Source of the DNA: Pseudomonadota bacterium
GTDB taxonomy: Bacteria; Pseudomonadota; Gammaproteobacteria; Burkholderiales; Thiobacillaceae
Length of the DNA: 64,000 nt
Assembly: GCA_030684775.1 (NCBI GenBank)
Contig: JAUXXW010000083.1
Location: 1-64,000 of the forward strand
Direction of reading: 5' to 3'
The notes beneath the pieces were generated by a model. The model did not search any database, was not told the origin of the DNA, and saw only the letters and a list, made by a program, of their open reading frames with translations. A program made the position numbers and the translations under genes. The first letter of the stretch is position 1. Each line of letters opens with the position of its first letter. This document shows, piece by piece, positions 1 to 64,000 of the stretch.

Positions 1-2
1 CC

Positions 3-79
3 CGTAGGGTGGATAAGCGATAGCGCATCCACCATCACCGCTGCCATTGGTGGATGCGCTATCGCTTATCCACCCTACG
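3..79. repeat. Family A palindromic repeat, variant stem
   Basis: Two inverted arms begin and end with CGTAGG/CCTACG. Each arm folds by itself: GGTGGAT pairs with ATCCACC around the loop AAGCGATAGCGC. The architecture matches the copies at 13132, 15182, 31123, 34423, 39505 and 62703, but the stem bases differ and stay paired. Confidence 0.85.
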
Positions 80-80
80 A

Positions 81-111
81 AATCAACAGGTTGCGTGGAG
101 TTTCTTAAGAG
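81..111. repeat. Short dispersed repeat also found before xerD
   Basis: This 31-base segment recurs at 38425-38455 with three mismatches; both share CAGGTTGCGTGG and GTTTCTT. Both copies lie just downstream of a palindromic repeat. Apart from this and an imperfect inverted repeat around 115-165 (GGCGTAACC against GGTTACGCC), nothing recognisable is seen between 80 and the glyQ start. Confidence 0.6.
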
Positions 112-316
112 TGCGGCGTAACCGGACAATCCACCGCCGCAAGTCGGGTTACGCCTACAAAAAAACGTCGGCTAACCTGACCTACGCTGACTACGCTAAT
201 TCGGGCCGCCGCTGAATCCTTGTCTGTATCGGCAAATTCCCGACAGGCGACGGGCCGGGCGCTGGGGAAGCAATCACGGGTAAAATCGCCCCCCTTTTCG
301 CAACGGCTACACCAAC

Positions 317-1234
317 ATGCCCGCTTTCCAGGACATCATCCTCACCCTCCAGCGTTTCTGGGGGGAACAGGGCTGCACCCTGCTGCAACCCTACGACCTC
401 GAAGTCGGCGCCGGCACCAGCCATACCGCTACTTTCCTGCGCTCGCTCGGCCCGGAACCCTGGAAAGCCGCCTATGTGCAGCCTTCGCGCCGGCCCAAGG
501 ACGGCCGCTTCGGCGAGAACCCCAACCGTTTGCAGCATTACTACCAGTTCCAGGTGGTGCTCAAACCCGCCCCGGAAAACATCCTGGAGCTGTATCTCGG
601 CTCCCTCGAAGCCCTCGGCTTCGACCTGAAGCAGAACGACATCCGCTTCGTCGAGGACGACTGGGAAAACCCCACTCTCGGCGCCTGGGGCCTGGGTTGG
701 GAGGTCTGGCTGAACGGCATGGAAGTCACCCAGTTCACCTATTTCCAGCAGGTCGGCGGCATCAACTGCAAGCCGATCACCGGCGAAATCACTTACGGCC
801 TGGAGCGCCTGGCCATGTATCTGCAAGGCGTGGACAACGTGTTCGATCTGGAATATTCGCCCGGCGTCAGCTACGGCGACGTGTTCCACCAGAACGAGGT
901 GGAGCAGTCCACTTACAACTTCGAGCACAGCGACGTCGAATTCCTGCTCACCGCCTTCAACGCCCACGAGAAACAGGCGAAACACCTGATGGAAAGCCAA
1001 CTGGCCCTGCCGGGCTATGAACAGGTGCTGAAAGCCGCCCACACCTTCAACCTGCTCGACGCGCGCGGCGCCATCTCGGTGACCGAACGCGCCGCCTATA
1101 TCGGCCGCATCCGCAACCTGGCGCGCAGCGTCGCGCAGAGCTATCTGGAATCCCGCGCCCGCCTCGGCTTCCCGATGGCGCCCAAGCCCTGGGCCGAGGA
1201 AGTGCTGGCACAGATCGAAAAGAAGGCGGCATGA
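317..1234 (+). CDS. glyQ: Glycyl-tRNA synthetase alpha subunit
   Basis: This is the catalytic alpha subunit of the bacterial alpha2beta2 glycyl-tRNA synthetase, which activates glycine with ATP and charges tRNA-Gly in the cytoplasm. The 305-residue product has the usual family length and the hallmark N-terminus ([17 protein letters not shown]), followed by [16 protein letters not shown] and the [19 protein letters not shown] segment. The ATG start gives the canonical N-terminus. Its stop overlaps the start of the next gene by ATGA. The beta subunit is normally the immediate neighbour, but here an unrelated gene at 1231-2457 sits between them. No promoter boxes could be assigned upstream. Confidence 0.98.
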
Positions 1235-2457
1235 ACGCAAGTAACGAAATTGCCATCAATTGGGATCGCTTTGATTGGCAGGCATTCCAGAAGGTGCAAT
1301 CCATCCTGTTCAATTTGGTGGAGAAACAAGGGTATCGGGATATTCGACTGGATTTTTCCAACCTGAAACTGGCTTTCCCGAATGGTTTTGTGCCGTTAAT
1401 CGTATTGGCTGAGCGATATAGGCAATTGTCTGCCGTGGATTTTGATGTCATGTTGCCCAATGACGATTTATGCCGCAATTACATCGTGGACTCAAATTAC
1501 GCGGCATGCCTGTGCCCTGATGCGGGGCACCCGATAACAGACAAACCCAATGCATTGCATCGTTTTTCCGATGACGCCAGTCTGAACGAGCTGATCAACA
1601 GCCAGATTCATCAAATATTGGAACGCGCCACCTATGCGCAGGGTGTGTTGCAGTCATTCGAGTGGGCATTGAATGAAGTGGCGGGCAATGTATTGGTCCA
1701 CGCCGGTGTCGATCACGGCTGGATGCAGGTTGTGGTCCACCCAAATACACAACATATGGCGATTGTGGTTGCGGATGGGGGGGTCGGCATACCGACCGCC
1801 ATACGTGAAGCCTTTCCATCACAAGTAATGGACGAAGATGCCATTGCCCATGCCCTCAAGGAAGGCATTACCTCCCGCCCCGATTTCGGCCAGGGGAAAG
1901 GGCTGACCGGTACCTTGCAGATCGTCAAAATCCACCAGGGCGGGCGGCTGTCGATTCATTCCCTGAAAGGCCGGGTGGAGTGGAAGAACGACCGCCTTGA
2001 TATAAAAGGTGACTTCCCCCCATTTCCTGGAACGTTTGTGGACATCCAACTCAATACCGCTGTACCGATAGAAATCGAGCGGGCTTTGTGGGGTGATGTG
2101 CCGGCATATCCCTTCAACGATGCACTTTACGGAAAAGATACAGCCGTTGGTGTGATGCGCATGAAATTGGCCGACGAAGCGGTGGGATTCGGCAATCGGC
2201 TCACTGGATTGAAAATACGCAACAAGATTGAAAATCTCCTGGCAGCCGCGCCCAATGACGTCCTGGAGATTGATTTCACCGGTGTGGACTTGATGGCTTC
2301 GTCTTTCGCTGATGAAGTATTCGGCAAGCTGGCGTTGGTGCTTGGTTTTGTCGGTTTTGGCTCCCGTATCCGCTTCGTCAATATCAACCGGTTCTGCCGT
2401 GGCATCCTCGATGATGTCGTCCAGTCCAGAATCATTCAGTCACACGCAAAAAAATGA
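1231..2457 (+). CDS. HATPase plus STAS-like (DUF4325-type) regulatory protein inserted in the glyQS operon
   Basis: This 408-residue protein shows three parts. Residues 1-110 resemble a STAS-like or anti-sigma-antagonist fold. Residues about 140-240 form a GHKL ATPase, with the N box in [14 protein letters not shown], the G1 motif VADGGVGIP and the glycine-rich lid GQGKGLTG. Residues about 305-400 form a second STAS-like segment of the DUF4325 type ([20 protein letters not shown]). Such ATPase/STAS proteins usually act as switch kinases or partner-binding regulators; the substrate here is unknown. The gene is ATGA-overlapped with both glyQ and glyS, so it is probably co-translated with them. 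It looks more A/T-rich than its neighbours, which suggests recent acquisition. Confidence 0.75.
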
Positions 2458-4556
2458 CCACATCAAATTCCCTGCTCGTTGAGCTGTTCGTGGAAGAACT
2501 GCCGCCCAAGGCATTGAAGAAACTGGGCGACGCCTTCGCCACTACCCTGGCCGATAGCCTCAAGGCGCAGGGCTTGGCCGGCGCCGACAGCGTTGTCACT
2601 CCCTATGCCTCGCCGCGCCGTCTCGCCGCGCACGTCACCAATGTCGTGGCGCGGGCCGCCGACAAGCCGGTGTCGCACAAACTCATGCCGGTCGGCGTGG
2701 CGCTCACGGCCGATGGTCAGGCCACGCCGGCACTGCTGAAAAGGCTGGGTGCGATGGGGCTGGATGCTTCGGCCGTGGCGCAACTCAGGCGAATGCCTGA
2801 CGGCAAGACCGAGGCCTTGTTCCATGACAGCATCGCCAGCGGCGCGCCGCTCGCCGACGGCCTGCAGAAGGCCCTGGACGAGGCGCTGGCCAAACTGCCC
2901 ATCCCCAAGGTCATGACCTACCAGTTGGCGGACGGCTGGACCTCGGTCAACTTCGTGCGTCCCGCGCATGGCCTGGTGGCCCTGCATGGCGACGAAGTCG
3001 TCGCGATTTCCACCCTCGGCCTCAACGCCGGGCGCGAAACCCGGGGCCACCGCTTCGAGGCCGCCGTCGATCCGGTGTCGATCAAGGACGCCGACAGCTA
3101 TGCCGTGCAGATGCAAGAAGAGGGCGCGGTCATCGCCAGCTTCACCGAGCGCCGTGCCGAGATCGCGCGCCAGTTGCAGGCGGCAGCGGAGAAGGCCGGA
3201 GGCAAGCCGATCGAGGACGACGCTCTGCTGGACGAAGTCACCGCCCTGGTCGAGCGTCCCAACGTGCTGCTGTGCCAGTTCGAGGCGGAATATCTGGACG
3301 TGCCGCAGGAATGCCTGATTCTCACCATGAAGGCCAACCAGAAGTATTTCCCGCTGCTGGATGCCGCCGGAAAGCTCACCAACCAGTTCCTGATCGTCTC
3401 CAACATCAGCCCGGCCGACCCGTCCCAGGTGATCGGTGGCAACGAGCGGGTGGTGCGCCCGCGCCTGGCCGACGCCAAGTTCTTTTACGACCAGGATCGC
3501 AAGAAGACGCTCGCGTCCCGCGTCGAGGCGCTGGACAAGGTGGTCTATCACAACAAGCTGGGCAGCCAGGGCGCGCGCAGCCAGAAGGTGCAACTGATCG
3601 CCGCCGCCATCGCCTCGCTGCGGGGCGGCAAGGATCTGGAGGCTCATGCCACCCTGGCGGCATCGCTGGCCAAGACCGACCTGCTCACCGACATGGTCGG
3701 CGAATTCCCCGAGTTGCAGGGCATCATGGGGCGTTATTACGCGCTCAATGACGGCCTCTCCAGCGAGGTGGCCGATGCCATCGAGGATCACTACAAGCCG
3801 CGTTTCGCCGGCGATGAACTGCCGCGCAACGAGGTCGGCCTGTGCGTCGCCCTGGCCGACAAACTGGAAACCCTGGTCGGCTTGTTCGGCATCGGCCAGG
3901 TGCCGACCGGGGACAAGGACCCGTTCGCGCTGCGCCGCCATGCGCTCGGCGTCATCCGCATCCTGATGGAACGCGATCTGCCGCTGCATTTGGACGCCTT
4001 GCTGGCCGTGGCGGCCGGCGTACGCGGATTTCCGGAAGCGGTGGCCGTTCAGGTCGGCGCCTTCATGTTCGAGCGGCTCTCCGGCTTGCTTCGGGAGCAG
4101 GGCTACACGGCGCAGGAAGTGGACGCGGTGGTGTCGCAGCGCCCGCAACGCCTGGGCGACATCCCCAAGCGCCTCGCCGCCGTGCGCGAATTCGCCGCAC
4201 TGCCCGAAGCCGAGAGCCTGGCCGCCGCCAACAAGCGGGTGGGCAACATCCTGAAGAAGGTCGAAGGCACGGTGGAGCCGGTGACCAACCCCTACCTGCT
4301 CCAGGAAGCGGCGGAGATCGCGCTCAATGCCGCCCTGGCCGAAGTCGAGCCGGTCGCTGACGCAGCCTTCGATTCGGGGGATTACGCCGCTTCCCTGAAA
4401 TCCCTGGCCGCCCTGAAAGCCCCGGTCGATGATTTCTTCGATGGCGTGATGGTGAATGTGGAAGACGTCAATTTGAGAAACAACCGCCTTGGCCTGCTGG
4501 CGCGCCTGCACCGGGCGATGAACCGGGTGGCGGATTTGTCGCGGTTGGCGGCGTGA
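2454..4556 (+). CDS. glyS: Glycyl-tRNA synthetase beta subunit
   Basis: This is the tRNA-binding beta subunit that completes the alpha2beta2 glycyl-tRNA synthetase with GlyQ. The product is 700 residues, normal for the family, and begins with the diagnostic LLVELFVEELPPKALKKLG. It contains the conserved TMKANQKYFPLLD and LSDMVGEFPELQG-like (here TDMVGEFPELQGIMGRYYA) segments, and a C-terminal DALR-type region (ADAAFDSGDYAASLKSLAAL, FFDGVMVNVED). The ATG overlaps the TGA of the inserted ATPase-STAS gene. The next gene begins 10 bases downstream, so transcription probably continues. Confidence 0.98.
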   Translation: MTTSNSLLVELFVEELPPKALKKLGDAFATTLADSLKAQGLAGADSVVTPYASPRRLAAHVTNVVARAADKPVSHKLMPVGVALTADGQATPALLKRLGAMGLDASAVAQLRRMPDGKTEALFHDSIASGAPLADGLQKALDEALAKLPIPKVMTYQLADGWTSVNFVRPAHGLVALHGDEVVAISTLGLNAGRETRGHRFEAAVDPVSIKDADSYAVQMQEEGAVIASFTERRAEIARQLQAAAEKAGGKPIEDDALLDEVTALVERPNVLLCQFEAEYLDVPQECLILTMKANQKYFPLLDAAGKLTNQFLIVSNISPADPSQVIGGNERVVRPRLADAKFFYDQDRKKTLASRVEALDKVVYHNKLGSQGARSQKVQLIAAAIASLRGGKDLEAHATLAASLAKTDLLTDMVGEFPELQGIMGRYYALNDGLSSEVADAIEDHYKPRFAGDELPRNEVGLCVALADKLETLVGLFGIGQVPTGDKDPFALRRHALGVIRILMERDLPLHLDALLAVAAGVRGFPEAVAVQVGAFMFERLSGLLREQGYTAQEVDAVVSQRPQRLGDIPKRLAAVREFAALPEAESLAAANKRVGNILKKVEGTVEPVTNPYLLQEAAEIALNAALAEVEPVADAAFDSGDYAASLKSLAALKAPVDDFFDGVMVNVEDVNLRNNRLGLLARLHRAMNRVADLSRLAA

Positions 4557-4566
4557 TTGCCGAAAA

Positions 4567-4803
4567 TTGAAATACACACAATATTTTCTCTCCACACGCC
4601 AACGAGCTGATCGTGACTCGATCCAGGAGTCATGGATCGAGTGCGCGGTGAACTGTCGTGACCATGAATATGTCCAGACGGACGGCCGAATTCGTAGGTG
4701 GGTACAGGTGCCAGAGCAAGAGGGGAAGTGGTTGAGAGTTGTGCTACTTTCCGATGGCGAAACAGTGCACAACGCGTTTTTTGATCGGAGATTCAAGCCA
4801 TGA
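4567..4803 (+). CDS. DUF4258-like putative toxin of a toxin-antitoxin pair
   Basis: This 78-residue protein starts with TTG directly after glyS. Its basic, beta-rich sequence (RQRADRDSIQESWIECAV, then VVLLSDGETVHNAFFDRRF) resembles DUF4258-family proteins, which have a RelE/BrnT-like size and are often paired with a DUF2283 partner. That is exactly the arrangement here, with a 4-base ATGA overlap into the DUF2283 gene. A ribonuclease or toxin role is inferred from family pairing only; no catalytic residues can be assigned with certainty. The TTG start is the only one that fits the full domain. Confidence 0.65.
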   Translation: MKYTQYFLSTRQRADRDSIQESWIECAVNCRDHEYVQTDGRIRRWVQVPEQEGKWLRVVLLSDGETVHNAFFDRRFKP

Positions 4804-5000
4804 AGATCAAATATTTCACCGATACCGACACGCTCTACATCGAGCTGCGTCCCGCGGACATCACGGACACTCGCGATCTCGACGAGGATACGTTGCTCGA
4901 CCTCGATGCCTCCGGACAGGTTTGCGCCATCACCCTGGAACACGCCTCGGCGCGCGCACGGATTCCCGAGTTTTCCTATGAACTGGTGGCCGCCGCATGA
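4800..5000 (+). CDS. DUF2283 family protein, putative antitoxin
   Basis: This 66-residue protein carries the DUF2283 signature: MKIKYFTDTDTLYIELRP at the start, then DLDEDTLLDLDASGQVCAITLEHAS. DUF2283 proteins are small and commonly encoded next to DUF4258 genes, and are taken as the antitoxin side. It overlaps the upstream gene (ATGA at 4800) and the downstream gmhB (ATGA at 4997). The pair is therefore stitched into the glyS-gmhB junction with translational coupling on both sides. The acidic character of the second half fits an antitoxin. Confidence 0.75.
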   Translation: MKIKYFTDTDTLYIELRPADITDTRDLDEDTLLDLDASGQVCAITLEHASARARIPEFSYELVAAA

Positions 5001-5539
5001 AACTCGTCATCCTCGACCGCGACGGCGTCATCAATTTCGACTCCGACCAGTTCATCAAGAGTCCGCAGGAGTGGTTGCCGATTCCTGGCAGCCTGGAGGC
5101 CATTGCGCGCCTGTGCCAGGCGGGTTATCGCGTGGTGGTGGCGTCGAATCAATCCGGGGTCGGGCGCGGCCTGTTCGACATGTCCACGCTCAACGCCATC
5201 CACGCCAAGATGCACAAGCTGGTGGCTCAGGCCGGCGGGCGCATCGACGCGGTGTTTTTCTGCCCACATGCGGCGGATTCGCGCTGCACCTGCCGCAAGC
5301 CCAAGCCGGGCCTGTTCCAGGAAATTTCCGCGCGCGTGCGGCGTGACCTGCGTGGCGTGCCGGCCATCGGCGATTCCCTGCGCGATCTGCAAGCGGCGCT
5401 GGAGGTGGGCGCGCGGCCGATGCTGGTGAAAACCGGCAAGGGCCTGCGCACCCTGGAAGGCGGCCAGATGCCGGAAGGCACGCCGGTCTACGAAGATCTC
5501 GCCGACGCCGTGCAGGCGATCCTGGCTGAGGCGGCTTGA
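4997..5539 (+). CDS. gmhB: D-glycero-beta-D-manno-heptose-1,7-bisphosphate 7-phosphatase
   Basis: This HAD-superfamily phosphatase acts in LPS core ADP-heptose synthesis, removing the C7 phosphate from heptose bisphosphate. The 180-residue product has motif I DRDGVIN (residues about 7-13), motif II in VVASNQSGVGRG, the GmhB zinc-binding loop CPHAADSRCTCRKPKPG, and motif IV in PAIGDSLRDLQAA. Length is typical for GmhB. In betaproteobacteria gmhB normally follows glyS and precedes an acyltransferase, and that order holds here apart from the DUF4258/DUF2283 insertion. Confidence 0.93.
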   Translation: MKLVILDRDGVINFDSDQFIKSPQEWLPIPGSLEAIARLCQAGYRVVVASNQSGVGRGLFDMSTLNAIHAKMHKLVAQAGGRIDAVFFCPHAADSRCTCRKPKPGLFQEISARVRRDLRGVPAIGDSLRDLQAALEVGARPMLVKTGKGLRTLEGGQMPEGTPVYEDLADAVQAILAEAA

Positions 5540-5569
5540 TTCCTGGCGTTCGGGATGCGTTCACCCTGC

Positions 5570-5626
5570 TGTAGCGCCGGCATCCTTGCCGGCGTCTTTT
5601 AACTCCTCCGTCAACGCCGGCACTAC
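5570..5626. repeat. Family B repeat (GCCGGC arms), right arm degraded
   Basis: The left arm is TGTAGCGCCGGCATCCTTGC followed by CGGCGTCTTTT; the right arm is a decayed copy ending ACGCCGGCACTACC. Related copies are at 10181, 14958, 33841 and 38322. It sits between gmhB and plsC and ends just before the plsC ATG. Confidence 0.7.
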
Positions 5627-5630
5627 CAAC

Positions 5631-6332
5631 ATGCTCTTCATTCGCTCCCTCCTGTTCTTCCTGATTAAAACGGTGCTGACCATCCCCTTCAGCCTGCTGA
5701 TCCTGCTTGCCGCCCCGGTACCGGCGTTGCCGCGCTATCGCTTCATCACGCTCTGGGGCCGGGTGGTGATCTGGCTGGCGGGCTGGGTGGTCGGTATCCG
5801 TTTCCGCGTCGAAGGCCGGGAAAATCTGCCGCAAGAACCGGCCGTGGTGCTGGCCAAGCACCAGTCCGCCTGGGAGACCATCGCCTTCCAGCAAATCTTC
5901 CCGCCGCTGTCTTTCGTCTTGAAAAAGAACCTGTTGCGCATCCCCTTCTTCGGCTGGGGCCTGGCGCTGTTTTCACCTATCGCCATTGACCGGGGCGCCG
6001 GGCGCGAGGCCTTGAAACAACTGGAAGCACAGGGACGTGAGCGCCTCAACACCGGCTTCTGGGTGCTGGTGTTCCCGGAAGGCACGCGTGTGGGGGTGGG
6101 CGAGAAAGGTGATTACCAGATCGGCGGTGCCTGGCTGGCGGCCAAATGCGGCGTGCCGGTGGTGCCGGTGGCGCACAACGCCGGTCGTTGCTGGCCGAAG
6201 AATGCCTTCATCAAGCGGCCGGGCATCATCACCGTGGTGATCGGCCCCGCCATTCCGACCCAGGGGCGCAAACCGGCTCAGGTTCTGGCGGAAACCGAAG
6301 CCTGGATCGAAGCGGCCATGCAGCGTCTTTGA
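5631..6332 (+). CDS. plsC: 1-acyl-sn-glycerol-3-phosphate acyltransferase (PlsC family)
   Basis: This membrane-bound acyltransferase transfers an acyl chain to lysophosphatidic acid in phospholipid synthesis. The 233-residue product begins with a hydrophobic anchor (FIRSLLFFLIKTVLTIPF). It carries the LPLAT motif HQSAWE (an HX4E form of HX4D) at about residue 78, and the FPEGTR block at about residue 147. An in-frame TTG at 5586 lies inside the upstream repeat and would add repeat-encoded residues, so the ATG at 5631 is preferred. Family synteny after gmhB supports the call. Which acyl acceptor is used cannot be read from sequence. Confidence 0.88.
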   Translation: MLFIRSLLFFLIKTVLTIPFSLLILLAAPVPALPRYRFITLWGRVVIWLAGWVVGIRFRVEGRENLPQEPAVVLAKHQSAWETIAFQQIFPPLSFVLKKNLLRIPFFGWGLALFSPIAIDRGAGREALKQLEAQGRERLNTGFWVLVFPEGTRVGVGEKGDYQIGGAWLAAKCGVPVVPVAHNAGRCWPKNAFIKRPGIITVVIGPAIPTQGRKPAQVLAETEAWIEAAMQRL

Positions 6333-6411
6333 ACCGGGCTTGTTGCGGCGCGCGGAACACCGTCTGCAATCTGAATCGGGCGGGGTAACATTCCCTCCGG
6401 ATACCGATGTC

Positions 6412-7248
6412 ATGAATAGCCCCGATTCCTTCCTCCCTCCCCGCATAGATCCCTGGCCCGCGCGCCTCGATCTGTTGCAGAGCGCCACTGGCCTTGTCCT
6501 TGGCCTGTTCATGTGGCTGCACATGCTGTTCGTTTCATCCATTCTGCTGGGCAACGATGCCATGTGGACCGTGGCGCGCTTTTTCGAAGGCTATTTCTTC
6601 TTCGGCTACCCCTTGCCCTGGCTGGTTTCCGCCTTCGTGGCGATGATTTTCGCCTTGTTCGTGACCCATGCCTGGCTGGCGCTGCGCAAGTTCCCCACCC
6701 ACTGGCGTCAACACATGGCCTACATGCGGCACATGCGCGCCATGCGCCATGAAGACACCTTCCTCTGGTTCGTCCAGGTTCTCACCGGCTTCGCCATGTT
6801 CTTCCTGGCGCCGGTGCATCTTTATCTGATGCTGACCCACCCGGAACTGATCGGCCCCTATGAATCCGCCGACCGGGTCTGGAGCGGGCGCATGTGGCCG
6901 CTCTATCTGGTGTTGCTGTTCCTGGTGGAACTGCATGGCGGCATCGGCCTGTATCGCCTGGCGGTGAAATGGGGCGACTTCAAGGATGCCGTCGCTTCGC
7001 GGCGCAAGCTGAAACGCCTGAAATGGGGCTTGACGGTGTTCTTCCTGGTGCTCGGCCTCGCCACCCTGGCGGCTTACATGAAGCTGGGGATGGAACACGC
7101 TCCGAATGCCGGAGAGCGCTACCAGCCGGCGGTGTCTTTTCTCCCCCCTTTGTCAAAGGGGGGCGGGGGGGGATTTCTCGCCCGAGCTTCCGTGCCACCT
7201 TCGCAAATCCCCCCTAACCCCCCTTTGGCAAAGGGGGGAATGGCATGA
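6412..7248 (+). CDS. frdC: Fumarate reductase diheme cytochrome b subunit, Wolinella type
   Basis: This is the membrane anchor of a quinol:fumarate reductase, with five predicted transmembrane helices. Candidate heme ligands are H37, H86, H136 and H175. Their spacing (49, 50, 39) equals that of the four axial histidines of Wolinella succinogenes FrdC (44, 93, 143, 182). E59 and E173 fall where Wolinella Glu66 (menaquinol site) and Glu180 (E-pathway) lie. ATG 6412 is preferred over an upstream in-frame TTG. The last roughly 35 residues (from about FLPPLSKGG) are encoded by a family C repeat, so the native C-terminus has been replaced or extended. The stop overlaps frdA by ATGA. Confidence 0.9.
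7138..7243. repeat. Family C repeat (CCCCCTTT/AAAGGGGG), inside the 3' end of frdC
   Basis: Two copies of the core CCCCCCTTTG-N-CAAAGGGGGG with a GGGGGGATTT tail face each other across a short spacer. The frdC reading frame runs through the element and ends immediately after it. Related copies lie at 9240, 37193 and, as a fragment, 39393. Confidence 0.8.
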
Positions 7249-9215
7249 AGATCATCCACTCCGACGTGCTGGTGATCGGTGGCGGCCTTGCCGGCCAGCG
7301 GGTCGCCCTGGCGGCGAAGCGGCGCGGGCTGGAGCCTTCCATCCTTTCTCTGGTGCCGGCCAAGCGCTCGCATTCCGTCGCCGCCCAGGGCGGTATGCAG
7401 GCCAGCCTGGCGAATTGTTTCAAGGGCGAGGGTGACAACGAGGACGTGCATTTCGAGGACACCGTGCGTGGTTCCGACTGGGGCTGCGATCAACGGGTGG
7501 CGCGCATGTTCGCCCATGTCGCGCCCAAGGCGATCCGCGAACTGGCCGCCTGGGGCGTGGCCTGGAATCGGGTGCGGGCGGGGGATCATGAAGTGGTCAT
7601 CAACGGCCAGCGGGTGACCCTGACGGAACGCGAAGCCGCGCAGGGCCTGATTACCGCGCGCGACTTCGGCGGCACCCGCAAGTGGCGCACTTGCTACACC
7701 TCGGATGGCACCGGCCACGCCATGCTCTACACCCTCTCCGACCGGGTCATCGCCGAAGCCATTCCGGTACATGAGCGCCAGGAAGCGTTGGCCCTGATCC
7801 ACGACGGCCAGCGTTGCCATGGCGCGGTGGTGCGCGACCTCATCACCGGCGAACTCTCCGCCCACCTGGCGCGCGCCACGGTCATCGCCACCGGCGGTTA
7901 CGGCCGCATCTACGGCATTTCCACCAACGCCCTCATCAACGAAGGCATGGGCGCGGCGCTGGCTCTGGAAACCGGGGTGGCGCGCCTGGGCAACATGGAG
8001 GCGGTGCAGTTCCATCCCACCGCCATCGTTCCCACCGGCATTCTGGTGACCGAGGGCTGCCGTGGCGACGGCGGCGTTCTGCGCGATGTCGACGGCCACC
8101 GCTTCATGCCCGATTACGAGCCGGAAAAGAAAGACCTGGCTTCGCGTGATGTGGTCTCGCGCCGCATGGCCGAGCACATGCGGGCGGGGAAGGGCGTTTC
8201 CTCCCCCTATGGCGAGCACCTCTGGCTGGACATCACGCAACTGGGCGCCGCGCACATCGAGCGCAATCTGCGTGAGGTGAAAGACATCTGCCGTTACTTC
8301 CTCGGCATCGATCCGGCCAAGGACTTCATTCCGGTGCGCCCCACCCAGCATTACTCCATGGGCGGCGTGCGCACCGATTTCCGTGGCGAATCGCCCTGGC
8401 TTTCCGGCCTGTTCTCCTGCGGCGAGGCGGCCTGTTGGGACCTGCACGGTTTCAACCGTCTGGGTGGCAACTCGGTGGCGGAAACCGTGGTCGCGGGCAT
8501 GCTGGTGGGCGAATACGTCGCCGATTTCTGCCAGTCGCCGCATGGCGAGCTGGAGGTTTCCACCGCCCTGGCGCGCGACTTCGTCCAGCGCGAACAGCGC
8601 GGCCTGGAAGCGCTCATTACTCATCCTGGCCGGGAGAACGCCGTGGCCCTGCGCCGGCGTATGGAGCAGATCATGACCGACAAGGTCGGCTTGTTCCGCA
8701 ACGGCCCCGATCTGGAAAGCGCCGTGGCGGAACTGGCCGACCTGCTCGCGCGCAGCCGCGAAATCGCCGTCAGCGGCGGCCTCGACGCCAACCCCGAACT
8801 GGTGCTCGCCTACCGCCTGCCGCGCATGTTGAAAGTCGCGCTCACCGTGGCGATGGGCGCCTTGAACCGCACGGAAAGCCGGGGTGCGCACTTCCGCGAG
8901 GATCATCCCGCGCGCAATGACCGCGACTGGCTCAACCGCACCCTGGCCTGTTGGCGCGAAGGCGACGCCCTGCCGACCCTGGAATACGAGGAACTGGATG
9001 TGATGTCGATGGAACTGCCACCGGGTTTCCGTGGTTACGGCGCCAAAAACATCATCGACCATCCCGAAGCCGCCCCACGCCAGGCCGAAGTGGACGAAAT
9101 GCACGCCGCCAAGCAGGATCGTTATGCCGCCCAGTCCTATCTGATGTCGTTCAAGCAATTCCTGCCGCTGAAATACCGTGGCCGCAACGAGCGTCTGGAT
9201 GAACCGCTGCCATGA
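7245..9215 (+). CDS. frdA: Fumarate reductase flavoprotein subunit
   Basis: This is the catalytic flavoprotein of the succinate dehydrogenase/fumarate reductase family, interconverting fumarate and succinate with covalently bound FAD. The N-terminal Rossmann motif is [18 protein letters not shown]43 in [14 protein letters not shown] is the FAD-linking histidine and has the same number as in Wolinella FrdA. Active-site segments include [24 protein letters not shown] and [14 protein letters not shown]. The 656-residue length equals that of the Wolinella protein. It is coupled to frdC by ATGA. The frdC-A-B order with a single diheme anchor separates it from the four-subunit sdhCDAB type. Confidence 0.96.
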
Positions 9216-9237
9216 CCCTGCTCGCTTGCGGATACCC

Positions 9238-9366
9238 GGAATCCCCCCCAGCCCCCCTTTGGAAAAGGGGGGAGCCAGCGGTAACTCCGCTTCCCCCTGT
9301 GTCACAGAGGGAACGGGCGCCAATGCCACTCCCCCCTTTGGCAAAGGGGGGCCGGGGGGGATTTGA
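9238..9366. repeat. Family C repeat cluster between frdA and frdB
   Basis: Three palindromic units follow one another: CCCCCCTTTGGAAAAGGGGG, then TTCCCCCTGTG...CACAGAGGGAA, then CCCCCTTTGGCAAAGGGGGG with a GGGGGGATTTGAG tail. They fill most of the 178 bases between the two genes. The strong hairpins could affect frdB expression by mRNA processing or partial termination. Confidence 0.8.
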
Positions 9367-9393
9367 GCGCCACACCGAAGCCCCGTGAACACC

Positions 9394-10113
9394 ATGCCGC
9401 GTACCCTCACTTTCCACGTCTTCCGCCACAACCCGCGCGATCCCGGCAGCGAGCCCGGCGTGCGCGAATATCAGGTGGAAGAAGCGTCGGGCATGACCCT
9501 GTTCATCGCGCTCACCCGCATCCGCGAGGAGCACGATCCCGGCCTCTCATTCGATTTCGTCTGTCGCGCCGGGGTCTGCGGTTCCTGCGCCATGCTCATC
9601 AACGGCCGTCCCGGCCTGGCCTGCCGCACGCTGACCAGCGAATTGCCGGGCACGATCAGCCTGTTCCCGCTGCCCGGCTTCGAACTCATCGCCGACCTCT
9701 CGGTGAATACCGGCAAATGGATGCGCGCCATGAGCGAGCGCCTGCAAGCCTGGGTGCACCTGTCCTGCGAGGTGAACCTGAATGAGATCGAAGCGGCGAT
9801 GGACCCGGACCTGGCCGAAGCCGTCTATGAACTTGACCGCTGCATCGAATGCGGCTGCTGCGTGGCCGCCTGCGGCACCGCCCTGATGCGGCCGGATTTT
9901 GTCGGCGCGGTAGGCATGAACAAGCTCGCGCGCTTCCGTCTCGACCCGCGCGACGACCGTTCCGACGCCGAGTATTACCAGCTCATTGGCGACGACTCCG
10001 GCATCTTCGGCTGCATGAGCCTGCTCGGTTGCCAGGATGTCTGCCCCAAGGAACTCTCGTTGCAGACCCAGATCGCCTACCTGCGCCGGGCCATGGCGCG
10101 GCAAGGGCTGTAG
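9394..10113 (+). CDS. frdB: Fumarate reductase iron-sulfur subunit
   Basis: This subunit carries electrons between the diheme anchor and the flavoprotein. The [2Fe-2S] ligands lie in CRAGVCGSCAMLINGRPGLAC. The [4Fe-4S] motif is CIECGCCVAAC, and the third cluster ligands are in CMSLLGCQDVCPKEL. From ATG 9394 the protein is 239 residues, the Wolinella FrdB length; an in-frame GTG at 9385 would add three residues. A family C repeat cluster separates it from frdA, but the three genes still form one clear operon. Confidence 0.95.
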   Translation: MPRTLTFHVFRHNPRDPGSEPGVREYQVEEASGMTLFIALTRIREEHDPGLSFDFVCRAGVCGSCAMLINGRPGLACRTLTSELPGTISLFPLPGFELIADLSVNTGKWMRAMSERLQAWVHLSCEVNLNEIEAAMDPDLAEAVYELDRCIECGCCVAACGTALMRPDFVGAVGMNKLARFRLDPRDDRSDAEYYQLIGDDSGIFGCMSLLGCQDVCPKELSLQTQIAYLRRAMARQGL

Positions 10114-10132
10114 CCGCTTGCACTCCGGCAGC

Positions 10133-10930
10133 GTGACTGTTCAGCCCGTCGCAATCGCCTCTTCGACACTGGCCCGCTCGTGTAGCGCCGGCGTCTCGCC
10201 GGCGTCTTTTAAAAAAGCCGGCGAGACGCCGGCGCTACAAGAAAGGCTCAGCCTCAGCCTGAGCGAGCAGACGCTGGAATACGTCCTGCGCCGCAGTTCG
10301 CGCCGTCGCAGCCTGTCGGTCAGGGTTTCCGAGGCCGGTGAAGTGGTGGTCAATGCGCCATTGCGCTTGGCGCAACGCGACATTCACGGTTTCCTATACA
10401 AACACGCCGACTGGATCAGCGCGCGCCTGCAAGCCGCGCGCGAGCACCGTTTTGAATGGCAAGACGGCGCGCAACTGCCTTATCTGGGCGGCCATCTGCA
10501 ATTGCGCCTGCTCGACCAGCCGGGTGCCGCCCGCGCCCGCCAGGATGGCGCGGCGCTGCTGTGCAACGCCTTGCCGGAACAGGCCGCGATCCTGGTGCCG
10601 CGCTGGTATCAGCGCAACGCCCGCGCCCTGTTGGGCGAACGCCTGGCCCATCACGCCGCTCGCGCCGGCCTCGCCATGCCGCCGCTGCGCCTGTCGAATG
10701 CCCGCACCCGCTGGGGCAGCAACTCGGCCAAGGGCGTGATCAGTCTCAACTGGCGCCTGCTCAAGGCGCCGCTTGCAACCATCGACTACGTCATCTGCCA
10801 CGAACTCGCCCACTTCAAGCAGCGCAACCACTCCCCAGCCTTCTGGCGTGAAGTGGAAGCCCTGTTCCCGGATTGGAAAAAAGTCCGGGGCGAACTGCGG
10901 CAGAATGGCCGCCTTTATTTTCAGTTCTGA
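10133..10930 (+). CDS. YgjP-like (DUF45) zinc metallopeptidase
   Basis: The C-terminal half carries the gluzincin-like motif CHELAHFKQRNHSPAFW, preceded by the family segment TRWGSNSAKGVISLNWRL. This places it in the YgjP/DUF45 (WLM/SprT-like) metal-dependent hydrolase family. The true start is uncertain: GTG 10133 gives 265 residues, of which the first about 35 are encoded by a family B repeat (SCSAGVSPASFKKAGETPAL). Conserved sequence begins near LEYVLRRSSRRRSLSVRV. The insertion may have replaced the native start region. Substrate is unknown. It lies 20 bases after frdB on the same strand. Confidence 0.8.
   Translation: MTVQPVAIASSTLARSCSAGVSPASFKKAGETPALQERLSLSLSEQTLEYVLRRSSRRRSLSVRVSEAGEVVVNAPLRLAQRDIHGFLYKHADWISARLQAAREHRFEWQDGAQLPYLGGHLQLRLLDQPGAARARQDGAALLCNALPEQAAILVPRWYQRNARALLGERLAHHAARAGLAMPPLRLSNARTRWGSNSAKGVISLNWRLLKAPLATIDYVICHELAHFKQRNHSPAFWREVEALFPDWKKVRGELRQNGRLYFQF
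10181..10239. repeat. Family B repeat, complete
   Basis: Arms TGTAGCGCCGGCGTCTCGCC and its inverse flank GTCTTTTAAAAAAGCC. Each arm contains GCCGGC...GCCGGC and the whole is a near-perfect palindrome ending GGCGCTACA. It is translated as part of the metallopeptidase N-terminus if the GTG start is used. Confidence 0.85.
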
Positions 10931-10937
10931 CGCGACC

Positions 10938-11141
10938 ATGAACGACAACCCCGCTCTTACCCCCAAGCGCGACAAATTCAAACAGTTGCTGAAAACCCTG
11001 TTCCAGTACCAGCAAGACCGCATCAGTCTGGATTTCGGCATCTACCGGGTGTTCATGCGGGCGGTGGAAACTGTGGCTCGCGCTCGCGGCATGCGCACGG
11101 CCGGCGACGAGCACTACCCCATTACGGCTACGCGGGGATGA
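10938..11141 (+). pseudogene. N-terminal remnant of a large DNA methyltransferase
   Basis: This short frame (67 residues) contains [26 protein letters not shown]. That closely matches the opening of large site-specific adenine methyltransferases (Eco57I-like or type III Mod-like), whose N-termini read LLxELFQ...LDFGIYRI. Those proteins run to many hundreds of residues. Here the similarity stops after about 40 residues and the frame ends at the aat start (TGATG-type overlap at 11138). No methyltransferase catalytic motifs follow. The call as a remnant is an inference from this N-terminal similarity; a small functional peptide cannot be excluded. Confidence 0.5.
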
Positions 11142-11833
11142 TCCCCTGGCTCTACCCCTCCACGCCGTTTCCGCCCCTGGAACAGGCGCTGACGGAACCC
11201 AACGGCCTGCTGGCGGCGGGGGATGATCTGTCGTTGCCGCGCTTGCTGGAGGCTTACCGGCACGGCATTTTTCCCTGGTTCAACGAAGGCGAGCCGGTGC
11301 TTTGGTGGTCACCCGATCCACGCATGGTGCTGTTCCCGGATGAATTCAAAATATCCCGTTCGCTCAAGAAAAGGCTCGCGCGCGCCGATTACGAGGTGCG
11401 GGTGGACACGGCGTTCACCCGGGTGATGCGGGCGTGCGCCGAACCGCGAGACGAGCACGGCGGCACCTGGATCAGCGAGCCGATGATCGCGGCGTATGAC
11501 GCACTACATGAGGCGGGTTATGCACACTCTTTCGAAACCTGGATGGATGGCGAGGACGGTGAAGAACTGGTTGGGGGTCTGTACGGCGTCGCCGTGGGTA
11601 GGGCATTCTTCGGCGAATCCATGTTCACGCGTAAGACCGATGCCTCGAAGATCGCATTGGCGCATCTGGTCGCCACCCTCAAACAGCATGATTTCGGCGT
11701 CATCGACTGCCAGATGAAAACGGCGCATCTCGCCTCCCTGGGCGCGCGCGCGATTCCGCGCGGCGAATTCAGCCGCCTGCTGCAGCAGTTGACGCCGCAA
11801 TCGCAGTTTTTCGGCCCCTGGACTGGCGCATGA
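11138..11833 (+). CDS. aat: Leucyl/phenylalanyl-tRNA-protein transferase
   Basis: This N-end-rule enzyme transfers Leu or Phe from charged tRNA to proteins with N-terminal Lys or Arg, marking them for ClpAP. The 231-residue product has family blocks [60 protein letters not shown] and [18 protein letters not shown]. It overlaps bpt downstream (ATGA at 11830), so the two amino-acyl transferases of the pathway are co-expressed. Its ATG overlaps the stop of the methyltransferase remnant. Confidence 0.97.
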
Positions 11834-12576
11834 GTTTCGCCGCCGAACTGCCCATCTTCCGACTTCAGTTCTATCTGACGTCGAGTTACCCCTGTAGCTA
11901 TCTCGCCAATCAGAGCGCGCGTTCGCAGGTGGCCGCGCCGAGCGGCATCGTGGATACGGTGGTTTATAGCGAACTGATGCGCGTGGGTTTCCGGCGTAGC
12001 GGCCTGCATGTCTACCGTCCGCATTGCGACCATTGCCAGGCCTGCACGCCGACCCGGGTGGTGGTCGATGGTTTTCAGGCGAGCCGCGCGCAACGTCGCT
12101 GCCTGGCCAGGAACGCGGACCTGGAAATCCGCCTGAAACCGTTGTTGTTCGACGAGGCGCATTACCGCCTGTATCGCCGTTATCAGGCGGCGCGCCATGC
12201 CGGGGGCGGCATGGATCAGGACGACCGCGAGCAATACCGCGGCTTTCTCCTGCAAAGCCGGGTGGACAGCGCCCTGATCGAATACCGGCTGGCCGGCGAG
12301 GTGGTCATGGTGGCGCTGGTGGATCGCCTGCTCGACGGCCTTTCCGCCGTCTACACTTTTTTCGAACCTGGCCTGGAACGGCGCAGCCTCGGGGTATTCG
12401 GGGTGCTGGAACAGATCCGGCTGGCGCGCGAACTGGGCCTGCCCTATCTCTACCTGGGTTACTGGATCGCCGATTGCCGCAAGATGGCCTACAAACGCGC
12501 CTACCGCCCGCTGGAACTGTTGTTGCAGGGGCGCTGGCAAGCCGTGGAGAACGAGCGTGAAAAATGCGCTGACTGA
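11830..12576 (+). CDS. bpt: Aspartate/glutamate leucyltransferase (Bpt, arginyltransferase family)
   Basis: This enzyme transfers leucine to proteins bearing N-terminal Asp or Glu. The 248-residue protein has the typical N-terminal cysteine region ([15 protein letters not shown] and [13 protein letters not shown]) and the C-terminal GNAT-like core ([24 protein letters not shown], then [21 protein letters not shown]). Length and order after aat are standard for beta- and gammaproteobacteria. The end overlaps the next gene by 20 bases. Confidence 0.96.
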
Positions 12577-13123
12577 ATTACCGGATGCCGTGGAACAGGT
12601 GCGGCGCATGCACGCGCCCTTCATTCATGCCGTGGTGGGCGCCTTGCGTGACCGCTCGCGCCTGCCGGAACTGATGCAGACCCTGACGACGGCGGAACAA
12701 CAGGGCTGGGCCACGCTGGCCGGCGCCTTGCGCCAGATCGTCGACGGCAAGCGCGACGCGAGCGTGAAGTTGGGGCTTGACGAGGAAGACCGGGTCATCG
12801 TCGAGACCGTGTTGCGCGGCCTGGAGAATCCGGCCAGCCTGCCGGCGCTGGATCAGCAACCGGACGGCCGCGCGGCAGCCCCCGGCCTGGCGTCGATGAT
12901 AAGCGCGGCCGGACACGGCGATGCCAAGGCGCTTGCCGTGCTCGCCGACATGGCGGAACAGATGGTGCGCGCCGGCGGTGACATGGCGCGCCTCGGTGGC
13001 GTCATGCGTCGTCTGGTCAACGGCGAACGCGATGGCGATGTGTTGATGAAAGGGATGGGGCCGCTGGGCCGCCAGTTGTTGCTGGACATCCTCAGCGAAC
13101 TGGGCAAGGCGGGAGTGCATTGA
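12557..13123 (+). CDS. Hypothetical protein with an internal duplication
   Basis: This 188-residue protein starts with GTG inside the end of bpt and is not recognised. It is predicted to be all-helical, with no signal peptide or membrane segment. Two halves look related: WATLAGALRQIVDGKRDASV near residue 50 and MARLGGVMRRLVNGERDGDV near residue 140. Both are followed by helices ending in ETVLRGLE and LDILSELGK. This suggests a duplicated helical unit, perhaps TPR-like. The coupling to bpt suggests co-expression but says nothing firm about function. Confidence 0.7.
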   Translation: MKNALTELPDAVEQVRRMHAPFIHAVVGALRDRSRLPELMQTLTTAEQQGWATLAGALRQIVDGKRDASVKLGLDEEDRVIVETVLRGLENPASLPALDQQPDGRAAAPGLASMISAAGHGDAKALAVLADMAEQMVRAGGDMARLGGVMRRLVNGERDGDVLMKGMGPLGRQLLLDILSELGKAGVH

Positions 13124-13131
13124 CCGGGCAA

Positions 13132-13209
13132 CGTAGGTTGGGCAAAGCGCAGCGTGCCCAACATGCGCCGGGGGGGGGCGTTGGGCACGCTACGCTTTGC
13201 CCAACCTAC
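13132..13209. repeat. Family A palindromic repeat
   Basis: Two arms CGTAGGTTGGGCAAAGCGCA...GTGCCCAAC face each other around ATGCGCCGGGGGGGGC. Each arm is itself a hairpin, GTTGGGCA/TGCCCAAC. An in-frame TTG start for the next gene falls inside the right arm and is rejected in favour of ATG 13251. Confidence 0.9.
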
Positions 13210-13250
13210 AAGCTACATGGCCACACGAACGCGGGATTGAAGGAATAGAA

Positions 13251-14168
13251 ATGGTCGAAGACAGTTTCATGGTGCCGGTGCGCAAGGCGGAGATCGAACT
13301 CGGCAAACCCCTGGGGTTCGCGGTCTACGACGCGGACCGCAACCTGTTGTTGAATCGCGGCGTGCTGGTGACCACGGACAATCAGGTCGAGGTGCTGCTG
13401 CAAAAGGGCCTGTTCCGCGAGCGGGTGCGGGAGAAAATCGGCCATGTCGCGGCGCGCCTGGATGACGACAAACCGGCCGAGGTCGGCTACGCCAAGTCGC
13501 AGGAAGAAAACCTCAGTTTCGACGCGATCAAGCTGATGCCGGGCGATGCGTTGCAACTACAACCCATGCTGGAAGGGCAGACCGAGCGCTTCACCGTGCA
13601 TGTGATCGGCGTGATGAAGCCGAAGAGCGTGTTGGTCACCATGCCGGTGGTGGAAGGCAAGCTGATCTTCGTTCGCGATGGCCAGACCTATCTGGTGCGC
13701 GCCTTTTCCGGCCTCAATGTCTGCGCCTTCAAGGCCCGTGTGCTGAAATCGCAGTTGCAGCCCTTTCCCTATCTGCATCTCTCCTACCCCGACTCGGTGC
13801 AGGCCATGCGCATCCGCCGCGCCATGCGCGCGCCCGCCAGCATCATTGTCGCCGTGCAGCAGAGCGAGGAGGGCAAGCAGATCGGCGCCGGCAAGCTGGT
13901 CGACATCAGTGTCGGCGGCGCCAAGATGTTTTCACCCATGAAACTCGGCGAGAAGGGCGAGTCCCTGTGGCTGTCGTTCAAGGTCAAGCTCGGCGACATG
14001 GAGGAATATGTGAAAACCCCGGTGATCATCCGCTCGTCGGGTGAGGAGGACGACGACCAGGGCAAGCGCATGAAGTCCTTCGGCATCCAGTTCGGCGATC
14101 TCAGTCAATCGCAACGGCTCATCATCATGAATCTGGTCTATCAGCATCTCTTGAAGGAAGGCGTCTGA
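13251..14168 (+). CDS. PilZ-domain c-di-GMP-binding protein, YcgR-like
   Basis: This 305-residue cytoplasmic protein has an N-terminal YcgR/PilZN-like region (to about residue 190) and a C-terminal PilZ domain. The PilZ c-di-GMP signature is visible as RRAMR at about residue 185, followed by DISVGGAKM about 35 residues later. YcgR proteins bind c-di-GMP and brake the flagellar motor or control other surface functions. The window carries two GGDEF/EAL proteins and flagellar genes, so such a role fits, but the target is not shown by sequence. ATG 13251 is preceded by AGGAATAGAA. The stop overlaps thyA (TGATG). Confidence 0.85.
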
Positions 14169-14962
14169 TGCGGCAATACCTCGACTTGTTGAACCATGTG
14201 CTGGCCCACGGTACCCGCAAGGACGACCGCACCGGCACCGGCACCATTTCGGTGTTCGGCCACCAGATGCGTTTCGATCTGCAAGCCGGCTTTCCCCTGC
14301 TCACCACCAAGAAAGTCCACCTGAAATCCATCCTCCACGAGTTGCTCTGGTTCCTGAAGGGCGATACCAATATCCAATATCTGAAGGACAACGGGGTTTC
14401 CATCTGGGACGAATGGGCCGACGAAAATGGCGACCTCGGCCCGATCTACGGCTACCAGTGGCGCTCCTGGCCCGCCGCCGATGGCCGCCACATCGACCAG
14501 ATCAGCGAGGTGCTGGAAACCCTGAAGCAGAACCCGGATTCACGCCGCATCATCGTTTCCGCCTGGAACGTGGGCGAGCTGCCCAACATGCGCCTGCCGC
14601 CCTGCCACGCTTTTTTCCAGTTCTACGTGGCCGACGGCAAGCTCTCCTGCCAGCTCTATCAGCGCAGCGCCGACATCTTCCTCGGCGTGCCCTTCAACAT
14701 CGCCAGCTATGCCCTGCTCACCCTGATGATGGCGCAGGCCACCGGCCTGAAGCCCGGCGACTTTGTGCACACCCTGGGCGATGCCCACATCTACCTCAAC
14801 CACCTGGACCAGGTGAAGCTGCAACTTTCCCGCGAGCCGCGCGCCCTGCCGACGATGCGGCTCAACCCGGAAGTGACCGATCTGTTCGCCTTCAAATACG
14901 AGGATTTCACCCTGGAAGGCTACGACCCGCACCCCGGCATCAAGGCGCCGGTGGCGGTGTAG
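14168..14962 (+). CDS. thyA: Thymidylate synthase
   Basis: ThyA methylates dUMP to dTMP using methylenetetrahydrofolate. The 264-residue protein has the classical length and motifs: [20 protein letters not shown], the catalytic cysteine in [12 protein letters not shown], the [19 protein letters not shown] block and [15 protein letters not shown]. The final codons GTG-TAG lie in the first bases of a family B repeat arm, so the stop codon is supplied by the repeat. This ends the protein close to the normal ThyA C-terminus (IKAPVAV). Confidence 0.98.
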
Positions 14963-14986
14963 CGCCGGCTGGAAGCCGACGCTACA
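14958..14986. repeat. Family B solo arm
   Basis: TGTAGCGCCGGCTGGAAGCC followed by GACGCTACA is a single arm. Its TAG at 14960-14962 is the thyA stop codon. Confidence 0.75.
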
Positions 14987-15167
14987 GGTTTCCCCACAAC
15001 CAGGCCGCGCCGCGCACGCCTCCGGAGTCGCCATGAGCCGGGGGCAGCAGTCGGGTCGCCACCTGGGCCGAGAAAACATGGCGGCCCCACAGGCGTGGCA
15101 CGTTTTCGTACAAGCGGCTGATCTTGGAGAGGCCGCCGCCGAGGTCGATACCGATGCGTAGGTTCAT
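14982..15167 (-). pseudogene. ROK-family sugar kinase with internal deletion
   Basis: Read on the minus strand, 61 codons start MNLRIGIDLGG, the typical ATP-loop start of a ROK kinase. They then jump directly to SRLYENVPRLWGRHVF and PPAHGDSGGVRGAAWLW, the typical C-terminus of fructokinase/N-acetylglucosamine kinase-like ROK proteins. Full members have about 300 residues, so roughly 230 central residues are missing in frame. The ExGH and zinc-binding motifs are lost, so it cannot be an active kinase. A family B arm and a family A repeat flank the remnant. Confidence 0.7.
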
Positions 15168-15181
15168 GCTGTCGAGTCGCT

Positions 15182-15255
15182 CGTAGCTTGGGCAAAGCGC
15201 AGCGTGCCCAACAACCGCTGCCATGTTGGGCACGCTGCGCTTTGCCCAAGCTACG
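15182..15255. repeat. Family A palindromic repeat
   Basis: Arms CGTAGCTTGGGCAAAGCGCA and its inverse end at CCAAGCTACG. Compared with the other copies, GGTT is changed to GCTT in one arm and AACC to AAGC in the other, so the palindrome is kept by paired changes. Confidence 0.9.
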
Positions 15256-15305
15256 ATGTTGCATCGGGCGCGACGGGAATGCCCGGAATTGACGGCAGTG
15301 AGTGG

Positions 15306-15333
15306 GATGGGTTGAGCGATAGCGAAACCCATC
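15306..15333. repeat. Solo family A-type arm with a third stem sequence
   Basis: GATGGGTT and AACCCATC form a perfect 8-bp stem around GAGCGATAGCGA. The loop matches the AGCGATAGCG loop of the 3-79 and 39505 copies, while the stem is different. It lies just beyond the 3' end of the GGDEF/EAL gene. Confidence 0.75.
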
Positions 15334-15339
15334 ATGGCC

Positions 15340-17157
15340 TCACTCCGCCGGCCCCGGCCTGCCGAACAGGTAGCCCTGGCCGCTGCGGCAGCCGAGAGCG
15401 GCGAGGAAAGCCTGTTGATCCGTGGTTTCCACGCCTTCGGCCACCACGGTGAGGCCCAGCGCGTCAGCCATGCCGATGATGGCGGTGACGATGGCGGCGT
15501 CGTCGCTGTCGTGCGGCAGGTCCATGACGAAACCGCGGTCGATCTTGAGCTTGTGGATGGGCAGGCGCTTGAGTTGCGAGAGCGAGGCGTAGCCGACGCC
15601 GAAGTCGTCGAGCGAGAGGCTGACGCCGAGGCCATGCAGTTCGCCCAGGATGTCGACCACTTCCTGTTCGGCGCCCATCAGGGCGGTTTCGGTGATTTCC
15701 AGGTTCAGGTGGCTGGGGGGCAGATTGGTCTCCATCAGGGTCCGGCGCACGCTGTCCACCAGGCCGCGCCCATAGAACTGGCGCGCCGAGACGTTGACCG
15801 AGACGACCACATCGACCCGGCCCTCATCCAGCCAGCGCCGGGTCTGGCTACAGGCTTCCCGCAAGGCGAAGGCGCCGAAGGCGTGGATCAGGCCGGTTTC
15901 TTCCGCCACCGGAATGAATACGGCGGGTGAGACTTCGCCCAGTTCCGGCGAGGTCCAGCGCATCAGCGCCTCGAAGCCGATGTGGCGGCCCGTGCCCAGG
16001 TCGACGATGGGTTGGTAGGCCATGCGCAATTCGTTCCTATCCAGGGCACGGCGCAGGCCGGCTTCCAGGGCGAGGCGGTGTTGCGCCTGTTCATCCATCT
16101 CCGCCGAGAAGAAACGCCAAGTGTGTTTTCCCGCCGCCTTGGCGGCATAAAGGGCGCTGTCGGCGCTGCGCAACAGTTTGTCCACGCTGTCGCCATCGTC
16201 GGGATAGAGCGCGATGCCGATGCTGGCGCCGACGCTGAGTTCATGTCCGTCGATGGCGATGGACTGGTGCAGGGCCTCGATCACATGTTCGGCCACGGCG
16301 CTCGCCTGCTGCTGGCCGGCACCTTCGACCAGGAGGGTGAATTCGTCGCCGCCCAGGCGTGAGAGGTTGTCGGTTTGGCGCACCACCTGGCCGAGTTGGG
16401 CGGCTACCGCCTGGAGCAACTGGTCGCCGACGGGATGGCCGAGGCTGTCGTTGACCACCTTGAAGTTGTCGAGATCGAAGAACAGCAGGGCGGCGCGGCC
16501 CCCGCTGCGGGCCGTGCGCGCCAGTGCCTGGGTGGTATGGGTTTCGAACAGGGCGCGGTTGGGCAGGCCGGTGAGCGCGTCGTAATGCGCCATGTGCACC
16601 ATGTCGTCTTCGGCGTGACGCATGGCCCGGCGCAGGCGCGCCATCAGGGCCTGGGCGATGAGCAGGGCGAGCAAGGCCGCGCCCAGCACCACGGCGATGA
16701 AGGCCAGGATGCGCGCGCGCAGCGGTTCCAGGTCCGCGATCAGGCGTATTTCGGCGATTTTCACGTTCTCCAGGTCAAGGGATTTCTGGTATTCGATGCG
16801 ATCCAGCCCGAGCGGGCCGGCCCAGAGCGGGGCGTCTTCGCTCGCGCCGGGCTTCCGGTAGCTGGCGAAAAGCGTGCCGTCGGGCAGAAGGATGCGGGCG
16901 GAGCGGATTTCCGGGGAATGCTGGAAGGCGTCCAGGTTGTCTTGCGCGGACCGCGCATCCTTGAACACCACGGCTGCCGCGCTGTTGGCGGAGACCAGGC
17001 TGGCCTGGGTGGCGAGGCGATGCTGGAAATCCTTGCGCAGGGTGGCGATTTCGCTGGAGATCAGCAGCAGCGTGGCAATGCCCAGCGCCAGCGCGGTGGA
17101 TAGCCAGTTGAGGCGGTCCCAGCCGCGCCGGTGATCGGTCTTGTCCAGTGCGCTCAT
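15340..17157 (-). CDS. Membrane diguanylate cyclase/phosphodiesterase (GGDEF-EAL)
   Basis: This 605-residue c-di-GMP enzyme has two transmembrane segments (about residues 20-38 and 158-178) that frame a periplasmic sensor region of CHASE8 type. A GGDEF domain follows (YDALTGLPNRALF, then RLGGDEF), then an EAL domain. All usual EAL residues are visible: FEALMRW, VNVSARQF, LEITETALM, LDDFGVGYASL, KLKIDRGF and VAEGVET. Both activities therefore look possible. It is the last gene of a three-gene operon, ATGA-coupled to a YfiR-like periplasmic protein, which suggests control of the sensor domain by YfiR. Confidence 0.92.
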   Translation of the reverse strand: MSALDKTDHRRGWDRLNWLSTALALGIATLLLISSEIATLRKDFQHRLATQASLVSANSAAAVVFKDARSAQDNLDAFQHSPEIRSARILLPDGTLFASYRKPGASEDAPLWAGPLGLDRIEYQKSLDLENVKIAEIRLIADLEPLRARILAFIAVVLGAALLALLIAQALMARLRRAMRHAEDDMVHMAHYDALTGLPNRALFETHTTQALARTARSGGRAALLFFDLDNFKVVNDSLGHPVGDQLLQAVAAQLGQVVRQTDNLSRLGGDEFTLLVEGAGQQQASAVAEHVIEALHQSIAIDGHELSVGASIGIALYPDDGDSVDKLLRSADSALYAAKAAGKHTWRFFSAEMDEQAQHRLALEAGLRRALDRNELRMAYQPIVDLGTGRHIGFEALMRWTSPELGEVSPAVFIPVAEETGLIHAFGAFALREACSQTRRWLDEGRVDVVVSVNVSARQFYGRGLVDSVRRTLMETNLPPSHLNLEITETALMGAEQEVVDILGELHGLGVSLSLDDFGVGYASLSQLKRLPIHKLKIDRGFVMDLPHDSDDAAIVTAIIGMADALGLTVVAEGVETTDQQAFLAALGCRSGQGYLFGRPGPAE

Positions 17158-17666
17158 CGGGTCACGCTACGCGCGAGGCGCAGCAGTTTGGCGTCCAGCC
17201 GGAGGCCGCCACGCTGTACCGCTGGCAGGTCGATGTCGAAATAGACACGTTCACCGGAAACTCCCAGGTTGACCATGGCGCCGGGAGCCTGGATGCCGCC
17301 ATTGCCGATGGTCAACACCGGCTGTCCGGCGAGTTGCGCGATGACGCGTCCGCGCGCGGCGTCGTTCATCTCGCCCAGATAAACCATCTGGCAGATGCTC
17401 AGGTCATTTGTCGGCCGTTTGCGCCAGGCCATCAGGCTGACGCCCTTGACCGTCTTGCCGCCGAGTCGGGAAAGCGCGTCCGCCATGCGCTCGTTCTCGG
17501 TCAGCGCGCACAGGTTGAAGCTCTTCTCGCGCAGGCTGCCCGGCGGCCACTCGGCGAACAGGGAGAGGTGGTAGACCACGGCGGCCTTGACCTCGTTTTC
17601 CTCCAGAGCGGCGCGCGCCGGCGGCGCCAGCGTCAGAAAGAGGAGGGCGAGCAGGAGGCCGCGCAT
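17154..17666 (-). CDS. YfiR/DUF4154-family periplasmic protein
   Basis: This 170-residue protein begins with a clear signal peptide (MRGLLLALLFLTLAPPARA). The mature part carries the DUF4154 pattern VKAAVVYHLSLFAEWPPG and a C-terminal VYFDIDLPAVQRGGLRLDAKLL. In Pseudomonas, YfiR restrains the inner-membrane diguanylate cyclase YfiN. Here the gene is overlapped on both sides, by the TonB receptor upstream and the GGDEF/EAL gene downstream, so a similar restraint is likely. The start at 17666 gives the signal peptide; the longer upstream frame lies in the receptor gene and is not used. Confidence 0.85.
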   Translation of the reverse strand: MRGLLLALLFLTLAPPARAALEENEVKAAVVYHLSLFAEWPPGSLREKSFNLCALTENERMADALSRLGGKTVKGVSLMAWRKRPTNDLSICQMVYLGEMNDAARGRVIAQLAGQPVLTIGNGGIQAPGAMVNLGVSGERVYFDIDLPAVQRGGLRLDAKLLRLARSVTR

Positions 17667-19615
17667 CAGAAATGCCAGGCGAGGCGTGCTTCGATGCTTC
17701 GCCCCGCTTGGGTGATGGCGGTTTGGGTATGTTCGTCTCCGGCCGGGTCGCTGTAGTGGCGGTCGAAAAGGTTGCGGATGCGCAGGGAGAGTTCGCCGCG
17801 GTCGGCCAGGCGTGGCGCGATCAGGTTGAGATGGGCGAGGCTGTAGCCGGCAACCTCGCCACCCGCGTTGTCGCGGCGTGGTCCCACATACTGGCACTCC
17901 AGGCCCAGGTTCCAGCCGCCCAGCGGCAGGTTGGCGGCGGCCTTGGCGAGCAGGTCGGGGGAGAGGCTGACGCGGTTGCCCTGGCCGTCACGCGAGCGGA
18001 GTCGGGACACGCTGAGGCGCAAATGCCCGCCGCCATCCCAGCGCCGCTCGGCCTGCAAGCCGACGCCGCCGGATTCGAGCGTGTCCTGATTGGCGAACAT
18101 GAGCAGGCCGCCGTCGACGACCTGGGTAATCAGGTCGCGGATGCGGTACCGGAACAGGGTGCCGGTCAGCAACCAGTTGCGCGCGGTTTCGTGTTCGGCG
18201 ACGAACTCCAGGGTGCGGATGCGTTCCGGTTTGAGGCCGGCCGGGTTGACCTTCTGGCTGCCGCCTCCGTCGTCGTAATACAGCTCGTAGGCATTGGGTG
18301 CCCGGTAGGCGGTGCCGGCCAGGTATTTCAGGGTGGTGCGCGGCGTGACCCGCTGGATCAGGCCCAGGCGCGGATTGAAGGCGCCGCCGAAGCTGGAATG
18401 ATGGTCGTAGCGGGCGCCCAGGTTGAGCAGCCAGGCATCGTTCAGGCGCCACTCGTCCTGCATGTAGAGGCCGGCCAGGTGGCCGCTCGGGCTGGAATCC
18501 AGATAGGAGGTCGCGGTGGTGGCGTTTTCACTGTGTTGGCGTTTTTCCAGATCCTGTTGCCATTCCGCGCCCCAGACCAGTTTGTGGTCGGCCAGGCGGC
18601 GATCAGTCAGACGCGCCTGTAGATTCAGCCAGCGGCCGCGAGCGCTATCCCGGTTCAGGTCGCTATCCGCCGGCACCGCGGTGCGGTCGCCCGGGTAGTC
18701 GCCCTGGAAGCGGTAATCGCCGTAGTCGGCGAGGAAATCGCCGGTCAGCCCCGCCTTGAACTCGGATTTCCAGGCAAGGGCGAGGTGCCCGTGGCGGTCG
18801 CTGATGCGGCTGCGCGCGTCGCCGATGAGGGTGTCATAGGGCGCGGTCGGGTCAGCCTTGTCGCGCTTCGCCAGCAGCGCCGTCAGCTTCAGTTCACCCA
18901 GGCCGAAGCGGGCGTAGAGGCGGGTGTTTTGCTCGCCGTCGAGCCGGTCGACGTGGCCGACCAGGCCATCCGAGTAGGGGCCGTCGTCGCGGCGGGCGTG
19001 ACTGAGCGAGAGCAGCCAGTCGCGATTGCCGTTGCCGCCGCCCATGCCGGCGCGCGCGCGGCGCCAGCCGGCATTGCCCGCTTCGATGCCGGCCTCGCCG
19101 CCGGGCCGCATGATGGCGTCACGGGTGATGACGTTGACCACGCCGAGAAAGGCGTTGTTGCCGTAGATCGAGGCGCCGGGGCCGGGCACGTATTCGATGC
19201 GTTCCACCAACTCCATATCCAGCGGGAATTCCGCGCCCAGAGGGCCTTGGGTGTAGATGTTGTCGTTCAGGCGCACCCCGTCCAGCATGATCAGCACATG
19301 GGTGTTGTAGTCGGCCGGGCGCAACAGGCCGCGCGGCCCCAGATAGCTGTAGGCGCGGTCGTCGGCCACCAGAACGCCGCGCACGCCGGCCAGCGCTTCC
19401 GCCAGGGTGCGCCAGCCGTGTTCCCTGATCTCGCGCGCGCTGATGACGCTGACGGCGGAGGGCGCTTCCCGCGCCTGCTGGGGAAAACGCGAGGCGGAAA
19501 TGACTTCGCTGGAGAGCAGAGCTTCCAGGGGCAGGGCGGTGAGGTCGGCATGGGCGGTTGTCGCCGGCAGAACCATCGCGCTACCCAGCCATAAGCAATA
19601 TAACTTTAAGTGCAT
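17666..19615 (-). CDS. TonB-dependent outer-membrane receptor
   Basis: This 649-residue outer-membrane receptor has a signal peptide ending near TTAHA, then a plug domain. The plug is recognised by VISASRFPQQAREAPSAVSV, GVRGVLVADDRAYSYLGPRG and VERIEYVPGPGASIYGNNAF. The rest is a beta-barrel that ends in WHF, the terminal phenylalanine expected for barrel insertion. The plug resembles vitamin B12/colicin-type and related receptors; the ligand is unknown. It heads the operon with yfiR-like and GGDEF/EAL genes, suggesting that ligand uptake or binding feeds c-di-GMP signalling. A ribosome site AGGAG precedes the start. No riboswitch is evident in the short upstream gap. Confidence 0.9.
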   Translation of the reverse strand: MHLKLYCLWLGSAMVLPATTAHADLTALPLEALLSSEVISASRFPQQAREAPSAVSVISAREIREHGWRTLAEALAGVRGVLVADDRAYSYLGPRGLLRPADYNTHVLIMLDGVRLNDNIYTQGPLGAEFPLDMELVERIEYVPGPGASIYGNNAFLGVVNVITRDAIMRPGGEAGIEAGNAGWRRARAGMGGGNGNRDWLLSLSHARRDDGPYSDGLVGHVDRLDGEQNTRLYARFGLGELKLTALLAKRDKADPTAPYDTLIGDARSRISDRHGHLALAWKSEFKAGLTGDFLADYGDYRFQGDYPGDRTAVPADSDLNRDSARGRWLNLQARLTDRRLADHKLVWGAEWQQDLEKRQHSENATTATSYLDSSPSGHLAGLYMQDEWRLNDAWLLNLGARYDHHSSFGGAFNPRLGLIQRVTPRTTLKYLAGTAYRAPNAYELYYDDGGGSQKVNPAGLKPERIRTLEFVAEHETARNWLLTGTLFRYRIRDLITQVVDGGLLMFANQDTLESGGVGLQAERRWDGGGHLRLSVSRLRSRDGQGNRVSLSPDLLAKAAANLPLGGWNLGLECQYVGPRRDNAGGEVAGYSLAHLNLIAPRLADRGELSLRIRNLFDRHYSDPAGDEHTQTAITQAGRSIEARLAWHF

Positions 19616-19732
19616 AGGATCTCCTGGCGCGATTCTATCCACCTTACGGCGCGAGGAGAGGTAACTGATGCAACGCAACAGATAGGGCGCGGTGGTATCC
19701 TGCCCCGCCTTGCGCACTGTCCGGCCATTCCC

Positions 19733-20170
19733 ATGACTATCTCTGAAAACACCCCCCGCAACGAAGTCGAGCACCTGTTGATCGAAATGAACGAGGGCCG
19801 TATCGAGGCCGAAAATTTCGCCCGCGCCTTGCTCGACCACCAGATATTCATTCCGATCCAGGATGAAAAACACCACATCGCCGGTTTCCAGCTTTCCACC
19901 AAGGCGCGGCCCATGGTGATCGTGGACGAAGAGGGTAATCGCGTGTTGATCGCCTTCTCTTCTCCCGAGCGGGCCAAGGAATTCACCACGATGTTTCCTG
20001 ACCAAGGCGTCGGCTACGGCGGCGGCCTGCTCATCGAAGCCTCCTGGATGTTGCGTCGCATGGGCGCCGACATGGGCCTCTCGATCAACCCCGGCCAGGA
20101 ATTGGGCTTCGATTTCGATGCCGACATGGTGGCCATGGTGGTCTCGCTGTTGCCCGAGGAAGCGGTGTGA
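19733..20170 (+). CDS. SseB-family N-terminal domain protein
   Basis: This 145-residue protein matches the SseB N-terminal domain: NEVEHLLIEMNEGRIEAENFARALLDHQIFIP, then VIVDEEGNRVLIAFSSPERAKEF and GGGLLIEASWMLRR, then a glycine-proline turn LSINPGQELGFDFDADMV. SseB-like domains are poorly understood, small and cytoplasmic, and sometimes serve as accessory or chaperone-like modules. The gene is divergent from the TonB receptor and overlaps the next gene by GTGA. Confidence 0.75.
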   Translation: MTISENTPRNEVEHLLIEMNEGRIEAENFARALLDHQIFIPIQDEKHHIAGFQLSTKARPMVIVDEEGNRVLIAFSSPERAKEFTTMFPDQGVGYGGGLLIEASWMLRRMGADMGLSINPGQELGFDFDADMVAMVVSLLPEEAV

Positions 20171-20739
20171 AACACCTCCATACCTTCCCGCGCCCGGATG
20201 TCGTGCCGCCGGAACCCACCGTCGGTGAACGCTGGTCGGCCGAGCACCAGCGTTATGACGAGGGCGTGCGCTATGTCTACCGTTACGGAGCGCATGAATT
20301 GACGCTGTTCTGGCCCGCGCCCACGCCGGCGGAAGTGACCGGCCTGCGTGATGCCGACGTGGAAGTGGGCTTGTTCAGCCACGGCCCGGCCGCCTTCCTG
20401 CTGTACAAGGTCAAGAACGTCTGCGAATGGTCCGATGCGTCATTCAACGCGCATCTGGTGCCGGAAGACGAACGCGAACTGCCGAACGAGGCGCCGGGCG
20501 ACCGCGCCCGCCTCAAGATCACGTTGGTGGACAGCGAAGATGGCATCGTGCGCGCGCGCCGCATCCTGTCGCTGGACAAGGTGATGACCCAGGCCTTGAA
20601 ACACGCCCTGCGCGAGCAGATGGCCGCGCCCTTCAATCGTCTGATCTACGATGCCGCCGTGCAGGACGTGCACGCGAAGTATCAGGACTCCGACGCGCTG
20701 GTGGCGGTTGCCGAAGTGGTGGAAGCCGCGCTTGGATAA
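20167..20739 (+). CDS. Hypothetical protein coupled to the SseB-like gene
   Basis: This 190-residue protein with a GTG start is not recognised. It is cytoplasmic, without signal or membrane segment. Distinct stretches are VRYVYRYGAHELTLFWPAPT, VEVGLFSHGPAAFLLYKVKN and LVPEDERELP, giving a beta-rich first half and a helical end (QALKHALREQMAAPFNRLIY). The four-base overlap with the SseB-like gene suggests that the two products work together. Confidence 0.7.
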   Translation: MKHLHTFPRPDVVPPEPTVGERWSAEHQRYDEGVRYVYRYGAHELTLFWPAPTPAEVTGLRDADVEVGLFSHGPAAFLLYKVKNVCEWSDASFNAHLVPEDERELPNEAPGDRARLKITLVDSEDGIVRARRILSLDKVMTQALKHALREQMAAPFNRLIYDAAVQDVHAKYQDSDALVAVAEVVEAALG

Positions 20740-20794
20740 ACGTGGACAGGCGAGCGCATTCCGGGATGGGCGTGATTTGAGACAGGAGGTTGAC

Positions 20795-21226
20795 ATGAGC
20801 ACGAGTTACGAAACGGATGTGGTGGCATGGGCCAACGAACAGGCCGGGCTGATTCGTGCCAGGCAGTTCGCCCTGCTCGACCTGGAGCACATTGCTGAGG
20901 AAATTGAGGACGTGGGCAAGAGCGAACAGCGTGAACTGGCAAACCGTATGGCCGTCCTCCTGGTCCACCTGCTCAAGTGGCAATACCAGCCGGATCGACG
21001 CGGGAGCAGTTGGGCACGGACGATAAAAGAACAGCGCAAGCGTGTTCTGATCCGACTGGAAGAAACCCCCAGCCTGTCAGGCAAACTCAACGACGTTAAG
21101 TGGTGGGCCGACGTATGGTCTGACGCTGTTGCTCAAGCGATCTCTGAAACCGGTGTCGATACCTTCCCGGACGAATGCCCCTGGGCTGCCGAGGAAGTGA
21201 TTGAGCCTGATTGGTTGCCGGTCTAA
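20795..21226 (+). CDS. DUF29 family protein
   Basis: This 143-residue protein has the DUF29 pattern: YETDVVAWANEQAGLIRARQ, then LDLEHIAEEIEDVGKSEQRELANRMAVLL, LLKWQYQPDRRGSSWARTI and a C-terminal FPDECPWAAEEVIEPDWLPV. DUF29 proteins are widespread, often present in many copies in cyanobacteria and some proteobacteria, and their function is unknown. An AGGAGG ribosome site lies eight bases before the ATG. The coding sequence looks less GC-rich than its neighbours, consistent with acquisition. Confidence 0.85.
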   Translation: MSTSYETDVVAWANEQAGLIRARQFALLDLEHIAEEIEDVGKSEQRELANRMAVLLVHLLKWQYQPDRRGSSWARTIKEQRKRVLIRLEETPSLSGKLNDVKWWADVWSDAVAQAISETGVDTFPDECPWAAEEVIEPDWLPV

Positions 21227-21260
21227 CACAAATAATCCATCCCGCCGCCTCTCACACTTG

Positions 21261-22655
21261 ATGTTGACACCTTCCCTACTTTCCGAATTCCAGTCCCTCC
21301 TCGGCGAGGAGCGCGCGCGCGCCGATGCCGACACGCTGGCGCTCTATGGCAGCGACGAAACCCCCAAATTCTGCTTGCCCGAGGCGGTGTTGTTTCCCAC
21401 CAGCCATGAACAGGTGGTGGAGATCGTGCGTCTGGCCAACCAGCATCGCATCGCGTTGACCGCGCGCGGCGCCGGTTCCGGCAATGTCGGCGGCGCCATG
21501 CCGGTGCCGGGCAGCGTGGTGGTGAGCTTCGAGTGTATGCAGCGCATCATCGAGATCGACGCGGCGAACCGCCTGGTGGTGGTGGAACCGGGCGTGATTA
21601 CCGACGAAATCGACCGTCTCGCGCGCAAGCATGGCCTGATGTACGCGCCTGACCCCGGTTCCGGGGCTTATTGCCGCATCGGCGGCAATCTGGCGATGAA
21701 TGCCGCCGGCCCCAGGGCGGTGAAATACGGCGCCACCCGCGACCATGTGCTGGGCCTGACCGCCGTTACCGGCGACGGCCGCGTCATCCACACCGGCGGG
21801 CGCACCACCAAATACGCCACCGCTTACGACCTCACCCGCTTGCTGGTGGGTTCCGAAGGCACCCTGGCCTTTATCACCCAGGCCACCCTGAAACTATTGC
21901 CGGCGCCGGAGGCCGTGGCCACCCTGCGCGTCTGTTACGCCAGCAACCAGAGTGCTTGCGAGGCGGTGAGCCGGGTAATGAATCAGCCGACCACACCGTG
22001 CGCCCTGGAATTCATGGATCGCCGTTCCCTCGATGCGATCCGTGAATATGGCGACGGGGTTTTTGAAAACGCGGGCTTGCCGCCGGGCACCCAGGCCGTG
22101 CTCATGGTGGAAGCCGATGGCGACCCCGTAGACGTGCCGCGCCAGATCGTCGCCCTGGAAAAGGCGTTGCTGGGGCCGGAGTTGCTGGAAATTCAGAGTG
22201 GCTTCACCAAGGAAGACACGGTTCGCCTGTGGACCGCGCGCAAATCGCTGTCGCACGCGGTGAAGCGCATCGCGCCGCTGAAAATCAATGAGGATGTGGT
22301 GGTGCCGGTGGGCCGATTGTCCAATCTGGTCAATGCGGTTGACGCACTGGCCGAATTCCACCGCTTGCCCATCGTCGCCTTCGGCCATGCCGGCAACGGC
22401 AACCTGCACGTCAACATCATGGTGGACAACGGCGATGAAGAGGAGATGCAACGCGCCAGTGCCTGCCGCGCCGCCCTGGTGCAAGCGGTGATCGGCCTCG
22501 GCGGCAGCCTCTCCGGCGAGCACGGCATCGGCAGCGAGAAACGCCATTTCGTGCCTCTGGAAGTGGATGCCCCCACGCTGGAACTGATGCGCGGCCTGAA
22601 GCGCCTGTTCGACCCGCTGGGGATTTTGAACCCAGGGAAGAAGTTGCCGGATTGA
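21261..22655 (+). CDS. FAD-binding oxidase, glycolate oxidase GlcD-like
   Basis: This 464-residue flavoprotein belongs to the FAD/FMN-containing 2-hydroxyacid dehydrogenase family (glycolate or D-lactate type). The FAD-binding region shows LTARGAGSGNVGGAMPVPG and PDPGSGAYCRIGGNLAMNA. The C-terminal part shows VAFGHAGNGNLHVNIMV and the closing SGEHGIGSEKR and FDPLGILNPGK. Its substrate cannot be read from sequence; no glcE or glcF neighbour is present, so a stand-alone D-lactate or 2-hydroxyglutarate-type dehydrogenase is possible. ATG 21261 is chosen because upstream in-frame codons add unconserved residues. Confidence 0.88.
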   Translation: MLTPSLLSEFQSLLGEERARADADTLALYGSDETPKFCLPEAVLFPTSHEQVVEIVRLANQHRIALTARGAGSGNVGGAMPVPGSVVVSFECMQRIIEIDAANRLVVVEPGVITDEIDRLARKHGLMYAPDPGSGAYCRIGGNLAMNAAGPRAVKYGATRDHVLGLTAVTGDGRVIHTGGRTTKYATAYDLTRLLVGSEGTLAFITQATLKLLPAPEAVATLRVCYASNQSACEAVSRVMNQPTTPCALEFMDRRSLDAIREYGDGVFENAGLPPGTQAVLMVEADGDPVDVPRQIVALEKALLGPELLEIQSGFTKEDTVRLWTARKSLSHAVKRIAPLKINEDVVVPVGRLSNLVNAVDALAEFHRLPIVAFGHAGNGNLHVNIMVDNGDEEEMQRASACRAALVQAVIGLGGSLSGEHGIGSEKRHFVPLEVDAPTLELMRGLKRLFDPLGILNPGKKLPD

Positions 22656-22660
22656 TTTAA

Positions 22661-22692
22661 TGTTGGGCACGCTTCGCTTTGCCCAACCTACG
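22661..22692. repeat. Family A half element
   Basis: TGTTGGGCACGCTTCGCTTT followed by GCCCAACCTACG is one arm only. It lies between the GlcD-like gene and ubiA. Confidence 0.85.
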
Positions 22693-22709
22693 CTTAACGC
22701 CTCGCGCCA

Positions 22710-23576
22710 ATGACCCTGACTGAACGCCTCTCCCTCTACGAAAAGCTGATGCGCCTGGACAAGCCCATCGGCATTCTGCTGCTCGCTTGGCCGACGCTGT
22801 GGGGGCTGTGGTTGTCCGGCGCCGGCGAGCCGGACCCGCTGGTGTTCTGGATATTCGCCCTGGGCGTGGTGCTGATGCGCTCCGCCGGTTGCGTGATCAA
22901 CGACTATGCCGACCGCCATTTCGATGCGCATGTGGTGCGCACCAAAAACCGCCCCCTGGCCGCCGGCCTGGTGAGCGAGAAGGAAGCGTTGTGGCTGGCG
23001 GGTGGGCTGGCGCTGCTGGCGTTCCTGCTGCTCCTGCCGTTGCAGAACAAGTTGCTGATCGGGCTCTCCTTCGCCGCGCTGTTCCTGGCCGCGACCTATC
23101 CCTTCACCAAACGCTTTTTCGCCGTGCCGCAGGCCTATCTGGGCGTGGCCTTCGGCTTCGGCATCCCCATGGCCTATGCCGCGCAACTGGATTTCATCCC
23201 CGCCGAGGCCTGGCTGCTGATGCTGGCCAATGTGTTCTGGGCGATGGCCTACGACACCGAGTACGCGATGGTGGACCGCGAAGATGACCTGAAAATCGGC
23301 ATCAAGACATCGGCCATCACCTTCGGCAAGCACGATGTGACGGCGGTCATGGCCTGTTACGGCCTCACCCTGTTGACGCTGGCCTGGGTTGGCGCGCGTC
23401 TGCACCTGGGCTGGCCGTTCTACCTCGGGCTGGGCGCGGCCGCCGGCGTGGCCGTTTATCACTGGACCTTGATTCGCGACCGCGACCCCGCGCGCTGCTT
23501 CAAGGCCTTTCTGCACAACAACTGGTTCGGCGGCGCGGTGTTCGCCGGCATCGCGGCCAGCCTGCTGCGCCTGTAA
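22710..23576 (+). CDS. ubiA: 4-hydroxybenzoate polyprenyltransferase
   Basis: UbiA attaches the polyprenyl chain to 4-hydroxybenzoate in ubiquinone synthesis at the inner membrane. The 288-residue protein is strongly hydrophobic with about eight or nine helices. It has the two Asp-rich motifs: [20 protein letters not shown] (residues about 68-87) and [20 protein letters not shown] (about 184-203), plus [18 protein letters not shown] near the N-terminus. No ubiC is adjacent. The presence of ubiA shows that the organism makes ubiquinone, which is relevant to the frdCAB quinone question. Confidence 0.96.
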
Positions 23577-23590
23577 TACAAGGAATTTCC

Positions 23591-24313
23591 ATGGATGCCG
23601 ATCACGCCCTGAGCGACGAAGAGTTCGACGAGCTCGATGCTTTTCTGATGTCGGAATCGCTCTCCGACGAGGCGATGGACCTCTCCACCCTGGATGGCTT
23701 CTTCGCCGCCATCGCCCTCAACCCCGAATTTGTCCTGCCCAGCCAGTGGCTGCCCTGGGTGTGGGACATGGAGGCGGGCGAGGAAACCCCCACGTTCGAC
23801 AACGTCGAGCAGGCCGAGCACATCAACGGGCTGCTGCTGCGCCACTACAACAGCGTGCAGGAAGCGATCAGCGATGGCCGCTACGCGCCGCTGATGTACA
23901 CACTGCACCAGGAAGACGGCAGTGAGTTCTATGACGCCGAAGGCTGGAGCATGGGCTTCATGCTGGGGATGTTCCTGTTCCAGGACATCTGGTTGCCGAT
24001 CCTCGATGACCACCCGGAATGGCTGGCGCCGATGCGCTTGCTGGGTACCGAGGAAGGCTGGAAAGAACTGGAAGAGTCGCACCCGGACCATGCCGACCAG
24101 CGCCCCGCGATCCGCGCCGCCTACGACCGCATTCCCGAGGCGATAGAAGCGATTTTTCTGCATTTCCTGCCACAGCGTGAAGCCGCCGCACGAGAACGGG
24201 TCACCGCCACCCTGCGCCGCGCCGGCGACAAGGTCGGCCGCAACGACCTCTGCCCTTGCGGTTCCGGCAAAAAATTCAAGAAATGCTGTGGCGCCGGGCC
24301 GACGCTACATTGA
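23591..24313 (+). CDS. YecA/UPF0149 family protein with SEC-C zinc motif
   Basis: This 240-residue protein has a UPF0149-type helical N-terminal domain ([52 protein letters not shown]). It ends with a SEC-C metal-binding motif [22 protein letters not shown] motifs bind zinc and, in SecA and YecA, contact the ribosome or SecB. The partner here is unknown. A ribosome site AAGGAA precedes the ATG. Confidence 0.88.
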
Positions 24314-24355
24314 GCGGACAGGCGTGAATTCCTCCGGCATCAACCGGCTCGGGCA

Positions 24356-24907
24356 TCAACCGGTAATGGCCGGCTTGATCGCCGATTTCGGCCGGAATGC
24401 CTTGAGCACTTCTTCCCGCGTTTCCAGGTAAGGCCCGCCGATCAGGTCGATGCCGTAGGGCACGGCGGCGAAGACGCCATCCAGGGTTTCCTTGATCGCC
24501 TTGGGCTGGCCCGGCAGGTTGAGAATCAGGCAACTACCGCGAACCACGCCGACCTGGCGCGAGAGGATGGCGGTGGGGACGTACTTCAGACTCACCGCGC
24601 GCATCTGCTCGCCGAATCCCGGCAATACCTTGTCGGCCACCGCCAGCGTGGCTTCCGGGGTGACGTCGCGCGGCGCCGGGCCGGTGCCGCCGGTGGTGAG
24701 CACCAAACAGCACTGCGCGGCAAGCTCGATCAGGGTGGCTTCGATGGCCGCCTGTTCATCCGGGATCAGGCGTTCGACGAAAGTGATTGGATTGTGCAGC
24801 GCGCCGACCAGCCATTCCTTCAGGGCGGGCAAGCCCTTGTCTTCATAGACGCCGGAACTGGCGCGGTCGCTGATGGAAACGATGCCGATGCTGGCGGTTT
24901 GGGCCAT
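24356..24907 (-). CDS. mog: Molybdopterin adenylyltransferase
   Basis: Mog adenylylates molybdopterin before molybdate insertion in molybdenum cofactor synthesis. The 183-residue product has the MoCF-binding signature VLTTGGTGPAPRDVTPEAT and the preceding IGIVSISDRASSGVYEDKG. The later LILNLPGQPKAIKE stretch is the conserved Pro-rich turn. Length and motifs fit Mog rather than the longer MoeA. It converges on the SEC-C gene and stands alone. Confidence 0.93.
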   Translation of the reverse strand: MAQTASIGIVSISDRASSGVYEDKGLPALKEWLVGALHNPITFVERLIPDEQAAIEATLIELAAQCCLVLTTGGTGPAPRDVTPEATLAVADKVLPGFGEQMRAVSLKYVPTAILSRQVGVVRGSCLILNLPGQPKAIKETLDGVFAAVPYGIDLIGGPYLETREEVLKAFRPKSAIKPAITG

Positions 24908-24972
24908 GTGAATTTCCTGTGCGTAAAGCGGGGGCGGTTGTTTACCACGCGGCCCGGCCGGGAGCCAACCCG

Positions 24973-25518
24973 CTATCTCTTGTTTTCACTGGGCGCGCAT
25001 GCCCGCGCCACCCGTGAGATGGCGGCCGGTGGGCCGATCTCGGCCCAGGTTTCCGGGTAATGCCCCTGCGCGATGCGCGCCGGCAGGCTCGACCAGGGGT
25101 ATTCGGCCGCGCGCGTGATCAGCCCGTGCCGTACCGGGTCGTAGTGGATGAAATCCAGGTAGGCCCGCAGGTCATCGGTTGAATTTGCGCCGCGGTATTC
25201 GATGGCGTGTTCCCAGAACGGGGTGATGTTGGGCGCATCGCGTTCCAGCAGCGGAGTCGACTTGCGCCAGGCGCGCTGGAAGCCGGCGCGCAGGTCGTTC
25301 ATGACGGCGGAGTATTCGTACTCGGCGGGCAGGTTGAAAAGAAAATGGGCATGGTCATCCAGCACGACATAGCCGGCGACGGCCAGCTTGAAGCGCTTTT
25401 TGGTTTCCATGAAGCTGTTCAGCAGCAATTTCTTCATGGAAGCCTGGGCCAGGAGTGGTGCGCGGCCGAAAGTGCGCAGGGTCACGAATTGATAGGGGGA
25501 GAAACGGGAGGCGGACAC
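24973..25518 (-). CDS. REP-associated tyrosine transposase (RAYT, Y1_Tnp)
   Basis: This 181-residue Y1 transposase-like protein has the HUH motif in VVLDDHAHFLFNLP, where both histidines are seen. The tyrosine region reads YLDFIHYDPVRHGL, and the following WSS segment is typical. RAYTs cut and join single strands at short REP palindromes and are thought to spread them. The start is a GTG with a GGAG site upstream. The N-terminus is shorter than some relatives but the catalytic core appears complete. Given the many palindromes in this window, it is a natural candidate for mobilising one of the families. Confidence 0.8.
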   Translation of the reverse strand: MSASRFSPYQFVTLRTFGRAPLLAQASMKKLLLNSFMETKKRFKLAVAGYVVLDDHAHFLFNLPAEYEYSAVMNDLRAGFQRAWRKSTPLLERDAPNITPFWEHAIEYRGANSTDDLRAYLDFIHYDPVRHGLITRAAEYPWSSLPARIAQGHYPETWAEIGPPAAISRVARACAPSENKR

Positions 25519-25618
25519 GATGTGCTCCAGAACGCACTGACGAAAGTGTGCGCGAGTCTCCGATGTCCGCTGGGCAAGGGCCTATGAAGTCCATCACAGC
25601 GTTTGAAATGGGGTGAGC

Positions 25619-25647
25619 GAAAAAAATGCGCCCGAGATCGGGCGCAT
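25619..25647 (-). terminator. Rho-independent terminator of the repeat-protein gene
   Basis: On the minus strand the perfect hairpin ATGCGCCCGA/TCGGGCGCAT is followed by a run of seven T. It lies about 45 bases after the stop of the gene at 25691-27139. A second hairpin, CCCCGGC-GAT-GCCGGGG, lies at 25658-25674 between the stop and the terminator. Confidence 0.85.
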
Positions 25648-25690
25648 CGAAGTGGCGCCCCGGCGATGCCGGGGCGGTGTCAGGAGTCGA

Positions 25691-27139
25691 TTACTTGGCC
25701 GATACGCCGAGTGCCTTGACCGTCTCCATATTCATATAACCATCCATCGGCAGACCCTTGGCTTTCTGGTAGGCGGCGACCGCGCTCATGGTCTGGGCGT
25801 CCGAGTTTCCGGAGATCGCGCCTTGATAGAAGCCGGCTGCCTGCAAAGCCTTCTGGATTTCCGCGATTTTTTCCGGCGTGGCGTTGACGTCACAGAGGAT
25901 CGGAGTCCAGTACTCCTGCACCGGGCAGACCATGGTTTCCTGCGCGACGTCGTTGTATTCGGCGGGAATCACGGTGCGCACTTCGCGGGCGGGCGACACC
26001 AGCTTGGTGACCTCACGTTCCGCGTATTCAGCCGGAACCGGGATGCGCTTCTCGGTGGCGGGCTGGACCATGGTCATGATTTCACGCTCGTAGTCGACCG
26101 GAACCACCTTGGTAAGGGTGGTGGCGGGCTTGACCAGCTTGGTGACTTCACGCTCGGCATATTCGGCGGGAATCTCGACGGTGCGCGTCGTGGCCGGGGA
26201 CTTCAGTACCTGCTTTTTGACCGTCTTGTATTCCGCCGGGACATCCTCGTAGCGAACGGTCGCCGAGGATTTGACCACCTGGCGGGTGACGTCCTCGTAC
26301 ACAGCCGGAACCTCGACAAGACACATCACCTGACCGGTCTTCTCGTCGATTTTCTGCAGGCTGGTCTGTGTGCCGGGTTTCCAGGTGGTGTAGGCCTCGC
26401 GCACCAGTTTCTTCTCGGTGACGGTTTCATACACGGCGGGGACGTCGATGGCATTCTTCGAAGCCGGCTTGACCAAGACCTTTTCCTCGGCGGCCTCATA
26501 CACGGCGGGAACTTCTTCCAGACGGGTGCTGGCCTCCTTGACCAATACGCGCTCCTTGACCGTCTCGTATACGGCCGGAACCACTTCCTGGATTTCCTCG
26601 CTCTGGACGTGAACCTTCACGGCCTTGTACACGGGCGGAACGATTTCGATGCGCTCGCTGGCTTCCTTGACCAGCACGCGTTCCTTGACGGTCTCATACA
26701 CGGCCGGAATGGTTTCGATGCGCTCGCTGGCTTCCTTGACCATCTTGCGGACATTATCGGTACGGAAGGTGGCGGCTTTGGCTACCTTGGCGAAGCATTG
26801 GCCTGCCTGGGCATTCGACGGCACGCTGTCGCCGGCGATGGAGCCGGCCGGCAGCGGGCAAGGATTTGGTGCCGGCGCCAGCTTGGCGACCGGTTTGGGC
26901 GCGGGCTTGGGCGCGGCTTTGGGGGCGGGCGCCGGAGCCGGTTTGTCGACCGCGCACGGCGCCTCCAGAATGCCCTTGCCTGGGCAGCCGATGGTTCCGT
27001 ACAGGTTGGCCCCGGTCGTGACGCCCGTGCTGCTGGCGGCGTTGGAGGGATCGTAATAGGGGCCGGCTTGCGCGTTGCCGATTCCGGCGGTAGCCAGGGC
27101 GATACTCAAAGAACTCAGAACCAGTAGTGTGTTTCGCAT
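25691..27139 (-). CDS. Exported repeat protein with C-terminal peptidoglycan-binding domain
   Basis: This 482-residue protein has a signal peptide (cleavage near GIGNAQA) and an Ala-Pro-Lys-rich linker at about residues 67-92. About eleven tandem units of roughly 23 residues follow, each built around VPAVYETV or IPAEYxxx and ending in VLVKEAS or VKPAT. It ends in a PG_binding_1 domain (TPEKIAEIQKALQAAGFYQG, then TMSAVAAYQKAKGLPMDG). It is probably anchored to peptidoglycan by the end domain. The repeats, with alternating hydrophobic and charged residues, look beta-stranded and fibrous. A clear terminator follows. Function is unknown; a stalk, adhesin or envelope spacer is possible. Confidence 0.8.
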   Translation of the reverse strand: MRNTLLVLSSLSIALATAGIGNAQAGPYYDPSNAASSTGVTTGANLYGTIGCPGKGILEAPCAVDKPAPAPAPKAAPKPAPKPVAKLAPAPNPCPLPAGSIAGDSVPSNAQAGQCFAKVAKAATFRTDNVRKMVKEASERIETIPAVYETVKERVLVKEASERIEIVPPVYKAVKVHVQSEEIQEVVPAVYETVKERVLVKEASTRLEEVPAVYEAAEEKVLVKPASKNAIDVPAVYETVTEKKLVREAYTTWKPGTQTSLQKIDEKTGQVMCLVEVPAVYEDVTRQVVKSSATVRYEDVPAEYKTVKKQVLKSPATTRTVEIPAEYAEREVTKLVKPATTLTKVVPVDYEREIMTMVQPATEKRIPVPAEYAEREVTKLVSPAREVRTVIPAEYNDVAQETMVCPVQEYWTPILCDVNATPEKIAEIQKALQAAGFYQGAISGNSDAQTMSAVAAYQKAKGLPMDGYMNMETVKALGVSAK

Positions 27140-27292
27140 TGTTGCTCTCCTTGAACGTAGAAAACTTGCCTAATGAAATAGCGGTAATTGTGAATCGTGA
27201 TTGTGAACCGAAAGCCGCCTGTTCTCAGTGGCGGCCATCACCCAACTTCAGTGTCAGCCTGGTTATTCCCGGAATGACACAGCCAACCTGCC

Positions 27293-28018
27293 TCATGAGG
27301 TCAACGCCTCGCGGAACAAAGCATCCGAGTTCAGCACGATCAAGGTGCCGTGGTCATATTCGATGAGGCCGGTTTCGACCCAGAGGCGCAACTGGCGGTT
27401 CACGCTTTCCCGCGAGACGCCGACCAGATGGCCGAGTTCTTCCTGTGACAATTTGAGGCCAATGACGATGCCTTGCGGGGTCACCTTGCCATATTGCTGA
27501 ACCAGATTGAGAAGGATTCGCGCCAGCCGCGCCGAGAGGTTGAGGAAACTCAGATTGCCCACCAACGTATTGGTGGCGCGCAGCCTTTGGGACATTTCCG
27601 CGATCAATTCCAGCATCACATGCGGGCGATTTTCCAGAAAGGGCAGAAAAGCCTGGCGGCGCAGCACCAGAAACTGGCAGCGCTCCATCGTGGTGACCGT
27701 GGCGCTGCGCGGCTCGCCATCGAACAGGGACATTTCGCCGAATACCTCTCCCGTGCCCAGAATGCTGAGGATGGCTTCCTTGCCTTCCTCGGATAGCAGA
27801 CTGACCTTGACTCGTCCTTCCAGGACGATGTGCAGGCTGTCGCCCGCCTGCCCCACCTGATAGATGTCTTGCCGCGCGGACGCATATTCCTGGCGGGAGA
27901 GCCCGATCAGTTCCCAGGCTTCTTCATCGGTCAGCGCCGCGAAAAGCACGCTCTTCTGGCGCAAGGCGGCCAGATCGACCAGCTTGGCCGTAACAGGGGA
28001 TTGGAGGTCGCTTGTCAT
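27293..28018 (-). CDS. Crp/Fnr-family transcriptional regulator
   Basis: This 241-residue regulator has an N-terminal cyclic-nucleotide-binding-like domain (GDSLHIVLEGRVKVSLLSEEG, then GTGEVFGEMSLFDGEPRSATV) and a C-terminal winged helix (LSQEELGHLVGVSRESVNRQLRLW). The phosphate-binding cassette FGEMSLFDGEPRSA keeps the Gly-Glu and Arg of nucleotide-binding members. The N-terminal Cys cluster of FNR is absent. It may therefore be Crp-like or respond to another ligand. It lies upstream of, and reads toward, the exported repeat-protein gene, which may be a target. Confidence 0.92.
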   Translation of the reverse strand: MTSDLQSPVTAKLVDLAALRQKSVLFAALTDEEAWELIGLSRQEYASARQDIYQVGQAGDSLHIVLEGRVKVSLLSEEGKEAILSILGTGEVFGEMSLFDGEPRSATVTTMERCQFLVLRRQAFLPFLENRPHVMLELIAEMSQRLRATNTLVGNLSFLNLSARLARILLNLVQQYGKVTPQGIVIGLKLSQEELGHLVGVSRESVNRQLRLWVETGLIEYDHGTLIVLNSDALFREALTS

Positions 28019-28119
28019 CGGAGGTCTGCAAGAAAGAAGATCATGTATATAGGTTGATTGAATTACTCGGGTAAGGGGCGCAGTCTACACCCGCCCTCCG
28101 GCAAGTCATGTGAGCTGCG

Positions 28120-29214
28120 TCATAGGTCGGTTCGGACCGCTCCCCAGTCGACCGGGAGAGGGTGGATGTCATAAGCCGGGTTGATCGCCATGGCCGCGCG
28201 CAGGGTGGTGAGGCGTTCCTTGCCGGCGGGGTGGCGGGCGAGAAGGTGAAGCAGCGCGTTCTCTCGCGCTGCCATTTTGCTGAAGAAGGTTTCCATTCCG
28301 TTTGCCGGTATCCCCGCGCGGTGCAGGCTTTTCAGGCCTTCCAGATCGGCCTCACTTTCCAGTTCATGGCTGTAGTTCAAGCTGTCCAGGTGTTCCGCCA
28401 GATTGCCCCAGACGCCTGCGGAATAGTTGCCCAGCAGCACCCCGAGAAGCGCGCGCGGGCCAACCGAATGGACCATGTTGCGCAGGGCGTGGCGCTGTTC
28501 CACATGGCTGATTTCATGGGCCAACACGCCTGCGGCTTCGCCCGCGTTGTCCGCCGCTTGGAGCAGCCCGGTGTAGACCACGATATGGCCGCCGGGCAGG
28601 GCGTAGGCATTGATCCGCGGGTCCACGGCGACATGGAATTGGTAGCGGTAGCGCGATTCGTCCGTCAGGCGTTTGCCGATTGCCGTTACTGCGGCGGATG
28701 CCGGGCCCTGTTCGGCCAGCTTGAGCGAGGGGCGCATTTGGGCGAAGACGAGATCGCCCAGGCGCTGTTCCTGTTCCAGGCTGATATGGGAGACGGCCCA
28801 ATCGCCAAGGCGGTCGGCATTGGCCCGGAACAGCCCCAGAGCCAGCAATGCCAGAAGCAGGACAACGGCGAGCAAGACCAGGCTCGGTTTGAAGCGGCGC
28901 CCCTGGCTTTTTCGCACCCGCAGGAGTTGCTGGCCTATCTCCGCCGGGGCGAGTTGCGCGAAGGCTTCCAGCGCCTCCTCGCCCTGAAGCATGGCCGAAT
29001 AGGCGCCATCGCTTGATTGCCAGGTGACCAGCCACTGACGGCCATCGTATCCCCCGGTTCGCAAAGAGAGCAGATGTGGCGGCACCAGGAACGAACCCTT
29101 GCGCAACGAAATCGCCAACGAGCCGTTCTCGAAGCGTGCCCGCGCCTTGATTCCCGCCGGGTTGAACGAGGGGCCATAGAGCAGAACTTTGAACTCGGGT
29201 ACGGGAATGCCCAT
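28120..29214 (-). CDS. M48-family membrane metallopeptidase
   Basis: This 364-residue protein has an N-terminal cytoplasmic domain (about residues 1-105, beta-rich) and one transmembrane helix (PSLVLLAVVLLLALLALGLF). A periplasm-facing M48 domain follows. The zinc motif is HEISHVEQRH, and the third ligand lies in ELESEADLEGL. PGGHIVVYTGLL upstream is typical of M48 proteins of the HtpX/BepA/LoiP type. The N-terminal domain resembles that of M48 proteins with a DUF-type cap. Substrate is unknown; outer-membrane or membrane protein quality control is likely from the family. Confidence 0.85.
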   Translation of the reverse strand: MGIPVPEFKVLLYGPSFNPAGIKARARFENGSLAISLRKGSFLVPPHLLSLRTGGYDGRQWLVTWQSSDGAYSAMLQGEEALEAFAQLAPAEIGQQLLRVRKSQGRRFKPSLVLLAVVLLLALLALGLFRANADRLGDWAVSHISLEQEQRLGDLVFAQMRPSLKLAEQGPASAAVTAIGKRLTDESRYRYQFHVAVDPRINAYALPGGHIVVYTGLLQAADNAGEAAGVLAHEISHVEQRHALRNMVHSVGPRALLGVLLGNYSAGVWGNLAEHLDSLNYSHELESEADLEGLKSLHRAGIPANGMETFFSKMAARENALLHLLARHPAGKERLTTLRAAMAINPAYDIHPLPVDWGAVRTDL

Positions 29215-29274
29215 CTGTCGGTATCAGTTATGCGCGGGCGCGTAGAATGCCCCGCTTTGGCCGAGTCTTCCAGC

Positions 29275-29883
29275 ATGAAACAGCAACTACTCGAACTATT
29301 TAATAAACGCTTCGCCTGCCACCTGTTTCAGGCTGACCGATTCATTGCCGCCGCCGACCTGGCTTATGTCCTGGAGGCGGGCCGGTTATCGCCGTCTTCC
29401 TTCGGTCTGGAGCAATGGAGATTCGTGGTGCTGACCGAGCCGCGCCACAAGCAGGATTTGCAGGCCGCCTGTTTCAATCAGCCGCAGGTGGGGAGCGCCG
29501 GCGCGGTGGTGGTGATCCTGGCCAAACTGGCCGACATGGACCCGGATTCCGACTATGTCCGCCGTCTGCTGGCGCGCGAGTATCCGGGTGACCAGTTCGA
29601 GGGCGCGTTGAAGAATTACCGTGGCTTCCATGCCGCCACCGACGTCAAGGCCTGGAGCGTCACCCAGTGCCATATCGCCGCCGCCAACATGATGACCGCC
29701 GCGACTGCCGCGGGGCTCGATTCCTGCGCCATCGGCGGTTTCGATCCGATCGAGGTGCGGCGCCAACTCGACATCGACCCGAGCCGCTTCGAGCCGGCCC
29801 TGATCCTGGCATTCGGCTATTGCGCGGCGGACGGCGGCGAGAAACAGCGCCTGCCATTGGATGAACTGGTGGAATACCGCTGA
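29275..29883 (+). CDS. Nitroreductase-family oxidoreductase
   Basis: This 202-residue FMN-dependent nitroreductase-like protein has the family start (LELFNKRFACHLFQ...LAYVLEAGRLSPSSFGLEQWRFVVL) and the later AANMMTAATAAGLDSCAIGGF and EPALILAFGYC segments. It resembles NfsB/YdjA-type enzymes using NAD(P)H. Its in vivo substrate is unknown. ATG 29275 is chosen because the upstream frame runs antisense through the M48 gene. The stop overlaps the next ATG. Confidence 0.87.
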   Translation: MKQQLLELFNKRFACHLFQADRFIAAADLAYVLEAGRLSPSSFGLEQWRFVVLTEPRHKQDLQAACFNQPQVGSAGAVVVILAKLADMDPDSDYVRRLLAREYPGDQFEGALKNYRGFHAATDVKAWSVTQCHIAAANMMTAATAAGLDSCAIGGFDPIEVRRQLDIDPSRFEPALILAFGYCAADGGEKQRLPLDELVEYR

Positions 29884-30248
29884 TGCCGCTGGCCAGGTAC
29901 AACACCTGGCTCGTCCTGGGCTGGGCGCTGGCGCTGGCGGTGGTCATCCTGTCGCTGACGCCGAAACCGCCCTCGCCGGATGTTTCCCAGATAGACAAAG
30001 TCGGCCATTTTCTCGCCTACGCGGCGTTGATGGGTTGGTGGAGCCAACTCGATACCCGCCACTGCCGCCTCGCTTTGATCTTCGTGCTCATGGGCCTGGC
30101 GCTGGAGATCGCGCAGAGCTTCACCGCCACGCGCGATGCCGATGTATTCGACATGGCGGCCAACTGTTTCGGCACCGCCGTCGGCTGGTTCGCCACCTGG
30201 CTGAAACCCGGCTGGCTGCGCGGAATCGATAACCGGCTCGCCGCATGA
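29883..30248 (+). CDS. VanZ-like membrane protein
   Basis: This 121-residue protein has three to four hydrophobic segments and the VanZ-like signature DKVGHFLAYAALMGWW, then VLMGLALEIAQSFTATRDADVFDMAANCFGTAVGWF. VanZ-like proteins are small membrane proteins of uncertain role. It sits between a nitroreductase and a DUF455 gene, overlapping both, so the three genes are likely co-transcribed. Confidence 0.85.
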   Translation: MPLARYNTWLVLGWALALAVVILSLTPKPPSPDVSQIDKVGHFLAYAALMGWWSQLDTRHCRLALIFVLMGLALEIAQSFTATRDADVFDMAANCFGTAVGWFATWLKPGWLRGIDNRLAA

Positions 30249-31027
30249 ACGTCCACGCCGCCGCCCGTGCCGTGTTCGAAGAATGCGCGGTGGAAGCCAA
30301 GCTGGCCGGTGCCGCGCGCCTGTGGGCAGCGTGGCGGGCCGGCGATCTTGCGGTGGCTGAATCGGGTTGCCCGCTCGATACCCCCGGCCGACCCGCGCGG
30401 CCCGAATTATTGCCGCCGCAAGCCATGCCCCGACGCCAGCTCAACGGCCGGGAGAACCACGCCGCCCTGATTCACGCCCTCGCGCACATCGAATTCAACG
30501 CCATCAACCTGGCCCTCGACGCGGTGCAGCGCTTCCCCGGACTGCCGCCCGAGTTCTACGCGGACTGGTTGCAAGTGGCCGCCGAAGAGGCCTATCACTT
30601 CACCCTGCTGCGCGACCACCTGCGCGCGCGGGGCAAGGAATACGGCGACTTCCCCGGACACGACGGCCTCTGGGAAATGGCATTGAAAACCGCGTATGAC
30701 CCGCTCGCGCGCATGGCCCTGGTGCCGCGCCTGCTGGAAGCGCGCGGCCTCGATGTGACGCCGGACATCCAGCGCAAGCTGAAAGGCTTTGGCGACGCGG
30801 CCGGCGCCGCCATCCTCGACATCATCCTGCGTGACGAAATCGGCCATGTCGCGGCGGGAGATCGCTGGTTCCGCTCTCTTTGCGCTGAACGTGGCCTGCA
30901 ACCGGAAACGACGTTTCGTGAACTGCTGGCCACGCCGGGTGTGCCGCGACCGCGCGGCCCATTCAACGAAACGGCGCGCCTGGCGGCCGGTTTCAGTGAA
31001 CAGGAACTCGCGGCCCTGAACAACTGA
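30245..31027 (+). CDS. DUF455 ferritin-like protein
   Basis: This 260-residue protein of the DUF455 family has a four-helix, ferritin-like diiron fold. Metal-ligand motifs are visible as HIEFNAINLALDA, AAEEAYHFTLLRDHL and RDEIGHVAAGDRW, together with ENHAALIHALAH near residue 75. MiaE-type tRNA hydroxylases and related diiron enzymes share the fold; the reaction here is unknown. The ATG overlaps the VanZ-like stop. Confidence 0.85.
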   Translation: MNVHAAARAVFEECAVEAKLAGAARLWAAWRAGDLAVAESGCPLDTPGRPARPELLPPQAMPRRQLNGRENHAALIHALAHIEFNAINLALDAVQRFPGLPPEFYADWLQVAAEEAYHFTLLRDHLRARGKEYGDFPGHDGLWEMALKTAYDPLARMALVPRLLEARGLDVTPDIQRKLKGFGDAAGAAILDIILRDEIGHVAAGDRWFRSLCAERGLQPETTFRELLATPGVPRPRGPFNETARLAAGFSEQELAALNN

Positions 31028-31122
31028 AAACGCGAAGGTGCGCGCGTCATGATTCCGCCATGGCCGAGGCATCCCTTCGGCCCATCGCGCCGCATCTGTA
31101 GCGGCTTGGTGGATGGCCTGTC

Positions 31123-31199
31123 CGTAGGTTGGGCAAAGCGCGGCGTGCCCAACAAACTGTGCGGAAATGTTGGGCACGCTTCGCTTTGCCCAACCTACG
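31123..31199. repeat. Family A palindromic repeat
   Basis: Arms CGTAGGTTGGGCAAAGCGCG and its inverse (TTCGCTTTGCCCAACCTACG) face each other across AAACTGTGCGGAAA. It occupies a quarter of the 313-base gap before the hydrogenase genes. Confidence 0.9.
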
Positions 31200-31340
31200 T
31201 TTTTCATCCCTGTCGAAGCCTCGTCAATCTGCCGAGCGCTCAACGGTACTGATTGACCATTCAATAAAACAGCAATTTCGCCGTTAATTCACTACGTTGG
31301 TTATATATCGACCGTACTGGGTGAATGGACGTGACTTGAA
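31200..31340 (+). promoter_or_regulatory. AT-rich leader of the hydrogenase genes
   Basis: This gap is notably A/T-rich for the window (ACTACGTTGGTTATATATCG near 31291-31310) and precedes the small-subunit ATG. A promoter is expected here, but no confident -35/-10 pair or sigma-54 site could be assigned. Confidence 0.25.
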
Positions 31341-32282
31341 ATGGCGACACTCTTCTGGATTCAGACCGGTGCCTGCGGTGGCGACTCGCTCGCCATCCTG
31401 AGCGCCGAGGCGCCCAGCCTGGAGGGGCTGCTGGCGGAACATGGCGTGGAACTGCTCTGGCATCCCTCCCTGTCGCACCGGCCCACGCGTCATTACGACC
31501 GACTGATTGAGCGCATCCTGGCCGGCGAACAGGCGCTGGACATGCTCTGCGTCGAAGGCAGCATCGTCACCGCGCCGCGCGGCACCGGGCTGTATGACAG
31601 CTATCACGGCCGCGCCAAGATGGATCTGGTGCGTGATCTCGCGCAACACGCCGGCGCGGTGGTGGCGATGGGTACCTGTGCCGCATTCGGCGGCGTCCAC
31701 GCGGCGCCGCCCAACCCCAGCGACTGTATCGGCCTGCAATTCGACAAGGCCGCGCCGGGCGGGCTGTTCCCGCCGGAGTGGCGTTCGCGCCGCGACCTGC
31801 CGGTGATCAATGTGGCCGGTTGCCCGGCGCATCCCCACGCCATGACCCAGACCCTGGCCTGGCTTGCCGGCGGCCTGCCCTTGCGTCTGGACGCACTGAA
31901 TCGGCCGGCGGCGCATTTCAGCACCGTGGTGCACCAGGGCTGCACGCGTAACGAGTATCACGAGTACGACGTCGAGGAGACCGAGTTGGGCGGGCGCGCC
32001 TGCCTGTTCTTCAATCTGGGTTGCCAGGGGCCGATGACTCAGGCGGTGTGCAACAGCGACCTGTGGAACGGCGTGAGCAGCAAGACCCGCGCCGGGGTGC
32101 CCTGTTTCGGCTGCACCGCGCCCACCTTCCCGCGCGATGAAGATCTGTTCCGCACCGAGAAGGTCGGCGATGTGCCCCTGCGTTTGCCGCTGGGCGTCGA
32201 GCGGCCGCGCTATATGGCTTACAAGAACCTGGCGCGGGCGGCGGCACCACGGCGGGTGAAAGACAAGAAAATGGAAACCTGA
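31341..32282 (+). CDS. [NiFe]-hydrogenase small subunit with Asp at the proximal cluster
   Basis: This 313-residue electron-transfer subunit lacks a twin-arginine signal, so it should stay cytoplasmic. The N-terminal cluster motif is C12-G-G-D15, where the usual second cysteine is aspartate. The other proximal ligands appear to be C113 (GTCAAFGG) and C161 (AGCPAH). Distal and medial ligands are H198, C201, C221 and C228, and C237, C255 and C258. A 3Cys-1Asp proximal cluster is known from the actinobacterial-type (group 1h) enzyme of Ralstonia eutropha. The CTRNEYHEY stretch also resembles that group. Group assignment remains open. Confidence 0.88.
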   Translation: MATLFWIQTGACGGDSLAILSAEAPSLEGLLAEHGVELLWHPSLSHRPTRHYDRLIERILAGEQALDMLCVEGSIVTAPRGTGLYDSYHGRAKMDLVRDLAQHAGAVVAMGTCAAFGGVHAAPPNPSDCIGLQFDKAAPGGLFPPEWRSRRDLPVINVAGCPAHPHAMTQTLAWLAGGLPLRLDALNRPAAHFSTVVHQGCTRNEYHEYDVEETELGGRACLFFNLGCQGPMTQAVCNSDLWNGVSSKTRAGVPCFGCTAPTFPRDEDLFRTEKVGDVPLRLPLGVERPRYMAYKNLARAAAPRRVKDKKMET

Positions 32283-33799
32283 TGGCCCGCATCGAACTCA
32301 AACTTGACCTCAACCGGGTGGAAGGCGACCTGGAAATCGGTGTCACCCTGGAAGATGGCGTGGTCGTGGATGCCCGCACCATCGGCACCCTCTATCGTGG
32401 TTTCGAGCAGATTCTGGTGGGCCGCGCGCCGCGTGATGCGATGGTGATCACCCCGCGCGTGTGCGGCATCTGCGGCACCGCCCACCTTTACGCGGCGGTG
32501 CTGGCCCTAGAGCAGGCCTGGAACCTGCCGGTGCCGGCCAACGCCACGCGCATCCGCAATCTCTGCCTGATGGCCGAGGGCATCCAGAACGACCTGCGCC
32601 AGACCTTCCTGTTCTTCGCGCCGGATTTCTGCAATCCGCGTTATCAGGACCACCCCTTGTTTGCCGACCTGATGGCCGCGTTCGAGCCATTCAAGGGCAG
32701 CCTGCACCGGGAAACCTTGCGGGTGACAAGGCAGGCGGTGGAGATCGTCGCCCACTTCGGAGGGCAGTGGCCGCATTCCTCCTACATGCTGCCGGGCGGC
32801 GTGGTGACGCCGCCGGACGAGCGCCGGGTGTTGGCCTGTCGCGCGGTATTGGATGAGGTACGCGCCTGGTACGAGCGGCGCATCCTCGGTGCGCCGCTGG
32901 ACGAATGGCTGGCGCTGGATAGCGCCGAGGCTTTGTTCCTCTGGCTGGATGCGCCGGAACGCGCCGCCGGCGCGCTTGGCCTGATGACCCGTTTCGCCCG
33001 CTCGCTGGACATGCACCGCCTCGGCGCCGGCACCCCGCACATGATCAGCTTCGGTTCCTGGTGCGACCCACAAAGTCCAGGTGCACACCTGCTGCCGGCC
33101 GGTTTCTACGACGGCGATACAGGGGAAATCCAGCCGCTGGATCAAGCCCTGGTCAATGAACATGTGCGCCATTCCTGGTTCCGTCCCTACGCCGGTGGTT
33201 TGCATCCCTTCGTGGGCGAGACCGTGCCCGACTATCAGCCTGATAGCGACCGCTACACCTGGGCCAAGGCGCCGCGCTACGGCGGCCGGGTGGTGCAGAC
33301 CGGTCCCCTGGCGGAATTGCTGATTGCCGGCGACCCGCTCATCACCAGCCTGCACGCCGCCGAGGGCGGCAACGCCTGGTTGCGCCAGTTCGCCCGCGTG
33401 CGCCGAGCCGGCGTGGAGTTGCTGCGGGCGCGGCAAATGCTCGAAGAATTGGCCGCCAACCTCGACGCGCCGCATTATCTGGCGCCGCCGCCGGGCGCCG
33501 AGCGCGACGGCCAGGGTTACGGTCTGGTCATGGCCGCGCGTGGCGCCCTGGGCCACTGGGTGAAGATCAAGGATGGCGTGGTGGAGAAATATCAGATCGT
33601 CACCCCCACCGCCTGGAATGCCTCGCCGCGCGACAGCTCCGGCGAGATGGGGCATTGGGAACGCAGCCTGCTTGGCGTGAAAGTGAGCGATCCGGACGAC
33701 CCGGTGGAAATCGGCCATTTGATCCGCTCCCACGACCCCTGCCTGGTCTGCACCGTGCACATGCTGGGCAGCGGCAAGAAACTGCGTTTTGCGCCGTGA
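32282..33799 (+). CDS. [NiFe]-hydrogenase large subunit
   Basis: This 505-residue catalytic subunit binds nickel through C61 and C64 (RVCGICGTAH) and C487 and C490 (DPCLVCTVH). It shares ATGG overlap with the small-subunit gene. The final 12 residues after H493 (MLGSGKKLRFAP) would be removed on maturation, consistent with a protease gene downstream. Regulatory (HupV/HoxC) large subunits usually lack this tail, so a catalytic rather than sensory enzyme is favoured. No cytochrome b, electron-transfer or hyp genes are adjacent, so its redox partner and maturation genes must lie elsewhere. Confidence 0.95.
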   Translation: MARIELKLDLNRVEGDLEIGVTLEDGVVVDARTIGTLYRGFEQILVGRAPRDAMVITPRVCGICGTAHLYAAVLALEQAWNLPVPANATRIRNLCLMAEGIQNDLRQTFLFFAPDFCNPRYQDHPLFADLMAAFEPFKGSLHRETLRVTRQAVEIVAHFGGQWPHSSYMLPGGVVTPPDERRVLACRAVLDEVRAWYERRILGAPLDEWLALDSAEALFLWLDAPERAAGALGLMTRFARSLDMHRLGAGTPHMISFGSWCDPQSPGAHLLPAGFYDGDTGEIQPLDQALVNEHVRHSWFRPYAGGLHPFVGETVPDYQPDSDRYTWAKAPRYGGRVVQTGPLAELLIAGDPLITSLHAAEGGNAWLRQFARVRRAGVELLRARQMLEELAANLDAPHYLAPPPGAERDGQGYGLVMAARGALGHWVKIKDGVVEKYQIVTPTAWNASPRDSSGEMGHWERSLLGVKVSDPDDPVEIGHLIRSHDPCLVCTVHMLGSGKKLRFAP

Positions 33800-33840
33800 T
33801 GGCTGTTCATGAATGCCAGGCCCGACCCTTTGGCGGTTTA

Positions 33841-33909
33841 TGTAGCGCCGGCATCCCGGCCGGCTCTTCCGGGCATGCCAAGGACGCCGGCAGGGATGCC
33901 GGCGCTACA
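33841..33909. repeat. Family B repeat, complete
   Basis: Arms TGTAGCGCCGGCATCCCGGC and GCCGGCAGGGATGCCGGCGC plus TACA enclose TCTTCCGGGCATGCCAAGGA. It lies between the hydrogenase large-subunit gene and the maturation protease gene. Confidence 0.85.
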
Positions 33910-33942
33910 TCCCCCGCGCGTTCAGGCAAGGATTACAAGTTC

Positions 33943-34392
33943 ATGCGCCACCTGATCGGCTTCGGCAACGACCTGCACGGCGACGACGGTTTCGGCATCG
34001 CCGTCTGCCAGCGCATGGCGGAACTGCCGTTGCCTGACGATGTACGGGTGTTCGCGGCGGGAACGCGCGGACTCGATGCGCTCGCTCTGTTCGAGGGTTG
34101 CGACGAAGCCATCATCATCGACGCCTCCGAGCCCGCCGGTCGGCCCGGCCATCTTGCTTTCCCCGATCCGGAGACTTGCGCCGAGGATTCCAGCCTGCCA
34201 GGACATGGGGCCGGTGTCGGTTACCTGCTGCGCGCGTTGTCGGCGCTGGGAACGCCTCCGCATTTGCGTGTCATCGCCGCCGAAGCGGCGGCGCTGACGC
34301 CATTCCACACGGAGCTTTCACCGGAAATGCAGGGGGCGGTGGAGGAAACCGTGGCGTTGCTGCGCGGCTGGCTGGGGGTGGACGGTGTCTGA
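33943..34392 (+). CDS. Hydrogenase maturation protease
   Basis: This 149-residue endopeptidase of the HycI/HupD family trims the C-terminal tail of the large subunit after nickel insertion. It shows the family opening IGFGNDLHGDDGFG, with nickel-binding Asp. The conserved DASEPAGRPG stretch follows at about residue 60, and GHGAGVGYLLRAL lies further on. ATG 33943 fits the family start; the longer upstream frame runs through the repeat. It follows the large-subunit gene with a repeat in between, so it probably belongs to the same operon. Confidence 0.9.
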   Translation: MRHLIGFGNDLHGDDGFGIAVCQRMAELPLPDDVRVFAAGTRGLDALALFEGCDEAIIIDASEPAGRPGHLAFPDPETCAEDSSLPGHGAGVGYLLRALSALGTPPHLRVIAAEAAALTPFHTELSPEMQGAVEETVALLRGWLGVDGV

Positions 34393-34422
34393 CGAGATGG
34401 AACGCTTCCACCACGATGCAAA

Positions 34423-34497
34423 CGTAGGTTGGGCAAAGCGCAGCGTGCCCAACAACCCGCCACAATGTTGGGCACGCTGCGCTTTGCCCAACCTACG
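34423..34497. repeat. Family A palindromic repeat
   Basis: Arms CGTAGGTTGGGCAAAGCGCA and its exact inverse surround CAACCCGCCACAATG. It lies immediately upstream of the PAS/GGDEF/EAL gene. Confidence 0.9.
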
Positions 34498-34511
34498 GTC
34501 AGGGATTGGCC

Positions 34512-37148
34512 ATGACTGACGAACTGCAACGCCTGCGCACCGAAGTCGAGGCCCTGCGCCTGGCCAATACCGCGCTCGAAGCGCAGATGCTGGCCGGCGC
34601 CGAGCAGAGCGATGCCATGCTGTGCGAGGTCGAGACGCAGCGTAATGCGTTGCGAACCGCGCATCAGGGGCAACGTACCCTGAGTGGCTTCGTGCAACGG
34701 GTCATGGATACCGCCGGCAGCCTGGTCATCGTGCTCGGGCCGGATGGCCGGGTACGCCTGGCCAACCGTCGTTGCGAGGAAGCACTGGGCGAGGCCGCCC
34801 GGGACCTGGAAGGCCGGGTGCTGGACGAGTTGTTGCCGGTCGATGAACGGATGACCCTGGCAACGGGGTTGCCGCCGTTACCCTGGCAAGTGCTCTCGCC
34901 CCTGTTCGAGACGGTGCGGCGCCAGGGTAATTACTCCGCCGAACACCGGCTGGCCGGCTGCAACGGCCATTACCGGCATTACCTGTTCGACGCCGCCATG
35001 CTGCACGACCCCCAGGGCAAGGAAGAGGGCGCGGTGGTCAACGCCACCGACATCACCCTGCTCAAACAACAGGAATCCCGCCTCCGTCGCAGCGAGTTCC
35101 TGCTCAAGGAGGCGCAGCGGCTGGCCCTCATGGGCAGTTGGGAACTGGACCTCACCAGCAATAATTTGTCCTGGTCCGACGAAGTGTTTCGCATCTTCGA
35201 GATGGACCCGAAATTCTTTGGCGCCTCCTATGAAGCCTTCCTCGCGGCTATCCACCCGGACGACCGGGAGCGGGTGAACCGAGCCTATACGGACTCCTTA
35301 CGCACATGCCGGGAATACGACTTCACGCATCGGCTGTTATTCGCCGATGGCCGGGTGAAATGGGTGCACGAGCGTTGCGCCACGCATTACGCTGAAGACG
35401 GCAGCCCTTTGCGTTCCATCGGCACGGTGCAGGATGTATCCGCCCAGCGCGAGGCCGACGAAAGCCTGCATCTGGCCGCTACCGTGTTCGATAGCAGCCT
35501 CAACGGCATTCTCATCACCTCGCCGGAGGGCACCATCCTTCGGGTCAACCAGGCGTTCAGCGAGATCACTGGCTATACCGCGGCGGAAGCGGTGGGGCAG
35601 TCGCCGCGCCTGCTCAAATCGGAACAACATGAACCGGCGTTCTATCAGGCGATGTGGGCATCACTGAAACACACGGACAGTTGGCAAGGTGAAATCTGGG
35701 ACCGCCACCGCGATGGCCGCGTCATTCCTGTGTGGCAAAGCATCACGGCGGTGCGCGATGCGCAGGGCGAAGTCAGCCACTACATCGGCATCTTCTTCGA
35801 CATCACCGAACAGAAACGCGCCGCCGAACACATCGACCGTCTGGCGCACTACGACGCACTCACCGACCTGCCCAACCGCCTGTTGTTCAACGAACGCTGC
35901 ACCCATGCCCTGGAGCGCGCGCGCCGCGAGCACGGCCAGATGGCCTTGCTATTCCTCGATCTGGATCATTTCAAGCATGTCAACGACAGCCTCGGTCATC
36001 CGGTGGGCGATGCCTTGTTGCAGGCCGTGGCACAACGCCTGAAACAGCAGTTGCGTGAGGAAGACACCGTGGCGCGCCTGGGTGGCGACGAATTCGTCGT
36101 CATCCTTGAGGAAGTGGCCTCGGCGGCCGATGCCGAATGGGTGGCGCGCAAACTGCTGGAAGCCTTCGCCGAGCCCTTCCCGGTGCGCGGCCACGACCTC
36201 TCGCTGGGGCTTTCCATCGGCATCAGCATCTACCCGGAAGACGGCGAGGACGTCACCAGCCTGGTCAAGAACGCGGATATCGCCCTGTATCGCGCCAAGG
36301 AGCACGGGCGTGGCAATTTCCAGTTCTTCGAGGCCCACCTTACCCAAGTCGCCGCCGAGCGCCTGTACATCGAAGGCGAATTGCGCCAGGCCATCCGGCG
36401 CGGCGAACTGAGCGCCTACTATCAACCGCAGCACAATCTGACCGACAGCCGTCTGGTCGGCGCGGAAGCGCTGCTGCGCTGGCGTCACCCCGAGCTCGGT
36501 ATGGTGGCGCCGGATCGCTTCATCCCCATCGCCGAGGATTCCGGCCTCATCGTTTCCATCGGCGAATGGATACTCGCCACCGCCTGCCGCCAGGCCAAGG
36601 CCTGGATGGACGCCGGGCACCCGCTGGAACGCATGGCGGTCAATCTCTCCGGAGTGCAGATCCAGCGCGGTGACATCGTCGCCACGGTCAGCCGCGTACT
36701 CGCCGAGACCGGCCTGCCGCCCGAGTTGCTGGAACTGGAAATCACCGAGACCTACATCATGCGGCAGGCCGAACGCGACATCCGCGTCCTGGAAGATCTG
36801 CGCGACCTCGGGGTGAAACTGGCCATTGACGACTTCGGCACCGGCCAGTCCTCACTCGGTTACCTCAAGCGCCTGCCGGTGGACAAACTCAAGATCGACC
36901 GCTCTTTCGTCATGGACATCCCCCAGGACGCCGACGACGCCGCCATCACCCGCGCCATCGTCGCCCTCGGCCAAAGCCTGCGCCTGAAAGTACTGGCGGA
37001 AGGTGTGGAAACCCCGGAACAGGAAGCTTTCCTCAAGGAACTCGGCTGTGACGGCGTGCAGGGTTACTACTACAGCAAGCCGGTGGATGCCGCGGCGTTC
37101 GAGGCGTACCGGGACCGACCACTACCTGACGGCCAAGTCAGGCAATGA
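34512..37148 (+). CDS. Multi-PAS GGDEF-EAL c-di-GMP protein
   Basis: This 878-residue cytoplasmic protein has an N-terminal coiled coil (DELQRLRTEVEALRLANTALE) and three PAS-like domains, then GGDEF and EAL domains. The PAS domains lie at about residues 65-185, 195-310 and 320-440; the second is PAS_3-like with LMGSWELDLTSNNLSWSDEV, and the third includes GTILRVNQAFSEITGYTAAE. The GGDEF motif is VARLGGDEF. EAL residues AEALLRW, NLSGVQI, EITETYIM, DDFGTGQSSL, KLKIDRSF and LAEGVET are all present. Both activities are possible. No membrane segment is seen, so it should sense an internal signal. Confidence 0.93.
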   Translation: MTDELQRLRTEVEALRLANTALEAQMLAGAEQSDAMLCEVETQRNALRTAHQGQRTLSGFVQRVMDTAGSLVIVLGPDGRVRLANRRCEEALGEAARDLEGRVLDELLPVDERMTLATGLPPLPWQVLSPLFETVRRQGNYSAEHRLAGCNGHYRHYLFDAAMLHDPQGKEEGAVVNATDITLLKQQESRLRRSEFLLKEAQRLALMGSWELDLTSNNLSWSDEVFRIFEMDPKFFGASYEAFLAAIHPDDRERVNRAYTDSLRTCREYDFTHRLLFADGRVKWVHERCATHYAEDGSPLRSIGTVQDVSAQREADESLHLAATVFDSSLNGILITSPEGTILRVNQAFSEITGYTAAEAVGQSPRLLKSEQHEPAFYQAMWASLKHTDSWQGEIWDRHRDGRVIPVWQSITAVRDAQGEVSHYIGIFFDITEQKRAAEHIDRLAHYDALTDLPNRLLFNERCTHALERARREHGQMALLFLDLDHFKHVNDSLGHPVGDALLQAVAQRLKQQLREEDTVARLGGDEFVVILEEVASAADAEWVARKLLEAFAEPFPVRGHDLSLGLSIGISIYPEDGEDVTSLVKNADIALYRAKEHGRGNFQFFEAHLTQVAAERLYIEGELRQAIRRGELSAYYQPQHNLTDSRLVGAEALLRWRHPELGMVAPDRFIPIAEDSGLIVSIGEWILATACRQAKAWMDAGHPLERMAVNLSGVQIQRGDIVATVSRVLAETGLPPELLELEITETYIMRQAERDIRVLEDLRDLGVKLAIDDFGTGQSSLGYLKRLPVDKLKIDRSFVMDIPQDADDAAITRAIVALGQSLRLKVLAEGVETPEQEAFLKELGCDGVQGYYYSKPVDAAAFEAYRDRPLPDGQVRQ

Positions 37149-37189
37149 AAAGGCTCTTTTTTCGTTAACTGGTGATGCGGTCGGCGCAG

Positions 37190-37294
37190 CGGTCCCCCCC
37201 TTTTTCAAAGGGGGGTTAGGGGGGATTTCTGAGACGGCTGCACAGGCAAACGTCGCTAAATCCCCCTCATTCCCCCTTTGAAAAAGGGGGAGGC
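37190..37294. repeat. Family C repeat, complete
   Basis: The left unit CCCCCCCTTTTTCAAAGGGG with a GTTAGGGGGGATTTC tail and an inverted right unit AAATCCCCCTCATTCCCCCT with TTGAAAAAGGGGG enclose a short spacer. It lies just after the GGDEF/EAL gene. Confidence 0.85.
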
Positions 37295-37334
37295 CACTCG
37301 CATGGGCGCTTTCCCTCGCACCTCCGGCTAAGGC

Positions 37335-37361
37335 GAAAAAACGGACCCGTTTCGGGCCCGT
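37335..37361 (-). terminator. Rho-independent terminator of the 77-residue protein gene
   Basis: On the minus strand the hairpin ACGGGCCCG-AAA-CGGGTCCGT is followed by six T. It lies about 40 bases beyond the stop of the gene at 37403-37636. Confidence 0.8.
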
Positions 37362-37402
37362 CGTTAATCCGGCGCGGAGCTGGCGGAGAGGTGGCGTACC
37401 CG

Positions 37403-37636
37403 CTACATCCCCACCAATTGCGCGTGCATGCCGCGATCATGGAATTGATGCATGAAGGTCGATGAACGGGCGACCGACGAGTCATAAGCCACCAGCAACA
37501 AGTGCGGGTGCTTCGGATTGTGGCCCACCGACACGACGCCTTGATCTCCGCGCATCGCGTCTTCCAGGGCGTTCAACGTGAATTCATCCATGCTTTCGTT
37601 TACATGGACCATGACATTGGTGATTTCATCTTGCAT
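37403..37636 (-). CDS. Small ferredoxin-fold protein, HMA-like
   Basis: This 77-residue protein with the pattern VMVHVNESMDEFTLNALEDA, then GVVSVGHNPKHPHLLLVAYD, then MHAQLVGM, suggests a beta-alpha-beta-beta-alpha-beta fold like heavy-metal-associated domains. The CxxC metal motif is absent, so it may not bind a metal by cysteines. A good ribosome site (CAGGAG) precedes the ATG and a terminator follows, so it is a single-gene unit. Function is not known. Confidence 0.7.
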   Translation of the reverse strand: MQDEITNVMVHVNESMDEFTLNALEDAMRGDQGVVSVGHNPKHPHLLLVAYDSSVARSSTFMHQFHDRGMHAQLVGM

Positions 37637-37785
37637 GACAGTCTCCTGGTTGTCTGATGGGGAACGGCGTCAGCCGGGCCTGGAGTTCCAACTATAGAAG
37701 CTGAAAGCTATTTGTCGACAAAAATGCTCAAGTAAGCAAGAAAGGGCGTTTGCCTGCCGGAAGGTCGCCCGCCACAATGGCGCGC

Positions 37786-38262
37786 ATGTCTTCCGCGCCC
37801 TCCTTCGCCGCCATCCTGCCCGCGCCATTCGGCACGCTGGGCGTGCTGGCATCGGCCGAGCGGCTGTTTACCCTGGCGTTTCTGGCGCCCGGAACCGTGT
37901 TGTCGGCGCCAACTTCTCCCTTGCTCGAACAGGTGGCGGCGCAGCTCGATGCCTATTACGCCAACCCCCGCCATCGCTTCGAGCTCCCCATCGAAGCGCG
38001 CGGCAGCGATTTCCGTCTCCGTGTCTGGCAAGCCCTGCTCGACATCCCTTCCGGCCACACCAGCACCTACGGTGAACTCGCCCGCCGCCTCGGCTCCAGT
38101 GCCCGCGCGGTCGGACAGGCGTTGGGAGACAACCCGTTGCCCATCGTCATCCCCTGCCACCGTGTATTGGCGGCGCATGGCTTGGGCGGCTTCAATCATG
38201 CCTGTGACGGCCACGCGCTCGACGTGAAACGCTGGTTGCTCAGGCACGAAGGTGTTTTGTGA
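37786..38262 (+). CDS. ogt: Methylated-DNA-protein-cysteine methyltransferase
   Basis: This suicide repair enzyme removes methyl groups from O6-methylguanine. The 158-residue protein has the acceptor cysteine in IPCHRVL and the preceding helix-turn-helix SGHTSTYGELARRLGSSARAVGQAL. Ogt/Ada C-terminal length is usual. In-frame ATG 37777 and TTG 37750 are alternative starts; 37786 gives the shortest complete form. Confidence 0.92.
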   Translation: MSSAPSFAAILPAPFGTLGVLASAERLFTLAFLAPGTVLSAPTSPLLEQVAAQLDAYYANPRHRFELPIEARGSDFRLRVWQALLDIPSGHTSTYGELARRLGSSARAVGQALGDNPLPIVIPCHRVLAAHGLGGFNHACDGHALDVKRWLLRHEGVL

Positions 38263-38321
38263 GCGCGGTAATCGGCCCGCAGCCGAAAATCGCGCCGAAG
38301 AAACGCGGCCGATGCATCGCG

Positions 38322-38400
38322 TGTAGCGCCGGCTTCCAGCCGGCGTCTTTACAGCAGGTGTCGGTATTAAAAAAGACGCCGGCTGGAAGCCGGCGCTACA
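38322..38400. repeat. Family B repeat, complete
   Basis: Arms TGTAGCGCCGGCTTCCAGCC and GGCTGGAAGCCGGCGCTACA are perfect inverses, joined by GGCGTCTTTACAGCAGG and its near inverse. This is the cleanest member of the family. Confidence 0.9.
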
Positions 38401-38455
38401 TGGTGCGCGCTACGCACCATGTGGAATCAGCAGGTTGCGTGGTGTTTCTTGAGAG
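38401..38455. repeat. Small palindrome and short dispersed repeat before xerD
   Basis: TGGTGCG/CGCACCA pair across CGCTA at 38401-38419. From 38425 the sequence repeats the 81-111 segment with three mismatches. Together they form the xerD leader. Confidence 0.6.
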
Positions 38456-38464
38456 CGGCGTGCG

Positions 38465-39367
38465 GTGAACCCGTCGCCCTTCGACGCCGAACTCGACCGC
38501 TTCTGCGACATCCTCTGGCTGGAAGACGGACTCGCCCCCCTCTCGCTGGAAAGCTACCGGCGCGACCTCATGCAGTTGTTCACCTGGCTGGCAAAACAAG
38601 GCATCGCCCCGGAGCAAGCCGGCGCCCACCAGATCCAGGCCTTCCTCGCCCACCGCAGCCTCGACCAGAAAGTCGTCGCCCGCAGCCTCGCCCGCCAACT
38701 CACCGCCATCAAGCGTTACCACCGCTGGCTCCTGCGCGAAGGCCGCCGTGACGACGACCCCACCCTCACCGTCGACCCGCCGCGCCTGCCCAAACCCCTG
38801 CCGAAAAGCCTCTCCGAAAGTGACGTCGAAGCCCTGCTCGCCGCCCCCGACATCGACACCCCACTCGGCATGCGCGACCGCGCCATGCTGGAAACCCTCT
38901 ACGCCGCCGGTCTGCGCGTCAGCGAACTGGTCAACCTGCCCAGCGCCGCCGTCAGCCTCAGCGACGGCATCGTCCGCATCTTCGGCAAAGGCGGCAAGGA
39001 ACGCCTGGTGCCGCTGGGCGAGGACGCCCAGGACTGGATCAAACGCTACGCCCTGGAAACTCGCCCCCTCATCCTCAAAGGCCAGCGCAGCGAAGCCCTG
39101 TTCGTCACCGACCGTGGCGGCGCCATGACCCGGCAAATGTTCTGGTACCTCATCAAACGCCACGCCAGCACCGCCGGCATCACGAAAGCCCTCTCGCCCC
39201 ACACCCTGCGCCACGCCTTCGCCACCCACCTCATCAACCACGGCGCCGACCTGCGCACCGTGCAAGAACTCCTCGGCCACGCCGACATCAGCACCACCCA
39301 GATCTACACCTACGTCGCCCGCGAACGCCTGAAAACCCTGCACGCGAAACACCACCCGAGAGGGTAG
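38465..39367 (+). CDS. xerD: Tyrosine recombinase XerD
   Basis: XerD with XerC resolves chromosome dimers at dif. The 300-residue protein has an N-terminal SAM-like domain (DRFCDILWLEDGLAPLSLES) and the catalytic domain with Arg in AAGLRVSELVNLP and Lys in GKGGKERLVPLG. The HLR region is PHTLRHAFATHLINHGADL, and the final His and nucleophile Tyr lie in LGHADISTTQIYTYV. Length and motif set are those of XerD, though XerC is close in sequence. The start is GTG 38465, immediately downstream of the 38401-38455 repeat block. Confidence 0.92.
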   Translation: MNPSPFDAELDRFCDILWLEDGLAPLSLESYRRDLMQLFTWLAKQGIAPEQAGAHQIQAFLAHRSLDQKVVARSLARQLTAIKRYHRWLLREGRRDDDPTLTVDPPRLPKPLPKSLSESDVEALLAAPDIDTPLGMRDRAMLETLYAAGLRVSELVNLPSAAVSLSDGIVRIFGKGGKERLVPLGEDAQDWIKRYALETRPLILKGQRSEALFVTDRGGAMTRQMFWYLIKRHASTAGITKALSPHTLRHAFATHLINHGADLRTVQELLGHADISTTQIYTYVARERLKTLHAKHHPRG

Positions 39368-39392
39368 GGCGCCACCCTTCTTCCACTGGGAG

Positions 39393-39411
39393 AGGGCGGG
39401 GGGGGATTTCT
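39393..39411. repeat. Family C fragment
   Basis: GGAGAGGGCGGGGGGGGATTT-like sequence resembles the tail of a family C unit. A decayed family B arm (CCGGCTTCCAGCC) lies near 39450. The 358-base gap before the flagellin gene is mostly repeat debris plus its promoter. Confidence 0.45.
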
Positions 39412-39504
39412 CCAAGACCTCCAAGCCCACGAACGCCTCACCCGTGTAAACCGGCTTCCAGCCCGCTGTTTTCAACCTGAATCCAGCAATTGCAGCCGTA
39501 GAAG

Positions 39505-39578
39505 CGTAGGTTGGGCAAAGCGATAGCGTGCCCAACAACCCGTCGCCATGTTGGGCACGCTGCGCTTTGCCCAACCAA
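39505..39578. repeat. Family A palindromic repeat with a truncated right end
   Basis: Left arm CGTAGGTTGGGCAAAGCGAT contains the AGCGATAGCG loop form; the right arm ends CCCAACCAACC, so its final TACG is lost. It lies upstream of the flagellin promoter. Confidence 0.85.
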
Positions 39579-39619
39579 CCCCAGGTTTAACAGCCTCAAA
39601 AAATATTTCAAAAAATTAC

Positions 39620-39646
39620 TAAAGTTTTTGCGGCCATGGCCGAAAA
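39620..39646 (+). promoter_or_regulatory. Sigma-28 (FliA) promoter of the flagellin gene
   Basis: TAAAGTTT, an 11-base spacer and GCCGAAAA match the FliA consensus TAAAGTTT-N11-GCCGATAA with one mismatch. It lies about 80 bases before the flagellin ATG, so flagellin is a late-class gene under FliA. Confidence 0.9.
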
Positions 39647-39725
39647 CGGAGCAAGGCAAGGAAGTTCATCCAAGCCTCGGAGGCAGAAGCCCTCCCTCAA
39701 TCGACCCTAGAAAAGGAGTTTCATC

Positions 39726-40649
39726 ATGGCAATCGGCGACATCGGCCTTACCTCTTCAATGCGTTCCAACTTGATGGGCCTGCAAAATACATCAAGGCTG
39801 TTGGCTAGCACCGAGGAACGTCTTTCCACCGGCAAGCGCGTCGGCACCGCAGTCGACAACCCCGCCAACTTTTTCGCGGCGCAAGGCCACAATGTTCGCG
39901 CCAACCTGCTGACCGGCCTCAAGGACAACATCAGTGAAGCCATTCAGACGGTGAAGGCGGCGGATTCCGGCATCAAGGGTGTGCTTTCCACCATTGAAGC
40001 CCTGCGCGGTATCGTCACCCAGGCGCGTTCCGCCATCAACGACACGGTCAATAGCGGGACGATCATCGCTGGCTCGAATGCGGTGGATGCATCTGGTGGC
40101 TTCAGCGGGGCCAGTGGCCTGACCGGACAGTACAACCGCCTGGTCGAGCAACTGAACAACCTGGTGAACGATGCCAGCTACAAGGGCACCAACTTCCTGG
40201 CCGGCACGGGCGTTACGCTGACGGTGAACCTGAATGAGAACGCCACGACCAAGATCGTGATGTCCGGCTTCAACTCCGGCGCCAGCGGTCTGGCCATCTC
40301 CGGTGGTGGTACTTCTCTGACCGTGGCGGGCACGACCGGCAACATCACCGCCCAGGATCTCGATACCGCGACCGAACTGAACGCCATGGAGGCCACGCTG
40401 AATACCGCGATCGCGACCTTGCAAACCAAGGCTTCCGAACTCGCGGCCAACCTCAACACGTTGACGACCAGGCAGACCTTCATTACCGACATGGTGAACA
40501 CCTTGGCGGTCGGCGCGACCAAGTTGACCGAGGCGGACAGCAATGAGGAGGGGGCGAATCTGCTCTCGCTGCAAACCAAGCAGCAATTGGGGACTACCGC
40601 GCTGAGTATCTCCTCGCAGGCTGAACAGTCGATCTTGAGACTGTTCTAA
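39726..40649 (+). CDS. fliC: Flagellin
   Basis: This 307-residue filament protein has the conserved N-terminal D0/D1 region (SSMRSNLMGLQNTSRLLAST, ERLSTGKRVGTAVDNPANFF) and the C-terminal D0/D1 region (ISSQAEQSILRLF). The Ser/Thr-rich centre (about residues 105-220) is short, with many candidate O-glycosylation sites. A good AAGGAG precedes the ATG and a strong sigma-28 promoter lies upstream. The short centre and the flbT/flaF neighbours resemble alphaproteobacterial flagellin units. Downstream Pse genes suggest that it is the glycosylation target. Confidence 0.95.
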   Translation: MAIGDIGLTSSMRSNLMGLQNTSRLLASTEERLSTGKRVGTAVDNPANFFAAQGHNVRANLLTGLKDNISEAIQTVKAADSGIKGVLSTIEALRGIVTQARSAINDTVNSGTIIAGSNAVDASGGFSGASGLTGQYNRLVEQLNNLVNDASYKGTNFLAGTGVTLTVNLNENATTKIVMSGFNSGASGLAISGGGTSLTVAGTTGNITAQDLDTATELNAMEATLNTAIATLQTKASELAANLNTLTTRQTFITDMVNTLAVGATKLTEADSNEEGANLLSLQTKQQLGTTALSISSQAEQSILRLF

Positions 40650-40673
40650 TCCGGTGATGCTCGGTAACTTGGT

Positions 40674-40699
40674 CCGTGTGAGTCTACGGACTCACACGG
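40674..40699 (+). promoter_or_regulatory. Perfect hairpin between flagellin and the next gene
   Basis: CCGTGTGAGTC and GACTCACACGG form an 11-bp stem around TACG. There is no T-run, so it is not a classic terminator. It may stabilise the flagellin mRNA or set the ratio to downstream genes, and it ends just before the GGAGGAGG ribosome site of the next gene. Confidence 0.6.
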
Positions 40700-40711
40700 G
40701 AGGAGGGTGAA

Positions 40712-41488
40712 ATGGTCACTGAAATCTCAGGGGCTGGTCTTAGTCACTCGGTAGTCAGTCAGGCTGGCGCAACGGCCTCGCAACGAGTTGTCGGGACGGT
40801 TCGTCCGGATAGTTCCGGGGTGCCGCGGTCCGATGTCGCACGTGACAAGCAGGTGTCCGCCTCCACGCAAGTGGCGGGTGAATATGCTCAACTGCGTGCT
40901 CGTCAGGATGTTCTGAACAAGGCTGCGTCGGTGGTGCGCGAAGTGAGCGATACGGTTGAGAAGGCAAGTCAATTGCTGGACAAGATCGAGAACAACATAG
41001 GCGAAATCGTGAAAATGTATCCGCCTTACCCGATCGACAGCCCGCAACGAATCTCGCTACTCAACAATATCGACGGTCTGCGCAAGCAGATCGACGATCT
41101 GACTTTTCCGCCGCCTGAATCCGTCGATGCTGTAGAGCGTCTGCTGGGAAACCAGGCTGACGCGGTCGACAAGGAAGGCAAAGGTGCCGCCAGGCAGGAT
41201 GTACTCGCGGTCGTCAAGGAACAGATGTGGGATATCCCCACGCTTGATCCCCGCGCGGCCAGCGATGCGGAAGTGAGCAAGGCGCTTGATCAGGTCAAAG
41301 CCATGAAGTCGTCCCTGGAAGATTTGAAAGAGGGGATGTGGAATGACGTGGTCAGCTTTGTGAAGCAGGCGCAATCGCCCGAAGCGCAAAACGAAGCTGT
41401 CGGTGTCCGCGAGCAGTTGGCCGATATTGGCGATCGCGGCATCGGCAGCAATGCGCGCCAGTTGGTACAGGCTGCGGAATTGAAGTAG
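40712..41488 (+). CDS. Hypothetical protein of the flagellin operon
   Basis: This 258-residue protein is not recognised with confidence. It is hydrophilic and mostly helical, with no signal peptide; the first about 45 residues are Ser/Gly/Val-rich and likely unstructured. A helical stretch follows (LRARQDVLNKAASVVREVSD, TVEKASQLLDKIENNIGEIV). It then has a short proline patch (KMYPPYPIDSP) and another helical region with PPPESVDAVERLLGN. Genes of similar type sit beside flagellin genes in some alphaproteobacteria; a filament-associated or export-linked role is only an inference. A GGAGGAGG ribosome site precedes it. Confidence 0.6.
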   Translation: MVTEISGAGLSHSVVSQAGATASQRVVGTVRPDSSGVPRSDVARDKQVSASTQVAGEYAQLRARQDVLNKAASVVREVSDTVEKASQLLDKIENNIGEIVKMYPPYPIDSPQRISLLNNIDGLRKQIDDLTFPPPESVDAVERLLGNQADAVDKEGKGAARQDVLAVVKEQMWDIPTLDPRAASDAEVSKALDQVKAMKSSLEDLKEGMWNDVVSFVKQAQSPEAQNEAVGVREQLADIGDRGIGSNARQLVQAAELK

Positions 41489-41505
41489 CGGAGTGGTAAG
41501 GCAAA

Positions 41506-41904
41506 ATGCCTCTAAAACTTGATTTGCGGCCCCACGAGAAGTTGTTTCTTGGCGGGGCCGTTCTCGTTAATGGCGACAGTCGCTGTCAGTTGACTGTCCT
41601 GAACGATGTTCCGGTATTACGCGAGAAAGACATCCTCAAGGAAGAGGATGCCGACACACCCTGCAAGCGCATCTATCTGGCGGTCCAGATGATGTACATG
41701 GATGCCCCCGCTCTGGCGCGCTACCACCAGTATTACTGGGAGCAGGTGAAGGCCGTGATCGAGGTGGCGCCCAGCACCACGGAACGCATCGAAAAAGTGA
41801 GTGAATTCGTGCTGGAAGGGCAGTATTACCAGGCGCTGAAGGCGGCACGCGAATTGATCAATTACGAACAGGAGTTGCTCAGCAATGCCCGCAAACCCGC
41901 TTGA
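41506..41904 (+). CDS. flbT: Flagellar biosynthesis regulator FlbT
   Basis: FlbT in Caulobacter binds the 5' region of flagellin mRNA and makes flagellin synthesis wait for hook completion. The 132-residue protein matches the family: LKLDLRPHEKLFLGGAVLVN, the central ILKEEDADTPCKRIYLAVQ and MMYMDAPALARYHQYYWEQ. FlbT is normally an alphaproteobacterial protein. It overlaps flaF by 20 bases, the usual pairing. Confidence 0.88.
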   Translation: MPLKLDLRPHEKLFLGGAVLVNGDSRCQLTVLNDVPVLREKDILKEEDADTPCKRIYLAVQMMYMDAPALARYHQYYWEQVKAVIEVAPSTTERIEKVSEFVLEGQYYQALKAARELINYEQELLSNARKPA

Positions 41905-42262
41905 TGCCTACCGCAGCGTGGAAAAAGCCACGTTGTCGCAACGCGATCTGGAGGCGACCGTGTTGACCAAGGCGGCCCTGCAATTGCAGTCGCTCAGGGA
42001 TAACTGGACGCGCGAGAACCACGACGCGCAACTCGAAGATGCGCTCAGTTACAACCAGCGGGTCTGGTCCTTCTTCCAGGCCGAATTGTCGGTTGACGAA
42101 AATCCCTTGCCCGAGGAAATCAGGCGCAATCTGTTAGCCCTCAGTTTTTTCGTGGATCGCCGTTCCTTCGACATGCTGGCCTACCCGGCCCCCGAGAAGC
42201 TCGATGTTCTCATCAGCATCAACAACAACGTCGCGGCGGGATTGCGCGGTGATGCCGGCTGA
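41885..42262 (+). CDS. flaF: Flagellar biosynthesis regulator FlaF
   Basis: FlaF works against FlbT and is needed for flagellin translation or secretion in alphaproteobacteria. The 125-residue protein has the family pattern LDAYRSVEKATLSQRDLEATV, LEDALSYNQRVWSFFQAELS and EIRRNLLALSFFVDRRSFDM. It overlaps flbT and is followed 45 bases later by pseB. The pair strengthens the idea that the flagellin unit was acquired as a block. Confidence 0.88.
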   Translation: MPANPLDAYRSVEKATLSQRDLEATVLTKAALQLQSLRDNWTRENHDAQLEDALSYNQRVWSFFQAELSVDENPLPEEIRRNLLALSFFVDRRSFDMLAYPAPEKLDVLISINNNVAAGLRGDAG

Positions 42263-42267
42263 GGTAA

Positions 42268-44467
<2,200 letters not shown>

Positions 44468-44471
<4 letters not shown>

Positions 44472-45169
44472 AGCTCTGCGTGATTCCCGCGCGTGGCGGC
44501 AGCAAGCGCATCCCGCGCAAGAACATCCGCCTGTTCGCCGGCCGTCCCATCATCGCCTGGTCGATTCAGGCCGCGCTGGAAACCGGTCTGTTCGACCGCG
44601 TGATGGTGTCCACCGATGACGAGGAGATCGCCGAGGTGGCGCGCGCCCACGGCGCCGAAATCCCCTTCCTGCGTCCCCGCGGGCTGGCCGACGACCACAC
44701 CGGCACCAACGCCGTGGCGAAACAGGCGATCCGCTGGCATGGCGAGCAAGGCGTGCCGGTGGACTATGCCTGTTGCCTGTATGCCACCGCCCCGTTCGTG
44801 CGAGCCGCCGATTTGCACGCGGGGCATGACCGCCTGCTCGACTCCGGCAAATCCTTCGTCTTCTCCGTCACCAGCTTCCCCTTTCCCATCCAGCGCGCGC
44901 TGCGCCTCAACGAACACGGCGAAGTGGAGGCGATGTACCCGGAATACCGCGCCTCCCGCTCGCAAGACCTGGAGCCGGCCTGGCACGACGCCGGCCAGTT
45001 CTACTGGGGCCGGGCGGCGGCCTTTATGAACGACGAAATCCTGTTCTCGCCGGCCTCCCTGCCGCTCATCCTGCCGCGCCATCGGGTGCAGGACATCGAC
45101 AGCGAGGAAGACTGGCGGCGCGCGGAGTTGATGCACCAGGTGTTGTTGCTGTCGGAAAATGTAGGGTGA
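44468..45169 (+). CDS. pseF: CMP-pseudaminic acid synthetase
   Basis: PseF activates the nonulosonic acid with CTP. The 233-residue protein has the cytidylyltransferase motif IPARGGSKRIPRKNIRLFAG at the N-terminus, then ETGLFDRVMVSTDDEEIAEV, and ends with RHRVQDIDSEEDWRRAE. The start is TTG, overlapping the pseC stop (TTGA). A gap carrying a toxin-antitoxin pair separates it from pseG. Confidence 0.94.
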
Positions 45170-45232
45170 TTTGTGAGGCCACAAAGGCGCCAGCGGGGAG
45201 TCAACTGACTCATCATGAATTACACTTCCGAT

Positions 45233-45246
45233 GTAACACGTGTACA
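45233..45246 (+). promoter_or_regulatory. Possible operator of the toxin-antitoxin pair
   Basis: GTAACACGTGTACA contains the perfect palindrome ACACGTGT and lies 27 bases before the antitoxin ATG. Antitoxins of this type usually repress their own promoter through such sites. Confidence 0.3.
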
Positions 45247-45272
45247 CATATAACGGGTTTTGAGGATAAAAC

Positions 45273-45542
45273 ATGTCAACTCATCAAGTTTCCGTGCGTG
45301 ATCTGAGAAGCCGGCTATCCGACTGCCTTCATGCAGTCGCTGCGGGTGAGACGCTGCTGATTACATCGCGCAATCGCCCGGTAGCCCGTTTGCTGGCTGT
45401 TCAGGCAAGCCCGGAAGGGCTGCCCGATATACCTGGAGTGGCCTGGTCAACCGCGTCCCCGCAGGTGAGCCGGCCGGTTGCGGAATGTCCGGCCATCACC
45501 GGTGAAACATTGGCAGATTGGGTGATTGCCAACCGTCGCTAA
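45273..45542 (+). CDS. Phd/YefM-type antitoxin
   Basis: This 89-residue protein has the antitoxin DNA-binding start HQVSVRDLRSRLSDCLHAVA, then GETLLITSRNRPVARLLAV. The C-terminal half, unstructured and Pro/Ala-rich, should wrap around the toxin. It pairs with the PIN-domain toxin at 45716, although a 160-base inverted-repeat element separates the two genes. The element begins directly after the stop codon. Confidence 0.85.
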   Translation: MSTHQVSVRDLRSRLSDCLHAVAAGETLLITSRNRPVARLLAVQASPEGLPDIPGVAWSTASPQVSRPVAECPAITGETLADWVIANRR

Positions 45543-45702
45543 GGGCCTGTTCATGAATAACTCGAACATTCCGGCTGCACTGGTGGGCGCACTGCTGCGT
45601 TGCCGGGCGCTTGCATGGAATGGCCAAGCGGCGCGACCGGCGCCTTGCATTGCATCCCACCAGCACACCCGTAACTGTCCAATTTATCCATGAACAGGCC
45701 CC
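45543..45702. mobile_element. MITE-like element between antitoxin and toxin
   Basis: The ends GGGCCTGTTCATGAATAA and TTATCCATGAACAGGCCCC are inverted repeats. The imperfect pairing reaches inward about 45 bases, to CTGGTGGG and CCCACCAG. It has no coding capacity. The size, terminal symmetry and lack of genes fit a miniature inverted-repeat element; no transposase with matching ends is in the window. Confidence 0.65.
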
Positions 45703-45715
45703 AAGGAATGAGTGA

Positions 45716-46165
45716 ATGTCTGCGCCGATCTGCTATTTCGACACTTCTGCTCTGGTCAAACTGTACGTTTTTGAAGCGGGCAGTAGCGAGATTGCCGCGT
45801 TGTTTGGCAGTTCAGAACGATGCGCATGCCATGAAATCGCCTATGTGGAAACACGCGCGGCCCTGGCCAGTGCGTTGCGCGGTGGGCGTCTGGATAGCGT
45901 CGCCCACGCCGCTTGCGTCAGCCGTTTCGTTTCTGACTGGCAGACTTCCATTTCCTATGTGAGAACTGACCCGGACCTGTTGCTCCGGGCTGCGGAGTTG
46001 GCGGAAGGCTTTGCCTTGCGGGGCTACGATGCCATGCATCTGGCCAGCGCAGATCGTTTGCTTACCGTTTTACCTGCAACCTTGTTCGTGAGTTTCGATC
46101 AGGCGTTGAATCGGGCAGCCAAGCTACTCGGATTTACCTTGCCGCCCTTTGTGCCCCTCGCCTGA
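45716..46165 (+). CDS. PIN-domain ribonuclease toxin (VapC type)
   Basis: This 149-residue PIN-domain protein is a likely endoribonuclease toxin. Acidic active-site residues are visible: D in CYFDTSALVKLYVFE, E in HEIAYVETRAALA and D in GYDAMHLASADRLL. The final DQALNRAAKLLG fits VapC. The stop codon TGA shares its last base with the ATG at 46165, the first possible start of pseG. The pair therefore lies exactly between pseF and pseG, without disrupting either coding sequence. Confidence 0.87.
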   Translation: MSAPICYFDTSALVKLYVFEAGSSEIAALFGSSERCACHEIAYVETRAALASALRGGRLDSVAHAACVSRFVSDWQTSISYVRTDPDLLLRAAELAEGFALRGYDAMHLASADRLLTVLPATLFVSFDQALNRAAKLLGFTLPPFVPLA

Positions 46166-46185
46166 TGCCGGTGAGCCTTACGAAC

Positions 46186-47202
46186 ATGAAAATCGCCTTC
46201 CGTGCCGATGCCTCCGTCCAGATTGGTGCCGGCCATGTCATGCGCTGCCTGACCCTGGCCGATGCTTTGCTGGCGGCAGGCGCCCGGACGCGATTCCTCT
46301 GCCGGAAACTGCCGGGACATCTGGGCGAGCTGATCCAGGCGCGCGGGCATGGCCTCGACTGGCTCGCGGATTCTGGGGTGGATGCCGCCGACAGCGCGGC
46401 GGCGCTCGCCCACGAGGCGCCTTGGGACTGGCTGGTGGTGGATCATTACGACCTCGCCTCGGATTGGGAAACGGCGCGGCGTGGCCTGGCAAGAAACATC
46501 CTGGCCATCGACGACCAGGCGGATCGCCCTCACGACTGCGACCTGTTGCTCGACCAGAACCTGCAAACCGAAAATCGCTATGACGGCCTGCTTCCGAGTG
46601 CCTGCCGCGCGCTCATCGGCCCGCGTTATGCCTTGCTGCGTCCCGAATTCCAGCGTCTCCGCCTGGTGGCGAAACCCGACGCGGCGGGGGCCACGGATCT
46701 GCTGATCTGTTTCGGCGGCAGCGATCCACTCGATCTGACCGGCTTGACCCTCGATGCCCTAGATGGCCTGGGCCGTACCGGACTGCGCGTCACCGCCGTG
46801 GTGGGGCAGGGCTACCCCCATCGCGAACGGCTGCGGGTACGCTGCGCCGGCCGGCCCGGCACGCAATTCCATTGCCAGGCCGACAACATGGCGGAATTGA
46901 TGGCGCGCGCCGATCTGGCGGTCGGGGCTTCCGGCGGGGTGACCTGGGAGCGCGCCTGCCTGGGGTTGCCGGCCGTGGTCGTCAGCTTCGCCGAGAACCA
47001 GCGTCCCATCGCCCGCGCCGCCGAGGCGGCGGGCATGCTGGTCTGGCTCGGGGACGCGGCGGAAATCAACGCGGCACGCCTGGGCGAAGCCATCGCCGCG
47101 CTGCTCGACGCGCCCGCGCAACGCCAGGCCATGCGCCGGGCCTGCCTGGAGCAGGTCGATGGCGCGGGTTGCGGCCGGGTGATGGAGGCCATGTCGGCAT
47201 GA
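46186..47202 (+). CDS. pseG: UDP-2,4-diacetamido-2,4,6-trideoxy-beta-L-altropyranose hydrolase
   Basis: PseG removes UDP from the altrose intermediate. The product of 338 residues has the conserved start IAFRADASVQIGAGHVMRCL, with the catalytic His in GHVMRC, and the UDP-binding GGSDPLDLTGLTL and ASGGVTWERACLGLPAVVV segments. It may start at ATG 46165, overlapping the toxin stop, which would add seven residues; 46186 gives the family N-terminus. The stop overlaps the formyltransferase ATG. Confidence 0.93.
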   Translation: MKIAFRADASVQIGAGHVMRCLTLADALLAAGARTRFLCRKLPGHLGELIQARGHGLDWLADSGVDAADSAAALAHEAPWDWLVVDHYDLASDWETARRGLARNILAIDDQADRPHDCDLLLDQNLQTENRYDGLLPSACRALIGPRYALLRPEFQRLRLVAKPDAAGATDLLICFGGSDPLDLTGLTLDALDGLGRTGLRVTAVVGQGYPHRERLRVRCAGRPGTQFHCQADNMAELMARADLAVGASGGVTWERACLGLPAVVVSFAENQRPIARAAEAAGMLVWLGDAAEINAARLGEAIAALLDAPAQRQAMRRACLEQVDGAGCGRVMEAMSA

Positions 47203-47846
47203 GAATCTCCGTGCTTTGCTCCGACCATAACCACCCCATCCACCCCCTTCTCGTGCGCTGGTGTGAAGCGCTACGCCCCGCGCATACGGTGGAACTGGCG
47301 TATCGCAAGGCCGAGTTGAGCGGTGGCGATCTGCTGTTCCTGATTTCCTGCCAGGAAATCATCGATGCCGATACGCGCGCGCGTTACCGCGCCAGTCTGG
47401 TCATCCATGCCAGCGACCTGCCGCTGGGGCGCGGCTGGTCGCCGCTGGTCTGGCAGTTGCTGGAAGGCCGCGACGACATCGTCGTCACGTTGCTGGAAGC
47501 CGTGGACGAGGTGGACGCCGGCGCCATCTGGCACCAGGAACAACTGCATTTCGCCGGCCATGAACTGGTGGACGAGATCAACGCCGCGTTGTTCGATGCC
47601 GAGTTGGCCCTCATGGATTACGCCGTCGCCAACCTGGAAACTATCCGGCCCCGGCCACAGACTGGCGCGCCCAGCTACTACCGCAGGCGTATGCCGGAAG
47701 ACAGCCGGATCGACCCGCGACGCTCCCTCGCGGATCAATTCAACCTGCTGCGGGTGGCGGATGCGGCGAGGTATCCCGCATTCTTCGATCACCTCGGGCA
47801 GCGTTACGAGATCATCTTGAGAAAAGCCGAATCCCATGAGCCATGA
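47199..47846 (+). CDS. Formyltransferase-fold protein in place of PseH
   Basis: This 215-residue protein shows a formyltransferase (GART-like) pattern: ASLVIHASDLPLGRGWSPLVWQLL with an HxS/D-type segment, then VDAGAIWHQEQLHFAGHELVDEIN. It replaces the PseH acetyltransferase expected between PseC and PseG. Such proteins use formyl-tetrahydrofolate on sugar amines, and similar enzymes (sometimes called PseJ) occur in other Pse clusters. The expected product is an N4-formylated altrosamine precursor, but N-acetyl transfer cannot be excluded. It overlaps pseG (4 bases) and pseI (11 bases). Confidence 0.8.
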   Translation: MRISVLCSDHNHPIHPLLVRWCEALRPAHTVELAYRKAELSGGDLLFLISCQEIIDADTRARYRASLVIHASDLPLGRGWSPLVWQLLEGRDDIVVTLLEAVDEVDAGAIWHQEQLHFAGHELVDEINAALFDAELALMDYAVANLETIRPRPQTGAPSYYRRRMPEDSRIDPRRSLADQFNLLRVADAARYPAFFDHLGQRYEIILRKAESHEP

Positions 47847-48885
47847 GATCGCCATCGCTGGCCGCGCCATCGGCCGCGAGCAGCCCCCCTTCCTCATCGC
47901 CGAAATGTCCGGCAACCACAATCAGTCGCTGGCGCGGGCGCTGGAAATCGTCGAAGCGGCGGCGCGCGCGGGCGCCCATGCCCTGAAGATCCAGACCTAT
48001 ACCGCCGACACCATGACCCTCGATCTGGATGAAGGCGAATTCCATATCGAACATCCGCTCTGGGGCGGGCAGTCGCTGCACCAGCTCTACCAGCAGGCCT
48101 ATACCCCCTGGGAATGGCACCAGCCGATTTTCGAACGGGCGCGCGAACTGGGCATGATCGCCTTCTCCACCCCGTTCGATGAAACCGCCGTCGATTTCCT
48201 GGAAGGGCTGGAGGTTCCCGCCTACAAGATCGCCTCGTTCGAGAACAGCGACCTGCCGCTGATCCGCAAGGTGGCCGCCACCGGCAAGCCGATGATCATT
48301 TCCACCGGTATGGCCACGGTGGCGGAACTGGACGAGAGCGTGCGCGTTGCCCGCGCGGCCGGTTGCCGCGACCTGGTGCTGTTGAAATGCACCAGCACCT
48401 ACCCTGCCACGCCGGAGAACTCCAACCTGCTCACCCTGCCGCACCTGCGCGACCTGTTTGCCTGCGTGGTGGGCCTGTCCGACCACACCATGGGCATCGG
48501 CGTCAGCGTCGCCGGCGTCGCTCTGGGCGCCACGGTGATCGAAAAGCACTTCACCCTGCGCCGCGCCGATGGCGGCGTCGATGCCACTTTCTCGCTGGAA
48601 CCGGAGGAGTTCGCGCAACTCCGCGTGGAAACCGAACGCGCCTGGCAGGCCCTGGGGCGGGTGCGCTACGGCCCCAGCGAGGCGGAACGGCCCTCCATCA
48701 TCTTCCGCCGCTCGCTCTATGTGGTGCGCGACATGCGCGCGGGCGAGGCGTTCAGCCGCGACAATCTGCGCGCCATCCGCCCGGGCCTGGGTCTACCGCC
48801 CGGAGAACTGGATACGCTGTTGGGCAAGCGGGTGGCGCGCGACGTGAAACGCGGCACGCCGGCATCCTGGGAGCTACTGGGTTAA
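47836..48885 (+). CDS. pseI: Pseudaminic acid synthase
   Basis: PseI condenses the altrose derivative with phosphoenolpyruvate to form pseudaminic acid. The 349-residue protein has the NeuB-family TIM-barrel blocks FLIAEMSGNHNQSLARAL, IQTYTADTMTLDLDEGEFHI and STPFDETAVDFLEGLEVPAY. A C-terminal SAF domain follows (RRSLYVVRDMRAGEAFSRDN, LGKRVARDVKRGTPA). Context and the WGGQSLHQLYQQA segment favour PseI over NeuB or LegI, though substrate assignment is by context. Confidence 0.92.
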   Translation: MSHEIAIAGRAIGREQPPFLIAEMSGNHNQSLARALEIVEAAARAGAHALKIQTYTADTMTLDLDEGEFHIEHPLWGGQSLHQLYQQAYTPWEWHQPIFERARELGMIAFSTPFDETAVDFLEGLEVPAYKIASFENSDLPLIRKVAATGKPMIISTGMATVAELDESVRVARAAGCRDLVLLKCTSTYPATPENSNLLTLPHLRDLFACVVGLSDHTMGIGVSVAGVALGATVIEKHFTLRRADGGVDATFSLEPEEFAQLRVETERAWQALGRVRYGPSEAERPSIIFRRSLYVVRDMRAGEAFSRDNLRAIRPGLGLPPGELDTLLGKRVARDVKRGTPASWELLG

Positions 48886-48933
48886 CGTGATCGTGAAACA
48901 ATATGCCGCGATCCGAATGCGGTCGGGGGCTAT

Positions 48934-50016
48934 ATGACAATCACCAGCGAGGAGACCATGCACTGTCCGAAAATACTGGAGTGCACCCTGCGCGACGGCA
49001 GCTATGCCATCGACTTCCGGTTCACTGTCGCGGATACCGAGTCCATCGGCGGCGCCCTGGGTCAGGCCGGGTTTCCTTATATAGAGGTGGGCCACGGTAT
49101 TGGCCTTGGCGCCTCCGAACAGGGTCGCAACGTTGCCGCCGCCACCGATCTGGAGTACATGCGGGCGGCGGCACGCTCTATCCAGAAGGGCAAGTGGGGC
49201 ATGTTCTGCATCCCCGGCATCGCCAATCTCGATCATGTGCGCCTGGCCGCCGACCAGGGTATGGATTTCATCCGCATAGGCAGCAACGTCACCGAGATCG
49301 ACAGTTCCGCGCCCTACATCGCCTTGGCGCGGGAGCATGGCATGGAGGTCTATGCCAATTTCATGAAGTCTTACGCCCTGGCGCCGGAAGCGTTTGGCCG
49401 GCTGGTGGCGCGTTCCGCCGGTTTCGGCGCCGGCATGGTCTATCTGGTCGACTCCGCCGGCGGCATGCTGCCCGGCGAGGTGCGCCGCTATCTTCAGGCT
49501 GCCCGCGCCGAGGCGCCCGGCGTGGCCCTGGGTTTCCACGGACACAACAATCTAGGTCTGGCGGTCGCCAATTCGCTGGTCTGCGCGGAGGAGGGCGTGG
49601 CGATGGTGGATACCTCACTGCAAGGTTTCGGCCGCAGCGCCGGCAACACCCCCACAGAGCAGTTTCTCAGCGTTCTGGCGCGCGCTGGCTGTGAACTCGC
49701 GATCGATCCCATAGAGGCCATGCACCTGGGCGAAACGCTCGTTCGTCCGCTGATTGAGCGGCGCGGCCTGAGTTCGCTCGACATCGCCGCCGGCCAGGCC
49801 CAGTTCCACTCCAGTTATATGCCGGCGGTTCTGAGCGCGGCCAAACGGCATCGCATCGACCCGCGCGCCCTCATCATCGAACTGTGCCGGCACGACAAGA
49901 TCAACGCGCCGGACGACCTGCTGGAACGTCTCGCCGCCGACCTGGAAGATCGCCATGTCGCCACGCGCGCGCTGCCCTGGGGTGCCTACTACGGCGAGGA
50001 ACAGAGCCGCACATGA
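48934..50016 (+). CDS. DRE-TIM (HMGL-like) aldolase of the sugar-acyl cassette
   Basis: This 360-residue protein is an HMG-CoA lyase/4-hydroxy-2-oxovalerate aldolase-like TIM-barrel enzyme. The family DRE-type motif is TLRDGSYAIDFRF, metal-binding histidines lie in GFHGHNNLGLAVANS, and DTSLQGFGRSAGNTPTEQ follows. Such enzymes make or cleave carbon-carbon bonds of 2-oxo or hydroxy acids. Its place just after pseI and before an AMP ligase and an acyl carrier protein suggests that it makes the carbon skeleton of an acyl group for the sugar. ATG 48958 is an alternative start. Confidence 0.8.
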   Translation: MTITSEETMHCPKILECTLRDGSYAIDFRFTVADTESIGGALGQAGFPYIEVGHGIGLGASEQGRNVAAATDLEYMRAAARSIQKGKWGMFCIPGIANLDHVRLAADQGMDFIRIGSNVTEIDSSAPYIALAREHGMEVYANFMKSYALAPEAFGRLVARSAGFGAGMVYLVDSAGGMLPGEVRRYLQAARAEAPGVALGFHGHNNLGLAVANSLVCAEEGVAMVDTSLQGFGRSAGNTPTEQFLSVLARAGCELAIDPIEAMHLGETLVRPLIERRGLSSLDIAAGQAQFHSSYMPAVLSAAKRHRIDPRALIIELCRHDKINAPDDLLERLAADLEDRHVATRALPWGAYYGEEQSRT

Positions 50017-51434
50017 GCGCCAGCGGGCAACTCAACCGGATATTCGCCGCGCGCTGGCGGGAGGCGGCCTTACGCTGCGACCAGCGCGGTTTTACCTATG
50101 GCGAACTGTATGGTCAGGCGGCGGGTATGGCTGCCTGGATATCGGCGCAAGGCTGCCACGCCGGAGACAGCGTGGCTTTGCGTCTGCCCAATGGCTGGCC
50201 GTTCGCGGTGGCTTATCTAGCCTGCCTGCTGGGCCGGTACCGCATCATCCCGGTCAACCCGGAACTCAATCCCGACGACCAGACTTACCTCCTCGAACGT
50301 ACACAACCGCGCATCGTGCTGGAAGATGCCGATTTCCTGGCTGGGCTGCCGGCACAGCCAAGCTCGCGACCGGCTTTCGACTACCCGGTCGGCGCGGTGG
50401 CGGCGGTGTTTTTCACCTCCGGTACCACCGGGCGTCCGAAAGGCGTCTGCCATACCCTGGATGCGCTGGTCGGCAACGTCACCGCCTTCAACGAAAGTCT
50501 GGGGCTGGGCAACGACACTCGGCTCTACCACGTCCTGCCGATGGCCTACATGGCCGGTTTTCTCAATACCCTGCTGGGGCCCTGGCTGGCCGGCGGCACG
50601 GTACTGCTGGGGCCGCGTTTTCGTCCCGCCGACGCGCTGCTTTTCTGGAAGAGGCCGCTGGACTGGAACGCCAATGCCATCTGGCTTACTCCCACCCTGG
50701 CCACCATCCTGGCGCGCATGAACCGCGATCCTGAAATCGCCCGCCGGGTAGGCGCCAGCCTGCGCCATGTGTTTTGCGGCACGGCGCCTCTGCCGGAAGC
50801 CACGCGCCGGGCGTTCCGTGATGCCTTCGGCTGTGTCCCGCAAGAGAGCTATGGCATGAGCGAAGTGCTGCTGGTGGCCGCGCAGACCCGCAAAGAAGCG
50901 GAAAAGGAAACCGGGGTCGGCCGCCTGCTGCCGGGCGTGACCGCCTCCTTTCGTGAAGCCCCTGAAATGAATGCGGAAGAACTGGTGATCCACACGCCCT
51001 GGGCACTGACAGGCTATCTGATGGAACAGGGCGAAGGTTCGCCCTTGCTGGAGGATGGTGGCATGCCCAGCGGCGACCTGGGTGAACTGGTTGAAGGCCA
51101 TCTCGCCATCACCGGCCGTTTGAAAGACCTCATCATCCGCGGCGGCCTCAATGTTTCGCCGTTGGCGCTGGAAGACGTGCTGCTACGCGAGCCCGGCCTG
51201 CTGGAAGTGGCGGTGGTCGGGCTGCCACACGATTTCTGGGGTGAGACCATCGCCGCCTGTCTGGTGGCGGATGGCGATGTCGATACCGCCACCCTGCAAA
51301 CTGCCTTGCAGGCGCGTTGCGCGCGCGAACTCGGCGAGGGTATGCGGCCTGATCGATATGTCTGGCTGGATGCCCTGCCGCGCGCCAGTACCGGCAAGAT
51401 CCAGAAGTATCTGCTGCGGGAGCAATTGGCGTGA
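50013..51434 (+). CDS. AMP-dependent acyl-CoA/ACP ligase
   Basis: This 473-residue protein of the ANL adenylating family has the P-loop-like VFFTSGTTGRPKGVCHT (residues about 133-149), the YGMSE motif and the hinge GRLKDLIIRGGLNVSP. The catalytic lysine is in ASTGKIQKYLL. It should activate a carboxylate as the AMP ester and load it on CoA or the nearby ACP at 52721. The substrate is unknown; the aldolase product is the natural candidate. The ATG overlaps the aldolase stop. Confidence 0.88.
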   Translation: MSASGQLNRIFAARWREAALRCDQRGFTYGELYGQAAGMAAWISAQGCHAGDSVALRLPNGWPFAVAYLACLLGRYRIIPVNPELNPDDQTYLLERTQPRIVLEDADFLAGLPAQPSSRPAFDYPVGAVAAVFFTSGTTGRPKGVCHTLDALVGNVTAFNESLGLGNDTRLYHVLPMAYMAGFLNTLLGPWLAGGTVLLGPRFRPADALLFWKRPLDWNANAIWLTPTLATILARMNRDPEIARRVGASLRHVFCGTAPLPEATRRAFRDAFGCVPQESYGMSEVLLVAAQTRKEAEKETGVGRLLPGVTASFREAPEMNAEELVIHTPWALTGYLMEQGEGSPLLEDGGMPSGDLGELVEGHLAITGRLKDLIIRGGLNVSPLALEDVLLREPGLLEVAVVGLPHDFWGETIAACLVADGDVDTATLQTALQARCARELGEGMRPDRYVWLDALPRASTGKIQKYLLREQLA

Positions 51435-52054
51435 TCCTCGGATTCGCCCACTTGGCCATCAATTGCGGCGACCTCGCACAGGCCGAAGCCGAATGGCGGG
51501 CGCTTGGCTATGCGCGCGGCGCGCTGCATCAAGGGGTTCCCAATCACCCCGCCAAGCGCGCCTTCAGCAGCCACTACCAGCCCGAACACGATCTGCTGCT
51601 GCTCAACGGCCCCGGCCTGTGGCCGCTGGAACTCACCTGCCATGGGCCAACCCAGGGGGAAAACCGGCAACTGGCCTGGACGCGGGAAGCCATCACCCTG
51701 ACCCTGGCCGACCCCGAGCCGATGCGGCGCTTGCTGATCGATGGACTAGGCTTTCGCGCGAGCGACAACGGTGTCCTGGCCCTGGACTGTCGCCTGCCAA
51801 CCTGGTCCTGCCGATTGCATCCGAGGACAGGCGAGAGCGAGCCGGTGCGGCTCGATGCCGCCGGCCCCACCTGTCTGGCCTTTTACTGCAACCGCGTCGA
51901 AGAGGACGCCCAACGTCTCCTTGGCCTGGGCGCCTCCGACTACAGCGGCGTTTTTGATCTCACCCTGGGCGAGCGCGCCATGAGTATCGCCATGCTGCGC
52001 GCGCCCGGCGGCCCCTTGTTGGAACTTATCAGCCCGAGGACTCAAACCCCATGA
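51431..52054 (+). CDS. VOC-family protein (glyoxalase/epimerase type)
   Basis: This 207-residue protein of the vicinal-oxygen-chelate family has the start FAHLAINCGDLAQAEAEWRALGY and the metal-face segments LLLLNGPGLWPLELTCH and MSIAMLRAPGGPLLELISP. VOC enzymes include epimerases (for example methylmalonyl-CoA epimerase), glyoxalases and dioxygenases. The likely substrate is an intermediate of the acyl pathway. It starts with GTG and overlaps its neighbours on both sides. Confidence 0.75.
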   Translation: MILGFAHLAINCGDLAQAEAEWRALGYARGALHQGVPNHPAKRAFSSHYQPEHDLLLLNGPGLWPLELTCHGPTQGENRQLAWTREAITLTLADPEPMRRLLIDGLGFRASDNGVLALDCRLPTWSCRLHPRTGESEPVRLDAAGPTCLAFYCNRVEEDAQRLLGLGASDYSGVFDLTLGERAMSIAMLRAPGGPLLELISPRTQTP

Positions 52055-52716
52055 CCCAGCGCATCGTCGATCTCACCATGCACCTCGAAGAAGGCATGCA
52101 GACCTTCCCGACCCACTGGCACCCCTTTGTGGAAATCACCCAACTCGGTCGTCTTGGTCTGGAACATCGGGAGACCCGGAAATTGGTGCTGGGTACCCAC
52201 ACCGGCACCCACATCGACGCCCCGCGCCATTTCATTCCCGGCGGCATCACGGTCGACCAGATTCCCCTGGAGCAACTGGTCGGCCCGGCTTCGGTGCTCG
52301 ATCTCACCGCCTTCGGTCCGGGCGCGGAAGTCGGTGTCGACGATCTCGCGCGCGCGCTCGGCGAACGTTCGGCGACGCGCGTGCTGATGCGCTTCGACTG
52401 GGATCGCACCCTGGGCACGATGGGCTACTACAACGATTCCCCTTACCTCTCCGAGGAGGCCGCGCAATGGCTGGTCGACCACGGTTGCCGCCTGCTCGGC
52501 ATGGATACCGCCATGCCGGACAACCCGAAGAACGGCCGCGGCTGCGCCAAGGATTCACCCAACCACAAGATACTGTTGGGCAATGGCGTCATCCTGCTGG
52601 AATACATGGTCAACCTGGCCGCTCTCGATCAGGACGTGGTGCAATTGGTGGTCGCGCCGCTCAAGGTGCGCGACGGCGACGGCGCCCCGGTGCGCGCCTT
52701 CGCCATCCTGGAGTGA
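52051..52716 (+). CDS. Cyclase/kynurenine formamidase-family hydrolase
   Basis: This 221-residue protein is of the cyclase family, a metal-dependent hydrolase group that includes KynB. The signature GTHTGTHIDAPRHFIPGGITVD lies at about residues 48-69 and carries the metal-binding His/Asp set. Further conserved pieces are LLGMDTAMPDNP and NHKILLGNGVILLEYMVNL. It may open a lactone or remove a protecting acyl or formyl group in the acyl pathway; which one is not shown. Confidence 0.8.
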   Translation: MTQRIVDLTMHLEEGMQTFPTHWHPFVEITQLGRLGLEHRETRKLVLGTHTGTHIDAPRHFIPGGITVDQIPLEQLVGPASVLDLTAFGPGAEVGVDDLARALGERSATRVLMRFDWDRTLGTMGYYNDSPYLSEEAAQWLVDHGCRLLGMDTAMPDNPKNGRGCAKDSPNHKILLGNGVILLEYMVNLAALDQDVVQLVVAPLKVRDGDGAPVRAFAILE

Positions 52717-52720
52717 GCGC

Positions 52721-52960
52721 ATGACTGACCACAGTGCCTGGCTGTTCGACTGGTTCCGGCAACGCGCGGCGCACATCACCCTGGCGCCCGACGACAATTA
52801 TTTCAATGCCGGCGCCATTGACTCTTTTGGCGTGATCGAACTGATCGAAGACATGGAGCGGGCCTTCTCGGTGCGCTTTAGCCAGGACGATTTCCAGGAT
52901 CGCCGCTTCTCCAGCGTGGCCGGCCTGGCGGCCCTGCTGGCCGAGAAAATGGGCGCGTGA
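52721..52960 (+). CDS. Acyl carrier protein
   Basis: This 79-residue carrier protein has the phosphopantetheine serine in NAGAIDSFGVIELIEDMERA. The acidic helices typical of ACP are present and it is short and stand-alone. It follows the cyclase by four bases and overlaps the acyltransferase. It should hold the acyl group made by the aldolase and the AMP ligase for transfer to the sugar. Confidence 0.85.
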   Translation: MTDHSAWLFDWFRQRAAHITLAPDDNYFNAGAIDSFGVIELIEDMERAFSVRFSQDDFQDRRFSSVAGLAALLAEKMGA

Positions 52961-53790
52961 TGCCGCAAACCAGGGCGCACTACACCGCGGCCGACCTCGA
53001 CGCGGCGCTGAATCGCTTGCCGCTGGAACGGGGCGACGTACTGTTTCTGCACAGCAACCTCGGTTTCTTCGGCCGTCCCGAGGGCTGTACCGGCAGCGCG
53101 GATGTTTGCCACCTGTTCTTCGACACCCTGATGCGGCGCCTGGGCGGCAACGGCACCCTGGTGGTGCCCACCTTCACCTATTCCTTTCCGCGCCGCCAGT
53201 TGTTCGACCCGGCCGAGACGGCCTCCGGGATGGGGGCCTTCGCGGAATGGCTGCGCCTGCATCCGGATGCACAGCGTTCCCACGACCCCTGCTATTCGGT
53301 GGCGGCGGTGGGGGCACATGCCGAAACATTGACCGCCCACGCTCCGGAAAACAGCTTCGCCCCGGAGGCGTTCTTCGGACGATTCCTGAATGCGGACGGC
53401 GTGGTGCTCAATCTCAATTTCGATGCCGGCTCCACTTTCCTGCATTACCTGGAACGGCAATTGGGCGTGCCTTACCGCTTCGACAAGACCTTCGAGGGCC
53501 ACATCCGCGAACGCGGCGAAACCCGGCGGGCGAAGAGCACGATTCATGTACGCTATCTGAGCAGCGAGGCCACTGTTCCGGTGTTCGAACCTTTCCACGC
53601 GCTGGCGACCGAGGCTGGCCTGTTCGTGACGGAAAAGCTGGGGCGTGGCCGGCTCGGCTGCATCCGTGCGTCAGATTGCCGGCACCTGCTCACCGAAACC
53701 TTGCCCCGGCGCCCCTGGTTGCTCACCCGCGCCGAAGCCCTTGGCGTCATCCCCGAGTTGATTCCTGAACCCACCTATCAGGCCTTATGA
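52960..53790 (+). CDS. AAC(3)-family N-acyltransferase
   Basis: This 276-residue protein belongs to the aminoglycoside 3-N-acetyltransferase family, which moves acyl groups from CoA or similar carriers to amines. Family motifs are GDVLFLHSNLGFFG, NGTLVVPTFTYSFP and RSHDPCYSVAAVG; FLHYLERQLGVPYR is seen late. Next to a carrier protein it is the obvious enzyme for acylating a pseudaminic-acid amino group. Start could be GTG 52957 or ATG 52960. Antibiotic resistance is unlikely as the physiological role here. Confidence 0.82.
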   Translation: MPQTRAHYTAADLDAALNRLPLERGDVLFLHSNLGFFGRPEGCTGSADVCHLFFDTLMRRLGGNGTLVVPTFTYSFPRRQLFDPAETASGMGAFAEWLRLHPDAQRSHDPCYSVAAVGAHAETLTAHAPENSFAPEAFFGRFLNADGVVLNLNFDAGSTFLHYLERQLGVPYRFDKTFEGHIRERGETRRAKSTIHVRYLSSEATVPVFEPFHALATEAGLFVTEKLGRGRLGCIRASDCRHLLTETLPRRPWLLTRAEALGVIPELIPEPTYQAL

Positions 53791-54491
53791 ATCCAACTGA
53801 CTACCAGGCCGGCAACCAGTGGGCTGGCCACTTCGCCAGCCAGTCTCTGGCTTATCCCGCGGAGTATGTGATTCGCATCTTCCGCGGCAGCTACCCCAAC
53901 CTGACCATGCCCAAGCCGCAGCCGGGGCAATCGGTGCTGGATGTCGGTTGTGGTGATGGTCGTCATCTGCCGTTCTTCCAACGCCTTGGCCTGGAGGCGC
54001 ACGGCGTCGAGATCGCCGTGCCCATCATCGAACAATTACGCGAGCGCCTGGCGCCGCTGGGCATCGAGGCGAACCGGTTGCATGTCGGCAGTTGCTCGTC
54101 GCTCCCCTTCGCCGATGCCAGCTTCGACCATGTGATGGCCTGGAATTCCGCCTATTACATGTCGCGCGACGGTGCCGACTTCGCCGCCCACGCGGCGGAA
54201 CTCACCCGCGTGCTACGCCCCGGTGGCTGGCTGGTCGTCTCGGTGCCCAAGCCGAGCGCCTTCATCTTCGCCGGCAGCGAAGCCGCCCCGACACCGGGTT
54301 GCCGCATCGTGCGCCAGGACCCGTTCGGAATCCGCAACGGCGAAATGTTGCGCGTGTTCCAGGATGGCGCCGAACTGGCCGCCGCCTTCGAGGCCGATTG
54401 CGACACCTTCTGCCACGGCGACATTCACGACGACTGTTTTGGCTTTGCTTATCACTGGTTTCTCCTGGTCGCGCGCAAGGCGGCCGCATGA
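53787..54491 (+). CDS. Class I SAM-dependent methyltransferase
   Basis: This 234-residue methyltransferase has motif I VLDVGCGDGRHLPFF, the post-I acidic EVEIAVP-like end (GVEIAVPIIEQ), and the later LTRVLRPGGWLVVSVP motif. O-methylation of the sugar or its acyl group is likely from context, as with di-O-methylglyceroyl groups on Campylobacter pseudaminic acid. It overlaps both neighbours by four bases. Confidence 0.85.
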   Translation: MNPTDYQAGNQWAGHFASQSLAYPAEYVIRIFRGSYPNLTMPKPQPGQSVLDVGCGDGRHLPFFQRLGLEAHGVEIAVPIIEQLRERLAPLGIEANRLHVGSCSSLPFADASFDHVMAWNSAYYMSRDGADFAAHAAELTRVLRPGGWLVVSVPKPSAFIFAGSEAAPTPGCRIVRQDPFGIRNGEMLRVFQDGAELAAAFEADCDTFCHGDIHDDCFGFAYHWFLLVARKAAA

Positions 54492-55813
54492 CGCCAGGCG
54501 AGGCCATGCATGCCCTGGCGCGTCGGCTCTGGCCGCTCAATCGCAGCCTGAGCGGCGACGGTGTGAGGCAGACTCTGGCGATATTGAGCGAATACCTGCC
54601 CGGCTTGCGGGTGCATGAAATCCCCAGCGGCAGCGCCTGTTTCGATTGGACCGTGCCGCGCGAATGGCGGGTGCGCGAAGCCTGGGTGAAGAACGCGGCG
54701 GGCGAGAAGGTGATCGACTTCGCCGCCAACAACCTGCACCTGATGGGCTACTCGACGCCCGTCGACGCGGAAATGCCGCTGGCGGAACTGCAAGCCCACC
54801 TGCATTCGCTGCCGGAGTCGCCGGATGCGATTCCCTACGTCACCTCCTACTACAAGGAACGCTGGGGTTTCTGCGTCAGCCAGCGTCAGCGCGAGTGCTT
54901 GCCGCCCGGCAACTACCGGGCGCATATCGACAGTGAATTGTTCGCCGGCAGTCTGAGCTACGGCGAGCTGCGCATCCCCGGCGAGACGGATCGGGAAATC
55001 CTGCTTTCCACTTACGTCTGCCATCCCTCGATGGCCAACAACGAGTTGTCCGGGCCTTGTGTCGTCACCTGGCTGGCGCGCTGGTTACTGGAGCAACCCA
55101 CGCGTCGTTATGGCTACCGCATCCTGTTCCTGCCCGAGACCATCGGCTCCATCTGCTACCTCTCGCGCCATCTGGAAGAACTCAAGGCGCGCGTGGCAGC
55201 GGGCTTCGTGGTGAGCTGCGTGGGCGACGATCGCGCTTATTCCTATCTGCCTTCGCGCCAGGGCGACAGCCTCGCCGACCGCGTGGCCCTGCATGTGCTG
55301 CGCCATACCGATCCCGCTTTCCAGCGCTACACCTTCCTCGATCGCGGCAGCGACGAGCGGCAGTATTGCAGTCCCGGTGTCGACTTGCCGGTGTGCAGCC
55401 TGATGCGCTCCAAATACGCCACCTATCCCGAGTACCACACTTCGCTGGACGATCTGAATCTGGTCACGCCGGCCGGGCTGGAGGGCGGCTATATGGCGCT
55501 GCGCCGCGCCCTGGAATGCCTGGAACAGGATTGCATCCCGCGCGCGACCACGCCGTGCGAGCCGCAACTGGGCAAGCGCGGCCTCTATCCCACGCTGAGC
55601 ACGCGCGAGTCGGGGCTACAGGCGCGTGACATGATGAATCTGCTCGCCTACGCCGATGGCCATCACAGCCTGTTGGAGATCGCCGAGATCATCCAGGCGC
55701 CGATGTGGACGTTGGTTCCGCTTGCCGGAAAACTGGCCGAGCATGGCCTGCTGGAAATTCGTCGTACCGAAGATAAGGAAAAAGAGAAGGAAAACTCATG
55801 GAAAAAGACCTGA
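54488..55813 (+). CDS. DUF4910 (M28-like) protein of the glycan cluster
   Basis: This 441-residue protein matches DUF4910-type proteins of polysaccharide clusters: an M28-like aminopeptidase fold with an inserted DUF2172-like region and a C-terminal winged helix (HHSLLEIAEIIQAPMWTLVP). Possible metal ligands lie in TYVCHPSMANNELSGP, LPETIGSICYL and YHTSLDDL. A deacylase or amidohydrolase acting on an aminosugar derivative is plausible. It overlaps the preceding gene by four and the following gene by 16 bases. Confidence 0.72.
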   Translation: MTPGEAMHALARRLWPLNRSLSGDGVRQTLAILSEYLPGLRVHEIPSGSACFDWTVPREWRVREAWVKNAAGEKVIDFAANNLHLMGYSTPVDAEMPLAELQAHLHSLPESPDAIPYVTSYYKERWGFCVSQRQRECLPPGNYRAHIDSELFAGSLSYGELRIPGETDREILLSTYVCHPSMANNELSGPCVVTWLARWLLEQPTRRYGYRILFLPETIGSICYLSRHLEELKARVAAGFVVSCVGDDRAYSYLPSRQGDSLADRVALHVLRHTDPAFQRYTFLDRGSDERQYCSPGVDLPVCSLMRSKYATYPEYHTSLDDLNLVTPAGLEGGYMALRRALECLEQDCIPRATTPCEPQLGKRGLYPTLSTRESGLQARDMMNLLAYADGHHSLLEIAEIIQAPMWTLVPLAGKLAEHGLLEIRRTEDKEKEKENSWKKT

Positions 55814-57024
55814 TCGACTGGAAGACCCATGCCTGGCAGGACCCGAGGATGGCGGCCTGGTATCAGCAGCGCATGGTGGAAAACCGGGGCACCAACCGGC
55901 TGAAAAACCAGGTCGAGGTGGCGTTGTGCGCCCACCACATCGCCGGCAACAAGTTGCTCGATGTCGGTGTCGGCGGTGGTCGCGCCTCTCTGCCGCTGGC
56001 GCGCGCGGGGTTTGATGTGACCGGCGTCGACAGTTCCCAGGCCATGCTCGATCAGACCCGCGCGCAGGCCGGGGAGACCCCCATCCGCTTGGTGCAAGGC
56101 GATCTTGCCGACCTGAAGTTCGCCAACGATGAATTCGACACCGTGATGTCGCTCAACGTGCTGGTGCATTTCCCGCACTGGCAAGAAATCCTGGCCGAGT
56201 GGCAACGCGTGTTGCGACCAAATGGACGCATCGTCTTCGACATCCATTCCCAGGATCACGAAGATGCCGCGTGCGCCGCCAGGGGATTGCCGGCCAGGCC
56301 GCAAGACGAAGACAATTTCGCCGATTACCACTCTCGCATCCACGTCGCCGAACTGGTGGAAACCGCGAATCGGCTCGATCTCGCCGTGGTTGCCGTGATT
56401 CCCTACAACGGCGGCAACGTCAACACTTGGTTGAGCGGCACCCTGGCGGATGGGCCGCGCTTCAATCGCCTTTTGTCCTGGCTGATGAGCGACTCGCACC
56501 TGTACGAATTCGTTCTGTTCATCGAGCAGGAAATCTACGCTCACCTGAGCAGTCGGGTGACCGGCCGTTTCATGGTGGTGCTGGACAAACGCTCCGACCC
56601 GGACGGCAACCAGGCCTGGCTGGAGCACGATACGGCGCTGAATCGGGTACTCGACGGGCCACTCGATTTCGCCAGCCTGGCCGCCCTGGAACCGAGTTTC
56701 GACGCGAACTGGCGCGAGCGACTGAACGCGCATCTGGATTGGCCGCGCAATCGGGTGCTGCTCTACAACCTGCTTTCCGCCTGGGATGCCTTCCCCGCGC
56801 ACCTCGATCTGGCCTCTTTCCTGGATCAACGCCATGTGGATGCCTTGCTGACCTGGCGCCGGCAGGCGATGACCGACGCGGCTACCACTCGCGCCCTGCG
56901 CGATCTGGTGGCGCTACCCGGCTTGAACGGCTGGCTACGGCATCAAGAGGTGCCCTTGGCCGGCGGCCTCGAATATGACCTGACCCGTGCCATGCTGGCC
57001 CGCTACTTTCACGCCTTCGATTGA
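55798..57024 (+). CDS. SAM-dependent methyltransferase with a long C-terminal extension
   Basis: This 408-residue protein has a class I methyltransferase N-terminal domain with NKLLDVGVGGGRASLPLARA (motif I, residues about 52-71) and VLRPNGRIVFDIHS. The last about 170 residues are of unknown type, mostly helical, with DHA-like and TWRRQAMTDAATTRALRD stretches. It follows the DUF4910 gene and precedes the giant glycosyltransferase. A second methylation of the same glycan is likely. Confidence 0.8.
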   Translation: MEKDLIDWKTHAWQDPRMAAWYQQRMVENRGTNRLKNQVEVALCAHHIAGNKLLDVGVGGGRASLPLARAGFDVTGVDSSQAMLDQTRAQAGETPIRLVQGDLADLKFANDEFDTVMSLNVLVHFPHWQEILAEWQRVLRPNGRIVFDIHSQDHEDAACAARGLPARPQDEDNFADYHSRIHVAELVETANRLDLAVVAVIPYNGGNVNTWLSGTLADGPRFNRLLSWLMSDSHLYEFVLFIEQEIYAHLSSRVTGRFMVVLDKRSDPDGNQAWLEHDTALNRVLDGPLDFASLAALEPSFDANWRERLNAHLDWPRNRVLLYNLLSAWDAFPAHLDLASFLDQRHVDALLTWRRQAMTDAATTRALRDLVALPGLNGWLRHQEVPLAGGLEYDLTRAMLARYFHAFD

Positions 57025-57032
57025 GTACTCCG

Positions 57033-60000
57033 ATGACACAGCCAGCGATTCTTTATTTTTTCTGGGGCCGAAATAACCACACCCTGCGCCTGTACCTGGA
57101 GGGCAGGCCGCGCGTGGTTCTGGTCGTGGAGGGTGTATGCACCGAGGAACTGAGATTGATGGTCGAGGAGGTCGGCAGCCGGATCGTGACCCTGACTAGC
57201 CTGGTTCCGGAAACGCGCCTGGAATCCTTCCGGCAATCGGCGGCCGCACTGGTGGCGACGTTCGCCACCAGGAAGGCCGAGCCAGAATGGCGCGACCTTC
57301 TGGCCCGCCACGGATTGGAGGCCGATCGTTTCGATCCGCTGCTGGAGGCAGACCTGGAGCGTCACCTGTTCGATTCGATCCATCTGGTGGAAACGCTGGA
57401 TACCGCCCGTGAGCAGTTTCAGATCGAATTGGTGGCGCTCAATGAAGACCTCATGCTGCATGGCCATTGCATCGCCGAATGGGCGCGTGCCCGTGGCGTA
57501 CCCAGTCTGCATCTGGTGCATGGGCTGGCGCTGGGCGCGCCCTACACGGTACATGGCGCCCTGCATTGCGATGCGATGGCGGTGTTCGGCGAACGTGACG
57601 CGGAGGCTTATCGTGGCGTCGGTATTCCCGCGGAACGCATCCACATCACCGGCAACCCGGCCTGGGACATCTACGCCGAACTCAAGTTGAAAAAGGCGGG
57701 TGTCCGCGAGGAGGCATACGGCAAGTACGACCTGAATCCCGAGGCGCCCCTGCTGTTGTTCGGCACCACTTGGGCGGCATCCATGACGGCTTTGTCCAAC
57801 CGCGATGCCCACGACGAAACCCTGGCGATGTTTTTCCGGGGCTGCGTGGAATGGATGAATGCCGGGCATGCCGCCAATATTGTCGTCAAGGATCGTGTCT
57901 CCAATACGGAGCATGGGCGCGAGGGGGCGGATCGTATCGCGCTCGAAGCCGGCCTGAACCCGTCGCAATACGTCTACACCACGGACGACACCAGACTCCT
58001 GGTGACGGCGGCCGATGTGCTGGTGTCGGTGGACTCCAATCTTTCGGTCGAGGCCATGCTGGCGGGAACCCCGGCGATCAACCTGATGACTGAACTCGGG
58101 CTGCGCATGGGCCCGAGTTTCGATGCCGAGTGCGGCATGCTGGAAGCTGGCCCGGGTGAGCTGTCGTTGTTGCTGGATTTCGTGCTGGGCGACGCGGATC
58201 TGCGTGGCGGTTTGATCGAACTGATGTCGCTCAAGGTATCCGGCTACAACTTTGCCGTGGATGGCTCCGCCGCCGAGCGGGTGGCGAACTTGATGCGAGA
58301 GATGGCGCGTGGCGTGGTCGAGTCACGGGTTTCACAGCGCCCGCCGGGCGGCTATGTCTGGGAACAACTCTCGGAACTGGAGGATGCCGACCTCAAGGGC
58401 GCCTACCACGACCACGCGCGCAAGGAACTGCTGCTGCTGCTGGAGCGGCCGCCACGCCGGGTGCTCGATGTCGGTTGTGCCACCGGCGCCACCGGTGAAC
58501 TGATCAAGACCGCGTGGCCCGAGTCGCATGTCACCGGGATCGAACTCAACCGCGCGGCGGCGGCGCGCGCCGAGGAGCGCATCGACAAGGTTTTGGGCGA
58601 GAAACTGGAGGACATCGACTTCGCCGCCGAAGGCATCGCGCCGGGTTCCATCGATACCGTGCTGCTGGCCGATGTGCTGGAACACCTCTACGACCCCTGG
58701 GATGCCCTGCTGCGCATCCGTCCGCTGCTGACCGAGGATGCCCAGGTGCTGGTCAGCCTGCCCAACGCGCGCAACCTCTGGCTGCTCAACGAACTGGCCG
58801 GCGGCCGCTTCCCCTATGCCTCGGAGGGCTTGCTGGACATCACGCATATCCGCTGGTTCACCCGCGCCGAGATGGAAAAGATGCTGCGCGAGACCGGCTA
58901 TCGCGTGGTGAAAAGCAGCCGCACCCCGACGGCGGGCTTGCAGGATCTGACCCGGCCGGCCGGCAGCACCACGGTGGAAACGGAAAAGATCGTCCTCAAG
59001 GATGTGGACGATGAGGAATTCGAGGACCTCAAGGCCTTGCAGATCATGTTTCTGGCGAAGCCGCTCAAGGACGGCGAAGCGGGCGTGTCGCCCCAGGATT
59101 TCTACCACCTCTGGCAACTCGGCCACGCCTACCAGAAGCGCGACGCGCTGTGGATCGCGGAGCGCATGGATGCCCTCTCTCGCCACCCGGTCCATCACCT
59201 CGTGGTGATCGTTCCGGCGGGGGGCGAGGATCGCCTGGCCAATAACATCAAATCGCTCGGCCACCAGTTCTATCAGCACTGGAAGCTGACCGTCGTTTCC
59301 AGCGAAGCCGCGCATCCCGCCCTGGCCGACACTGCATCCATCGCCTGGATACAGGCACCCGCCGAGCAGCATCTGGAGGCGGCCAATCGCACCCTGCTGG
59401 AGACCGAGGCCGACTGGGTAGGCATGTGGGAGGCCGGCGACAAGCTGGCGCCGCATGCCTTGTTCACCTGCGCCGACAAGGCGGCGCGGCATCCGGAATA
59501 TCAGGTGCTGTACAGCGACGAAGACCGGGTGGATGGCGAGGAGGCGCATTCCGCGCCGTTCTTCAAGACCGATTTCAACCTGGAAATGCTGCGCGCGGCA
59601 CCCTTCGCGGTGGGCGGCCTGTTGTTGCTGCGGCACGATCTGTTCACCGCCTTGAACGGCTACGACCTGGAGATGGAGGGCGTGGAGGCCTTTGATCTCA
59701 CCCTGCGCGCCTGGGAGAAAGTGGGCCATGCCGGCATCGGCCACCTCGCCGACGTGCTCTACCACCGTCACGCCGAAGGCGGCCACGGCCACTTGAGCGG
59801 CGAGGAAATCGCCGCCGTCCACCGGCGCGCGCTGGAACGGCATCTGGCGCGTTGCGATCTCGCCGCCCGGGTGGAGGAGGGCGCGCTGCCCGGCACGCTG
59901 CATGTGCGTTATTCGGTGAGCGGCGATCCTCTGGTGTCCATTCTGGTGCCGACGAAAAACCAGGTCGATTTCCTGAAACGCTGCCTCACCTCGCTGATCG

Positions 60001-61790
60001 ACGGCACCGGTTACGCCAACTGCGAAATTCTGGTGCTCGACAACGGCAGCGACGAAGCCGAGGCGGTGGCCTACCTGGCCGAACTGCGGGCGCTGAACTC
60101 GCCGCGCCTCAAGGTGCTGGACTGCGCCGGGCCGTTCAATTTCTCCGCCATGAACAACCGGGGCGCGCGTGAGGCGCAAGGCGAATACCTGGCGCTGCTC
60201 AACAACGACACCGCCGTGCTGCACGAGGAATGGCTGGAAGAGATGCTCGGTATCGCGCAACAGGCGGATGTCGGCGCGGTGGGGGCGAAACTGTTCTATC
60301 CGGACGGGAAAATCCAGCATGCCGGGGTGATTCTGGGCATGAACGACGCCCCGGCGGAGCACCCGTTCATCGGTCTGGAGGCCGATGCAGACGGCTATTT
60401 CGGCCGCCTCAAGCTCACCCAGGAATACTCTGCGGTCACCGCCGCCTGCATGCTGGTGAAGCGCGAGCGCTATCTGGAAGTGGGTGGCCTGGACGAACAG
60501 CGCTTCCAGGTTTCGTTCAACGACGTGGACTTCTGCCAGAGGCTGCGCCACCAGGGCTACCGCAACGTGTTCACGCCGCATGCGCGCCTGCTGCACGAAG
60601 GCTCGGTGAGCCAGTCCGGCGGTGTGGAAACGCGCGCGAAGGAGGCCAAACATGCGCGCTTTCTTGAGGAGCAGAACCGCTTTTATGACACCTGGCGCCA
60701 CGATGTCGCCTTCGACCCGGCATTCAACAGGAATCTGTCCACGCACGGCCGCGATTTCCTCGTGGAAATCGCCCCCGCCCTGGCCTGGGACCCGGAATGG
60801 CGGCCGCGTCCGCGCATCCTCGCGCACCCGGCCGACCGTTTCGGTTGCGGCGAGTACCGCGTCATCGCGCCCATGCGCGCCCTCAATGACGCCGGCCACA
60901 TCATGGGTTGGGAAACCAGCAACTACCTGTCGCAGCCGGAACTGTTCCGGATGGAACCCGACACCATCCTGCTGCAACGCCAGGTGGACCCGCACCAGAT
61001 CGAGTTCATCGAACGCTACATCCGCCACAGCAAGGCGTTCCGTGTCTACGAGATCGACGACCTGATCACCAACATCCCGATCCAGAACATCCGCAAGAAG
61101 CATTTCGTCGAACAGAAAGACCTGCACAAGCGCTTCCGCAAGGGCATCTCCCTGTGCCACCGCTTCATCGTCTCCACCGAGTACCTGGCGGAGCATTACC
61201 GGGGCTATATCGACGACATCGTCGTGGTGCCCAATTACATCGAACGAGGCCGCTGGGGCAATCTGAAGCCGGCCCGCCGGCACGGCGCCAAGCCGCGCGT
61301 GGGCTGGGCCGGCAGCATCACCCACGATGGCGACCTGGCGGTGATTTTCGATGTGGTGAAAGCCACCGCCAAGGAAATCGACTGGGTGTTCCTCGGCATG
61401 TGTCCGGATGAAATCCGCGCCTGTGTCGCGGAGTTCCATCCGGGTGTCGGGCTGGAGGATTACCCCGCCAAGCTGGCCAGTCTGGGTCTCGATCTGGCGG
61501 TTGCGCCGCTCGAAGACGTGCCCTTCAATCACGGCAAGAGCCACCTGCGCCTGCTCGAATACGGCGTGCTCGGCTACCCGGTGGTGTGCAGCGACCTCAC
61601 CCCCTACCGCGGCGACTACCCGGTCACCCGCGTGCCCAACCGCTACAAGAATTGGGTGGAAGCGATTCGCGGCCATGTTGCCGACCGCGACGAACTGGCC
61701 CAACGCGGCGATGCCCTGCGCGATTACATCCGTGCCGAGTGGATGCTGGAAGACCATCTGGACGTCTGGCTGAAGGCGTGGTTGCCATGA
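57033..61790 (+). CDS. Giant multi-domain glycosyltransferase
   Basis: This 1585-residue cytoplasmic protein appears to be a fusion. Residues about 1-430 resemble CDP-glycerol/UDP-sugar transferase or epimerase-like folds (HLVHGLALGAPYTVHGALHC; DVLVSVDSNLSVEAML). Residues about 440-650 form a methyltransferase (VLDVGCATGATGELI). Two GT2-like domains follow (about 720-950, and about 965-1230, with SILVPTKNQVDFLKRCLTSL and FNDVDFCQRLRHQGYRN). A GT4-like C-terminal domain spans about 1250-1585 (DIVVVPNYIERGRW). An in-frame TTG at 57021 is an alternative start. It is the likely flagellin or glycan transferase of the cluster; no maf gene is present. Confidence 0.82.
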   Translation: MTQPAILYFFWGRNNHTLRLYLEGRPRVVLVVEGVCTEELRLMVEEVGSRIVTLTSLVPETRLESFRQSAAALVATFATRKAEPEWRDLLARHGLEADRFDPLLEADLERHLFDSIHLVETLDTAREQFQIELVALNEDLMLHGHCIAEWARARGVPSLHLVHGLALGAPYTVHGALHCDAMAVFGERDAEAYRGVGIPAERIHITGNPAWDIYAELKLKKAGVREEAYGKYDLNPEAPLLLFGTTWAASMTALSNRDAHDETLAMFFRGCVEWMNAGHAANIVVKDRVSNTEHGREGADRIALEAGLNPSQYVYTTDDTRLLVTAADVLVSVDSNLSVEAMLAGTPAINLMTELGLRMGPSFDAECGMLEAGPGELSLLLDFVLGDADLRGGLIELMSLKVSGYNFAVDGSAAERVANLMREMARGVVESRVSQRPPGGYVWEQLSELEDADLKGAYHDHARKELLLLLERPPRRVLDVGCATGATGELIKTAWPESHVTGIELNRAAAARAEERIDKVLGEKLEDIDFAAEGIAPGSIDTVLLADVLEHLYDPWDALLRIRPLLTEDAQVLVSLPNARNLWLLNELAGGRFPYASEGLLDITHIRWFTRAEMEKMLRETGYRVVKSSRTPTAGLQDLTRPAGSTTVETEKIVLKDVDDEEFEDLKALQIMFLAKPLKDGEAGVSPQDFYHLWQLGHAYQKRDALWIAERMDALSRHPVHHLVVIVPAGGEDRLANNIKSLGHQFYQHWKLTVVSSEAAHPALADTASIAWIQAPAEQHLEAANRTLLETEADWVGMWEAGDKLAPHALFTCADKAARHPEYQVLYSDEDRVDGEEAHSAPFFKTDFNLEMLRAAPFAVGGLLLLRHDLFTALNGYDLEMEGVEAFDLTLRAWEKVGHAGIGHLADVLYHRHAEGGHGHLSGEEIAAVHRRALERHLARCDLAARVEEGALPGTLHVRYSVSGDPLVSILVPTKNQVDFLKRCLTSLIDGTGYANCEILVLDNGSDEAEAVAYLAELRALNSPRLKVLDCAGPFNFSAMNNRGAREAQGEYLALLNNDTAVLHEEWLEEMLGIAQQADVGAVGAKLFYPDGKIQHAGVILGMNDAPAEHPFIGLEADADGYFGRLKLTQEYSAVTAACMLVKRERYLEVGGLDEQRFQVSFNDVDFCQRLRHQGYRNVFTPHARLLHEGSVSQSGGVETRAKEAKHARFLEEQNRFYDTWRHDVAFDPAFNRNLSTHGRDFLVEIAPALAWDPEWRPRPRILAHPADRFGCGEYRVIAPMRALNDAGHIMGWETSNYLSQPELFRMEPDTILLQRQVDPHQIEFIERYIRHSKAFRVYEIDDLITNIPIQNIRKKHFVEQKDLHKRFRKGISLCHRFIVSTEYLAEHYRGYIDDIVVVPNYIERGRWGNLKPARRHGAKPRVGWAGSITHDGDLAVIFDVVKATAKEIDWVFLGMCPDEIRACVAEFHPGVGLEDYPAKLASLGLDLAVAPLEDVPFNHGKSHLRLLEYGVLGYPVVCSDLTPYRGDYPVTRVPNRYKNWVEAIRGHVADRDELAQRGDALRDYIRAEWMLEDHLDVWLKAWLP

Positions 61791-61897
61791 ACGCCATGCG
61801 CCCGCTTCAGGTTGCCCAGGGCAGCAAAGACGACATGGGCCGGCTATTGACCCCGCTGTCGTCCGGGGGAAATATTCGGGCCACGTTCACAAGCTGA
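61787..61897 (+). CDS. Possible 36-residue peptide after the glycosyltransferase
   Basis: ATG 61787 overlaps the glycosyltransferase stop (ATGA). The 36-residue frame begins MNAMRPLQVAQGSKDDMGRL and ends TFTS. It is unrecognised and may be a decayed or truncated gene start. Confidence 0.3.
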   Translation: MNAMRPLQVAQGSKDDMGRLLTPLSSGGNIRATFTS

Positions 61898-61914
61898 TTG
61901 CGGGAGATCTGGTG

Positions 61915-62190
61915 ATGAAGCCTTGCAAGCCAATCGGATACCGTCGTTCGACCCGGCAAACACGCCGCGAATGCGCCCGTGATTCCATCGCGGATGTGGA
62001 CCCGATGAGTATCGATGTCCGCATCGGCGACCACTCGGAGGCGCCGCTGGAACACTGGCAGGACCACCTGAAGGAAAAGCGCCGCAAACGCGGGCCGCAC
62101 CCCGCGCAGCCCGAAACACCGGCAACCCCCGGCCGGAAGTCGCCGCCGGATGCCCTGATCGACGATTACGCCGGGCCGCGCGCCGCGTAG
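61915..62190 (+). CDS. Hypothetical basic protein
   Basis: This 91-residue protein is very rich in Arg, Lys, Pro and Glu, with no signal or membrane segment. It contains SIDVRIGDHSEAPLEHWQDH and a Pro-rich end. It is not recognised. A GTG at 61912 is an alternative start. It lies between the glycan operon and the flagellar DUF2802 gene. Confidence 0.45.
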   Translation: MKPCKPIGYRRSTRQTRRECARDSIADVDPMSIDVRIGDHSEAPLEHWQDHLKEKRRKRGPHPAQPETPATPGRKSPPDALIDDYAGPRAA

Positions 62191-62304
62191 CCCGGTAGCG
62201 ACTTGTTTCACGCCAACACCGGCGTGCCACCCTAAAGAAAATCCCGGTTCGGGCCGTAATAGCCTCCGTACCCCTGTTGCCCGCCGGCACGGAATCCATG
62301 CTCC

Positions 62305-62673
62305 ATGCTTGAACACCTCACCTTCACCGGTTTTGAACTGCTCGTTTTCGTGATCCTCGCCGTGGTGCTCGCCACGGTCGTCTATCTACTGGAAGCGTTG
62401 CTGTTTTCCCGCCGCCGCAAACCGGTCGCCACGCCGGAACCGGACGCGCGCGTCGAAGCCTTGCAAGCTGACCTGGCCGCGCTCAAGGCGCGAGTCGAGG
62501 GCCTGGAAGCGAAGCCGCCGGTGGAGTCCGCGCTCGATACTCAGGCCGTCACCTACGGCGAGGCCATGCGCCTGGCGCGCGAGGGCGCCACGCCACAGGA
62601 ACTCGCCGGGCAACTCGGCATATCCCGCAGCGAAGCCGAATTAATCATCGCCTTGCAACGCGCCGATTCATGA
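62305..62673 (+). CDS. DUF2802 membrane-anchored protein
   Basis: This 122-residue protein has one N-terminal transmembrane segment (LLVFVILAVVLATVVYLLEA), a coiled-coil stretch (ARVEALQADLAALKARVEGL) and a C-terminal helix-turn-helix-like DUF2802 domain (MRLAREGATPQELAGQLGIS, EAELIIAL). DUF2802 genes are often found in flagellar/chemotaxis operons, and the next gene here is fliK-like, so a flagellar link is likely. Confidence 0.82.
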   Translation: MLEHLTFTGFELLVFVILAVVLATVVYLLEALLFSRRRKPVATPEPDARVEALQADLAALKARVEGLEAKPPVESALDTQAVTYGEAMRLAREGATPQELAGQLGISRSEAELIIALQRADS

Positions 62674-62702
62674 AACAGAAACCCTCGGCTGAATTCGCAA
62701 CG

Positions 62703-62777
62703 CGTAGGTTGGGCAAAGCGCGGTGTGCCCAACATCATGGTGGTTCGTTGGGCACGCTACGCTTTGCCCAACCTACG
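62703..62777. repeat. Family A palindromic repeat
   Basis: Arms CGTAGGTTGGGCAAAGCGCG and its inverse surround ATCATGGTGGTTCG. It lies between the DUF2802 gene and the fliK-like gene. Confidence 0.9.
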
Positions 62778-62803
62778 ACCACGACATTGCAGCGCATTTA
62801 TTC

Positions 62804-64000
62804 ATGAATCTGTCCGCCTTGCCGCAGTTGCTCGCCTCCTGGTTGAAGACCCAGGGCGCGGAGTTGCTGGAGCCGGGCAAGGGCACGCCGCCGCCTGCCA
62901 AGGACAACTTCCAGCCCGGCGCCAGCTACCAGGGCAAGGTGCTGGAGAATCTGGCGGGCGGGCGCAATCTGGTGCAGGTCGGCGGGCAGCATCTCAACAT
63001 GGCGCTGCCGCGCGGCACTCAGGCCGGCGACAGCGTCCGCCTGACCTATCTGCACAGCGTGCCGCGTCCCACTTTCGTCATGGAGCGCTCCGCGATCAGC
63101 GCGGTGCAGCCGGTACGTCTGTCCCAGAGCGCGCAGCAACTCACCGCCCTGGCGCAATTGGCGCGGCCGACGGCCACCACCCAGGCCGGCCCGCCGCCCA
63201 CCACACCCAGTGCCGCCCAGCTTGCCCAGGCCGGGGTGGCCGCGCAGCGCCCCATCCTCAGCAACACCGCGCCGCTGGCCAACCCGCCCTCGCAGTCCGG
63301 CGGCGGCAGCCTGCCCATGACCGCGCTGACCGGCGCCTTTGCCAGCGCCACCGCGCTGACCGGCGGCACGCCGGTGGATGCCACCCGCGCCGGGCTGGCG
63401 TCCGGCCCCTCCACCTCCAACCTGGCCGCGTTGCAAACGGGCGTGGCGGACAGCCAGACCGCGCTGCCGCAGCGTCTGCATCAGACCCTGCGCGAAAGCG
63501 GCTTGTTCTATGAATCGCATCTGGCGCGCTGGACGCGCGGCACTTTTGCACTGGCCGACCTGCGCCGCGAGCCGCAGGCGCGGCTTGCCAGCGGCGCCCA
63601 CAACATGGCCACCGCCGCCGGCCTGACCAACATGCCGATCGATGCCGCGCGCCTCGCCGGCCAGCAATTGTTGATGCTGGAAGGCTCGCCTTTCCTCTGG
63701 CAGGGTTTCGCCTGGCCGGGGCAGTGGCTGGAATGGCAGGTACGGGAACAGACCGGCGAGGGCGTCGGGCCCGTGGAGGAAGCCAATCCCTGGGTGACGG
63801 AACTGCGCCTGACCCTGCCGCGTCTGGGCGGAGTGACCGCCAAGCTATCGCTGGTTGGTGACCGACTTGCCATCGGCATGAGCGCAAGCGAAGTGGGCGC
63901 GGGGGAGGCCATGAGCGCGGCCTTGCCCGCCCTGGAGCAGGCCTTGCTGGCCGCTGGCCTGAAACCGGCGGGGCTGAGTGTGAACCCCGGTGTCGGCCAA
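62804..64000 (+). CDS. fliK: Flagellar hook-length control protein FliK-like, truncated by the window end
   Basis: The frame is open from ATG 62804 to the end of the window (399 codons, no stop). The N-terminal part has MNLSALPQLLASWLKTQGAE. A low-complexity Ala/Thr/Pro/Gln-rich centre follows (about residues 105-215). The visible C-terminal part matches the Flg_hook domain (PWVTELRLTLPRLGGVTAKL, LVGDRLAIGMSASE). FliK measures hook length and switches export to filament substrates. The C-terminal end of the protein is missing. Confidence 0.85.
   Translation, partial: MNLSALPQLLASWLKTQGAELLEPGKGTPPPAKDNFQPGASYQGKVLENLAGGRNLVQVGGQHLNMALPRGTQAGDSVRLTYLHSVPRPTFVMERSAISAVQPVRLSQSAQQLTALAQLARPTATTQAGPPPTTPSAAQLAQAGVAAQRPILSNTAPLANPPSQSGGGSLPMTALTGAFASATALTGGTPVDATRAGLASGPSTSNLAALQTGVADSQTALPQRLHQTLRESGLFYESHLARWTRGTFALADLRREPQARLASGAHNMATAAGLTNMPIDAARLAGQQLLMLEGSPFLWQGFAWPGQWLEWQVREQTGEGVGPVEEANPWVTELRLTLPRLGGVTAKLSLVGDRLAIGMSASEVGAGEAMSAALPALEQALLAAGLKPAGLSVNPGVGQ

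Follow-up and report, generated by a model that had tools for sequence, protein, structure and literature searches.

The closest described systems are the REP elements and BIMEs of Escherichia coli, mobilized by TnpA-REP (RAYT group 2, subclass 2.2; PDB 4ER8; PMC8266576, PMC6006769), the GTAG-3 REPs of Di Nocera et al. 2013 (PMC3733652), and the REPINs of Bertels and Rainey, in which two inverted REPs joined by a conserved linker replicate as one unit (PMC3116915). A hairpin-bulge-hairpin is the common plan of the E. coli-type (PMC8266576, PMC6006769) and GTAG-3 REPs (PMC3733652). Complementary stem changes and coevolution of RAYT and REP have been reported (PMC2817692), as have sub-families with complementary stem residues (PMC3733652), and in E. 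coli only GTAG, the bulge, T11 and G32 have so far been assigned as features by which a RAYT tells its own REP from others (PMC8266576). Paired stem changes and RAYT coevolution are known, then; what is added here is the timing of the constraint and an association between one transposase residue and one stem base pair.

In the window, the whole 64,000-nucleotide stretch that was analyzed, all nine copies listed by a sequence-only reading as a family of hairpin repeats (family A) were present, each a REP unit of 30 to 32 nt with the tag GTAG directly 5' of the palindrome, except for the units at 15302 and ending at 39579 (Table 1). Inverted pairs, that is REPINs, were found at seven of the nine sites (3, 13132, 15182, 31123, 34423, 39505, and 62703), their two units standing head to head with about 13 nt between them, and single units at 15306 and 22661. 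Folded as single-stranded DNA, a unit leaves GTAG free and forms a lower stem, a bulge, a 2-bp GC/GC upper stem and a loop of 3 to 4 nt. In this fold, the lower stem has 8 bp, or 7 in the GGTGGAT class, to whose unit the energy model adds one extra closed pair, and the bulge is AA/G in the main class, AA/GC in the GGTGGAT class and GA/GA in the GATGGGTT class. The loop AAGCG-(C/AT)-AGCG that had been taken as constant is really this bulge together with the upper stem. Nor is it constant, reading AAGCGCGGCG at 31123, AAGCGCGGTG at 62703 and GAGCGATAGCGA at 15306, and in other copies and other species the upper stem takes other paired forms, among them GCC/GGC, GGC/GCC, GT/AC, and AC/GT. The three lower-stem types that had been named, the dominant GTTGGGCA/TGCCCAAC, GGTGGAT/ATCCACC and GATGGGTT/AACCCATC, are real and fully paired. 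The supposed fourth, the GCTT/AAGC of the 15182 copy, does not represent compensation within a stem: each of the two units there reads GTAG-CTTGGGCA...TGCCCAAC with C.C at the first pair, and GCTT is matched by AAGC only across the REPIN, from one arm to the other.

Table 1. REP units of family A and the RAYT-family gene in the window
Feature	Position	Strand	Basis
REP unit, GGTGGAT/ATCCACC class, AAGCGATAGCGC inside, left REPIN arm	4..33	+	Including DNA fold; class also flanks the C204 RAYT
REP unit, GGTGGAT/ATCCACC class, right arm of REPIN 3-79	49..78	-	
REP unit, dominant class GTTGGGCA/TGCCCAAC	13133..13162	+	
REP unit, dominant class, right arm	13180..13209	-	
REP unit, dominant class, G->C at first stem base, own C.C mismatch	15183..15212	+	
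REP unit, first-base G->C variant; full pairing with 15183-15212 gives a 31-bp REPIN hairpin	15225..15254	-	
Single REP unit, tag GTGG, GATGGGTT/AACCCATC class, GA/GA bulge	15302..15333	+	
Single REP unit, dominant class	22662..22691	-	
REP unit, dominant class, AAGCGCGGCG inside	31124..31153	+	
REP unit, dominant class, right arm	31169..31198	-	
REP unit, dominant class	34424..34453	+	Including DNA fold
REP unit, dominant class, right arm	34467..34496	-	Including DNA fold
REP unit, dominant class, GATA variant inside	39506..39536	+	
REP unit, dominant class, decayed tag GTTG for GTAG	39550..39579	-	
REP unit, dominant class, AAGCGCGGTG inside	62704..62733	+	
REP unit, dominant class, right arm	62747..62776	-	
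RAYT-family gene, 181 aa	24973..25518	-	NF047646, 90.6 bits (cut-off 80)

Across the 3.85-Mb assembly, the pattern GTAGNNTGGNNNAAGCG gave 720 matches (367 + 353) and the reversed-pattern control none, and genomes of the same genus held between 0 and 686 matches to the exact main form. Inverted pairs made up 140 of 225 groups, joined by a conserved short linker of about 13 nt that had one length in most of them, and 155 of 227 groups lay outside ORFs by rough mechanical ORF calls. Family A belongs to the REP elements and REPINs of the E. coli type (GTAG-3, group 2). It shares with the E. coli REP/BIME system the GTAG, lower stem, bulge, and upper stem-loop, as well as inverted pairs and a RAYT flanked by REPs (protein E = 1e-44), but differs in its two-base upper stem, in AA/G or GA/GA bulges where E. 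coli has AA/GC, in its class-specific lower stems and in several RAYT/REP pairs per genome. With the GTAG-3 REPs it has in common the unpaired di- or trinucleotides between stem and loop, the GC-flanked loops, and sub-families with complementary stem changes (PMC3733652); the published family list, as read, is not matched to this organism, and in family A the class of a stem goes with the RAYT lineage and with one residue of the protein. Its inverted doublets with their conserved linker resemble the published REPINs (PMC3116915), but the units are of group 2 and not of Pseudomonas type, and most are without an identified RAYT in the assembly. Another family of GTAG-tagged palindromes in the window has short loops on CGCCGGC stems (10181-10240, 33842-33908, and 38322-38400); units of this kind lie near or within the frame of a RAYT-like gene on contig C37. 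The window also holds paired C-rich inverted repeats, CCCCCCTTTG..CAAAGGGGGG, without a GTAG tag (7142-7239, 9240-9363, and 37188-37298).

We consider it very likely (probability about 0.93) that family A is mobilized in trans, as folded single-stranded DNA, by RAYT (TnpA-REP) proteins. What each RAYT lineage would read is the bulge, the GTAG tag, and certain base pairs in the lower stem, and a stem change would last across lineages only if both arms and the RAYT changed together. Such joint change would leave REP classes with complementary differences, and an inserted copy, being unmaintained, would gather one-sided changes. The suggestion that the repeats are REP substrates of a single-strand transposase was borne out to the extent that RAYTs (NF047646) are encoded, that two of them are flanked by REPs of the family and that the best of them matches 4ER8; cutting and copying of these units by the RAYTs is the probable activity.

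Six Y1-transposase genes and two further fragments were found in the genome. The RAYT on contig C155 is intact (NF047646, 207.5 bits against a cut-off of 80), matches E. coli TnpA-REP (PDB 4ER8) at E = 1.1e-44 and is bracketed by GATGTGGT...ACCGCATC REPs, of which the downstream one is interrupted. That on C204 (L053 3719-4500) lies between GGTGGAT REPs and is frameshifted near residue 118-124. A RAYT at the start of contig C44 (L178) has GTAGGAGCGGAC..GTCCGCGA repeats to either side of it, a REP type that differs from family A. Two candidates were rejected. The gene in the window has no family A REP in its scanned flanks and no YRR N-terminus, arguing against it as the cognate enzyme. The N-terminal relic on C207 adjoins a dominant-class REP, but no such REP accompanies its intact relatives in G010 and G012, and its start, MTQYRR, points to the GATGGGTT class. 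The 227 contigs of this assembly yielded no RAYT with the short N-terminus expected for the dominant class; the enzyme has either been lost or lies in a gap between contigs. That roughly 700 units stand without an identified living enzyme in this assembly counts against the proposed mobilization, as do the frameshift in the C204 RAYT and the relic state of C207. In the relatives G018 and G016, a dominant-class REP lies just upstream of a RAYT start reading MHYRR, and in G018 dominant-class REPs occur on both sides of a RAYT.

Covariation was assessed on two time scales. Within the main class, 372 units sampled from 1.83 Mb of the genome showed 56 lower-stem changes, every one of them one-sided: 46 were unpaired, 10 gave G.T and none was compensated. 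The two 15182 units, with C.C at their first pair, are among those of this class. Variation per site was about 1.0% in the stem and 1.6 to 1.9% at the tag and inner sites, which leaves room for weak selection on copies and counts against the proposed reading. Between lineages, GTRG-tagged candidates were collected beside the genes of 80 RAYT homologues from genome contigs. Paired with its own second arm, the stem scored 7/7 in 82 cases, and with arms swapped between loci the number of such cases averaged 2.9 and reached 6 at most (50 draws). Only homologue stems scoring 5.5 of 7 or better in pairing had been taken, and the evidence is accordingly this cross-locus control, not the raw pairing rate; it addresses the selection bias and does not entirely remove it. 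On the RAYT tree, pairs 2 and 7 each changed 18 times and pair 5 changed 16 times, nearly always to another standard pair.

Full pairing between lineages together with no compensation within the class argues that pairing is imposed at copying and does not come from selection on the individual copies, so that the constraint acts while a unit is copied and not later. On the simplest reading, only foldable units are copied and copies are unmaintained afterwards. The covariation put forward by the sequence-only reading thus exists between RAYT lineages and is missing inside the dominant class, and its view that the folded form is selected holds for a fold conserved between lineages but not for selection in the copies. 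Taken literally, the outcome that this reading had named as evidence against itself, unpaired stem changes as frequent as paired ones, was seen at the level of the dominant class.

Pairing imposed at copying favors a transposase substrate over a structured RNA (a terminator, mRNA stabilizer, or attenuator), each copy of which would be kept folded by selection at its own locus. REPs of enteric bacteria are known as mRNA elements, and here many copies lie downstream of or between genes, with 40 of 101 contexts convergent by a rough ORF call. An mRNA-element role for REPs has also been proposed (PMC3733652) and was counted in favor of the RNA alternative. Yet none of the 56 main-class stem changes was compensated, orientation between co-directional genes was without preference (21 same, 17 opposite), an Rfam search matched no family, and stem pair 2 changes with a transposase residue. 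A structured RNA would also leave the GTAG tag and the flanking RAYT genes unexplained, and we regard this alternative, which the sequence-only reading had offered alongside the transposase, as weakened and very improbable. Ordinary palindromes or chance hairpins, with the covariation an artifact of unrelated repeat families, might be suspected in a window that also contains the CGCCGGC-stem GTAG family and the C-rich inverted repeats. However, the classes have the inner GC/GC, the tag, and the place of the bulge in common, their positions next to homologous RAYTs mark them as orthologous, and own-arm pairing lies far above cross-locus pairing, which refutes this explanation and makes its probability negligible.

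A further alternative places the constraint on the 31-bp REPIN hairpin, whose arms would be kept alike by pairing or gene conversion. The 15182 REPIN carries one stem-breaking change in both arms, the middle base is alike in the arms of 100 of 140 REPINs against 53 expected, and full REPINs fold at -44 kcal/mol. Likeness of the arms is, however, also expected if REPIN subtypes are copied whole, the first-base C variant occurs in one arm only in eight of nine simple cases, and RAYT genes are flanked by single REPs; we judge this alternative unlikely.

RAYT columns were compared with stem pairs in an exploratory scan, in which the residue after the initiator Met came top for pair 2. With A.T at pair 2 this residue was T in 20/20 homologues, with G.C it was P, S, or A in 25/25, and with C.G it was R or V in 6/7; with T.A the N-terminus was one residue shorter in 9/11, counting L257, which was read by eye. 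With the N-terminus left out of the tree, 14 changes were counted for the residue class, 16 for pair 2, and 17 for the two together. The independent-pairs test, with 2 pairs on starred branches, was too strict, and simulation on the tree was therefore used instead: mutual information between residue 2 and pair 2 was 1.10, whereas the highest value among 2000 simulations was 0.44, and the tree-aware z was 13.3 over 112 columns, the next column for pair 2 reaching 3.7.

The rule was written down before new loci were read. Among plasmid and viral loci, it was right in seven of the eight with a REP, namely those of Pseudomonas, Klebsiella, two cyanobacteria, a Chloroflexota bacterium, Neisseria, and one viral contig; the failure was E. 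coli (S with C.G), an exception named in advance. Viral and phage collections yielded almost nothing. Among 369 genomes drawn from the class, with loci found by a RAYT-start DNA pattern and pairing not demanded, 37 of 44 hairpin units fitted the rule (shuffle mean 13.4, maximum 25 in 5000); one of the seven misses reflects a slip in the parsing of MSYYRR and two are units with their own pair 2 broken. A draw across the phylum added six loci that fit and two, both with S, that do not. The rule is not universal: it breaks down in E. coli, in two enteric-type S loci (G608 and G750), for residue A, seen beside several different pairs, for short N-termini carrying D or E, which accompany A.T, and for GTCGGAA stems where the residue is S or P. 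Its strength is also somewhat overstated, since the residue grouping was chosen after the first set and the validation genomes share the ancestry of that set.

The association names one residue and one base pair and holds across several phyla. In the E. coli structure, the strand that directly follows residue 2, beta-1, is located at the hairpin's GTAG end (PMC8266576), which makes a physical basis plausible, and residue 2 may touch or position pair 2. We infer that group 2 RAYTs probably carry a partial stem code, in which residue 2 or a shorter N-terminus sets pair 2 (T for A.T, P/S for G.C, R/V for C.G, and a short M-[R/H/Q/K]-Y for T.A) and an alpha-3 residue at the position of E. coli R78 goes with A/T or G/C at pair 7. 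If so, RAYT specificity would be predictable, and perhaps switchable, at one or two positions. No residue-level code was found in the literature searched, a search that fell short of a full novelty check and had the primary crystal-structure report outside it. For pair 7, the same 112-column scan gave z = 6.1 with residue 79 (alpha-3 helix; E. coli R78 by alignment). Because pair 7 contains T11, a base contacted by TnpA in the E. coli crystal (PMC8266576), this result serves as a sanity check. At pair 5, the GATGTGG class (L006 / contig C155) had a T.G wobble in 33/33 sampled units, and the same wobble was present in both flanks of the C155 RAYT and in several homologues.
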